This document shows positions 1-41,595 of a stretch of DNA of 41,595 nucleotides, piece by piece. The stretch is from Alphaproteobacteria bacterium 65-37 (lineage in GTDB: Bacteria > Pseudomonadota > Alphaproteobacteria > Reyranellales > Reyranellaceae). The stretch is from positions 1 to 41,595 of the forward strand of contig MKRV01000021.1 of assembly GCA_001897995.1 (NCBI GenBank). The letters run 5' to 3'. Position 1 is the first letter of the stretch; each line of letters starts with the position of its first letter. A program made the position numbers and the translations under genes. The notes beneath the pieces are model-generated. The model searched no databases. It was not told the origin of the DNA and worked only from the letters and a program-made list of their open reading frames with translations.

Positions 1-1550
1 GCCCCCGGCCCGTCGACGCGGAAGCTGGCACAGGCCGTCGTGCCGCCGACACCGGTCGTGGTCACGATCTCATAGGTGCCCCCGCGGGGCAGCCGCAGCG
101 GCGCCTCGAACCGGCCCGGCGCCGTCTCGGCAAGGCGACGGTCGAAGCGTGCGATCATCTTCGGCAGATCGCCGCGAATGGTCACCGCCGACATCGGCGC
201 ATCGCTCAGCCCGCCGCCCGCAGCGACGGCGAAGGCGACATTGGAGCCCGGGCGAACGGCGAGAACGCTGGCGGTCGACGGCGTCGCCACCAAGCGCCCG
301 GCATTCGGCGGTCCCGTCACCGGTCTGTCGGGCAGCGGCAGACGCACGCGCCGTTCGACGGGTGACGCTTCGGCGGCGAGCGGGGCGAGATCCACGACTG
401 TGACGGACGGCACCGACCTGTGTGTGAGGAACAGCGCGGCGCCCGCACCTGCCGCCTCGTGCACGATGTCGGGCACGGCCGGCGTTGCGACGACACGCGC
501 CCGCGCCAGATCGACCACGACAGCCTTCGGCACTGTGGTCGACCACGCGACGGCATAGCGGCCATCGTCGCGGACGAAAAGCCCGTCGGCCGCAAAGTCC
601 AGCGGCAGCGGCACAGTGCGGTCCGGATCGTCCTGCCAGCGGACGGTGAGGCCGCCCTCCGCCATTGCCGCAACGATCAATCCACCGCCCGCGGCAACGG
701 CCCCTGGAAAGCTGCCGGGAGCAAAGCGCTTCGCTGCCTTCTCCGCTGCACCGAGCAAGAGCGCCGAACCATCGGCCGCCACAGCGAGCAGCGTGTCGTC
801 CGCCGGCTTGGCCAATGTCCGCAGCGGCGATCCCATCACCGCTTGGGCACGAACCCTGCCCGCAGGATCCAGCTGCTGCAACCGGCCACCCTCGCGGCGG
901 TCCGCAACCACGAGATCGGCCCCCAGCGTCGCGAGAAGATGCGGCCGGTCGAATCCTTCGGCGACAGGCCGCAATCCCCCCCAGGGCAGGTCGACGGCGA
1001 CGATATCGTTTGCGCCGGCCCGCAACACGAAGGCACGTGGACTCGTCGGATGGACCAGCAGGGCGAGGATCGACCCGCCAAGCGGCGTCACGCTCAACTG
1101 GTTGGCGCTCTTCAGGCGATGGTCGAGATCGAGGACCCGCAGGCGGTCCTCCGTACCCGAAGTCGCCGTCGCATCCGCGCCGACGGCGATCAGGAACGAG
1201 CGTTCGAGCGCAATGTCGTCCGGCGCGATCGCGCCGGTCGCACGCACGATCCAGGCGGCATTGGTGCAGCTCGTGCTGCCCGGCGCGATGCGGCGCACCC
1301 AGGTTACCGGCTTGAGGCCGGTCGCGGGCTTGCCCTGCAATGCCTCGGTGAAGCTCAGCACGACCTTGAAGTCGACACCGGCCACGGCACGCTCCAGCGA
1401 CGCACCCGCGGCATCGACAATGCCGGCCTTGACGACGAGACCACTGCCGCCGCTCGCAAAGCCACCGCCCCCCTGCGCCAGGGCGACCAAGGGCATCGTT
1501 GCCATGGCCAGCAGGCCGCCGAAACCGGCTCGCCTCGCCGACCGGGTCAC
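1..1550 (-). CDS. Secreted beta-propeller-like protein, partial (runs off left edge)
   Basis: The minus-strand frame stays open from about 1562 to the window edge, giving at least 516 residues; the C-terminus is missing. From the GTG at 1550 the product begins MTRSARRAGFGG, followed by a hydrophobic stretch ending ALA-QG, which is a good export signal. A TTG at 1562 overlapping the oxidase stop (ATTGA) would add four residues, and the first ATG at 1504 would cut into the signal, so GTG or TTG is preferred. The body has repeated short units such as ADDTLLAVAADGSALLLG and ADLVVADRREGGRLQQLD, with about 40-residue periodicity, as in YVTN/NHL or cytochrome-d1-like propellers. No heme or metal motif is visible. 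It directly follows the giant multicopper oxidase and is probably translationally coupled to it, so it may be an exported partner. The propeller assignment is inferred from repeat character only. Confidence 0.7.
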   Translation of the reverse strand, partial: MTRSARRAGFGGLLAMATMPLVALAQGGGGFASGGSGLVVKAGIVDAAGASLERAVAGVDFKVVLSFTEALQGKPATGLKPVTWVRRIAPGSTSCTNAAWIVRATGAIAPDDIALERSFLIAVGADATATSGTEDRLRVLDLDHRLKSANQLSVTPLGGSILALLVHPTSPRAFVLRAGANDIVAVDLPWGGLRPVAEGFDRPHLLATLGADLVVADRREGGRLQQLDPAGRVRAQAVMGSPLRTLAKPADDTLLAVAADGSALLLGAAEKAAKRFAPGSFPGAVAAGGGLIVAAMAEGGLTVRWQDDPDRTVPLPLDFAADGLFVRDDGRYAVAWSTTVPKAVVVDLARARVVATPAVPDIVHEAAGAGAALFLTHRSVPSVTVVDLAPLAAEASPVERRVRLPLPDRPVTGPPNAGRLVATPSTASVLAVRPGSNVAFAVAAGGGLSDAPMSAVTIRGDLPKMIARFDRRLAETAPGRFEAPLRLPRGGTYEIVTTTGVGGTTACASFRVDGPG

Positions 1551-1558
1551 ACGTCGGA

Positions 1559-4500
1559 TCAATCGACTCCGGGCAGGCTGCATGCGCTCACGCTACCCGT
1601 TGCCGTGTTCCCGACGCTGAGATGCCCCCACACGCCCGCCGCGAAGATGGGCTGCGGTCCGTCGCGCCAAAGATAGTCGCCCGCCGTCCGCGGCGCACAG
1701 CCCCAGGCCGTCATCGCCTTGCCCGGCGCCAGCAAGGTCGTGTGACCCGAGCCGAAACCGGGGAAGAGATCGTCATAGCCGATCGTCGTCGCCACGAAGG
1801 CGCGCTGGCGTGCCCGGCCCTCGGGATGCGTGACCCGGATCGCAATCTCCTCACCAGGCTTCACGGCGAGTTGCGGCGTCGGCAGGGGTGCGGCGAAGAA
1901 GTTGGGCGGGAACACGACGGTGTTGAGATCGTCCTCGTCGCGCGGATAGGTGCGCAGGCCGAAATCTGCCGAGATGCCCGTACGGCCGGCCAGGCGCATC
2001 GTGAAGGGCGCCGAGCGATAGCTGACACCGCGCTCGCCGAGATCGTAGGAGTCGTCACAGACCCGGCAGTCGGGCACCGGGCGATCGGTGAAGCCGAGAT
2101 AGCTGTCGGTCGGATGCGGCCGGCGCCACTGGTTGAGCCCGTCCTGCCACATCAGCACGTGCTCGCGGAACGTGGCCGCGCCGATGGTCACAGGAGCCGC
2201 TCCGGGAACTTCGAGGTCCAGCTTGGGCGCGGGGACGGCCGCCGTGACGCTGTGGCGCCACGCAAAGGCCTCGGCCGGCGACGGCCCCACCGGGTTGTTG
2301 CCGGCATCGACCTCGGTCGGCTCGACCACCACGGTCCCGATCAGCCCCCGCGCACCATGCGAGACCACGTCGCCGATCGACCGGATCGGCAGAGCGCCGA
2401 AAGCATAGGGGATCACGCGTGTCACCGCCTTCCGCGCAGCGTCGCCGGCGAAGAAGGTGTCGAGCTGACGCTGCGCGATCTCCTGCAGTCGCCCACGGCT
2501 GGTGGCGGAAATCGCGATGGTGTTGTTGCCCGGGTCGCGGGCGTCGATGCAGAGCGCAACGCCATAGACCACGACCTGGCGCTCGAGCTCACAAGGCTTT
2601 TCCTGCAGGAGCTCGACTCCGAAGCGACCATTCGGGATCTGGCCCGCGATCTCCGTTTGCGCCGTCGGCAATCGCAGCGCCTCCAGAGCCTTGTCGCGCA
2701 CCACACCGTCGCCGACCCAGTAGAAGCCGGCATAGTAGCGGGTGACACCGAACACGCGGCCGCCGCTCCCTTCCGGCGAGATCGCGCGGGTATCGTTCAC
2801 GCCGACCGGCAAGGTGCCGGCGGGCTTCAGCGACACGCTGGGCAGCGGCACGGAGAGTGCCACCTTGCGCGACGGGTCGATCTCGTCGCGGAATTTCGCG
2901 CGCTCCTGCTTCCAGTCGCTGAAGCTCTTGACGCTGCCATATTGCCGTTCGTCGCTGTCGACATTCAGCGGCACGATCCGGGGCATCAGGGCATCGCCCG
3001 GCGTATCCCACGGCTCGCCGCTGCGCGGCAGGGCGTTGATCACCATCAGGTCGACGCAGTCACCCGCCCGTACCCGCAGCACGAACGGCGTACCGGTCGT
3101 GTCCCCGGCCTGCTTCAGCTTGTTGGCGACGATGGTCTGGATCTGCGGGATCGACTTCGGCAGCGGCGCGCCGGCCTGATAGGCCATCAACGGCCGGTCG
3201 AGGCCGAGATCGCTCCGCGTCAGGGGCACCAGCAACAACCCGTCGCGGCTGAACAGCCCGGCCTTCTCGTAGATCGTGCCCGGCAGCCACGTTGTCGACT
3301 TGTCCAGCGCCTTGCCGGACCGAATGGCGACGGCGATCGCCTCGACATGCGGTGCGCCGACAGGACAGGACTCCGCGAGCTTCGAGACCGAAGGTGGCAA
3401 GGCCTCGACGACGGCCGAGGTCGCGGGCATCGGCACCGCCGCGGAAGAGGCCCCGACTTTCCGGCGCAGATCCGCGAAGGAGGCAAGACGCTTGCCGATC
3501 GCCGTGGCGCCGCTGCCGGTCAGGCAGGCCTTGAAATCGGCCGCCGACGGGGCGGTGCCGAGGCAGGCGGCGAGATCCGGCGAGGTCGGCGCGTCGTAGC
3601 TGCGCAGCAGGCCCCAGGCGCCATTCCAGAGCGCGTCGGTCGATCCGAAATGATAGAGGTAATCGAGCGAGGGTCGGCCGCTTGCGGCATGGCGGCCGCT
3701 GCGCACGATCGGCCGCAATCCATCGTCACCTGGTTGTGCCACCGTCAGCCGCGGCGCCAGATAGGTGCCCCCGGCCGAGAACAGCGATCCCACCTCGAAA
3801 TGCTCGGAGATGCCGATCTCTTGCGCCGCGACGAAACCCAACGGGTTGTCGCAGCCCGCGACGAGCTCGGCGAAATCCTTCCAGTAAGGGGCACGAGGGC
3901 CGGTCAGGATTCCCTCGGTCGCCCATTGCGCGAACTCGCGCGGATTGCCTGAGCGCGCGAAGGCGTTGCTGGCACAGCGCGCGGCGCGCGACACGTCGGC
4001 CTCGGGCCGGTCGGCGCCGAGCGGCCGTTCGCTCGGGAAGGGCTGATCGACATTGCGCCGGCCGGGACGGCCTTCGACGACGAAGGTGTGCTGCACCTCC
4101 TGCGCGCCCTGGATCATGCGCACCACGACGCGATCGCCCGACAGGCCTTCGAGGATCGGGGTGCAGGGATCGCCGTGCAGCTCCGAACGGAAGACATCGG
4201 AGAGATCGCCCTTGTCGGTGAGCAGGCGCTGGCGGGAGATGCTCTCGCCGCTTTCGCTGTCGGCGAAGGCGCCGTCCTGCGGTCCGGGAACCCGGCAGGG
4301 ATTGGCGAGGAAGGACGGCGCACTGCCGTCCGACTTGGCGCCGACGCGCAAGGGAATCGGCTCGTTGCGGTAGTTCACCAGATAAGGATCGTGGTGGCGC
4401 TGCGAGATCGCCTCGGGCCGCGGCGGCGGGGCGATCGGATTGCCGTAGGCGGCACGGATATCGCCGCGCCGTTGCGTGAGCTTGCCCCTGTCGCCGTCCG

Positions 4501-7500
4501 ACAGCGCGATGTCCTGCAGGCGCAGGAATCGCGCCGGCGCGGTCTCGTCCGGTTCGTCTTCGGCGCTCGGCGTCGGCTCGGCGGCAGCAGCCTCGTAGAC
4601 CAGACGATCGAGGCCATTCGGATCGCCGTCGGTGGCCGGACCCACGCCCTTCTTGCCGTCGTACAGCAGGGCGAAATCCGCGATGGCGATGGCGTACTCG
4701 CGCGCATCGACATGGATCGGATCGCCGGCGACCGTACTGCCGGCGACAGGCGGGCGAGGCAGGAACACGTTCGCCCGCGCCCCTACGAGATCGCGCGCCG
4801 GCTCCTGCGCCAGCTTGTAGGGCCCCGTCGGCTGGTTCGACGCGGCCGGGCCGGTCGCGCAATTCTTGCCGTCATGCATCGCCGAGTTGGCCTCGGCCAG
4901 CGGACAGACGGCATGGGTCGAGGGCTCGATCAGCAACGCCGAATAGAAGCCGTGTTGCTGGATGTTCGAGGGGCCGAAATGGTCGTGCGTGAACACCGTG
5001 CGCATGGTGCGGTCGGCAACACCGGTGCCCGGGGTCGGGCCATCATCGGACAGGATCGGATCGGCGAACCAGCGCTGCACCGTCGTCTGGAAGTACTTGA
5101 TGTTGTCGCCCGACAAGCGCGGCAAGGTCGAGACCTTCTCGACGAAATCCTTGGCGCATTCCCCGTCCGAGCGGGTCGCTGCACTTTCCGCCACGACTTC
5201 ACCAGGTCGGTTGGTCACGGCGCCACCGACCGCCGCTCGCGATTTGCAGAGGCGCTCCAGCACCTCGTCGGATGCGAAGGTCCCGTCCTCATAATTGAAG
5301 CCATTGCCGCTGCCGTCCGAGGAAGTGACATCGAACTTCACGAGGTGGATATGCTGGCCGATCGTGTCGGTCGGCACCGAGAGCTGGAAGTCATCGAGCT
5401 TCAGCTTCTTCGGCGTCTCATTGGTGTGGTGGAACTCGATGCATTCCCCCGAGAAGGCGCGGAAGAAGAACGGCTCGGCGTCCGACCGCCACTTGTTCTT
5501 GTAGTTGCCGGCCTCGGTCGACAACACGTTGATGCGCGCCTGCGGGTCATGCCAGCCGGCGCGGTTGACGATCATCTTCAGCTCGACGACGGAAACATCG
5601 AAACGACGGAAGCCGATCAACGCCGGATCGGGCACGATGCTGTTGGCCGTCGTGAAGGGATCGATCTGGAACTTGAACGGCTCTGCCCCTTCCCAGGTGC
5701 TCTTGGCGGCATTGAATCGTCTGAGCTTCGGCCCGTTCTCGCGCGAGAAGACCAGCGGCGCCGAACAGGGATCGGCATAGGGAGAGCCGGCGGCACCCGG
5801 CGAGCCGTTGACGGCAAAGCGTGCATCGTCGGCGAGGGTCACGGCACCGGTCGCGCCCGAGCGGATCGTGTCGAGCGGGATCGACTTGACGGGATAGGCT
5901 GCGGTGTCGGGATCCAGTCGGGTCTTGAGCGGCGGCAAGGCCGGCGCCGACGGATCGCCGGCGAGCGTCACCGTCCGTTCCGCGGGCTCGCGGCCCGATG
6001 CATCGAACAGCTTGAGACCGCTGCCCGTGCCATGGAACGCCATGGCATTGCGTTCCAGCACAGTGCCGATCTGCGGCAGCAGTTCGAGCTTCAGGAACTC
6101 GAACTCCGACGTCACGTCGCCCAGCGCCAGCATGCGCGCCAAGACGCCCTTCTTGTCCTTGATCTTCTGCCGCTCCGCCGGCGGCAAGTCCTTCAGCACC
6201 GTGGGCACGGCCTCGCCGCCGACCACGACGTGACGCGGCAGACCGCCATCGAGATGGGCGCGTCCACCGAGAGCAGCGATCTGACTGTCGCCGATGCCGG
6301 CCGCCGCGTTCTTTTCGGCGCGTGCCATGTCGAGCGGCGGCTGCGGTGAGCGGCGCCCCGGCTTACCCGCGACATAGAACGGATAGCCCGGCATGGCGTC
6401 GGTCACGAGCGGCTGACCGTTGTTCACCGCCGTAACTGCGGCCGGCTCCGAGTAGGTCGGCAGCAACGGCAAGCCTTGGCCGGGCAACGGAATGAGACCG
6501 GGGACCGGCGTGCCTTGGTCCGACGCCTTGCCGCCGGGCGGAGCCAGCCATTCACCGGCTCGACCGACGCTGCCTTGCCTCACCTTCTCCTTGTCGGCAT
6601 TGGGCAGGACCGACAAGGCCGCGACAGACTGGCCGTCGGGCAGCAGGCGCGTGCCGTCTTCGAGCACGTCGTGGACCCGCCACAGGGCCCACATGCCCTG
6701 CGCAAAATGCGGGTAGAGGTGGCAGTGGAAGATGGCGTCGCCCGGCGTGCGGTTGCGATTGCCCGAGCCCAGCGAATCCCACCAGCCGCGCGGCGCGGCG
6801 GCACTGTTGCGATCGGCGGCGAAGCGTTCCAGTCCGCCGTGATAGATACGGTAGGTGAAACCCTGCTGCGGCCCGATGGTCTGGCTGTCGAGGTAGGCGC
6901 CACGCCCGGCATCGTTGCCGGCGAACCACTGATGGCTGTGCAGGTGGAAGACGTGCGTCTCCTTGCCGGCATGGAAATTCCGGAAGACGACCTTGTCGTT
7001 CAGATAAGAGTGATGGACGTTGGAGGGATCGTCCGGGAAGGCTTCGAGCAGCGCTGGATCGCCGTTGGCCCAGCTCTCGAGGAAAAACTCCTCGTAGAGG
7101 CACTCCGCGCAATTGGCCGCCGGGCCGATGCCTAGCCGGTTGGCAAGCATTGCCGAGCCGACGCCGCTTGCGCCGTAGTTGATGGCGAAGCCGTCGCGCA
7201 CGCCCGACAACTGGCCGAACATGCCGAGCTGCTTGAGATCCTCGGCATAGTAGGTCTTGAGCTCGTCGTGGAAGATCACCGTAAACTCGCGGAACGGCTG
7301 CTGCGCTTCGTGCGCTTGCCGCCATTCCCGCCGCAGATTCTCAGGGGTGTCTTCGTCGATCGTCTTGAGGTCGCCGGCCGGCGGGACAATGACGGCGTTG
7401 AGATCGCCATGGACGATCTCCTCGACGATCTTGCCGCCGCGCGTCGCGCAGGGCCGGCGCATCGACAGGATCGGGGTCGTGCCGGCACCGCCGCAGGCAA

Positions 7501-8575
7501 AGGCCTCGCCGTTGACCGGCTTCGACACCCGGCTCGCCGCCTCACTGTCCGGCACCGCGAGATTGAAATCGACGGCATCGGCCCGCGCGTGTTGGACCGC
7601 ACCCGAGCGGCTCGGCCAAACGCGCTCGAAGGCCGTACGGCTCACCTGGCTGCGGAAGGCGCGGCTGCCCGTCGCTTCGACAATCAGCGCCCCGAACAGA
7701 CCATGGCCCAGCGATCCTGCATCGCCCTCGCCACCAGCCGGCGCGGCCAGGCTGGAGAAGAGATGCGTGCCCTCGCGCAGCAGCTGCCAGCGGCAGGTGA
7801 CACTCTCACCGGGCTTGATCGCATCGAGGCCGGTGCAGGCCCCATGGATCTTCCCACCGTCAGCAGGAATGGGCTCCAGACCGGGAATGACCAGGGAGAG
7901 GCCGCGCGTCAACGGCCAGTCGGTGCCGGGCCGCGACCCTGCTTGTGCCTCCTGCGCAAGCTCTTCCGCCGTCTTGGCACATTGGATGTTGCCGAAGGCG
8001 GTACGGATATCAGGCCGCACCGGTGCGATGGCAACGCCATCGCCCGCCGCCTTTTCTTCGCAGAAGCCGATGCCGGGCTTTTGCGGGGGTGTCGCGAAGG
8101 CACTGCTGACGCCGGGCTGATCCGGGCGCAGGAGATTGGTCAGCGTGATCTCGAGGATGTCGCCGGCATTGGCTCGCAGCACCAACGGGCGCGGCCGCTT
8201 GCAGTCGCGCAGCCTCGCCTCGCCGGGTTCGAGCTTGCCCTCGCCAGCCTCGGCACCCGTCAGCGCAGCGCAGAGATCGGCCGAAGGACGCTCCGAGATC
8301 TGCGACATCGACGTCACGTCGCGCCGTAGCGCGAAGATCATGCCGAAAGGATTGAAGGACCCGAAACGGTTGTAGACCAGAAGATGATCGAGAGCGACGA
8401 TGTCGGCATGCACGATCCGCTGCGTCTCGGCCTGCGCCGGTGGCGCCGTGAGGCTACCGGCCAGTGCCAGTATCCCACCAGCCAGTCCGGCCAGGGAGGC
8501 CCGCACGGCCCGCCGCTTCTTCCGATCACCGACCTCATAAAAAAGCTTGAGGGGCAACGTCCAAATCGGTGTCAT
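1559..8575 (-). CDS. Giant exported multicopper oxidase (2338 aa), Mn-oxidase-like, permuted copper sites
   Basis: The N-terminus has a basic region (RKKRR, residues 19-22) and a hydrophobic core ending PAQA-E near residue 49, a long but plausible export signal. All copper ligands of a multicopper oxidase are present: H541-xx-H544-x-H546-x-H548, then H617-C618-H619-xxx-H623-xxxx-M628 (type 1 ligands H541, C618, H623, M628), then H1075-x-H1077 in the segment IGQHIH, and H1197-x-H1199 in THDHFGPSN. The last two pairs normally precede the Cys-containing motifs; here they follow, so the halves are permuted. Residues about 1250-2338 carry more cupredoxin-like stretches (HGARGLIG, YHFGSTDALWNGAWG, FPGFGSGHTT) without a second copper cluster. 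At 2338 aa it is several times longer than laccase or CueO and nearer the large oxidases linked to Mn(II) oxidation. The substrate is not readable; Mn(II) or another metal or phenol is inference. The start is the only ATG before the signal, with AAGGG about 9 nt upstream. Confidence 0.9.
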   Translation of the reverse strand: MTPIWTLPLKLFYEVGDRKKRRAVRASLAGLAGGILALAGSLTAPPAQAETQRIVHADIVALDHLLVYNRFGSFNPFGMIFALRRDVTSMSQISERPSADLCAALTGAEAGEGKLEPGEARLRDCKRPRPLVLRANAGDILEITLTNLLRPDQPGVSSAFATPPQKPGIGFCEEKAAGDGVAIAPVRPDIRTAFGNIQCAKTAEELAQEAQAGSRPGTDWPLTRGLSLVIPGLEPIPADGGKIHGACTGLDAIKPGESVTCRWQLLREGTHLFSSLAAPAGGEGDAGSLGHGLFGALIVEATGSRAFRSQVSRTAFERVWPSRSGAVQHARADAVDFNLAVPDSEAASRVSKPVNGEAFACGGAGTTPILSMRRPCATRGGKIVEEIVHGDLNAVIVPPAGDLKTIDEDTPENLRREWRQAHEAQQPFREFTVIFHDELKTYYAEDLKQLGMFGQLSGVRDGFAINYGASGVGSAMLANRLGIGPAANCAECLYEEFFLESWANGDPALLEAFPDDPSNVHHSYLNDKVVFRNFHAGKETHVFHLHSHQWFAGNDAGRGAYLDSQTIGPQQGFTYRIYHGGLERFAADRNSAAAPRGWWDSLGSGNRNRTPGDAIFHCHLYPHFAQGMWALWRVHDVLEDGTRLLPDGQSVAALSVLPNADKEKVRQGSVGRAGEWLAPPGGKASDQGTPVPGLIPLPGQGLPLLPTYSEPAAVTAVNNGQPLVTDAMPGYPFYVAGKPGRRSPQPPLDMARAEKNAAAGIGDSQIAALGGRAHLDGGLPRHVVVGGEAVPTVLKDLPPAERQKIKDKKGVLARMLALGDVTSEFEFLKLELLPQIGTVLERNAMAFHGTGSGLKLFDASGREPAERTVTLAGDPSAPALPPLKTRLDPDTAAYPVKSIPLDTIRSGATGAVTLADDARFAVNGSPGAAGSPYADPCSAPLVFSRENGPKLRRFNAAKSTWEGAEPFKFQIDPFTTANSIVPDPALIGFRRFDVSVVELKMIVNRAGWHDPQARINVLSTEAGNYKNKWRSDAEPFFFRAFSGECIEFHHTNETPKKLKLDDFQLSVPTDTIGQHIHLVKFDVTSSDGSGNGFNYEDGTFASDEVLERLCKSRAAVGGAVTNRPGEVVAESAATRSDGECAKDFVEKVSTLPRLSGDNIKYFQTTVQRWFADPILSDDGPTPGTGVADRTMRTVFTHDHFGPSNIQQHGFYSALLIEPSTHAVCPLAEANSAMHDGKNCATGPAASNQPTGPYKLAQEPARDLVGARANVFLPRPPVAGSTVAGDPIHVDAREYAIAIADFALLYDGKKGVGPATDGDPNGLDRLVYEAAAAEPTPSAEDEPDETAPARFLRLQDIALSDGDRGKLTQRRGDIRAAYGNPIAPPPRPEAISQRHHDPYLVNYRNEPIPLRVGAKSDGSAPSFLANPCRVPGPQDGAFADSESGESISRQRLLTDKGDLSDVFRSELHGDPCTPILEGLSGDRVVVRMIQGAQEVQHTFVVEGRPGRRNVDQPFPSERPLGADRPEADVSRAARCASNAFARSGNPREFAQWATEGILTGPRAPYWKDFAELVAGCDNPLGFVAAQEIGISEHFEVGSLFSAGGTYLAPRLTVAQPGDDGLRPIVRSGRHAASGRPSLDYLYHFGSTDALWNGAWGLLRSYDAPTSPDLAACLGTAPSAADFKACLTGSGATAIGKRLASFADLRRKVGASSAAVPMPATSAVVEALPPSVSKLAESCPVGAPHVEAIAVAIRSGKALDKSTTWLPGTIYEKAGLFSRDGLLLVPLTRSDLGLDRPLMAYQAGAPLPKSIPQIQTIVANKLKQAGDTTGTPFVLRVRAGDCVDLMVINALPRSGEPWDTPGDALMPRIVPLNVDSDERQYGSVKSFSDWKQERAKFRDEIDPSRKVALSVPLPSVSLKPAGTLPVGVNDTRAISPEGSGGRVFGVTRYYAGFYWVGDGVVRDKALEALRLPTAQTEIAGQIPNGRFGVELLQEKPCELERQVVVYGVALCIDARDPGNNTIAISATSRGRLQEIAQRQLDTFFAGDAARKAVTRVIPYAFGALPIRSIGDVVSHGARGLIGTVVVEPTEVDAGNNPVGPSPAEAFAWRHSVTAAVPAPKLDLEVPGAAPVTIGAATFREHVLMWQDGLNQWRRPHPTDSYLGFTDRPVPDCRVCDDSYDLGERGVSYRSAPFTMRLAGRTGISADFGLRTYPRDEDDLNTVVFPPNFFAAPLPTPQLAVKPGEEIAIRVTHPEGRARQRAFVATTIGYDDLFPGFGSGHTTLLAPGKAMTAWGCAPRTAGDYLWRDGPQPIFAAGVWGHLSVGNTATGSVSACSLPGVD

Positions 8576-8789
8576 GCCGGCCGACCCTTGCTGAGGAAAG
8601 CGACTGCACAGAAGCTGCGAGCGAGGACACTAACGCTATCCCGCCCCTGCGACAAGTTGACGACAGCACAGGTCGGGTCGAGAAATTGCGAGAGGCCGAT
8701 TTCCTGTGGTGCTCGCGGCGGTTGAGAGGATTCTTTGCACCGGTTTTCAAAGTCTTTGACTGGATCCGATCGGACGGAGGAGCGTCGAC

Positions 8790-10622
8790 ATGGCACTCAT
8801 CGCGGAGGGGCGTTACGAAGGGCGGCTCGCGGAAAATGACCGGACCGTCACGCTGCGTGTTTCGCGACGCGAGGGCGGACGTCTCGATAATCTGAGCGGC
8901 GATGTCTTTTCGACGACGGCGCATATCCTGTCGTTCGCGGGAGACCTCGCTTCGCTCGCCGAAGTCACCGACGCCGATGTTTCCGGACGCATCTCGGGAC
9001 GCGTTTCCTTTTTCTCCGAAGGCGCGCTCGCGCGCACGGGCAGTCGCTTCACTCTCGTACTGTCAGACGAAACCGATGACTCGGCCGTCGGGCTCACCCT
9101 GAATCTCGGCGCCGGTGATGTCACCGTCGCCCTCTCCCGTACTGGACCCGAATTGCGATCGCTCAGGGTCGATGTCGACGGCCTCGACAGCCTCCCCACG
9201 CCGCAGGCCCGCATCTTCGAGGGCGATCCCGCCGGAAAGGATCTCGTCTCCGCCCTGAAGCGTGCATCGATCGCCGCGACGGTGAATGTCCGACCGTTCC
9301 AGCCCTACGCCGCTGGGGCGTCCACCCCGGAAAGACTGTCCATGGGCGAGCTGCACAGCCTGATGGACGCATGGAGCAGGCCACCGACCGACATCGGCCA
9401 GGCCTGGCGGGTGCATGTCCTGTTCGCCGGCCAGTACAGCGGGCGCGGTGAAGCCGATGTCAGTGGCGTGATGTACGACGTCGAGCCACACCGGCGGCCA
9501 TCGCGGCAGGGCCTCGCCGTCTTCCTGAACAGCACAGCCATCAAGGCGTGTACCCCGGTCAATGGCGACAACTGGCGGCGCGAGGTGCTGTTCACCCTGG
9601 TGCACGAGATCGGCCATGCCCTGAACCTGCCGCACGCCTTCGAGGACAACCGCGCCCAGTCGTTGACCTGGATGAATTATCCTCGCGATATGCCGATCGG
9701 CGCGGCCGCCTTCTGGAACAGCTTCGGGGAAAGCTTCGATACGCCAGAGCTCGCTTTCCTCCACCACGCGCCGTTCTCGGATATCGCGCCAGGCCAGAAC
9801 GATTATGCCCAGCGCCGCAGCTCGTTCCTGTCCGGTGGCAGCAACCCGATGCTCAAGGCGAAGAAGACAACGCCCACGATCGATCCCACGACTGTGAAAG
9901 CAACCCTTGCCGTCGCGCCGTTGAAGGCCACCTATGTGTTCGGCGAGCCGGTCTTCCTGAAACTCGCTGTAACCAACGAGAGCCGAAGGAAGCTGTCGCT
10001 CGCCAAGGCGCTCGATCCCAGCGACGGTTTCGTCTCCATCCGCATCGAAACGCCCTTGGGCAAGCAGCGCACGCTCAGGCCGCCAGCGGCGCTCTGCCAG
10101 CGTGCGCCCAGCATGACGCTCGCCCCTCGCAAGAGCGTCGCCTTCGACGGCATCCTGGCCTCGTTCGATGCCGACGGCGCGATCTTCGACACGCCGGGTC
10201 GCTACCGCCTGCAGGCGACCTTCAAAGGCATCGACGGCGTCACTCTGACTTCACAGCCTTCCTTTTTGCGCGTGCTCCATCCGACGCGCGCCGAGGAGCT
10301 GGTCGCGATCTCGATCTGGGACGACAATGCGTTGATGCGCGCGATCTATTGCCGCCAGCCGCTCGTTGCCCTCGACTCCTGGCAACGGCTGGTCGAGGAG
10401 AAGCTTCGCCTCCTGCCCGACGACGGTGCCAATACCACCAAGTCCTATCTTCGCTATGTCGCCGCGCTAGGATGGATGGAGCGCTTTGCACCGGCCGCAC
10501 GAGCCGCCGCTTACAGACCCAATCGTCGCAAGGCCCTGGCCCATTTGCGCACCGTCGAGCCTCGGGACCTTCCACAGGGCGTGAGTCGACGCTGCGGCGA
10601 ACTGCTGACGAAGAAGCGGTGA
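8790..10622 (+). CDS. Predicted metzincin-type zinc metallopeptidase (610 aa)
   Basis: The zinc motif HExxHxxxxxH is at H272-E273-H276-H282 (HEIGHALNLPH). A methionine follows 13 residues later in the segment LTWMNYP (M295), in the right place for a metzincin Met-turn, although the spacing is short. The first 250 residues form an unrecognised domain. Residues about 365-500 look like an immunoglobulin-type beta domain (TYVFGEPVFLKLAVTNES, then GRYRLQATFKG), and the last 100 are helical and basic. No signal peptide or membrane segment is visible, so either it is cytoplasmic or it leaves by a signal-less route; no glycine-rich RTX repeats are seen. GGAGGAG lies 7 nt before the ATG, a very strong ribosome site. 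It is transcribed away from the multicopper oxidase, sharing a 214-bp gap. The peptidase call rests on the motif and context; no family is certain. Confidence 0.75.
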   Translation: MALIAEGRYEGRLAENDRTVTLRVSRREGGRLDNLSGDVFSTTAHILSFAGDLASLAEVTDADVSGRISGRVSFFSEGALARTGSRFTLVLSDETDDSAVGLTLNLGAGDVTVALSRTGPELRSLRVDVDGLDSLPTPQARIFEGDPAGKDLVSALKRASIAATVNVRPFQPYAAGASTPERLSMGELHSLMDAWSRPPTDIGQAWRVHVLFAGQYSGRGEADVSGVMYDVEPHRRPSRQGLAVFLNSTAIKACTPVNGDNWRREVLFTLVHEIGHALNLPHAFEDNRAQSLTWMNYPRDMPIGAAAFWNSFGESFDTPELAFLHHAPFSDIAPGQNDYAQRRSSFLSGGSNPMLKAKKTTPTIDPTTVKATLAVAPLKATYVFGEPVFLKLAVTNESRRKLSLAKALDPSDGFVSIRIETPLGKQRTLRPPAALCQRAPSMTLAPRKSVAFDGILASFDADGAIFDTPGRYRLQATFKGIDGVTLTSQPSFLRVLHPTRAEELVAISIWDDNALMRAIYCRQPLVALDSWQRLVEEKLRLLPDDGANTTKSYLRYVAALGWMERFAPAARAAAYRPNRRKALAHLRTVEPRDLPQGVSRRCGELLTKKR

Positions 10623-10629
10623 GCAGCCG

Positions 10630-11046
10630 CTACTTCGGAATCACCGCCATGGCCTGGATTTCGATTTTGGCGCGGTCCTCGATCAGGGCGGCGACCTCGA
10701 CAGCGGCCATGGCCGGGAAGTGGCGGCCCATGATCTCGCGGTAGACCTGGCCGATCTCCCGCAGCCTGGCGAGGTAGTCCTTCTTGTCGAGGAGATACCA
10801 GGTCATCGACACGACGTGTTCAGGCCGCGCGCCCGCTTCAGTCAGCACGGCTATGACGTTCTGCAGAGTCTGGCGTACCTGGCCCACGAGATCGTCGGTC
10901 TCGAAACGACATTGGCCGTTCCAGCCGATCTGGCCGCCGACGAACACCAGCCGGCCCTCGGCCGCGATGCCGTTGGCGTATCCCTTGGGCGTGGCCCAGC
11001 CGGCCGGCTGCAGGATGGTGTGCGGGCTCACGATCGGCTCGCTCAT
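10630..11046 (-). CDS. RidA/YjgF-family protein lacking the catalytic arginine
   Basis: The product is 138 aa, the normal length for the Rid family, with the characteristic N-terminal region (YANGIAAEGRLVFVGGQIGW) and the C-terminal VEV...KIEIQAMAV strand. In RidA proper the conserved PARS segment supplies the arginine that binds the imine/enamine carboxylate; here residues 111-114 read PAMA, with Met113 at that place. Family knowledge therefore argues against the usual imine deaminase activity and places it among the arginine-less Rid subgroups. The ATG overlaps the stop of the CoA ligase (ATGA), so it is the last gene of the anthranilate-type operon. The pathway passes through an amino-substituted dearomatised CoA ester (an enamine), so a role in tautomerising or deaminating that intermediate is an attractive but unproven idea. 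Confidence 0.88.
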   Translation of the reverse strand: MSEPIVSPHTILQPAGWATPKGYANGIAAEGRLVFVGGQIGWNGQCRFETDDLVGQVRQTLQNVIAVLTEAGARPEHVVSMTWYLLDKKDYLARLREIGQVYREIMGRHFPAMAAVEVAALIEDRAKIEIQAMAVIPK

Positions 11047-12689
11047 GAGGAGGCCTCCTGCCTGAGGAGAAAGCGCTGGATCTTGCCGGTCGGCGTCTTG
11101 GGCAGTGCGGCCACGAACTTCACCGAGCGCGGATACTTGTAGGGCGCGATGGTCGCCTTGACGTGGTCCTGCAGGCGTCTGGTCGTCGCCGCATCGGGTT
11201 CGACACCGTCCATCAGCACGACATGCGCCTGCACGATCTGCCCGCGCTCCGTATCGGGGACACCGATCACGGCGCATTCGCGCACCTCGTCGTGCGCGAG
11301 CAACGCCGCCTCGACCTCCGGGCCGGCGATGTTGTAGCCGGCCGAGATGATCATGTCGTCCGAACGCGCCACGAAGTGGAACCGACCGGCAGCATCCTGC
11401 AGGAAGGCATCGCCGGTGAGGTTCCAGCCCTCCCGCACGTAGGCACGCTGGCGGTCGTCGGCGAGGTAGCGGCAGCCGGTGGGGCCGCGCACCGCCAGCC
11501 GGCCGGCGGTGCCTCGCGGCAGCTCGTTCATCTCCTCGTCGACGATGCGCGCTTCGTAGCCGATTACCGGTCGCCCGGTCGTGGCCGGCGCGAAATCGTC
11601 CAGATGATTGGAGATGAAGATATGCAGCATTTCCGTCGCGCCGATGCCGTCGAGGATCGGCCGGCCGGTCTCGCGCATCCACTCCTCGAACACCGGCGCC
11701 GGCAGGGTCTCGCCGGCCGAGACGGCGATGCGCAAGGAGGAAAGGTCGGCGCCCTTCTGCTTGGCCACCAGCATGGCGCGATAGGCCGTGGGCGCCGCGA
11801 AGGCGACCGTGGCGCGGTAGGTCTCTATGATGCCGATCATGTTGGCCGGCGAGGCGTCCTCCAGGAGGGTCGCGGCCGCGCCGAAACGCAGCGGAAAGAC
11901 GGCGAGCCCACCCAGACCGAAGGTGAAGGCAAGCGGCGGCGAGCCCACGAACACATCGTCCGGCACGACGCCCAATACCTCGCGCGCATAGCCGTCGGCG
12001 ATGATCATCAGGTCGCGGTGGAAATGCATGGTGGCCTTCGGGACACCGGTCGTGCCCGAGGTGAAGCCGAGCAGGGCCACGTCGTCGCGGCCGGTGTTCA
12101 CGGCCGCGAAGCGCACATCCTTGTTCAGCGCAATACGGTCGAGCTCGGCATCGTGGTTGGCCGTGCCGTCGAAGCCCACGACCTGGCGCAGGAACCTGCT
12201 GTCCTTGGCGCAGGCCACCAATTCGTCCATCAACCGCGTGTCGCAGAGCGCCAAGGCGATCTCGGCCTTGTCGACGATCTTGGCAAGCTCGCCCGCCCGC
12301 AGCATCGGCATGGTGTTGACGACCACGGCCCCGGCCTTGGTCGCGGCCAGCCAGCAGGCGACCATGGCCGGATTGTTGGCCGATCGGATGAGCACGCGGT
12401 TGCCGGGCTTGACCCCGTAATCCTCGACCAGCGCATGGGCCAGCCGATTGGTCCAGTCGGAGAGTTCCTTGTAGGTGCGCCGCCGTCCGTTGCCGATCAG
12501 CGCCGTATGATCGCCGAAGCCTTTCGCGACCATACGGTCGGTGAGTTCGACGCCGATATTGAGCCGATCGGGATAGTCATAGCCGTCGAGGCGAAACTCC
12601 GGCCATTGGTCGGTCGGCGGAAGATGATCGCGGGCGAAGGTGTCGGTGTGCGCACTGGGTCCCAGTGCAGACATGGCCAATCCAGACAT
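11043..12689 (-). CDS. Aryl-CoA ligase, probably 2-aminobenzoate(anthranilate)-CoA ligase
   Basis: This is a 548-residue member of the AMP-forming acyl/aryl-CoA ligases. The nucleotide loop LLGFTSGTTGVPKATMHFH, the ATEM-type motif (DGIGATEMLHIF) and the C-terminal catalytic lysine segment PKTPTGKIQRFLL are all present. Overall character resembles benzoate- and 2-aminobenzoate-CoA ligases rather than long-chain ligases. The reaction would be aromatic acid + ATP + CoA to aryl-CoA + AMP + PPi in the cytosol. The start chosen (MSGLAMSALGP) is 4 bp downstream of the crotonase stop, with GGGAG about 10 nt before it; the frame is open further upstream but that part overlaps the crotonase gene. Anthranilate as substrate is inferred from the fused monooxygenase/reductase in the same operon; benzoate or salicylate remain possible. 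Confidence 0.88.
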   Translation of the reverse strand: MSGLAMSALGPSAHTDTFARDHLPPTDQWPEFRLDGYDYPDRLNIGVELTDRMVAKGFGDHTALIGNGRRRTYKELSDWTNRLAHALVEDYGVKPGNRVLIRSANNPAMVACWLAATKAGAVVVNTMPMLRAGELAKIVDKAEIALALCDTRLMDELVACAKDSRFLRQVVGFDGTANHDAELDRIALNKDVRFAAVNTGRDDVALLGFTSGTTGVPKATMHFHRDLMIIADGYAREVLGVVPDDVFVGSPPLAFTFGLGGLAVFPLRFGAAATLLEDASPANMIGIIETYRATVAFAAPTAYRAMLVAKQKGADLSSLRIAVSAGETLPAPVFEEWMRETGRPILDGIGATEMLHIFISNHLDDFAPATTGRPVIGYEARIVDEEMNELPRGTAGRLAVRGPTGCRYLADDRQRAYVREGWNLTGDAFLQDAAGRFHFVARSDDMIISAGYNIAGPEVEAALLAHDEVRECAVIGVPDTERGQIVQAHVVLMDGVEPDAATTRRLQDHVKATIAPYKYPRSVKFVAALPKTPTGKIQRFLLRQEASS

Positions 12690-12693
12690 GGCG

Positions 12694-13506
12694 TCAGGCT
12701 CCCTGGAAGACGGGCTTCTCCTTGGCGACGAAGGCGCGGTAGGCGCGCTCGAAATCGCGCGTCTGCATGCAGATCGCCTGGGCCTGCGCTTCCGCCTCGA
12801 TCGCCTGCTCGAGCCCCATCGCCCATTCCTGGTTGAGCTGGGTCTTGGTGATGCCGTGAGCGAAGGTCGGCCCCGCGGCGATGCGCTGCGCCAGATCGAG
12901 TGCCGCGGCTTCCAGCGCATCGGCTTCGACCAGACGATTGTAGAAGCCCCAGCGCTCGCCTTCGGCCGCCGACATCGCCCGGCCGGTATAGAGCAGTTCG
13001 GCGGCACGGCCCTGGCCGATCAGGCGCGGCAGCATCGCACAGGCCCCCATGTCGCAGCCGGCCAGCCCGACGCGGCTGAACAGGAAGGCGGTCTTCGCCT
13101 CGGGAGTGGCCAGGCGGATATCCGACGCCATGACGATGATGGCGCCGGCCCCCACGGCCACGCCGTCGACGGCGGCGATGATCGGTTTGCCGCAGCCCAG
13201 CATCGCCTTCACGAGATCGCCCGTCATGCGCGTGAAAGCCAGGAGCTCCTTCATGTCCATGCCGACCAGCGGCCCGATGATGTCATGCACATCGCCGCCG
13301 GAGCAGAAGTTTCCGCCATTGGGCAGGAACACGACGGCGTCGATATCGTCGGCATCGCGCAGGGCGCGGAAGGTGTCGCGCAGCTCGGCATACGAGGCGA
13401 AGGTGAGCGGGTTCTTGCGCTCCGGCCGGTCGAGCTGCAGGCGCGCGACCCTGTCATCAACCTGCCAGAGGAAGTGCTTGGGCTTGAGTCCGGCCAGACG
13501 ATTCAT
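12694..13506 (-). CDS. Enoyl-CoA hydratase/isomerase (crotonase) family protein
   Basis: The product is 270 aa, typical for crotonases. The two oxyanion-hole segments are visible: FCSGGDV at 67-73 and [10 protein letters not shown] at about 115-124. The place where true enoyl-CoA hydratases carry the first catalytic glutamate reads [10 protein letters not shown] (149-158), with Asp152 as the only acidic residue, so hydration of a simple enoyl-CoA is uncertain and a ring-hydrolysing or isomerising role is possible. It lies between MarR (4-bp ATGA overlap) and the aryl-CoA ligase (4-bp gap), so it probably acts on the non-aromatic CoA ester made by the monooxygenase/reductase. Substrate and exact reaction are inferred from operon position. 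Confidence 0.87.
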
Positions 13507-13994
13507 GAGCGCGCCTCCGCTTTGCGGTCTTCCCAGTTGCTCTGAAACGATTTCAGGATGGCAGCGAGGTGCTGCGCGTCGCTCGCCGACACGTCGCCCA
13601 GCAGCTCTCCGATCCAGCCTTCGTGGACCTCGGCCATGGTGCGAAAGAAGTCGCGGCCGGTTTCCGTGAGCCGCACGATCGAGGTGCGACGGTCGCCGTT
13701 GCGCCGGGCGCGCTGCACCAGCCCGTCCGCCACCAGCCGGTCGACGATACCCGTGACATTGCCGTTGGAAACCAGCAGGAAGCGCGACAGGTCGCTCATC
13801 AGCATGCCTTCGGGCACGCGATAGAGCGCCGCCAGCACGTCGAAACGCGGCAGGGTCGTGTCGAATTCGACCCTGAGCCGCTCACGCAGCTCGGCCTCGA
13901 TGGCGCGCGAGGCGCGCAGCAGGCGGATCCAGAGACGCAATCTTTCCTTGTCGGCCTTGGACGTCGGCGTGGCTCGCTGCGATGCCGTCACCAT
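13503..13994 (-). CDS. MarR-family transcriptional regulator
   Basis: A 163-aa winged-helix protein with the MarR layout: N-terminal dimerisation helix ([20 protein letters not shown]), recognition region [22 protein letters not shown], the wing [17 protein letters not shown], then long C-terminal helices. MarR proteins of this kind sit in aromatic-acid operons and usually release DNA on binding the aryl-CoA intermediate. The gene is third in the operon, overlapping the SDR stop by 7 bp and the crotonase start by 4 bp, so its own level follows that of the operon it probably represses. The 26-bp palindrome at 17109-17134 is the obvious candidate operator. The ligand is unknown. Confidence 0.93.
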
Positions 13995-14746
13995 GTCTCG
14001 CCTCCGGAGATCGAGAGTGCCTGGCCGGTGACCGAGCGGGCGGCATCACTGCACAGCCACAGGACGGCGGCCGCGACCTCCTGCGGCTGGATGAAGCGAT
14101 GCTGCGGATTGGTCGCGGCCAGGCTGGCGCGCGCCTCGTCGGCGCTGCGGCCGGTCGTCTCGACGATGCGCTGAACGGACTGCACCAGCATCTCGGTCTC
14201 GACGAAACCGGGACACACTGCGTTGACGGTCACGCCCGACTTCACCGTCTCGACCGCCAACGCCCGCATCAGGCCGACGACGCCGTGCTTGGCCGCCACA
14301 TAGGGCGCGACATAGGCGTAGCCCTTGAGCCCCGCCGTCGAGGCGACAAAGACGATGCGGCCGGCCTTGCGCCGGGTCATGCCGGCAAGGGCCGGCTTCA
14401 CGGTGAGGAAGGCGCCGGTCAGATTGAGGTCGAGCGTGCGTTGCCAGTCGACCAGCGACGTGCGGTGCGCCGGGCCGCTTTCCGCTCCGCCGGCATTGGC
14501 GATCACGATGTCGAGCGGCCCGCGCGCCGCCTCCGCTTCGGCATGAAGGCGCACCATCGCCGCCTCGTCGGTGACGTCGGCCACGAGGGCCGCGATACGC
14601 GTGTGCTCACCGGCGGCTTGCGCCAATGGCGCTTCGCGACGACCGCAGATCGTGACGGAGGCGCCCGCCTCGGCCAGCGCCAACGCAATCGCCCGGCCCA
14701 CGCCGGTGCCCCCGCCCGTGACCAGGGCATGGCGTCCTTCGATCAT
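13988..14746 (-). CDS. Short-chain dehydrogenase/reductase (3-hydroxyacyl-CoA dehydrogenase-like)
   Basis: A classical SDR of 252 aa. The cofactor motif TGGGTGVG is at residues 10-17, NAGG at 84-87, Asn108 in the LDLNLTG strand, and the catalytic Ser136, Tyr149 and Lys153 (Y-V-A-A-K) are all present. In this operon it most likely oxidises a hydroxylated alicyclic CoA ester as NAD(P)-dependent dehydrogenase, the third step of a beta-oxidation-like ring degradation. It starts 13 bp after the stop of the monooxygenase/reductase and overlaps MarR by 7 bp. The substrate is inferred from the neighbours; SDR sequences alone do not show it. Confidence 0.92.
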   Translation of the reverse strand: MIEGRHALVTGGGTGVGRAIALALAEAGASVTICGRREAPLAQAAGEHTRIAALVADVTDEAAMVRLHAEAEAARGPLDIVIANAGGAESGPAHRTSLVDWQRTLDLNLTGAFLTVKPALAGMTRRKAGRIVFVASTAGLKGYAYVAPYVAAKHGVVGLMRALAVETVKSGVTVNAVCPGFVETEMLVQSVQRIVETTGRSADEARASLAATNPQHRFIQPQEVAAAVLWLCSDAARSVTGQALSISGGETW

Positions 14747-14759
14747 GTCCGGCTCCCGG

Positions 14760-17051
14760 TCATACGCGGAGGCTTCCGACGGCGCTGCGCTCGCTCAGGC
14801 GATAAAGCTGGTCCCGACCGGCGAGATAGGGGTCGGGCCATTTGACGTCGCGGTCACCCAGGGCAGCGGCGGCATGCAGCGTCCAATAGGGATCGGCGAG
14901 ATGCGGCCGGGCGAGGCACACCAGGTCGGCGCGGCCGGCCAACAGGATCGAGTTCACGTGATCGGGCTCGTAGATGTTGCCGACCGCCATGGTCGCCATG
15001 CCGGTTTCGTTGCGGATGCGGTCGGAGAACGGCGTCTGGAACATGCGGCCATAGACCGGCCGGGCGCGGATCGAGGTCTGACCAGCAGAGACATCGCAGA
15101 CGTCGACACCGGCCGCCTGAAAGCGACGGGCAATCTCGACCGCCTCACCCGGCGTCACCCCCTCGCCCTCGACCCAGTCGCAGGCCGAGAAGCGCACCGA
15201 GATCGGCTTCTCCGCCGGCCAGACACCCCGCACCGCCTGGAACACTTCCAGCGGATAGCGCAGGCGGTTTTCCAGGCTGCCGCCATAGTCGTCGGTGCGA
15301 TGGTTGGTGAGCGGCGTGATGAAGGACGAGAGCAGGTAGCCGTGTGCGGCATGGATCTCGAGCATGTCGAAGCCGGCACGCGCCGCCCGCTCTGCCGCCG
15401 CCACGAACTCATCGCGCACCCGCGCCATGTCGGCCGGGTCCATGGGTTTCGGAACTTGGTTCACCGACGACCAGGGTGCTGCGGACGCCGCCATGACAGG
15501 CCAGTTGCCGTTGGCCAGAGGGGCATCCATCTGCTGCCAGCCGAGCTGGGTCGAGCCTTTCGGTCCCGAATGGCCGATCTGGGCGCAGATCTTCGCCTCG
15601 GTCTCGCGATGCACGAACTCGACCAGCCGCTTCCAGGCGACCTCGTGTTCGGACGCATAGAGACCGGTGCAGCCCGGCGTGATGCGGCCCTCGGGCGACA
15701 CGCAGGTCATCTCGATGGTGACAAGGCCAGCGCCACCCTTGGCGCGCTCGGCATAGTGAGCGAAGTGCCAGTCGGTCGGGCAGCCCTCGACCGCCTTGTA
15801 TTGCGCCATCGGCGAGACGACCACGCGGTTCTGCAGTTGGAGATCGCGCAGACGGAAGGGCGCGAACATCGGCGCCCGCCGCAGGTTGCCGCTGCTGCCG
15901 GCACGGCGCTGGAACCAGGCCTCGGCCTCGCCCAGCCAGGCCGGGTCGCGCAGTCGCAGGTTCTCGTGGCTGATGCGCTGCGAGCGGGTCAGCAGCGAAT
16001 AGTTGAGCTGCACCGGGTCGAGGCCGAGATAGCGCTCGACTTCCTCGAACCATTCCAGCGAGTTGCGCGCCGCCGACTGCAGCTTGAGCACCTCCAGCCG
16101 CCGCGCATCCTCGTACTTGTCGAAAGCCGCAGCGAGCCCAGGCTCGCTGTGAAGATAGTCGGCCAGCGCCACGGCGCTTTCGAGCGCGAGCTTGGTGCCC
16201 GAGCCGATGGAGAAGTGTGCGCTCGCCGCCGCATCGCCCAGCAGGGCGAGGTTCTCGTGCGACCAGCGCCGGCAGAGCACGCGCGGAAAGTTGATCCAGG
16301 CCGAGCCGCGCAGATGGCCGGCGTTCGACATCAAGCTGTGTCCGCCGAGATGGCGGGCGAAAATCCGCTCGCAGGCCGCGATCGATTCCTCGCGCGACAT
16401 CTCATCAAAGCCTGCCTTGCGCCAGGTCTCCTCGCTGCATTCGACGATGAAAGTCGCGGTCTCGGGCTCGAACTGGTAGGCGTGCGCCCATACCCAGCCG
16501 TGCGGCGTCTCCTCGAAGATGAAGGTGAAGGCGTCGTCGAACTTCTGCCGCGTGCCGAGCCACACGAACTTGCATTTGCGCAGGTCGATGTCGGGCTGGA
16601 AGGCGGCGGCGAAGGCCGTTCGCGACCTGGAGTTCAGCCCGTCGGCCGCGACCACCAGGTCGTGGGTCGCCATGTAGGGCTTGGGATCGTCGATTTCGGT
16701 CTCGAAGGCCAGCTCGACGCCCAGTTCGCGGGCACGGCGCTGCAGGAGGAGCAGCAGGCGCTTGCGGCCGATGCCGCAGAAACCATGGCCGGTCGACAAG
16801 GTGCGCTGCCCGCGGTGGATCACCGCGATATCGTCCCAATAGGCGAAGTGCTCGCGAATCCATCCGGCGCTCTCGGGATCGTTGGCCGCGAGATTGTCCA
16901 GCGTCTCGGCCGAGAGCACGACTCCCCAGCCGAACGTGTCGTCCGCCCGGTTGCGCTCGAACACGGTGACCTCGTGTGCCGGGTCACGGCGCTTCATGGA
17001 AATCGCGAAGTAGAGGCCGGCGGGACCGGCACCCAGGACAGCTACTTTCAT
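14760..17051 (-). CDS. 2-aminobenzoyl-CoA (or salicylyl-CoA) monooxygenase/reductase fusion
   Basis: A 763-aa two-domain flavoprotein. Residues 1 to about 380 form a UbiH-type FAD monooxygenase with GAGPAG at 7-12, the DG-type segment [12 protein letters not shown] and the second FAD motif [15 protein letters not shown]. From about residue 395 ([20 protein letters not shown]) it is an Old Yellow Enzyme-type FMN reductase, with the active-site HAAHGYLL and the late FMN-binding [12 protein letters not shown]. This fusion is the hallmark of 2-aminobenzoyl-CoA monooxygenase/reductase, described in Azoarcus evansii: it hydroxylates and then reduces the ring, giving a dearomatised amino-oxo-cyclohexene carboxyl-CoA. 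Automated annotation often calls it salicylyl-CoA 5-hydroxylase. It is the first operon gene, with GGAGGG about 8 nt before the ATG. Choice between the two substrates is inference; the aryl-CoA ligase fits both. Confidence 0.92.
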
Positions 17052-17108
17052 CGGAGAAACCCTCCGCCCCAGTGCTCGACGGGAACGGTGCGCTTCCTCT
17101 GTAATTAT

Positions 17109-17134
17109 TTCAAGCCTAAAATTTTAGACTTGAA
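17109..17134. promoter_or_regulatory. 26-bp palindrome, probable MarR operator of the aromatic-CoA operon
   Basis: The left half reads TTCAAGCCTAAAA and the right half TTTTAGACTTGAA; 12 of the 13 symmetric base pairs match, and the only break is at 17115/17128. The AT-rich core stands out from the GC-rich surroundings. Its near edge is 57 bp upstream of the monooxygenase/reductase start, where a promoter for that operon must lie, and the operon encodes a MarR protein, whose family binds such palindromes. The divergent DGPF gene starts 115 bp away on the other side and may be affected as well. The assignment to this MarR is inference. Confidence 0.75.
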
Positions 17135-17175
17135 GTATTTGGCGCGGCACGACGCGGCGAAAATCTTCGCTGGCC

Positions 17176-17202
17176 TGTCGATTCCGCCGGGGCTCGTTCG
17201 AC
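17176..17202 (+). promoter_or_regulatory. ECF42-type promoter before the DGPF/sigma pair
   Basis: TGTCGA at 17176-17181 and CGAC at 17199-17202 are separated by 17 bp. As I recall the family, ECF42 sigma factors recognise TGTCGA at -35 and CGAT or CGAC at -10. The pair lies 48 bp before the ATG of the DGPF protein, leaving room for a leader of about 40 nt. This would make the sigma factor activate its own operon, as described for the group. The motif match is seen in the sequence; use by this sigma factor is inferred. Confidence 0.6.
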
Positions 17203-17249
17203 GTGTAAGCAGGGAGCCAACAAGGCCCACCCGTCAGAGGAGATGAAAT

Positions 17250-17672
17250 ATGCGTGTCATGGTCATTGTGAAGGCGACGAAGGACAGCGAAGCGGGCGTG
17301 ATGCCCTCGACCGACCTGCTCGAAGCCATGGGCAAGTACAACGAGCAGCTGGTCAATGCCGGCGTCATGATGGCCGGCGAAGGCCTGCACCCCTCGTCCG
17401 CCGGCAAGCGCGTGGCGTTCGATGGGCCGGGTCGCACCGTCATCGACGGCCCCTTCGCCGAGACCCGCGAGCTGATCGCCGGGTTCTGGCTGTGGGAGGT
17501 GAAGGACATGGACGAGGCCGTCGAGTGGGTGAAGCGCTGCCCCAATCCCATGCTCGGCCCCAGCGAGATCGAGATCCGCCGCGTCTTCGAGGCCGCCGAT
17601 TTCGGCGACGCCATGACGCCGGAGCTGACCGCGCAGGAGGACCGGATGCGCGACAAGCTGGCCAAGCGCTGA
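17250..17672 (+). CDS. DGPF/YCII-domain protein, partner of ECF42 sigma factor
   Basis: A 140-aa protein with the YCII-related fold: an opening strand MRVMVIVKA, the family signature DGPFAETRELIAGFW near residue 70, and the alternating WLWEVKDMDEAVEWVKRCP segment. Proteins of this type are genomically linked to ECF42 sigma factors, and the sigma gene follows 58 bp downstream. Their biochemical role is not settled; the name DGPF describes the motif. GAGGAG lies about 8 nt upstream of the ATG, and an ECF42-like promoter lies further upstream. It is transcribed divergently from the anthranilate-type operon, sharing a 198-bp gap with the MarR palindrome. Confidence 0.9.
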   Translation: MRVMVIVKATKDSEAGVMPSTDLLEAMGKYNEQLVNAGVMMAGEGLHPSSAGKRVAFDGPGRTVIDGPFAETRELIAGFWLWEVKDMDEAVEWVKRCPNPMLGPSEIEIRRVFEAADFGDAMTPELTAQEDRMRDKLAKR

Positions 17673-17703
17673 GGCCGTCGCCGAGGTCGGCCGGCTTGCC
17701 TCC

Positions 17704-17734
17704 CCATCGCTTCCCGCCTAAGCGGGAGCGATGG
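17704..17734 (+). promoter_or_regulatory. Hairpin covering the sigma-factor start codon
   Basis: CCATCGCTTCCCGC (17704-17717) pairs with GCGGGAGCGATGG (17722-17734) around the loop CTAA, with one bulged T: 13 pairs, mostly G-C. The right arm contains both the only purine-rich ribosome-site candidate (GGGAG) and the ATG at 17731. There is no U-run after it, so it does not look like an intrinsic terminator. In the message it should hide the sigma start, so that translation of the sigma factor depends on ribosomes arriving from the DGPF gene or on another opening event. The structure is seen; the effect is inferred. Confidence 0.6.
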
Positions 17735-19029
17735 CGGCACGCCGAACTCCCAGCGATCCCCCGGCTGGTTCCCAGAGCGAAACCCATCGGGCGATCGAGA
17801 CGGTCTTCCGCATCGAGCAGGCCAGGCTGATTGCCGGTCTTGCCCGCTGGGTGCGTGATGTCGGCAGGGCTGAGGAATTGGCGCAGGATGCGCTGGTGGC
17901 GGCTCTCTCGGAATGGCCGGGAAGTGGCGTACCGCAGAATCCTGGCGCCTGGCTGATGGCCATCGCCAAGCGCCGGGCGGTCGACGGGTTCCGCCACGAG
18001 CGCATGGCCGAGCGCAAGCACGCTGAAATCGGCCGCGATCTCGAAAGCGAACGAGACACCAGCGTCGAGGACATCGAAGCGGCGATGGACGACGATCTCG
18101 GCGACGAGCTGCTGGGCCTGATCTTCGCGGCCTGCCATCCCATCCTCTCGCCCGAGGCACGCGCGGCACTGACCCTGCGCCTGATCGGCGGGCTCACGAC
18201 CGACGAGATCGCCCGCGCCTTCCTGTCGAGCGAAGCCACGATTGCCCAGCGCATCGTGCGCGCCAAGAAAACGCTCGGCGAGTCGGGCTTGGCCTTCGAG
18301 GTGCCGCGGGGCCCCGAGCGCGAGCGGCGCCTCGCCTCGGTGCTCGAGGTCGTCTACCTCATCTTCAACGAAGGTTATGCCGCCACGGCGGGCCGCGACC
18401 TCACCCGCCCGGCGCTCTGTGCCGAGGCGCAGCGACTTGGCCGGATCCTCGCGGGCCTGATGGCCGACGAGCCCGAGGTGTTGGGCCTGCTGGCGCTGAT
18501 GGAAATCCAGGCCTCGCGCCTTGCCGCCCGCACCGCGCCCGATGGATCGCCCGTGCTCCTCACCGAGCAGAACCGCGCCCTCTGGGATCGCCTTCTGATC
18601 CGCCGCGGCCTCGCGGCCCTCGACCGCGCCGGCTCGCTGGGCGGCGCCGACGGCCCCTACGCCCTGCAGGCCGCACTGGCCGCCTGCCACGCGAGGGCCC
18701 GAACGGCCGTGGAGACGGATTGGCGGAAGATCGCGGGACTCTACGACAGGCTGCGCCTCGTCATGCCCTCGCCGGTGGTCGAACTCAATCGCGCCGTGGC
18801 GCACAGCATGGCCTTCGGGCCCGAGACCGGCCTCGCGCTGCTCGACGAGATCGAGCGCGCCGACAGCCTGCGCAACTATGCGCCACTGCCCGCCGCCCGC
18901 GGCGATTTTCTGTTTCGTGCCGGCCGACTGGCGGAAGCCCGCAGCCAGTTCAAGCGCGCCGCCGATCTGACGCGCAACGAGGGCGAAAAGACCTTTCTTT
19001 TGAAGCGTGCCGCAAGCTGCGTCCCTTGA
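17731..19029 (+). CDS. ECF42-group RNA polymerase sigma factor with C-terminal extension
   Basis: A 432-aa protein, about twice the length of a plain ECF sigma factor. Residues about 18-95 are region 2 (FRIEQARLIAGLARWVRDVG, AEELAQDALVAAL, PGAWLMAIAKRRAVDGFR). Residues about 125-190 are region 4, with the helix-turn-helix LRLIGGLTTDEIARAFLSS. From about 190 to the end lies the long alpha-helical, TPR-like extension typical of ECF42 (VVYLIFNEGYAATAGRDLTR, PSPVVELNRAVAHSMAFG). No anti-sigma factor is adjacent, as usual for this group; the extension is thought to take over control. An in-frame TAA at 17719 rules out an earlier start. The start codon sits inside a strong hairpin. Confidence 0.93.
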   Translation: MAARRTPSDPPAGSQSETHRAIETVFRIEQARLIAGLARWVRDVGRAEELAQDALVAALSEWPGSGVPQNPGAWLMAIAKRRAVDGFRHERMAERKHAEIGRDLESERDTSVEDIEAAMDDDLGDELLGLIFAACHPILSPEARAALTLRLIGGLTTDEIARAFLSSEATIAQRIVRAKKTLGESGLAFEVPRGPERERRLASVLEVVYLIFNEGYAATAGRDLTRPALCAEAQRLGRILAGLMADEPEVLGLLALMEIQASRLAARTAPDGSPVLLTEQNRALWDRLLIRRGLAALDRAGSLGGADGPYALQAALAACHARARTAVETDWRKIAGLYDRLRLVMPSPVVELNRAVAHSMAFGPETGLALLDEIERADSLRNYAPLPAARGDFLFRAGRLAEARSQFKRAADLTRNEGEKTFLLKRAASCVP

Positions 19030-19226
19030 GGAACGAGCGGCTACCTCCCGATGTTTCGTTTTCCATCGAACTGACGGGAACGATTCACCGTTTGATGCAT
19101 TGCCTTCCTGCGGCCCGGCAGCTCTACTTGATGCCGAAATCGATAGCACTAGCCCGTTCCGCGCGCTGAATCGGTCAGCTTCGACCTTCTCGAGTGCCGA
19201 CCGGCCTCCATCCAGGGGAGTAACCA

Positions 19227-20819
19227 ATGGAGCGTACGGGTTCGAGGGCCGTGGTGAGCATCAGTGAGCACCTGCAAGTACAAGTCCAGCAGGCACGGAC
19301 GAGAGAGCCCACGACGGCGCTGGTGCATAATGCGCAGGAGTTGAACGCGCTCTACCGGTTCACCGACCGGCTCTATCGGGCGCGCGGTCTCGAGCAGATC
19401 TATGCAGCGTCTCTCGACGCCATTTGCGAAACGCTGGACTGCACGCGGGCGTCGATCCTTCGTTTCGATGCCGCCGGCGTCATGCGTTTCGTGGCATGGC
19501 GCGGCCTGTCGGACTCATATCGGCACGCCGTCGAGGGGCATTCGCCCTGGCGGACCGGCGACGGAAATGCCGAGCCGATTTTCGTCGAAGATATCCTGAA
19601 TGCGGACGAACCGGACGCCCTCAAGCAGACCGTATTGTCGGAGAACATCCGCGCGCTGGCCTTCATTCCTCTCGAGATCGAGGATCGGGTCGTCGGCAAG
19701 TTCATGCTGTACTACGACGATCCGCACGTCTTCTCCGAGCGTGAGCATGAGCTGTCCCTGATCATTGCCCGGCAGCTTGGCTTCGCGATCGACCGCAGCT
19801 GCGTCGATGGCGCGGCGCGCCGGCTCGCAGCGCTGGTCGAATCTTCCAACGATGCCATCATTGCGAAAGACCTCGACGGCATCATCACTGACTGGAACAA
19901 CGGCGCCGAGCAATTGTTCGGCTACCAGGCTCACGAGATCATCGGCAAATCGGTGATGACCCTCATTCCGCCGGACCGGCACGACGAGGAACCCGCGATC
20001 CTTGGGCGCATCCGCGCCGGCGAGCGCGTCGAGCACTACGAAACCGTCCGACAGCGCAAGGACGGTGGCCTGGTCGACATCTCGCTCACCATCTCGCCCA
20101 TACGAGACAGCAATGGCCGGGTCGTCGGCGCCTCGAAGATCGCGCGCGACATCTCGGAGCGACGGCGCGCCCAGGAGCAGCAGCAACTCCTGCTGAAGGA
20201 GATGAATCATCGGGTGAAGAATCTTTTCGCCCTGGCCGGCAGTATCGTCGCCTTGAACGTCAAGAACGCCGTGACGCCCGCCGACCTTGCCACCACCGTT
20301 TCGGATCAACTCGTCGCCTTGTCGCGCGCCCATGCGCTTACGATGGCGCCGGCGTCGCTCGGCAACGACGAAGCGCGGCACGGAGCCACACTTCACAGTC
20401 TGATCGAGGCAATCCTGATGCCCTATACCGGCCGGGCTTCGAGTGGGCGTCCGCGATTTTCGATTTCAGGCGACGACATTCCGATCACCGTCCCGGCAGT
20501 CACACCGGTCGCCCTCCTTTTCCACGAATTCGCGACCAACGCGGCAAAGTACGGCAGCCTGTCCACCGAAAGGGGGATCGTCGACGTGACGTGCCGGGAG
20601 ACCGACGAGGGCATCCGCGTCGTCTGGCGGGAAGCCGGTGGGCCGCGCGTCCAGCCGGTCAGTATCGAAGGATTCGGCAGCAAGTTGATCAACGCCTCGG
20701 TAAGCCAGGTCGGGCGCATTTCGCGCAGCTGGAATCCCGACGGTGTCGTGATCGAGCTCGTACTGGTGCGTCGACTGATCGATCCACTGGCAGCCGCCGC
20801 GACACCCCGCTCCCGTTGA
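19227..20819 (+). CDS. GAF-PAS sensor histidine kinase, HWE family
   Basis: A 530-aa soluble kinase without membrane segments. Residues about 55-190 form a GAF domain ([20 protein letters not shown] to [14 protein letters not shown]). Residues about 200-315 form a PAS domain with PAC ([20 protein letters not shown], ending [12 protein letters not shown]). The phosphoacceptor is His328 in [15 protein letters not shown], followed by an ATPase domain with the WRE variant ([12 protein letters not shown]) and [11 protein letters not shown]. Such HWE/HisKA_2 kinases are common in alphaproteobacteria, in light, redox or general stress signalling; no LOV cysteine motif is seen in the PAS domain. No response regulator is nearby, so its partner must be elsewhere. 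GGGGAG stands 6 nt before the ATG. The 197-bp gap after the sigma gene suggests a separate transcript. Confidence 0.92.
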
Positions 20820-20831
20820 CGAGGCTCCCTC

Positions 20832-21494
20832 TCAAGACAACGGAGGCTGCGGAAGCGGGAACCAGGTCGTGAAGCGGCGCGCCAGGCCGCGATTGCCGGT
20901 GACGGTGAGCGATCCTGTCGTTTCGAGCTCAGTGAGCAGCACACCGCCATAGACGGCCATCGCAACCGCATCCGGTGCGCCGTTGAAGGCGCATTGTCCC
21001 TGCTCGGCTTCGCCGCGCATGACCTCACAGCCGGCCCGGTCGATGCGGGCAAGATAGCCCGCCTTGCCGAACCGAAAGCCGACGACCGCTTCGGCACCCC
21101 TTGCCTGCTTCAGGTCCAACATGGTTCGGAAGGAGAGCAGCAACCCGACGCCACTGATCGGCAGGCCGGCCGGCCGGTGCGGTGAGCGGACTGCCCAGCG
21201 CGCCAGCGCCTGAAGGATGGGTTCGGCGTCATGGCCCCAGGGCGTGAGCTCGTAGACCTGCACGTTGGCCGGCGGCGGCAGGCGCCGACGTTGCACGACC
21301 CGGCGCGCTTCGAGCTCTTCCAGACGCTGGCCCAGCACATTGGCGCTGATCCCCGGCAGCTCGGCGCGCAAATCCGAGAAACGGCGTCCCCCCAGCATCA
21401 GCTCGCGCACGATCAGAAGTGCCCAGCGTTCGCCCAACAGCTCCAGCGCGTGCGCGCTGGCACAGGCGTCATCGTAGTGCCGCTTGGTCGTCAT
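20832..21494 (-). CDS. HxlR-family transcriptional regulator with C-terminal extension
   Basis: A 220-aa protein. Residues 1-100 are an HxlR winged helix: CASAHALELLGERWALLIVR, then RFSDLRAELPGISANVLGQRL and the wing VYELTPWG. HxlR proteins are usually about 110-130 aa; here residues 110-220 add a domain resembling the SCP2-like tail of some HxlR regulators (GEAEQGQCAFNGAPDAVAMA), which could bind a hydrophobic ligand. No Shine-Dalgarno sequence precedes the ATG, and a -10-like TAATAT lies only 15 nt upstream, so the message may be leaderless or nearly so. It is divergent from the GFA-family gene, which it probably controls through the AT-rich gap between them. It converges on the HWE kinase with only 12 bp between stops. 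Confidence 0.9.
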   Translation of the reverse strand: MTTKRHYDDACASAHALELLGERWALLIVRELMLGGRRFSDLRAELPGISANVLGQRLEELEARRVVQRRRLPPPANVQVYELTPWGHDAEPILQALARWAVRSPHRPAGLPISGVGLLLSFRTMLDLKQARGAEAVVGFRFGKAGYLARIDRAGCEVMRGEAEQGQCAFNGAPDAVAMAVYGGVLLTELETTGSLTVTGNRGLARRFTTWFPLPQPPLS

Positions 21495-21504
21495 CGCGAT
21501 GCGA

Positions 21505-21543
21505 TAGTTATATTATTGAATCATTTAGTTATCTTTAATAACT
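21505..21543. promoter_or_regulatory. AT-rich operator/promoter region between HxlR and GFA genes
   Basis: TAGTTAT occurs twice, at 21505-21511 and 21526-21532, exactly 21 bp apart (two helical turns). The second copy is also the left arm of an inverted repeat, AGTTAT-N5-ATAACT (21527-21543). On the plus strand TTGAAT (21516-21521), 17 bp and TAACTT (21539-21544) make a plausible sigma-70 promoter for the GFA gene, so a protein bound here would block it. The repeats are seen; binding by the neighbouring HxlR protein is inferred. Confidence 0.55.
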
Positions 21544-21580
21544 TTCATGATCTGCCCGGTCAACCGAGGAGGAACCTGGG

Positions 21581-22093
21581 ATGAAAGCTTCCCCCACGAC
21601 GGAGCTGACGACGGTCTGCGCCTGCGGCCGCGTCGAGATCGTGGCGACGGGACGGCCGATCCTCACCGCCGCCTGCTACTGCGACGATTGCCGCGAGGGC
21701 TCCGGCCGCATCGAGGCGCGACCGCAGGCGCCGCGTGTCCGCGAGCCGGATGGCAGCACGGCCTATATCCTGTTCCGCAAGGACCGCGTCGCCTGCCGGC
21801 GCGGCCAGGACCTCCTCAAGGCGGAGAAGCTGAAGGCGACCTCCGCGACCAACCGCATGGTCGCGACCTGCTGCAATTCGGCGATGACGCTCGCCTTCGA
21901 TCGGGGGCCGCATTGGACTTCGCTGTTCCGCAGCCGCATACCCGACGCGCCGCCGATCGAGATGAGGAATTTCACCAAGTTCAAGCCCGACGACGTCGTG
22001 CTGCCCAACGACGTGCCAAGCTACCACACCTTTCCGCTGAGCTTCGTCGGCCGGCTGCTGGCTGCCCGTGTCGCCATGCTGTTCGGACCGTGA
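21581..22093 (+). CDS. GFA/CENP-V-family zinc-binding protein
   Basis: A 170-aa protein with the cysteine pattern of the GFA (glutathione-dependent formaldehyde-activating enzyme-like) family: C13-x-C15, C32-x-C34-xx-C37 (ACYCDDCREG) and C97-C98 (ATCCNSAM), which would bind structural and catalytic zinc. The name of the family is historical, and few members have a proven function. The second half (MRNFTKFKPDDVVLPNDVPS) fits the longer GFA subgroup with a C-terminal extension. GAGGAGG-type sequence precedes the ATG. It is divergent from an HxlR regulator, an arrangement typical of small detoxification or carbonyl-stress units. The substrate is unknown. Confidence 0.85.
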   Translation: MKASPTTELTTVCACGRVEIVATGRPILTAACYCDDCREGSGRIEARPQAPRVREPDGSTAYILFRKDRVACRRGQDLLKAEKLKATSATNRMVATCCNSAMTLAFDRGPHWTSLFRSRIPDAPPIEMRNFTKFKPDDVVLPNDVPSYHTFPLSFVGRLLAARVAMLFGP

Positions 22094-22229
22094 GCCCCAC
22101 GGCTGATGGCCGTTTCGCAGCGCGTCGGCATTTTGCAAGCATGGACGGACACCGGGATTGGCAGGTGGTACGACAGGTCATCACCCGACACACTTCGGCC
22201 TGTCGAGCCGGGCTGCGAGGAAGACACCC

Positions 22230-22853
22230 ATGCCGACGCGTACCCTCACGCTCTACATCGACTACAAGAGCCCCTACGCCTACCTCGCCAAGGATCTCGC
22301 CTATCGCCTGGAGCAGGACACAGGCGTCGCCATCGACTGGCTGCCCTATGTCCTCGACATTCCCGCCTATCTCGGCAGCGCCAAGGTCGACGCCAACGGC
22401 CGTGTGCTGGAGCAGGAGCGCAACGCCCATCAGTGGCGCCGCGTCAAATACAGCTACATGGACGTCCGCCGCGAGGCCAACCGGCTGGGCCTGACCATCC
22501 GCGGCACCCGGAAGATCTGGGACTCTTCGCTCGCCGGCATCGGGCTGCTCTATGCCAAACGTCACGACGTTCTCCGTGCCTACAACGACGAGGTGTTCGA
22601 ACGTTTCTGGAAGCACGACCTCGACATCGAGCAACCGGCGGCGCTGGCCGACATCCTGCAGCGCGCCGGTGCCGACGGCGCAGGCTTCGAGGCTTTCCTG
22701 CAGGGCGAAGGCCGCACGGCTCTAAAAGCGGTGCAGGACGAGGCGGAAGCCAAGGGCGTGTTCGGCGTGCCGAGCTTCCTGCTGCCGGATGGCGATCTCT
22801 ACTGGGGCCGCGAGCATCTCCCGCGCCTTCGCGAGATGCTCGCCGTCGCCTGA
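22230..22853 (+). CDS. DsbA-family (2-hydroxychromene-2-carboxylate isomerase-like) protein
   Basis: A 207-aa thioredoxin-fold protein of the DsbA/kappa-GST type. It opens with TLYIDYKSPYAYLAKDLAYR, where disulfide oxidoreductases would have CxxC; here the position reads SPYA, so it is not a disulfide enzyme. The cis-proline segment GVFGVPSFLLPDGDLYWGRE, near the C-terminus, is intact. This combination fits glutathione-dependent isomerases such as 2-hydroxychromene-2-carboxylate isomerase. The frame is open back to 22158, but MPTRTL at 22230 has GAGGA 8 nt upstream and begins just before the first strand. No signal peptide is present. It is downstream of the GFA gene with a 136-bp gap; a shared role in glutathione-linked detoxification is possible but unproven. 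Confidence 0.85.
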   Translation: MPTRTLTLYIDYKSPYAYLAKDLAYRLEQDTGVAIDWLPYVLDIPAYLGSAKVDANGRVLEQERNAHQWRRVKYSYMDVRREANRLGLTIRGTRKIWDSSLAGIGLLYAKRHDVLRAYNDEVFERFWKHDLDIEQPAALADILQRAGADGAGFEAFLQGEGRTALKAVQDEAEAKGVFGVPSFLLPDGDLYWGREHLPRLREMLAVA

Positions 22854-22859
22854 AGGAAT

Positions 22860-24197
22860 CTACGCCATCGCGAGACGGCGCGTCGGCGCCGGCCGCATCG
22901 TGTAGAGCAGCACGACTCCAGCGAGCAGGTACAGCGCGGCCACGAGGTACATGCTATTGACCGGCGTGCCGGTGGTCCGGTTGATCCAGGTCGTGATCGG
23001 CGGCATCAACGCCGGCCCGAGATTGCCCAGGCTGCTGATCAGGGCGATGCCGCCGGCCGCCGTCTTCTTCGGAACATAGTCGCAGACGCCGGCGAAGAAG
23101 ATCGGCGTCGCCGCCGACTGGCCGATCGCCATCACGCAGAGACCGGCCAACGACCAGACCAGGTTGCCCTGCGTGAAGATGGTGATCACAAGGCCAACCG
23201 TGCACAGTCCGACACAGAAGAAGAAGTGCCAGCGCCGCTCCAACCGCTGGTCGGAGCTGCGACCGATCAACACCATGCCGATGGCGCCGAACACCGCCGG
23301 CACGGCCGCCAGCAGGCCGACGGTGAGCACGTCGGCAACGCCCCAGCCGCGGATCAGGGTCGGCGCCCAGAAGACCATCGTGTAGGTCGCGCCCAGCAGC
23401 AGGAGATAGACGAAAGCCAGCGAATAGGTCTTCTCGTCACGCAGCAGCTCCCACATCGAGCCATGCGATGCCGAGGCGACCACCGGCGCGTCGTTGTCGA
23501 GGTGGCTGCGCAAGGCGACCTTCTCGCCCGCGCTCAGCCAGTCCGCCTGTTCCGGCCGGTCCTTGAGCACGAAATAGGCGATGATGCCCAGTATCGAGGC
23601 GGGCAGCCCCTGGACCAGGAACAGCCATTGCCAGCCGTGCCAGCCTGCCCAGCCATCCATGTACTTCATGATGAAGCCGGAAAGCGGCCCGGCAATGATG
23701 TAGGCGATGGGCGTCGCCGCCATGAAGATGGCGATGATCTTGGCGCGCCGCGCCGCAGGATACCAATAGGTGAGATAGAGGATGATGCCGGGGAAGAAGC
23801 CGGCTTCGAAGGCGCCGAGCAGGAAGCGCAGGACATAGAACTGCACCGGCGTCTGGACGAACATGATGGCCGCGGCGCAGATGCCCCAGAGGAACATGAT
23901 GCGCAGCAAGGTCTTGCGGGCACCGATCCGTTCCAGGAGCAGGTTGCTCGGCACCTCGAACAGGAGATAGCCGATGAAGAAGACGCCGGCGCCCATCGCA
24001 TAGGCCTCGTCGCTGAACGGCAGCGACTTCTTCATCTCGAGCTGGGCGAAGCCCACATTGATGCGGTCGAGATAGGCGACGACGTAACAGACGATCAGCA
24101 ACGGCAGGAGACGCCAGCCGACCTTGTCGAACAGCGTGTCGTCAGCGCCGGCTTTCGGCCCAGCCGGCCCATTCTGCGATGACGGGATCGGGCTCAT
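22860..24197 (-). CDS. MFS transporter, anion:cation symporter (ACS) family
   Basis: A 445-aa integral membrane protein with about 12 helices. The start of helix 1 (LLPLLIVCYVVAYLDRINVGFA), the loop ERIGARKTLLR after helix 2, and FLLGAFEAGFFPGIILYLTYW are typical of ACS carriers, which import organic anions such as phthalate, tartrate or other carboxylates with protons. GGGGAGGAG stands just before the ATG. It is 47 bp downstream of the WS/DGAT gene in the same direction and could be the last gene of that unit, or a separate gene; the substrate cannot be told from sequence. It converges with the DsbA-family gene, 6 bp between stops. Confidence 0.93.
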   Translation of the reverse strand: MSPIPSSQNGPAGPKAGADDTLFDKVGWRLLPLLIVCYVVAYLDRINVGFAQLEMKKSLPFSDEAYAMGAGVFFIGYLLFEVPSNLLLERIGARKTLLRIMFLWGICAAAIMFVQTPVQFYVLRFLLGAFEAGFFPGIILYLTYWYPAARRAKIIAIFMAATPIAYIIAGPLSGFIMKYMDGWAGWHGWQWLFLVQGLPASILGIIAYFVLKDRPEQADWLSAGEKVALRSHLDNDAPVVASASHGSMWELLRDEKTYSLAFVYLLLLGATYTMVFWAPTLIRGWGVADVLTVGLLAAVPAVFGAIGMVLIGRSSDQRLERRWHFFFCVGLCTVGLVITIFTQGNLVWSLAGLCVMAIGQSAATPIFFAGVCDYVPKKTAAGGIALISSLGNLGPALMPPITTWINRTTGTPVNSMYLVAALYLLAGVVLLYTMRPAPTRRLAMA

Positions 24198-24244
24198 GAC
24201 ATCTCCTCCCCTTTTCTTGTTTCTGCTCCGGGACTCTCGATCCG

Positions 24245-25732
24245 TCAGCCCGGCGGTGGCGATGGCGACGCCGATACCGGTGCGGATGCAGTTGCCGATG
24301 GGGCGGTCGCATCGACCGGCGGCAAGGCCTCGATGGCACGCAAGGCCGCCTGCAGATGCCCGACGATCTCGTGCGATTCGTCCTGAGACAGCACGCGCCG
24401 GCAGGCCGTCAGGCCGAATTCCAGCAGCCCGGCATAGCTCTGCACCGTGATGTTGAGCGCGCTGCCGTGATAGGGGATCGATACCGGGTAGTAGTGCGCC
24501 ATGCGTGCGCCGGCCATGTAGAGCGGCATCGGTGGGCCGGGGACGTTGGAGATCAGCACGTTGCCGGCGGCGGGCTGACGGCTTGCCAGTCCAGAGCGGC
24601 CGAGCAGCGAGGCGAGCCCGGTCATGAGCCAGGGCGAGCCGGTGATCGGCACGTCAACCGAGAGCACCGGCTTGAGTTCCCGCACCACCGCCTTGGCGGC
24701 TTCGGACGAGGCATGGATCGCCTTGAAACGCGCCGCCAGATCATCGATGTCGGTCGCCAGATCGACGCGAACCATCGACACCTGGTTGTTCATGGAATCG
24801 TCGCCCTCGGTGCGCAGGCTGACCGGCACCATGGCGATCAGCGCCTCCTTGGGCATCAGGTTGCGTTCCTTGAGGAAGCGATGCAGGGCGATGCTGCACA
24901 TCGCCATCACGATGGTGTTCACCGTGCCGCCGACGCGTTTTCCCAGGGCTTTGATGTCGGCCAGCGGCACCGAGAGCGTGCCGAACGACCGCTGATTGGT
25001 GATCGAGTCGTTGAAGATCGTGCGCGGTGCCAGGCCGAGATTGAGCGCGCGTTGACCGGGCAACGTCCGCTGGCTGGCGAGCACGGTGGCGGCCGCGCCG
25101 AACGCCTTGGCGGCCGTCGGCAGCAGTTCGGCGAACTTGCGGTATTGCTGGGCCGTGTTCTCGGCGGCTGCCCGCAGCAGTTCCGCAACGCCGAGCTGGT
25201 AGCCGCCACCGCCGGCCGTGCGTCGGCGCCGCGGCGGCGGGACCTCGCGCATCTCGGGCGTCACGTCGTACAGCACCTTGGCCAGCTCGACCCCGGCCTT
25301 GCCGTCGACGCCGCTGTGGTGTGCCTTGGAGTAGAAGGCGACCTGGCCGTTCTCCAACCCCTCGATGACATACATCTCCCACAAGGGACGGCTGCGATCG
25401 AGCAGCGAGGAATGCAGGCGCGCGACGAGCTGCTCAAGCTGCGCCATCGTGCCGGGTCGCCGCAAGGTCAGGCTCCGCACGTGGTAGTCGAGGTCGATAT
25501 CCTCGTCCTCGATCCACACCGGATTGGCGAGTTCGAAGGGCATCGACGCCAGCTTGCGGCTCATCATCGCCGACAGATGCAGGCGCTTGCCGAGCATCGT
25601 CTTGACGTCTTCGTAGTAGTCGCCCTGGTAGCCTTCCGGCAGGTCGAACAGCATGAGGCTGCCGACATGCATCGGCGTCTCCGGCGTTTCGAAATGCAGG
25701 AACGAGGCGTCCATGCTGCTGAGATGGTCCAT
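24245..25732 (-). CDS. WS/DGAT-type acyltransferase (wax ester synthase / diacylglycerol acyltransferase)
   Basis: A 495-aa member of the bacterial wax ester synthase/DGAT family. The N-terminal LSSMDASFLHFETPETPMHV and the active-site HHxxxDG motif (H138-H139-SGV-D143-G144) are intact, as are NVLISNVPGPPMPLYMAG and the C-terminal SYAGLLEFGLTACRR. The enzyme transfers acyl groups from acyl-CoA to fatty alcohols or diacylglycerol at the cytoplasmic membrane, making storage lipid. It lies 74 bp downstream of a fatty acyl-CoA ligase that could supply its substrate. The last 25 residues are an Ala/Pro/Ser tail of low complexity. Whether it makes wax ester, triacylglycerol or another ester cannot be told from sequence. 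Confidence 0.94.
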   Translation of the reverse strand: MDHLSSMDASFLHFETPETPMHVGSLMLFDLPEGYQGDYYEDVKTMLGKRLHLSAMMSRKLASMPFELANPVWIEDEDIDLDYHVRSLTLRRPGTMAQLEQLVARLHSSLLDRSRPLWEMYVIEGLENGQVAFYSKAHHSGVDGKAGVELAKVLYDVTPEMREVPPPRRRRTAGGGGYQLGVAELLRAAAENTAQQYRKFAELLPTAAKAFGAAATVLASQRTLPGQRALNLGLAPRTIFNDSITNQRSFGTLSVPLADIKALGKRVGGTVNTIVMAMCSIALHRFLKERNLMPKEALIAMVPVSLRTEGDDSMNNQVSMVRVDLATDIDDLAARFKAIHASSEAAKAVVRELKPVLSVDVPITGSPWLMTGLASLLGRSGLASRQPAAGNVLISNVPGPPMPLYMAGARMAHYYPVSIPYHGSALNITVQSYAGLLEFGLTACRRVLSQDESHEIVGHLQAALRAIEALPPVDATAPSATASAPVSASPSPPPG

Positions 25733-25740
25733 GCCCTATC

Positions 25741-25768
25741 CTCTGGGTCCTGTTCTCTGGGTTCTGTC
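25741..25768. repeat. Two 14-bp imperfect tandem copies
   Basis: CTCTGGGTCCTGTT and CTCTGGGTTCTGTC stand head to tail in the 74-bp gap between the acyl-CoA ligase and WS/DGAT genes, matching at 12 of 14 positions. They lie just upstream of the WS/DGAT start. They could be a chance duplication or a paired binding site. Confidence 0.5.
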
Positions 25769-25806
25769 CTCCGGTCGACGCGCCTCCGTCGCCGGGACTG
25801 TCGATG

Positions 25807-27510
25807 TCACGCGGCCTGCTTGCGCGCTTCCTCGTCGTAGAGGTCCTTCTTCGAGATCTTGCCGACGGGTGTCTTGGGCAGCGCTTCGCGGATCTCGAGG
25901 GCCTGTACCATCTCGTGCTTGCCGAGCTTGTCCTTCAGGAAATCCTGCAACGCTGCGAGATCGATCGGTGCGGCACCGGCCTTCAGCTTGACGAAGGCCT
26001 TGGGCGACTGGCCGCGATAGGCGTCCTTGATGCCGATCACCGCGACTTCCTCGACCGCCGGATGCTTGTAGATCGCCTCCTCGAGCACCCGCGGATAGAC
26101 GTTGTAGCCGCTGCACAGCAGCATGTCCTTGGTGCGGTCGACAATGAAGACGAAGCCGTCGGCATCCATGTAGCCAACGTCGCCGGTGCGCAGGAAACCG
26201 TCGTAGGTCGTGACTTCGTCCGTCGCCTGCCGGTTGTTCCAGTAGCCCTTCATGACATTGGGGCCCTTGATGCAGAGCTCGCCGCGCTCGCCGAGCGGCA
26301 CGTAGCGCGTCGGGTCGTCGATGTTGAGAAACTTGATCGTGATGCCGGGCGAAGGAATGCCGCACGAGCCGATCTTGCGCTTGGCGCCGACCTGCCCCGG
26401 CGTGAAGGTGCCGGTCGGTGAGGTCTCGGTCATGCCCCAGCCTTCCGAAGGCGTCACGCCGGTGACCGCCGCGAACCGCTCCGCCACTTCGACCGGCAAG
26501 GGTGCGCCTCCTGACCCGCAGAACTTGAGCGAACGCAGGTCGTGACTGGCGGTTGCCGGATGATTGAGCAGTGCGGTGAACATGGTCGGGACGCCGCAGA
26601 ACACCGATATCTTCTTGGTCGATATGTCGCCCAGCACGTCCTTGGGATCGAAGCGGACATGCTGCACGATCTCCCAACCACTCAGCACGCCGAACAGCAC
26701 GTTCACCGTCAGCGCATAGATATGGAAAGGCGGCAGCACGGCGAGCATGCGTTCCTGGCCCTCGAGCACGATCGGCCGGTCGCCGCCGGCCGACGCCAGC
26801 GACTGGCGGGCGGCGCTGTCGAGGTTGGCGTGGGTCAGCATCGCCCCCTTGGGCAGGCCCGTCGTGCCGCCGGTATACTGCAGCACCGCGATGGTCTCCG
26901 CCGGATCGGTGATTGGATAGGTTTCGTATCGGCCGTCATTGTCGAGCAGCCGGTCGAAGCTGATATGGCGGTCGTCCTGGGCGACCGTGGCGAGCTGACC
27001 GCCGGCCTTCATCTGCGCCGCGACAGCCTCTGGGTTCGCCGTCATCTCCGCCAGGCTGCCGACGATCAGTTTCTTCAGTCGCGTCTTGCCGAGCATCGCG
27101 GCCATCTGCGGGTAGAGCGACATCAAGTCGAGGGTGACCAGGAAATCGGTGCGGCTGTCCTCGATCTTGTGCTCCAGGACGCCCGCGGCATCGAGCGGCG
27201 AGTAGTTGACCGCCGTGCCGCCGGCCTTCAGCACGCCGAAGAAGGCGACGACATAGTGCGGCGTGTTCGGCAGGTAGAGGCCGACATGCACGCCCGGCTT
27301 CACGCCAAGCTGCTGCAGACCGCGCGCCGCCCGGTTCGCGAGCTCATTCAACTCGCGATAGGTGAGCCGCCGGCCCATGAAGTCGATCGCCGGCCGGTCG
27401 GGCCATCGTGCTGCGGTATCCTCGAGGATCTTGTGCACCGGGCGGGGGGCGATATCGATGTCCCAGCGGACGCCGGCCGGATAGGAGCCGATCCAGGGCC
27501 TGTCGCTCAT
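25807..27510 (-). CDS. Long-chain fatty acyl-CoA ligase (FadD-like)
   Basis: A 567-aa AMP-forming ligase. The phosphate loop is VLQYTGGTTGLPKGAMLTH, followed by GWGMTETSPTGTFTPG, the hinge region DRTKDMLLCSGYNVYPRVLE and the catalytic-lysine segment LPKTPVGKISKKDL. Length and motif wording match FadD-type long-chain ligases: fatty acid + ATP + CoA gives acyl-CoA, AMP and PPi on the cytoplasmic side of the membrane. The gene stands between an alpha/beta hydrolase (which could release fatty acids from esters) and the WS/DGAT gene (which uses acyl-CoA), so a lipid storage or remodelling role is likely. Chain length preference is unknown. Confidence 0.93.
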   Translation of the reverse strand: MSDRPWIGSYPAGVRWDIDIAPRPVHKILEDTAARWPDRPAIDFMGRRLTYRELNELANRAARGLQQLGVKPGVHVGLYLPNTPHYVVAFFGVLKAGGTAVNYSPLDAAGVLEHKIEDSRTDFLVTLDLMSLYPQMAAMLGKTRLKKLIVGSLAEMTANPEAVAAQMKAGGQLATVAQDDRHISFDRLLDNDGRYETYPITDPAETIAVLQYTGGTTGLPKGAMLTHANLDSAARQSLASAGGDRPIVLEGQERMLAVLPPFHIYALTVNVLFGVLSGWEIVQHVRFDPKDVLGDISTKKISVFCGVPTMFTALLNHPATASHDLRSLKFCGSGGAPLPVEVAERFAAVTGVTPSEGWGMTETSPTGTFTPGQVGAKRKIGSCGIPSPGITIKFLNIDDPTRYVPLGERGELCIKGPNVMKGYWNNRQATDEVTTYDGFLRTGDVGYMDADGFVFIVDRTKDMLLCSGYNVYPRVLEEAIYKHPAVEEVAVIGIKDAYRGQSPKAFVKLKAGAAPIDLAALQDFLKDKLGKHEMVQALEIREALPKTPVGKISKKDLYDEEARKQAA

Positions 27511-27577
27511 CTTGGTGTCCTCCCCATGCAGTCGCTTCTTGATCTGTGGCCGCGCAATGTCGCGGCGCCGGACGGCG

Positions 27578-28384
27578 CTAATGGGTGCGCGTGGCCGCCC
27601 CGACGGCGTCGACGGGCGCGTCGCGCTCCGGGTTGGGATAGAGGAAGCTGCGGACGCCGCTCCGATCGAAAGGCCACCAGTCGCCCTCGGCCAGGGCGAG
27701 CCGATCGGCGATCGCGTAGAGCACGACCGGGTTGTGGCCCAGCCCGCAATGGCTGCCCTCGACCTCGATATTCTCCGTGGTCGCGCTCTTCTGTTCGCGA
27801 CAGCCCTGCCAGGCGACGATGCCGTCAGTGCGGGTGTAGATGGCGGTGCTCGGCACCGGCGGCGGCGTCTTCATGACCTCGCGTTCGGGCCAGTCATCGA
27901 CCTGGCGGCCGCTCATCGTTTCGTAGAGACGCCAGGCATTGCTCGCCTTCGGTTCGTTGGCGAAAGGGCTGCCGAGCGTGATGACCTGGCGCACGAGCGC
28001 CGGCTGGCGTCGCGCCAGCTCACGCGCGTAAACGCCGCCCAAGCTCCAGCCAACCAGGCTGACCTTGCGCCCATAGCGTCCGGCCAGATCCTCGAGCCGC
28101 GCCATCATGCCGTCTTCGACACCGGGGCGCGGCCCATGATTGGGGCCCTGCTTCCAGCCGTGCGCGGCGTACCCTTGTTGTTTCAAATAGGCCCGCATCG
28201 GCCCCGTCGACCGGTCGCTCGCCATGAAGCCCGGCAGCACCAGGACCGGATGGCCATCGCCGCGCGGGGCGGTGCGCAACAAGGGATAGGCGGCAAAGAA
28301 GGCCTGCAATTCCCAAATCCCCCGCACTTCCAGCGCCAACAGGAGACTGGACGGTGGCTTCGAACCGGCAACAACCCTATCCAT
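27578..28384 (-). CDS. Alpha/beta hydrolase (PGAP1/lipase-like), paralogue 1
   Basis: A 268-aa alpha/beta hydrolase. The nucleophile elbow GWSLGG places Ser114; the likely acid is the Asp in YTRTDGIVAW and the His in GSHCGLGHNP. LGSPF, after the elbow, is typical of PGAP1/lipase-like esterases. No signal peptide is visible. It is clearly related to the next hydrolase (28540-29304) along its whole length, with shared segments such as VLPG, LVGWS.GG and GSPFA. It is 67 bp upstream of the acyl-CoA ligase. The 70-bp element at 28437-28506 stands before it, so it probably heads its own transcript. Esterase or lipase activity on cell lipids is inferred from context. Confidence 0.88.
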   Translation of the reverse strand: MDRVVAGSKPPSSLLLALEVRGIWELQAFFAAYPLLRTAPRGDGHPVLVLPGFMASDRSTGPMRAYLKQQGYAAHGWKQGPNHGPRPGVEDGMMARLEDLAGRYGRKVSLVGWSLGGVYARELARRQPALVRQVITLGSPFANEPKASNAWRLYETMSGRQVDDWPEREVMKTPPPVPSTAIYTRTDGIVAWQGCREQKSATTENIEVEGSHCGLGHNPVVLYAIADRLALAEGDWWPFDRSGVRSFLYPNPERDAPVDAVGAATRTH

Positions 28385-28436
28385 GCCGCAGCGTTCCCCC
28401 TTTGATGATGCAGCATTCGCTGCGTTCTTGAGGGCT

Positions 28437-28506
28437 CACGCTATCGACCGTGCCGAGTCGACAAAAGGTGCGATTGACCCGCCTGGGCGGTGAATTTGGG
28501 ACAAGC
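28437..28506 (-). promoter_or_regulatory. 70-bp conserved upstream element, copy A
   Basis: Read on the plus strand, the order is CACGCTAT, 20 bp, AAGGTGC, 12 bp, TGGGC, then the 18-bp block GGTGAATTTGGGACAAGC. The same parts at the same spacings recur at 30225-30294. Within the 42-bp right portion 34 positions match, and the 18-bp block is identical. The element lies 52 bp upstream of hydrolase paralogue 1. It is probably a promoter with an activator site for the minus-strand gene; binding by the adjacent AraC-type protein is inference. Confidence 0.65.
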
Positions 28507-28539
28507 TGCGTCCCCGAAGACATCTGCCTTCCGGAGAGA

Positions 28540-29304
28540 TCAGGCGCTCGTCTTGGGAAAGAACGGCGCGAGGTGAGGTGCCGGCTTGAACGGCGCCCAC
28601 GATCCCAGGGGTTGCGCCAAGCGGTCCGCAACGACCCACAGAGCCGGCGGATGAAAGCCCAGTCCCAAATGAGTCGTTCGGACCTCGACATTCTCCCGTC
28701 GGTCGCCTTCCTGCTCGAGGCAGGCCCGCCAGGCGACGACGCCGTCCTGACGGGTAAAGATCGACGTCGACGGTACCGGGATCGGCGCCGCCAACTGGCT
28801 GACGCGCTCGGCGCTGGGTGGCGTGTAGGGCTGTCCCGTGAGCAGCGACCAGAGCGCACGGACATTGCTCGCACCCGGCGCGGCAAAGGGACTGCCGAGC
28901 GTGACGACGAGGCGGATGTCCTGCGGCAGGCGCCGAGCGACTTCGCGTGCCAGGATGCCGCCGCGGCTCCATCCGACCAGGCTGACCGGTGTGCCCGATC
29001 GCGCCTTGAGGTCGCTCGCCTGATCCACCAGCGCCGAGAGATCCGCATCGGCGGGCCGGATGTTACGGCCGCGGCCCCAACCCTGCACGTCGTAGCCCAG
29101 CCGGCTGAGGAACTGCCTCAAGGCGAACGTCGAGCGGTCGTCGGCACCCAGGCCCGGCAGCACCATCACGGCGTGCCGCGGACCGCGTGGCGCCGTCGCG
29201 AGATAGGGCGTGGCCGCAATCAGGGCCGCAATGTCGAGCAGGCCGCGCCCTTCGAGAGCCAGCAAGCCGAGCGACGGGGACTCGATCCCCTTCCGGTCAG
29301 CCAT
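28540..29304 (-). CDS. Alpha/beta hydrolase (PGAP1/lipase-like), paralogue 2
   Basis: A 254-aa alpha/beta hydrolase with nucleophile Ser113 in LVGWSRGG, the segment VTLGSPFAAPGA, acid candidate in FTRQDGVVAW and a histidine in RTTHLGLGFHPP. It is a paralogue of the 27578-28384 gene and probably arose by tandem duplication. The frame opens at 29337, but MADRKG at 29304 gives a sensible N-terminus and overlaps the preceding hydrolase's stop by 8 bp, so the two are translationally coupled. No export signal is seen. Its natural ester substrate is unknown; the neighbouring WS/DGAT and acyl-CoA ligase suggest lipids. Confidence 0.87.
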   Translation of the reverse strand: MADRKGIESPSLGLLALEGRGLLDIAALIAATPYLATAPRGPRHAVMVLPGLGADDRSTFALRQFLSRLGYDVQGWGRGRNIRPADADLSALVDQASDLKARSGTPVSLVGWSRGGILAREVARRLPQDIRLVVTLGSPFAAPGASNVRALWSLLTGQPYTPPSAERVSQLAAPIPVPSTSIFTRQDGVVAWRACLEQEGDRRENVEVRTTHLGLGFHPPALWVVADRLAQPLGSWAPFKPAPHLAPFFPKTSA

Positions 29305-30199
29305 GCGCCAGCTCCACCGCCTGGCAGTGAACCGCAATGGACTCGACGAGGCGCGGCAGCAGTGCCGTCGGCAGGTCGTGGCCCATTCCGGGAATGATCT
29401 CGAACCGCGCCCCCTTGATGTGCGCGGCCGTGTCCTTACCTGCAGCGAGCGGCACCAGCGGATCGTCGGCGCCGTGGATCACCAGGGTCGGCGCCGTGAT
29501 GCGCTTCAGCAGCTCGACCCGCGAGCCGTTGGCCACGATGGCCGCGAGCTGGCGGCCAACACCGGCCGGATAGTAGGAGCGATCGAAGGCGCGCTCGACC
29601 TTCTGCCGCAGCTCGGCCTCAGGAGTCACGAACCCGGGACTGCCGATGGCGCGATAGACATACATGCCGTGCTGGATGGCCGCTTCGCGATCGCGGGCAT
29701 CCGGCCGCGGCTTGCGCAGGGCGGCCATGGCCTCGGACTTGGCGGTCGGCAGGCCGCGCGCGCCGCTGGTCGACATGATCGACACCAGACTGCGCACGCG
29801 CGCCGGGTGCTCGGCCGCCACGATCTGCCCGATCATGCCGCCCATCGACGCGCCGACGACATGCGCGCGATCGATCCCCAGCCGATCCATCAAGCCGACC
29901 GCGTCGCGCGCCATGTCGCTCAGCGTATAGGGGCTGCGGACCGGCAGGCCGATGAAGGCGCGCAGGAACAAGGTGGTGAGATTGACGGGCTTGGCGCCTT
30001 CGAACTTGGTGGAGAGCCCGATATCGCGATTGTCGAACCGGACCACGCGGAACCCGCGCGCCGCCAGGCCGTCGCACAGCTCTTCGGGCCAGGCGATCAT
30101 CTGGGTCCCCAACCCCATGATCAGGAGGATCGCCGGATTGTTCGGCTTGCCCCGCTCGTCGTAGGCGATTTCGATCCCGTTGGCTGAAACGACCGCCAT
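29297..30199 (-). CDS. Alpha/beta hydrolase
   Basis: A 300-aa alpha/beta hydrolase of the epoxide-hydrolase/esterase-like group, a different branch from the two PGAP1-like neighbours. The catalytic triad is readable: Ser118 in GASMGG, Asp246 in HGADDPLVP and His274 in GMGHDLP. The oxyanion loop near residue 27 reads LIMGLGTQ. The open frame begins at 30292, but MAVVSANG at 30199 has GGGGAG 5-6 nt upstream and matches the usual N-terminus. The part upstream of 30199 is the conserved 70-bp element, not coding. The substrate is unknown. It is the first gene after the AraC-type regulator and is probably its target. Confidence 0.9.
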   Translation of the reverse strand: MAVVSANGIEIAYDERGKPNNPAILLIMGLGTQMIAWPEELCDGLAARGFRVVRFDNRDIGLSTKFEGAKPVNLTTLFLRAFIGLPVRSPYTLSDMARDAVGLMDRLGIDRAHVVGASMGGMIGQIVAAEHPARVRSLVSIMSTSGARGLPTAKSEAMAALRKPRPDARDREAAIQHGMYVYRAIGSPGFVTPEAELRQKVERAFDRSYYPAGVGRQLAAIVANGSRVELLKRITAPTLVIHGADDPLVPLAAGKDTAAHIKGARFEIIPGMGHDLPTALLPRLVESIAVHCQAVELAHG

Positions 30200-30224
30200 G
30201 AGCTCCCCTGTCCCTTGCGGGATG

Positions 30225-30294
30225 CACGTTATGAGGCGACCCGGAACCGCGGAAGGTGCAAACCGCCGCCCTGGCCGGTGAATTTGGGACAAGC
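30225..30294 (-). promoter_or_regulatory. 70-bp conserved upstream element, copy B
   Basis: Read on the plus strand: CACGTTAT, 20 bp, AAGGTGC, 12 bp, TGGCC, then GGTGAATTTGGGACAAGC. It has the same blocks at the same distances as copy A at 28437-28506. It lies in the gap between the AraC-type gene's stop and the next hydrolase, 25 bp before that ATG. The outer block CACGTTAT reads ATAACGTG on the transcribed strand and could hold a -10; AAGGTGC reads GCACCTT and would lie near -35. The 18-bp block then falls just upstream of -35, where class II activators of the AraC family bind. Confidence 0.65.
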
Positions 30295-30329
30295 CGGCCG
30301 ACCTTCCCCTCCCCCGTCAGGGGCACCGT

Positions 30330-31394
30330 TCAGGCCCTGCGGAACTCCGACGGGCTCTTGCCCGTCCAGCGCGTGAAGGCGTGGCGGAAGTTCGCCGCGT
30401 CGCTGTAGCCCAGCCGGGTGGCGATCTCTTCGTTGGTCATCTGCGTCTTGCGCAGATACTCGATCGCGAGCCGCGTGCGTACTTCGGCCAGGAGGTCGCG
30501 GTAGGAGGTTCCCTCCGCCTCGAGCCGCCGCCGCAACGCGCGCGGATACATGCCGAACTTCTCGGCGACGGCCTCGATGCTGGGATAGCGCCCCGGCTGC
30601 TCGATCAGCAGGCGCCGGATGTCGGCAGCGACACCGCCGCCGCGATTGACCTCGGCCAGAAGCTGCTCGCACATCTCCCGCGCCATGGCGTGGCTGCGCT
30701 GGTCCGCCAGCGCCACGGTGTCCTCGCGCAAAGCATAGTCGTAACCACTGGTCGGCTGCTCGAAGAGGACCGGGCAGCCGAATAGGCTGTCATAGACCTC
30801 GATATAGGGCACGGCAGCATAGTCGAGGAAAATACGGGAATAGAAGAACCAGTCACCGGCCCAGTCGCGGGTCACCGAGATGTGCGCCGACAGGGCGAAC
30901 TCGACCGCGAAACGGTGCACGCCCTCGGTGCGGTTCGGCCAGTACAATGGCTCGAAGACACAGGTCGCCGCCGCGCCGTCGTTCGACAGCGTGATGTCGC
31001 AGAACGGTCCGATGACCCGTATGTATCGGCCGGAGAAGGCAGTGGCCTCGGCATAGGTCGCACTGCTCAACAGGGCATAGCCGTACATGCCGTAGGCCGT
31101 GACATGCATGCGCTGGCCGGCGCGCAACGCAATCGCCGGGTCCTCCGTCAGGCTGAGCGCATTGCGCACCACCCGGTCGAGCTGGCGATAGGAGACCTTG
31201 GTCGTATGCAGCCCGAGCTGGGCTTCGGTCAGACCCGTCCCCTCGAGCGCTGTCGACGCCTCGTGTCCCTGGGCGCCGATCTCGGCGACGATGGCGGCGA
31301 TCGTCTGCGGCGCATAGATGCGCTGCTCGAAGTTGGACGAAGACCGACTGGCGGGTTCGCCGCCTTGTTGCTGCTGCCTGTCCAGGACGACCAT
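30330..31394 (-). CDS. AraC-family transcriptional regulator (OruR/arabinose-binding-type N-terminus)
   Basis: A 354-aa regulator. The N-terminal two-thirds is the Arabinose_bd-like domain of this subgroup (SYRQLDRVVRNALSLTEDPA, then MHVTAYGMYGYALLSSATY). The last 100 residues contain the two AraC helix-turn-helix units: AVAEKFGMYPRALRRRLEAE and TNEEIATRLGYSDAANFRHA, ending TRWTGKSPSEFRR. The chosen ATG at 31394 has GGGAGG about 8 nt upstream; the frame is open further but without family resemblance. Members of this group frequently control lipid, hydrolase or catabolic genes next to them. The gene lies directly before the hydrolase cluster and is the likely activator acting at the two 70-bp elements. 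The inducer is unknown, possibly a fatty acid. Confidence 0.9.
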   Translation of the reverse strand: MVVLDRQQQQGGEPASRSSSNFEQRIYAPQTIAAIVAEIGAQGHEASTALEGTGLTEAQLGLHTTKVSYRQLDRVVRNALSLTEDPAIALRAGQRMHVTAYGMYGYALLSSATYAEATAFSGRYIRVIGPFCDITLSNDGAAATCVFEPLYWPNRTEGVHRFAVEFALSAHISVTRDWAGDWFFYSRIFLDYAAVPYIEVYDSLFGCPVLFEQPTSGYDYALREDTVALADQRSHAMAREMCEQLLAEVNRGGGVAADIRRLLIEQPGRYPSIEAVAEKFGMYPRALRRRLEAEGTSYRDLLAEVRTRLAIEYLRKTQMTNEEIATRLGYSDAANFRHAFTRWTGKSPSEFRRA

Positions 31395-31540
31395 GAGGCG
31401 CCTCCCTTCGACGCTCTTTATTAAACGCGATCGGGCGTCGTGGACTGCTGAGAGTATCGGCGGGCCTTCGAGAGGGAAAGAGGTGTCGACGTCCTTGCAC
31501 GCACGGTGCGCCGCGCGCGTTTCTCCTTTGGACCGCCGTT

Positions 31541-31918
31541 TCAATCGTCGCCGGCCCTCCGCGTCGAGGCGGATCGCTTGCGTTTTGCCGCGACGCGGCG
31601 CGCCGCGGCCAGTGCGAGGCGGGCCCAGGCGAGAAGCTCGTCGGGTTCGTCGAACAGCCGGTCCGGCGCGCGCCAGAAGGCGAGATCGATGAGCTGATCG
31701 CCTTTCGCGTAGTTGAGCGGCGGAAAGGCCGCGGCTTCCGCGAAGGCCTCGCGATTCTGCTCGTCGACCCGGAAATAGAGCGTCTCGTCGGCCAGCATGC
31801 CGAGCATCAGCCCGTCACAGAAGACGCCGGCCTTGCCGAACATGCGGCGCAAGGTGATGCGGCCGAGCGGCGCCAGCTGCTCGCAGAGGAACTCGGCAAA
31901 GGAGTCGCCTGCCGTCAT
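31541..31918 (-). CDS. TfoX N-terminal domain protein
   Basis: A 125-aa protein made almost entirely of a TfoX_N domain: FAEFLCEQLAPLGRITLRRM, FGKAGVFCDGLMLGMLADET, YFRVDEQNREAFAEA and the ending segment MNYA-like LNYAKGDQLIDLAFWRAPD. In gammaproteobacteria TfoX is a competence regulator, but stand-alone TfoX_N proteins in other bacteria have no established function. The open frame begins at 32026; MTAGDSFAEF at 31918 fits the family start. The C-terminus is a short basic tail (RRVAAKRKRSASTRR). It stands alone between the AraC gene and the TauC-like gene. Confidence 0.85.
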   Translation of the reverse strand: MTAGDSFAEFLCEQLAPLGRITLRRMFGKAGVFCDGLMLGMLADETLYFRVDEQNREAFAEAAAFPPLNYAKGDQLIDLAFWRAPDRLFDEPDELLAWARLALAAARRVAAKRKRSASTRRAGDD

Positions 31919-32029
31919 CGAGAGGACTCTGCTTCGGAGGTAGTTCGGTGCCCTCAGAATAACAGAGATCGATGGCCGAGTTGGACAATGGAACTGGGCG
32001 GTCGGCCGCGAGAACCGGCCGCCCAAGGT

Positions 32030-32887
32030 TCAAAGGGCGGCCGCCGGTGCGCGCCAGCGGGTGAAGCGGCGCTCCACGCTTTCCAGCCCGTAATTGGACA
32101 GCAACCCGATCGTGGTGATGGCCAGAACGCCGAAATACATCTGCGGGATCAGGAAACTGTACTGGCCGTAGATGATCAGGTAGCCGAGCCCCGCCTTGGC
32201 GCCCACCATCTCCGAGGCGATCAGCACCAGCATGGCGGCGGCGCTGGCCAGGCGTATGCCGACGAAGATCGTGGGCAGCGACGCCGGCAGGATGACCTTG
32301 GCGAATAGCTGCAGCGGTGTCGCCCCCATGGTGCGGGCCGACTTGACCAGCAGCGGATCGACCTGCTTCACCGCGGCGATGGTGTTCAGCAGCAACGGCC
32401 AGGCGCAGCTATAGACCACCATGGTCACCTTCGAGACCTCGCCGATGCCCAGAAGCAGGATGAACACCGGCAGCAAGGCGAGCGGCGCGGTGTTGCGCAG
32501 CACCTCGATGATCTGGCTCAGCGCATTAGCCAGCCCGGCATACCAGCCGATCGCGATCCCCAACGGGACGAACAGCACCACGGCGATGGCGAAACCGCCG
32601 AAAGCACGCAGCAGACTCGCTTCGAAATGCTCGTAGAGCTGGCCGGCGACCGCGAGGTCCCAGCCGGCCTGCAACACCTCCGACAAGGGCGGCAGGAAGG
32701 CCGGATCGGTGAGTCCGAGCCGCGGCGCCAGCTCCCACAGCGCGAGCAGGGCCAGCAGCAGGGCCGAGCGGGCCGACAAGCGGCCGAGCTTTCGCCACGG
32801 CACCATGGCACGCTTGACTGTAGGCACCGGCATCGGCGCCGTGCTTGCCGCGAGGTCGAGGCGGGACGTCAATTCAAGATTGGACAT
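32030..32887 (-). CDS. ABC transporter permease, NitT/TauT (TauC/SsuC-like)
   Basis: A 285-aa inner-membrane permease with about six helices and the EAA loop in TMGATPLQLFAKVILPASLPTIFVGIR style (positions about 180-205), the contact site for the ATPase. LALWELAPRLGLTDPAFLPPL, at the start, is typical of taurine/alkanesulfonate/nitrate permeases. The start overlaps the ATPase gene's end by 14 bp. Together with the ATPase and the binding protein it would import a small anionic organic compound, likely a sulfonate, given the TauD-like dioxygenase that heads the operon. Confidence 0.93.
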   Translation of the reverse strand: MSNLELTSRLDLAASTAPMPVPTVKRAMVPWRKLGRLSARSALLLALLALWELAPRLGLTDPAFLPPLSEVLQAGWDLAVAGQLYEHFEASLLRAFGGFAIAVVLFVPLGIAIGWYAGLANALSQIIEVLRNTAPLALLPVFILLLGIGEVSKVTMVVYSCAWPLLLNTIAAVKQVDPLLVKSARTMGATPLQLFAKVILPASLPTIFVGIRLASAAAMLVLIASEMVGAKAGLGYLIIYGQYSFLIPQMYFGVLAITTIGLLSNYGLESVERRFTRWRAPAAAL

Positions 32888-33740
32888 GAGCGAGCTCCGG
32901 CGATGACTGGGGAGGACGCGCAGGCCGCGCCGCCTGCGTGCGCGCCACCTCCTCGCGCAACAGCGACCAGATGTCGTACCGCACCTCCCCGAACAGGGGC
33001 AGCGACCGCACGTCGCCGGTCTCGCTGTGCAGCGCCGCTGGGATGTCGAACACCTGGCGGATGCGGCCGGGCCGCGCCGTCATCACCGCGACGCGCTGGC
33101 CCAGCACGATCGCCTCGTCGATGCCGTGGGTGATGAACAGGATGGTGGTTCCGGTACGACGCCAGATGCGCAGCAATTCCGTCTGCAGCTGCTCGCGGGT
33201 CTGCGCATCGAGCGCCGCGAAAGGCTCATCCATCAGCAGGACCTGCGGCTCGTAGGCCAAGCTGCGGGCGATTGCCACGCGCTGCTTCATGCCGCCGGAC
33301 AGTTCCTGCGGAAAGCGATCGGCGAAGGCGGAAAGACCCACGAGATCGAGATAGTGCAGCGCCTTCTCGCGCCGCTCCCTGGCGCCGACGCCCGCGATCT
33401 CGAGGCCGAACTCGATGTTCTGCACCGCCGTTCGCCAGGGATAGAGCGCGTACTGCTGAAAGACGATGCCGCGGTCCCGCCCCGGGCCGGAGATCGGCCG
33501 TCCGTCGAGCAGGATCGTGCCGCCCGTCGGGATCGTGAGCCCGCCCAGGAGATCGAGCAACGTCGACTTGCCGCAACCACTGGGGCCGACCAGGGTCAGA
33601 AAGCCACCGGCGGCGACATCGAGGGTGATGTCGTCGAGGGCGACAAAATGCCGGGCAGACCCGCCATCGGCCCGCACCGCGAACTCCTTGCGCACCTGCC
33701 GGAAGGAGATCTTCGGCAGCTCCTTCGCGTCCGCGCTCAT
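32874..33740 (-). CDS. ABC transporter ATP-binding protein, NitT/TauT (TauB/SsuB-like)
   Basis: A 288-aa ATPase. Walker A is GPSGCGKST, the Q-loop lies in VFQQYALYPWRTAVQNIEFG, the signature is ELSGGMKQRVAIARSLA, Walker B is VLLMDEPFAALDAQTRE and the switch His is in ILFITHGIDEAI. The wording matches TauB/SsuB-type ATPases. The frame is open far upstream, but MSADAKELPK at 33740 overlaps the binding-protein stop as ATGA and begins at the family's N-terminus. It energises uptake through the following permease. Confidence 0.95.
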   Translation of the reverse strand: MSADAKELPKISFRQVRKEFAVRADGGSARHFVALDDITLDVAAGGFLTLVGPSGCGKSTLLDLLGGLTIPTGGTILLDGRPISGPGRDRGIVFQQYALYPWRTAVQNIEFGLEIAGVGARERREKALHYLDLVGLSAFADRFPQELSGGMKQRVAIARSLAYEPQVLLMDEPFAALDAQTREQLQTELLRIWRRTGTTILFITHGIDEAIVLGQRVAVMTARPGRIRQVFDIPAALHSETGDVRSLPLFGEVRYDIWSLLREEVARTQAARPARPPQSSPELAHVQS

Positions 33741-34774
33741 TTCGGCACCGTCGCCGCCGCGGCCCGGCCATAGGGGTTGAGATCGTTGGTGTAGAGGTCG
33801 GAGGCCTTGAGCTGGCCCGGTTTCAGCAGGCCATCCTTGACCAGCCAGTCGATCCAGACCTGCAGCTCGCCGTCGGTGATGCGGCCGCCCTGCCCGGCCA
33901 CGCCCGTGCTCTGCCAGTACTTGATCGACGAGGCATCCTCGTTGCGCTTGCGCTCGGCGATGATCTTCTCGAACCGCGCGCGCACCTCGTCGGGCGGCGA
34001 GGCGCGCGCCCATTCGATGGCCTTGGCCGTGCCTTCGATCAGCTTGCGCGCGGTGTTGGGATTGTCGCGGATGAACTTGTCGCGCAGGACGTAGGCTCCT
34101 CCGGTGAAGTTGCCGAACAGATCCTTGTCGGAGAACAGCTTGCGCAGGCCGCCGCGCTCCAACGCCTTGTCACGCAGCACGCCCGCCAGGGTCGTGACGT
34201 CGACCTGCCCCTGCCGCAGCGCCTGCTCGCCGGTGACCGGCGGCACGACCACCAGGGTCACCTTCTTGATTTCTTCCGGCGTCAGCCCGCCGCGCGCCAG
34301 GTATTCGCGCAACACGAACTCGAGATGGGCGCCCAGCGTGTTGACCGCGACCTTCTTGCCGATCAGGTCGCGCGGGCCACGGATCGGGCTGTCCTCCTTG
34401 ACGAAGTAGCCCTGCCAGGTGTGATCGTCCGAGCCGTAGTAGCCGATCACCGCCTTGACCGGTGCCTTGCTGGCGATCAGCTTGATGATTGCCCCGTAGA
34501 ACGCGCCGCCGATGTCGATGTCGCCGGTCGCCACGGTCTGGATGTCCTGCGGACCGCTGATCGTGTTGCCGATCCATTTCAGCTTGAGCGGCGCCAGATA
34601 GCCCAGATCCTCCGCCAGCTCGGGGAAGGTGACCTGCCCGGCCCATCCCTGGTAGCGCACTTCTGCTTTCTCCAAGGACTGGGCAACAGCGGCACCGGCC
34701 AGCAGGACGACGGCGAATGCCACGAATAGGGGTGCTGCGAGCAGGCCCCGCAGCCTGTGACCCGGGCGTCTCAC
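33737..34774 (-). CDS. ABC transporter substrate-binding protein, NitT/TauT (NMT1/TauA-like)
   Basis: A 345-aa exported protein. The signal is RRPGHRLRGLLAAPLFVAFA with cleavage near AVAQS. The mature part has the SsuA/THI5-like pattern: EVRYQGWAGQVTFPELAEDL, TGDIDIGGAFYGAIIKLIA, GPRDLIGKKVAVNTLGAHL and a C-terminal helical region. It binds the substrate in the periplasm and delivers it to the TauBC-like pair. The start overlaps the dioxygenase stop (ATGA), and its own stop overlaps the ATPase start. The ligand cannot be read from sequence; the dioxygenase next to it makes taurine or another sulfonate the first guess. Confidence 0.93.
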   Translation of the reverse strand: MRRPGHRLRGLLAAPLFVAFAVVLLAGAAVAQSLEKAEVRYQGWAGQVTFPELAEDLGYLAPLKLKWIGNTISGPQDIQTVATGDIDIGGAFYGAIIKLIASKAPVKAVIGYYGSDDHTWQGYFVKEDSPIRGPRDLIGKKVAVNTLGAHLEFVLREYLARGGLTPEEIKKVTLVVVPPVTGEQALRQGQVDVTTLAGVLRDKALERGGLRKLFSDKDLFGNFTGGAYVLRDKFIRDNPNTARKLIEGTAKAIEWARASPPDEVRARFEKIIAERKRNEDASSIKYWQSTGVAGQGGRITDGELQVWIDWLVKDGLLKPGQLKASDLYTNDLNPYGRAAAATVPK

Positions 34775-35733
34775 TTGGCGACCTTCTTGCGCAGGATGCT
34801 ACGCTGACCGTCGATGCTCTTCGGCACGTCGCCGTCCACGGTGGCGCGATGGACCACCCGCTTCTGGTTGCCGTAGTCGTTCACCGCATAGTGCTGGGTG
34901 GCGCGGTTGTCCCAGATCACGACGTCGCCGGCCTGCCAGCCCCAGCGCACGGTGTTCTCCGGCGCTGTGATGTGCGACTGGAAGAGATCGAACAGCTTCT
35001 GGCTGTCGCCCTTGTTGAGGCCGACGAAGCGCTGCACGAAGTTGCCGAGCAGCAAGGCATGCTCGCCGGTCTCCGGGTGCACCTGCACCACGGGATGCTC
35101 GGTTTCGTAGACCGTTCCGGTGAAGACCTCGTCGAAATGCTTGCGGTCGGCATCAGTGGCGCGTGACTTCACGGCATAGTCGTAGGCGTTGCTGTGCACG
35201 GCCCACAGGCTGCCGGCAAGCTGCCGCAGCGGCGCCGGCAGGTCCTCGTAAGCCGAGACCGTATTGGCAAACACCGTGTCGCCACCGAACTCGGGAATCA
35301 CCACGCCGCGCAGGACCGAGAATTTGGGATGGGCGTCGACGAACGTGACGTCGGTGTGCCACTGATCGGCCCGCCCGCCGCCGCGGCTGGCGTCGAGCTC
35401 GAGGATCGACGCCGTACCCTTCAGGGCACCGATCGTGGGATGCGGCACGAGATCGCCCAGACGTCGAGCGAAACGCTCCTGCTCGGCATCGTCGAGATGA
35501 TGCTGTCCGCGAAAGAAGACCACCTTGTGACGCAGCAGCAGGCGATGGATGGCCTCGATGGCGGCATCGGGCAGATCGCCGCCCAGGGCGACGTTGCGGA
35601 TCTCGGCGCCCAGACGGCCGGCCCGCCGCACCACATCGGCTTCGGAAATGAAGAAATCGGTCGTGGCGGCTGCCGCGATCGCCGCATGGGCGGCGGCAGA
35701 GGAGGTGGACGCGGCGGCGGCTGATTGAGTCAT
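34771..35733 (-). CDS. TauD/TfdA-family Fe(II)/2-oxoglutarate dioxygenase
   Basis: A 320-aa dioxygenase. Iron ligands are His126 and Asp128 (QWHTDVTF) and His281 (ATQHYAVNDYG); the 2-oxoglutarate-binding arginine is Arg292 or Arg296 in QKRVVHRATVDGD. The TauD family oxidises taurine, alkanesulfonates, or 2,4-D-like ethers and sulfates using 2-oxoglutarate and oxygen in the cytosol. The first 25 residues are an unusual Ala/Ser/Thr-rich tail. The ATG at 35733 has GGAG 7 nt upstream; the longer frame reads through an 8-bp tandem repeat and is not coding. It heads a four-gene operon with ATGA overlaps, in the order dioxygenase, binding protein, ATPase, permease. Sulfonate cleavage is the most likely role, sulfate esters the main alternative. 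Confidence 0.92.
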   Translation of the reverse strand: MTQSAAAASTSSAAAHAAIAAAATTDFFISEADVVRRAGRLGAEIRNVALGGDLPDAAIEAIHRLLLRHKVVFFRGQHHLDDAEQERFARRLGDLVPHPTIGALKGTASILELDASRGGGRADQWHTDVTFVDAHPKFSVLRGVVIPEFGGDTVFANTVSAYEDLPAPLRQLAGSLWAVHSNAYDYAVKSRATDADRKHFDEVFTGTVYETEHPVVQVHPETGEHALLLGNFVQRFVGLNKGDSQKLFDLFQSHITAPENTVRWGWQAGDVVIWDNRATQHYAVNDYGNQKRVVHRATVDGDVPKSIDGQRSILRKKVAK

Positions 35734-35783
35734 CTCGGGCTCCTGTTGCAGTGAAGGAATGGGCGGTGGGCGATGGATCGATA

Positions 35784-35813
35784 GGTCGATGGGTCGATGG
35801 GTCGATGGGTCGA
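35784..35813. repeat. 8-bp tandem repeat GGTCGATG, about 3.75 copies
   Basis: Three perfect copies and a partial one stand in a row, with a degenerate ATCGAT-containing copy just before. The array is 51-80 bp upstream of the TauD-like start codon on the minus strand, the zone where its promoter should be. An array of this kind can change copy number by slipped-strand replication. Confidence 0.9.
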
Positions 35814-35869
35814 CACGGGACAAGGCAGCACCGTCTTCGGCCGCAAGCGCCTATGAGCGAATAACGGCG

Positions 35870-35921
35870 AGCGATTACACAGTGGTCGATTACACGGTGG
35901 TCGATTACACGGTGGTCGATT
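35870..35921. repeat. 15-bp tandem repeat, about 3.5 copies
   Basis: The unit is GTCGATTACACGGTG. The second and third copies (35885-35899, 35900-35914) are identical; the first differs at three positions or fewer, and the fourth is cut to seven bases. It lies 137-188 bp upstream of the TauD-like start. There are no spacers between units, so it is a direct tandem array, not CRISPR. Confidence 0.9.
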
Positions 35922-36099
35922 GTCGGAAGCCGAGTGGACGGGCAGAGCGCCCACTCGCGGGAGCGATCAGGGTCTACAGCGACAACAGCGAAGAGAGGCC
36001 GAACGTCCGATCATCATGCAGGAAGCATCGACCGGGCGGCGTCACCGGTAAATAGAGCGTAAAACCAAAGATTGCCCCTGCCGGCGAAGAGCGTGCTGC

Positions 36100-36115
36100 G
36101 TCGACGGGGGTCGAC
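36100..36115. repeat. Inverted repeat GTCGAC-GGGG-GTCGAC
   Basis: Two GTCGAC hexamers flank four G residues. The structure lies 53 bp beyond the stop of the minus-strand membrane-protein gene. There is no T-run on either side, so a terminator role is weak; the hexamer is itself palindromic and could arise by chance. Confidence 0.4.
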
Positions 36116-36168
36116 AGAGTGGAATCTCTTTCCGACCGCGCGAGCCGGGCTTTGGCAGGCGGTGCCCG

Positions 36169-36894
36169 CTACTTCGATGACCGCAGCTGAAAGGCGAAGA
36201 GGAAGATCGACAGAGCGACGGCCAGATAGGTCAAGGCGCTTGCGACGCGCTGCCGACGCCGTTCGTATCCTTCGAGCGTCTCGGCGAGCGTATTGAGACG
36301 CGCCTGGTCGCGGGTGATCCTCGACAAGGCGTCCGCGACCACCTTGTTCTCGAAATCGGTCAGCCGCTGGACCGTCTCCGGACTGTCGTAGCCTTGTGCA
36401 ACGATCTCTTCGTAGGGCTTCAGCGTGGCTTGCCATCGCTCGGGATAGACGATGGCGGCAGCACGCCGCAGTGCGCCGATCGAGGTCGAGTTCGCGCGAT
36501 AGAGATTGTCTCCGAGATATCTGAGCTTTGTGTCCGCCGAAACGGCGGCCATCAGCAGGGCGAACGTGCCACGGCTGAGTTCGTTGGCCTGGAACAGTGC
36601 GACGAACCGCTCGAGATCGGCCATGTCGGTCCTGAGACCCGCCATCTCGGTTTTCACCGGCTGCTGCGCATCGTCGAAGCGCGCGTAGACGAAGTTGGAG
36701 CTGAACCACGAGCCGATCGACGGCGAGGCGAGCAGCAGGGCGATCAGGAAGCGGCGCAGCATCGCCCTGCGGGCGATGCGCTTGGGATCCTCCGACAGAT
36801 CATCCTGCACGGTTTCACCCTGCTGGGCCTCGTCCAGCTTGGTCGGGGCCGGTTTGATCATGGCCGGCTTGATCAGGGCGAGCCATTTCATCAT
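36169..36894 (-). CDS. Two-helix membrane protein of unknown function
   Basis: A 241-aa protein I do not recognise. One hydrophobic segment is at about residues 46-66 (LRRFLIALLLASPSIGSWFS) and another at the C-terminus (ASALTYLAVALSIFLFAFQL). Between them lies about 150 residues of helical, partly coiled-coil sequence with many Asp/Arg pairs (MAGLRTDMADLERFVALFQ). The topology would put the middle part in the periplasm if the N-terminus is inside. The N-terminal 40 residues are cytoplasmic-looking and contain AMIKPAPTKL-like short repeats. The start overlaps the cysteine-protease stop as ATGATGA, so the two are coupled. A membrane partner for the exported protease is plausible but unproven. 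Confidence 0.8.
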   Translation of the reverse strand: MMKWLALIKPAMIKPAPTKLDEAQQGETVQDDLSEDPKRIARRAMLRRFLIALLLASPSIGSWFSSNFVYARFDDAQQPVKTEMAGLRTDMADLERFVALFQANELSRGTFALLMAAVSADTKLRYLGDNLYRANSTSIGALRRAAAIVYPERWQATLKPYEEIVAQGYDSPETVQRLTDFENKVVADALSRITRDQARLNTLAETLEGYERRRQRVASALTYLAVALSIFLFAFQLRSSK

Positions 36895-37595
36895 GTGACT
36901 GCGCGGAACCTGGCCAGGAAGCTGGTACCGTACCATTCCTGTGCCGACAGCGACCGGCGCCCTCTGCCCGGCCAAGGGTCGCGCACCACGGCTTCCTTGG
37001 GTTCGCCGGCACCATTGGGGTACCGCACGTAGCTCATGGCCGTCAGCACCATGGCGTGCCCGCCGGTGCCGATGATCAGCGGCTGATCCTGCGCCAGTTC
37101 CTGAGCTGCTTCGGCCGCTGCCGAGGGACGTCCGACGTGGAATTGGCTATCCCACAGGACATCACAGTAGGCGCGAAAGCGTCGACCGTCGTCCGTCGTC
37201 CAGTCGCGGCTGGTGGCGGCGGCGATTGCGGGGCCGTGCGCGGGCAAATTGACGATCCGACCATAGGTCGCCTCGACGATACGGCGCTGATCGACGACGA
37301 AGCCGTGGAAGGCGAAGACGGCGCTGATGCAGGCCGCCCAGCACCACTGGCTGTTCCATTGACTGGCCGAGACGCTGCGCATGCGGTTGTCGATGCCTGC
37401 CTGGCAGTACTCCGTGCCGTAGGGGTCGGCCCGTACGCAGTGAAGTGCAGCCTGAGCCGGCCGGGAGGGCAATACCGGGCCCGTCAGCGCCGCGGCGGCA
37501 GCGACCATCATCGCCCGCCGTCCGGTCGCTCTTCCGGCGCGCCTTCCGCTTCCTTTTCCGATCGACAGGGGTGCCTGCTCGCCACACCTCGACAT
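36891..37595 (-). CDS. Exported papain-like (C39-like) cysteine protease
   Basis: A 234-aa protein. The N-terminus GRRAMMVAAAAALTGPVLPS, ending PAQA-A near residue 49, is an export signal with a twin-arginine look. The mature part is a papain-fold peptidase: Cys85 in SQWCWAACIS, His180 in GTGGHAMVLTAMSYV and Asp206 in VRDPWPG form the likely triad. Several further cysteines (53, 64, 89, 144) could form disulfides in the periplasm. The chosen start MSRCGEQ at 37595 has a G-rich ribosome site directly before it; the frame opens earlier without family resemblance. It overlaps the following membrane-protein gene by 4 bp. Its natural substrate is unknown. No bacteriocin or ABC gene is nearby, so a C39 leader-peptidase role is unlikely. 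Confidence 0.87.
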   Translation of the reverse strand: MSRCGEQAPLSIGKGSGRRAGRATGRRAMMVAAAAALTGPVLPSRPAQAALHCVRADPYGTEYCQAGIDNRMRSVSASQWNSQWCWAACISAVFAFHGFVVDQRRIVEATYGRIVNLPAHGPAIAAATSRDWTTDDGRRFRAYCDVLWDSQFHVGRPSAAAEAAQELAQDQPLIIGTGGHAMVLTAMSYVRYPNGAGEPKEAVVRDPWPGRGRRSLSAQEWYGTSFLARFRAVT

Positions 37596-37787
37596 CGGCC
37601 CCCCTCTCCGTTTGTCCCCACCCTCAGCCATTCTCCCAGAACAATACAATCGGGCCGCCAACGCAAGATTGTGATCTTTCAGGCGGGTTCCCTCCACCTT
37701 CGGCCTTGGCGCCTGCCGGACAACATGCCTACCGTGCGGCGTCGACGTGCTGGCCGACGGCCAACGCCATTCCCTCGAGGAGACAGC

Positions 37788-38777
37788 ATGGTCCATCTGC
37801 CGCGCCGCCAGGCACTTATGATCATCGGCGCTGTCGCTGCATCCGGCACCCTTCCGGCTGCCGCACAAGGCGCTCCCTTCCCGTCGCGTCCCCTCAGGAT
37901 CATCGTGCCGCATGCGCCCGGCGGCAACTCCGATACGTTCGGCCGCATCCTGGCGCAGAAGCTTTCGGAAAGGATCGACCAGCAGGTCGTGGTCGAGAAC
38001 CGACCCGGTGCCGGTGGCACGCTGGGCAGTGCGCTGGTGTCCAAGGCACCGCCCGACGGCTACACCCTGCTGGTTGCCGACAACGGCACGCACGCCGTCG
38101 CGCCCACGCTCTATGGCACGAAGCTTTCCTACGATGTCTTCAAGGATTTCACCCCGATCACTCTGGCCGCAACCTTCCCGACCGTGATCATGATCCATCC
38201 GACGGTCCCGGCCCAAAATGCCAAGGAATTCGTCGCACTGGCGAAGAGCCAACCGGGCAAACTCACCTACTCTTCAGCCGGTACCGGCAACGGCTCGCAC
38301 CTGACCGTGGAGCTGTTCCGCGCGGCGGCGGGCGGCCTCGACATGGTGCATGTCCCCTACAAGGGCGGGGCTCCGGCGGTGCAGGCGCTGTTGTCCGGCG
38401 AGGTGCAGCTGTCGTCGGTGAGCGTCAACACGGCTCTGCCGCACATCCAGGCCGGCAAGGTGCGGGCCTTGGGTGTGGCCTCGTTGAAACGCTCGCCGGT
38501 ACTGCCCGACGTGCCGACCTTCGCCGAGAACGGCATTGCCTTCGAAGGCGACAGCTGGCTTGCCATCATGGGCCCGCCCGGCATGCCGGCCGATATTGCC
38601 GCGAAGCTCAACCAGGAGATCGCCGCCACCTTGCGCCAGCCCGAGACGCAGGAGCGTCTCGCCAGGATCGGCCTAGAAGTCGTGGCCTCACCGCAGGGCG
38701 GGCTCACCGACGTGCTGCAGCGCGACGTGCCCAAGTGGGGCAAGGCGGTCAAGGATTCCGGGGCCGTCGCCGACTAG
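37788..38777 (+). CDS. TctC (Bug-family) tripartite tricarboxylate transporter receptor, orphan
   Basis: A 329-aa exported solute-binding protein. The signal VHLPRRQALMIIGAVAASGT has a twin-arginine look, with cleavage near AAAQG. The mature protein opens FPSRPLRIIVPHAPGGNSDT and carries ENRPGAGGTLGSALVSKAPPDGYTLL-type wording, SSAGTGNGSHLTVELF and VPYKGGAPAVQALLSGEV, all hallmarks of the Bug family. GAGGAG lies 6 nt before the ATG. No TctA or TctB membrane subunits are nearby, so it must work with a distant one or act as a sensor, as orphan Bug proteins are thought to do. The ligand is probably a carboxylic acid. It is divergent from the cysteine protease. Confidence 0.94.
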   Translation: MVHLPRRQALMIIGAVAASGTLPAAAQGAPFPSRPLRIIVPHAPGGNSDTFGRILAQKLSERIDQQVVVENRPGAGGTLGSALVSKAPPDGYTLLVADNGTHAVAPTLYGTKLSYDVFKDFTPITLAATFPTVIMIHPTVPAQNAKEFVALAKSQPGKLTYSSAGTGNGSHLTVELFRAAAGGLDMVHVPYKGGAPAVQALLSGEVQLSSVSVNTALPHIQAGKVRALGVASLKRSPVLPDVPTFAENGIAFEGDSWLAIMGPPGMPADIAAKLNQEIAATLRQPETQERLARIGLEVVASPQGGLTDVLQRDVPKWGKAVKDSGAVAD

Positions 38778-38977
38778 CGTCGGAGCTTGGCGAAACGTCA
38801 TGGACAATCGGTGGCTCGGTCGGCGCGCACTGGGTCCACGAAACATCACAGGAGAATCCGCACCTTCTGTCGCGAAATGCGAAAGCGCACGCTCTGCTTG
38901 CGACTAGATTGCCGCCCGACGCCACGTCACCCCACCAGGCCACGCGGCCGATCCGGACATCGAAGCAGGAGTAGACC

Positions 38978-39892
38978 TTGGCACGAGAGGGTGTGTCGCG
39001 CCTGATCATGGTCGGCACCTTGGGCGTTCTTGCCGGCATCGGCGCCTTCGAACGGTCGGCGGCCGCTCAGCAGACAGGTGCGGAGATTTCCTCTGCCGCC
39101 GAAACGGTCGATCCCTGGCGTTTCGAGGCGGCAAGCTATGGCTGGCTGATGAGTGCATCCGGCTCCATGACGGCCAAGGGCCAGGTCGTGGCTGTCGACG
39201 CGAGCTTCATCCAGCTGCTGCAGAAGAGCGATTCGCTGATCGGCTACATGGGGTACTTCGAGGCGGGCAAAGGCCGCGTCGGCTTCTATGCCGACCTGGT
39301 CTTCTCCAAGCTCGGCTTCACGAACACGACGGCGAACTATCGCAACCCCGTTGCCGGACTGAAACTCAGCACCACGGCAAATGCCGCCCTGACCTATTCG
39401 ATGACGATCATCGAGACCGGTGGTCTGTACGAGCTGCATCGCTGGGCCGGACCCGAAGGATCCTCCATCGCGCTGGATGGCCTGCTGGGCTTTCGCATCT
39501 GGAATCAGTCGGTAGACGCCAACTACGACGTGTTGGGCACGGTCGATTTCAGCCGACTAGGGTTCCAGCGCGGCATCGGCTTTTCGACGGCCGGGACAGG
39601 CAACCTGACTTGGGTCGATCCCGTCGTCGGGCTGCGTTTGCGCCATCAGTTCACGCCGGCGCAAAAGATCGTGCTGCGCGGCGACATCGGCGGTTTCGGC
39701 TTTCAGAGTTCGCTCACCTGGCAAGCCTCGGCGCTCTACAGCTACGCGTGGCAGTTCCCGGGCTATCAGCTCGTCGCCGGCGTGGGATATCGCGCGCTCG
39801 GCGTCAACTACTCGACCGGCTCGGGCAATGCGCTGAGTGCCGTCGACATGGTGCTGCACGGCCCGATCATCGGTGCCGCGATTCGGTTCTAG
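38978..39892 (+). CDS. Outer-membrane beta-barrel protein, TTG start
   Basis: A 304-aa protein. The signal (SRLIMVGTLGVLAGIGAFER) ends near AAAQQ. The mature chain has alternating amphipathic strands and closes with ...GPIIGAAIRF, a C-terminal Phe strand as recognised by the BAM complex. Segments such as GRVGFYADLVFSKLGF and IVLRGDIGGFGFQSSLTW resemble barrel strands of small outer-membrane porin-like proteins. The likely start is TTG at 38978, preceded by AGGAG at 7 nt; the next ATG (38978+30) would remove the signal's basic start. Function is unknown; it stands alone between the TctC receptor and the Crp-like regulator. Confidence 0.85.
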   Translation: MAREGVSRLIMVGTLGVLAGIGAFERSAAAQQTGAEISSAAETVDPWRFEAASYGWLMSASGSMTAKGQVVAVDASFIQLLQKSDSLIGYMGYFEAGKGRVGFYADLVFSKLGFTNTTANYRNPVAGLKLSTTANAALTYSMTIIETGGLYELHRWAGPEGSSIALDGLLGFRIWNQSVDANYDVLGTVDFSRLGFQRGIGFSTAGTGNLTWVDPVVGLRLRHQFTPAQKIVLRGDIGGFGFQSSLTWQASALYSYAWQFPGYQLVAGVGYRALGVNYSTGSGNALSAVDMVLHGPIIGAAIRF

Positions 39893-39967
39893 GCGTCTCC
39901 TTTCAGGAACCGGAAAATCACCTCCGACGTCGTGGGGACTATCCACCGCGCCCATTCGATCGACTGA

Positions 39968-39986
39968 GACCGGCGCCGCGCCGGTC
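39968..39986 (+). terminator. Possible weak terminator hairpin after the barrel gene
   Basis: GACCGGC (39968-39974) pairs with GCCGGTC (39980-39986) around a 5-nt loop. It lies 76 bp after the barrel gene's stop and before the Crp-like gene. Only two T residues follow, so it would be a weak terminator or simply a stem in the leader of the next gene. Confidence 0.35.
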
Positions 39987-40048
39987 TTGTGCCGGCTGCC
40001 GTAAATGACCAGACTGCCGGCGGGCCATGGCCCTACGGTGCCGCGGAA

Positions 40049-40723
40049 ATGACGCCACAGGACTTGCTCCGTCTTCATCCTTTCTTCACGGCACTGTCGC
40101 TGCCGGATGCGCAGGAACTGTTGAAGCGTACGCACAGCCGGCACGTTCCGGCGGGGCAGATCCTTTTCCAGGAAGGCGATGCCGGCGACGGCCTTTACGG
40201 CATCCTGACGGGCCGCGTCGCGTTCACCGTCGACTCCGCCAGCGGCAAAGGGCTGATCCTCAACGTCCTTGGTCCCGGGGAATTCTTCGGCGAAATCGCC
40301 CTGCTGGACGGCAAGGGACGCACGGCGACCGCCGCGGCCCGCGATGCCTGCCACCTGCTGTTCATCGGGCGCAGCGAGTTCATGGCTTTTTTTGCACAAA
40401 GGCCCGAGGCGATGTCGCGCATCATCGAGCTTTTGTGTGCGCGGCTGCGGCGATCCACCGAATACATTGCCGATACGGCTTTCCTGGATCTTTCCAGGAG
40501 ACTGGCCAAGCAGCTGGTCAGCCTGTCGCCTGACGACGGGTCGTCGCCGGAGACCGCACTTCGCATCTCCCACGCCGAGCTTGCCGCGATGCTCGGCGTG
40601 TCGCGCGAGCGGGTAAGCCTGCAACTGGCCGCATGGAGCGACAAAGGCATCCTCGGCCAGGGACGGGGCCATCTCGTCGTCCGGGACCGCCAGGCGCTCC
40701 AGAAACTGGTTGCCAATGGCTGA
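40049..40723 (+). CDS. Crp/Fnr-family transcriptional regulator
   Basis: A 224-aa regulator. The cyclic-nucleotide domain shows VPAGQILFQEGDAGDGLYG and the phosphate-binding cassette GEFFGEIALLDGKGRTATAAA, where the Glu and Arg that hold cAMP are both present. The dimer helix (RPEAMSRIIELLCARLR) leads to an HTH, RISHAELAAMLGVSRERVSLQLA. No cysteine cluster for an Fnr iron-sulfur centre is seen. The frame also has GTG at 39989, which would add 20 residues; the ATG at 40049 gives the usual N-terminus. Its TGA overlaps the start of the cyclase gene (ATGGCTGA), so the cAMP source and the cAMP receptor would be made together, a feedback arrangement inferred from position. Confidence 0.9.
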   Translation: MTPQDLLRLHPFFTALSLPDAQELLKRTHSRHVPAGQILFQEGDAGDGLYGILTGRVAFTVDSASGKGLILNVLGPGEFFGEIALLDGKGRTATAAARDACHLLFIGRSEFMAFFAQRPEAMSRIIELLCARLRRSTEYIADTAFLDLSRRLAKQLVSLSPDDGSSPETALRISHAELAAMLGVSRERVSLQLAAWSDKGILGQGRGHLVVRDRQALQKLVANG

Positions 40724-41595
40724 ACACGACAGCCCGTCTCGGCAATCATCGGCCGGAACGGCGGCGCCCGCCCACCGCCGCCGGCTGTCCGCCATCCTTC
40801 ATGCCGACCTGACCGGCTTCGTGCGCCTGATGGAAGGTGCCGAGGACCGCACGGTCGACCGCCTCAAGTCGGTGCGCGTCGAGGTGTGGCAGGCTGCCGT
40901 CGAAGCCGTGGGCGGCCGGATCGTCAACATCGTAGCCGACTCCGTCCTCGCCGAATTCGGCTCGGCGGTGGCTGCAGTGACGGCCGCGATCGACATCCAG
41001 GAGCGGATGGCCCTCTTCAACGATGCGCTCGACGAGCGGCAGCGGCTGATGTTCCGCATCGGGCTGCATCTGGGCGAGGTCATCGTCGACGAGACCGAGA
41101 CCATATTCGGCGATGCCGTCAACGTCGCCGCTCGCATCCAGCTCATGGCCGAACCGGGCGGGATTGCGGTATCCAGCGCGGTCCGCGACGCCACGCAATC
41201 GCAGATCGACCGTGTCTTCGTCGATGGCGGGAAACACCACGCCAAGAACGTCAGTCGTTCGCTCCGGATCTATCATGTCTGCACCCGCGCCAGCGTGCCG
41301 GGTCCTCTGGCCGGCATGGTGCATCGCCTTCACGGGGCCGGCGTCACGAGCCGCAGGCCCCTTCTGTGGGGAACGATCGCGACGGCTCTGGCGCTGCTGG
41401 GTGGCGGATATCTGCTCACTGCCGTTGATCCGACGATGCCCGTCAGCATCGCAGCCAGCAACCTGTCGGCCGTCCAGCTCGAACAGGCGCTGGCCGAGCG
41501 GCACAAGGCCGACGCCCTGGCAGCTGAAAGGAGCCGGCTGCAAGAAGAGGCCCGTCAGAGAGTGGAGACCGAAGCCGAAGCCCGGCGGCACGCCG
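40716..41595 (+). CDS. Class III adenylate/guanylate cyclase with membrane segment, partial (right edge)
   Basis: 293 residues are visible before the window ends. Residues about 22-190 form the cyclase homology domain: metal aspartates are Asp31 (ILHADLTGF) and Asp75 (VADSVLAEF); the transition-state Asn/Arg pair is in FGDAVNVAARIQ (Asn136, Arg140). A transmembrane helix follows at about 217-236 (LLWGTIATALALLGGGYLL), then a charged coiled-coil-like stretch (QLEQALAERHKADALAAERS) running off the edge. Synthesis of cAMP is favoured over cGMP because a Crp-type receptor overlaps it upstream. The N-terminus is cytosolic; what lies after the helix, perhaps a periplasmic or repeat domain, is not visible. 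The start overlaps the regulator's stop by 8 bp. Confidence 0.9.
   Translation, partial: MAEHDSPSRQSSAGTAAPAHRRRLSAILHADLTGFVRLMEGAEDRTVDRLKSVRVEVWQAAVEAVGGRIVNIVADSVLAEFGSAVAAVTAAIDIQERMALFNDALDERQRLMFRIGLHLGEVIVDETETIFGDAVNVAARIQLMAEPGGIAVSSAVRDATQSQIDRVFVDGGKHHAKNVSRSLRIYHVCTRASVPGPLAGMVHRLHGAGVTSRRPLLWGTIATALALLGGGYLLTAVDPTMPVSIAASNLSAVQLEQALAERHKADALAAERSRLQEEARQRVETEAEARRHA

Follow-up and report, generated by a model that had tools for sequence, protein, structure and literature searches.

A giant MnxG-like multicopper oxidase, a candidate manganese oxidase, and its divergent zincin-like neighbour in an alphaproteobacterium

Multicopper oxidases take single electrons from their substrate at a type 1 copper and reduce O2 at a trinuclear cluster, and the fourth His of their HxxHxHxH motif is no textbook copper ligand. 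In Bacillus, the small genes mnxE and mnxF lie directly upstream of mnxG. According to the accessible text of PMC3600357 (2013), all bacterial six-domain oxidases analysed there have their trinuclear site in domains 2 and 3 and their mononuclear site in domain 2, the prokaryotic proteins being described as without copper sites outside domains 2-3, and algal multicopper ferroxidases are among the relatives with such a domain 2-3 site. The proteins listed in that text include Bacillus MnxG (1217-1227 aa), a Nitrosomonas europaea protein (1886 aa), PputGB1_2447 of Pseudomonas putida GB-1 (1944 aa), and giant alphaproteobacterial members from Methylobacterium populi (2493 aa) and Roseovarius TM1035 (2681 aa). 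In the accessible parts of other reports, mnxG or mcoA serve only as search genes (PMC10732223, PMC9224936), Nitrospira MAGs with MnxG are mentioned (PMC12070406), and no gene annotated mnxG is reported in three isolate genomes (PMC4861733).

This paper describes an oxidase gene in a stretch of 41,595 nucleotides from Alphaproteobacteria bacterium 65-37, hereafter the window. Judged from its sequence, the gene probably encodes a secreted six-domain multicopper oxidase of the MnxG type, first in its operon, for which Mn(II) would be the most likely substrate. The gene and its copper motifs, the latter located by script, are as follows:

1559 to 8575, minus strand: giant six-domain MnxG-like multicopper oxidase, 2338 aa, with a probable N-terminal signal peptide (by eye)
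6932 to 6955, minus strand: HVFHLHSH, residues 541-548, holding H541, H544 and H546
6692 to 6727, minus strand: HCHLYPHFAQGM, residues 617-628, holding H617, C618, H619, H623 and M628
5345 to 5353, minus strand: HIH, residues 1075-1077
4979 to 4987, minus strand: HDH, residues 1197-1199

The frame starts with an ATG at 8575 and runs through 2338 codons with zero internal stops, and the source assembly holds a single intact copy of it. A first-pass annotation had proposed a giant multicopper oxidase here, giving no strand, and had placed motifs at residues 541-548, 617-628, 1075-1077 and 1197-1199; the open frame bears out the proposal, and a script search of the translation returned exactly these positions. 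All twelve of the ligands it had counted are present (H541, H544, H546, H617, C618, H619, H623, M628, H1075, H1077, H1197 and H1199), the fourth His of its HxxHxHxH motif, H548, being also conserved and falling outside the twelve. We take H541, C618, H623 and M628 to be the type 1 copper ligands in domain 2, H544, H546, H617 and H619 to be the domain 2 half of the trinuclear site, and H1075, H1077, H1197 and H1199 to be its domain 3 half. The Cys-bearing half, which had been said to lie about 450 residues ahead of the other, does come first, with a spacing of 447 residues from M628 to H1075. At each ligand position, 87 to 89 of 89 aligned relatives have the expected residue and the rest a gap; the rows comprise 80 genome loci (the best 80 of 576 relative-encoding stretches, including one identical pair), eight plasmid proteins and one further genome protein. 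Because the ligand columns are invariant in every covering row of the 89, the copper motifs are not a product of chance. One exception was seen outside these rows, in a distant Rubrobacter marinus relative (L119) with Phe in the M628 column.

Outside the copper ligands, a CxxCxxEE motif (C489, C492, E495, E496; 7088-7111, minus strand) is well conserved: of 85 rows, Priestia MnxG among them, 83 keep the Cys at C489 and C492, with a gap in one row and Ala in another, and 84 keep the Glu at E495 and E496. A foreign base composition of the oxidase gene was considered and rejected, its GC3 of 0.83 falling inside the range of 14 neighbours (0.79-0.90). No sigma-54 promoter was found in 8576-8789, and consensus matches across the window occurred at chance level (20 vs 19.6 expected).

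A Pfam search of the oxidase returned nothing over cut-off, and of the Cu-oxidase models only Cu-oxidase_2 matched, at residues 529-634 (18.5 bits vs a cut-off of 20.4; E 0.0018). The NCBIfam MnxG equivalog NF041487 matched at 511.1 bits, below its curated cut-off of 3100; four relatives scored 522 to 832 bits on this profile and Priestia MnxG 333. The MnxG entry 9bxa was the best PDB match by sequence (1.3e-59) and, for both halves, by Foldseek, and a profile search matched it as well. This entry carries its Cys-bearing motifs within residues 180-377 and its HxH motifs within 441-554 and 565-597, and H623 is the counterpart of its residue 340, which the entry title gives as H340A. A Priestia megaterium plasmid protein (WP_252288389.1), matching 9bxa almost end to end at 1705 bits, has its motifs at H280, H333, H528 and H574. 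The unusual order that the first-pass annotation had mentioned for Bacillus MnxG is thereby found in both, and the likeness to Mn-oxidising enzymes that it had noticed proved to be kinship with MnxG by NCBIfam, PDB and alignment alike. The alignment it had proposed, carried out with Priestia MnxG, yielded 12 of 12 common ligand columns; 1112 residues were paired at about 34% identity by a global alignment, which imposes order, and the non-ligand residues H436, D437, E438, E495, E496, H535 and E539 are common to both proteins. Eight of the 12 local segments matched 9bxa in order, and the other four are cross matches, as expected because repeated domains cross-match. The predicted model could be superposed on MnxG residues 1-606 in a single alignment, an indirect answer to the question, raised in the first-pass annotation, of whether the two halves meet, and the whole-model Foldseek fits to 9bxa were loose (TM 0.38, rmsd 8.5; TM 0.41, rmsd 9.1).

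These data place the protein in the six-domain MnxG-like family, by its twelve ligands with the domain 2 half ahead of the domain 3 half and by whole-chain homology to proven MnxG, and outside the three-domain laccases and CueO, in which the halves stand in the opposite order and whose Cu-oxidase_2 profile stayed under cut-off. Given the same order, the common ligand columns, the paired residues and the in-order segments, the 2338 residues are best read as an MnxG chain with insertions, and the approximately 1100 residues that Bacillus MnxG lacks are insertions rather than new domains. We considered whether the long C-terminal part might contain additional catalytic domains and rejected this, as profile and Foldseek searches matched 9bxa there; VIA-align of the C-terminal model was led by ceruloplasmin, factors V/VIII and copper nitrite reductases, with 9bxa absent among the 50 matches listed.

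Two genes flank the oxidase:

3 to 1583, minus strand: P0002, the next gene downstream, truncated at 527 residues where the contig stops; its frame and that of the oxidase overlap by 25 bases
8790 to 10622, plus strand: divergent zincin-like gene, 610 aa, carrying HEIGHALNLPHAF, 214 bp from the oxidase start

P0002 shows 55% identity with the 612-aa product encoded after the Nitrobacter winogradskyi oxidase, over residues 8-516 of the latter, and gave no significant Pfam or NCBIfam match; it is called propeller-like from its operon place alone, the name following the P. putida operon table in the accessible text of PMC11409713. Among the 58 loci with at least 4.5 kb of downstream sequence (within the best 80 of 576), propeller-like, SCO and cytochrome c genes were found on the same strand in 43 (42 of 57 without the duplicate), homologues being called by BLAST at E 1e-4, which divergent genes may escape. 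The other 15 loci comprise nine without all three genes, four without the propeller-like gene only and two without the SCO and cytochrome genes. When examples were searched with Pfam, SCO1/SenC was recognised in 2 of 2 and cytochrome c over cut-off in 3 of 4, and the propeller-like protein gave no match. The contig of the window ends inside P0002, the first of the three expected partner genes; the source assembly contains no second copy of the propeller-like gene, and its sole SCO-like match, 32% identical, lies on another contig. Among nitrifiers, four Nitrosomonas and three Nitrospira copies are without the partners, as is the Meiothermus copy.

In 17 of the 80 loci (best 80 of 576; Nitrosomonas, Nitrospira, Meiothermus, Methylomonas and others), the oxidase is immediately preceded by a gene of about 210-280 aa, for example at L047 9225-9881, L076 8086-8721, L079 9418-10047, L084 1163-1798 and L099 9049-9894. 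This gene gave no Pfam match in the two cases searched. Seven Nitrosomonas/Nitrospira loci and that of Meiothermus carry this gene without the usual downstream partners, and N. mobilis L063 has both.

The divergent 610-aa gene matched Pfam Zincin_1 at E 0.036 only. Zincin-like homologues on the opposite strand beside the oxidase were found in 6 of the 80 genome loci (best 80 of 576), 74 of which offer at least 1 kb of upstream sequence, and in 1 of 11 other loci (L009). These loci (L009, L034, L035, L036, L037, L061 and L096) are all other members of a seven-row sub-clade of the oxidase tree plus L096, a fragment outside the tree. The putative zincin-like gene is the most distinctive feature of the locus and is limited to this sub-clade among the loci searched. 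Among the papers listed by the literature searches, none of which was aimed at this gene, no description of a zincin-like divergent partner of the sub-clade was found.

Rhodobacterales and Shinella relatives carry a trypsin-like peptidase gene in the same divergent place (L010 5866-8742, L011 6140-8671, L012 7694-8602, L014 6113-8716), the L014 neighbour giving a weak papain-like match besides; in 13 of the 80 loci (best 80 of 576), trypsin-like kin are encoded on the strand opposite to the oxidase, no more than 1.5 kb from its start. Further along the window, a catabolic-looking cluster at 10630-17051 on the minus strand encodes RidA-like, AMP-binding ligase, enoyl-CoA hydratase, MarR regulator and short-chain dehydrogenase proteins and a 763-aa fusion of FAD-binding and Oxidored_FMN domains; our guess is that it possibly handles aromatic acyl-CoA.

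The relatives were collected by a scan of genome contigs in which 591 stretches matched the pattern and 576 encoded a relative, the best 80 being kept. All four motifs stand in Cys-half-first order in 75 of these 80 loci, and the other five are cut by a contig end. Among 72,556 plasmid records, 29 had a match and 12 covered at least 80% of the query, of which eleven are labelled 'hypothetical protein' and one is without annotation. The branch is large (576 stretches in one scan), mostly unnamed in plasmid records, and extends to nitrifiers. A phylogeny, also proposed in the first-pass annotation, was built from 86 rows (6 of 92 were dropped, five cut by contig ends and one duplicate), with SH-aLRT support only and without P. 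putida MnxG, McoA and MofA. In this tree the oxidase pairs with that of Nitrobacter winogradskyi at a support of 100, the two sharing 86% identity across 848 core columns; Methylobacterium joins next and then Aurantimonadaceae, giving the seven-row sub-clade (support 98). For the oxidase described here, the terminal branch is 0.089 vs a median of 0.18, and the branch to Priestia MnxG is very long.

In the host's own family, 1 of 75 genomes, 65 of them from the host's genus, has the oxidase, and this one is the host itself; in its class the count is 2 of 289, host included. Of 398 genomes of the phylum searched with NF041487, three, including the host, gave a match, and none scored over cut-off. 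An OprF model, used to look for Pseudomonas, matched 12 of 143 genomes of a class sample, none of them named as Pseudomonas, and NF041487 was found in 0 of 1 genomes in the genus of the top-scoring one. Because this scattered distribution suggests it, the oxidase was probably gained horizontally by its alphaproteobacterial host; base composition leaves no mark of such an event. In Jiella avicenniae, loci L074 and L080 on two contigs are identical over all 27,977 bases fetched, reflecting either a recent duplication or an assembly artefact.

In the proposed mechanism, the signal peptide would direct secretion of the oxidase, domains 2 and 3 would form the working oxidase and the remaining domains its scaffold. 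A metal ion, most likely Mn(II), would give electrons singly to the type 1 copper, which would pass them to the trinuclear site, where O2 would be reduced to water, and Mn(III/IV) oxide would form outside the cell. The oxidase gene would open an operon; in most of the relatives examined, further genes of this operon encode an exported propeller-like protein, a c-type cytochrome and an SCO copper chaperone, which probably loads the copper. We count against this explanation the NF041487 score (511 vs 3100 bits), the failure to find a relative with a tested substrate in this branch, the lack of SCO and cytochrome genes beside the oxidase, where the sequence stops within the second gene, the absence of a propeller family match for that gene, the loose Foldseek fits, and the nine of 58 loci without partners. 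The same applies to 9bxa not appearing among the 50 VIA-align matches listed for the C-terminal model, to the very long branch to Priestia MnxG, to the 34% identity coming from an order-imposing global alignment, and to the four local matches to 9bxa that run out of order.

The profile score, the algal ferroxidases among the six-domain relatives with a domain 2-3 site (PMC3600357, accessible text) and the Nitrosomonas, Nitrospira and Meiothermus copies without partners would also suit an enzyme with the same fold and copper centre whose natural substrate is another metal ion, such as Fe(II) or Cu(I), or an organic molecule, metal oxidation being incidental; moreover, no relative in the branch with a tested substrate was found, nor, among the papers listed by the literature searches, a test of any of its alphaproteobacterial members. 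We consider this somewhat unlikely, as 43 of 58 loci match the P. putida mnxG operon in the kinds of gene they carry, and the acidic and His non-ligand residues common to Priestia MnxG may also speak for Mn(II). That the protein has degenerated or is inactive, and persists as a scaffold, would accord with the loss of copper sites outside domains 2-3 in prokaryotic six-domain proteins (PMC3600357, accessible text), but is very improbable in view of the ligands kept in every covering row, the intact frame and the short terminal branch. An ordinary three-domain laccase or CueO with halves swapped by a recent rearrangement, to which the weak Cu-oxidase_2 match might point, is refuted to near certainty because the half order is shared across the family, in 75 of 80 loci, Priestia MnxG and 9bxa, with which the chain is collinear.

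Beyond the preferred reading as a secreted Mn(II) oxidase, the locus might belong to a mobile alphaproteobacterial metal-oxidation island, in which the giant MnxG would feed electrons to the co-transcribed cytochrome c, and the divergent gene would supply a dedicated protease for processing or releasing the oxidase; unrelated peptidases (zincin-, trypsin- and papain-like) would have been recruited to one place in different lineages. We regard this extension as speculative and rather unlikely; if true, the island would be common to unrelated hosts, namely the source bacterium, the nitrite oxidiser Nitrobacter winogradskyi, Methylobacterium and Aurantimonadaceae. The branch in any case supplies sequence-defined strains for gene-removal tests of Mn oxidation and of the role of the linked cytochrome.

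Measured against described systems, the oxidase is a divergent member of its family and not a new design, its order, fold and operon all having precedents there. The suggestion of a new or little-studied branch holds in its latter part, the records being mostly unnamed; the reversed order is a family rule shared with MnxG and in print since 2013 (PMC3600357, accessible text), so it was set aside as a novelty and by itself settles nothing new. The six-domain set in that text has the same site layout, its list contains no 2338-aa protein, and no other difference from it was found. MofA of Leptothrix discophora, a putative Mn oxidase with a cytochrome c gene, mofC, in its operon and a mofB described as a peptidyl-prolyl isomerase (PMC5566968, PMC8218464, accessible texts), is likened here by description only. 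Bacillus MnxG (9bxa, Bacillus sp. PL-12; Priestia WP_252288389.1) has the same ligand order and is collinear along its length, but measures 1227-1228 aa vs 2338 aa. It requires MnxE and MnxF (PMC5622069, accessible text), whereas the oxidase described here is without small upstream genes: in Priestia two small genes annotated hypothetical lie upstream of mnxG, and upstream of 8575 there are 214 bp followed by the divergent 610-aa gene. MnxG of P. putida GB-1 (PputGB1_2447; NF041487) is likewise giant, at 1944 aa (PMC3600357, accessible text), and was compared by profile and not by its own sequence. Its operon, with propeller, SCO and cytochrome c/ABC-binding-protein genes (PMC11409713, accessible text), comprises the same gene kinds as most relatives' loci; it differs from them in a second SCO and a SurA gene, neither of which is annotated in relatives L011-L015, and from the present locus by the divergent zincin-like neighbour found here.
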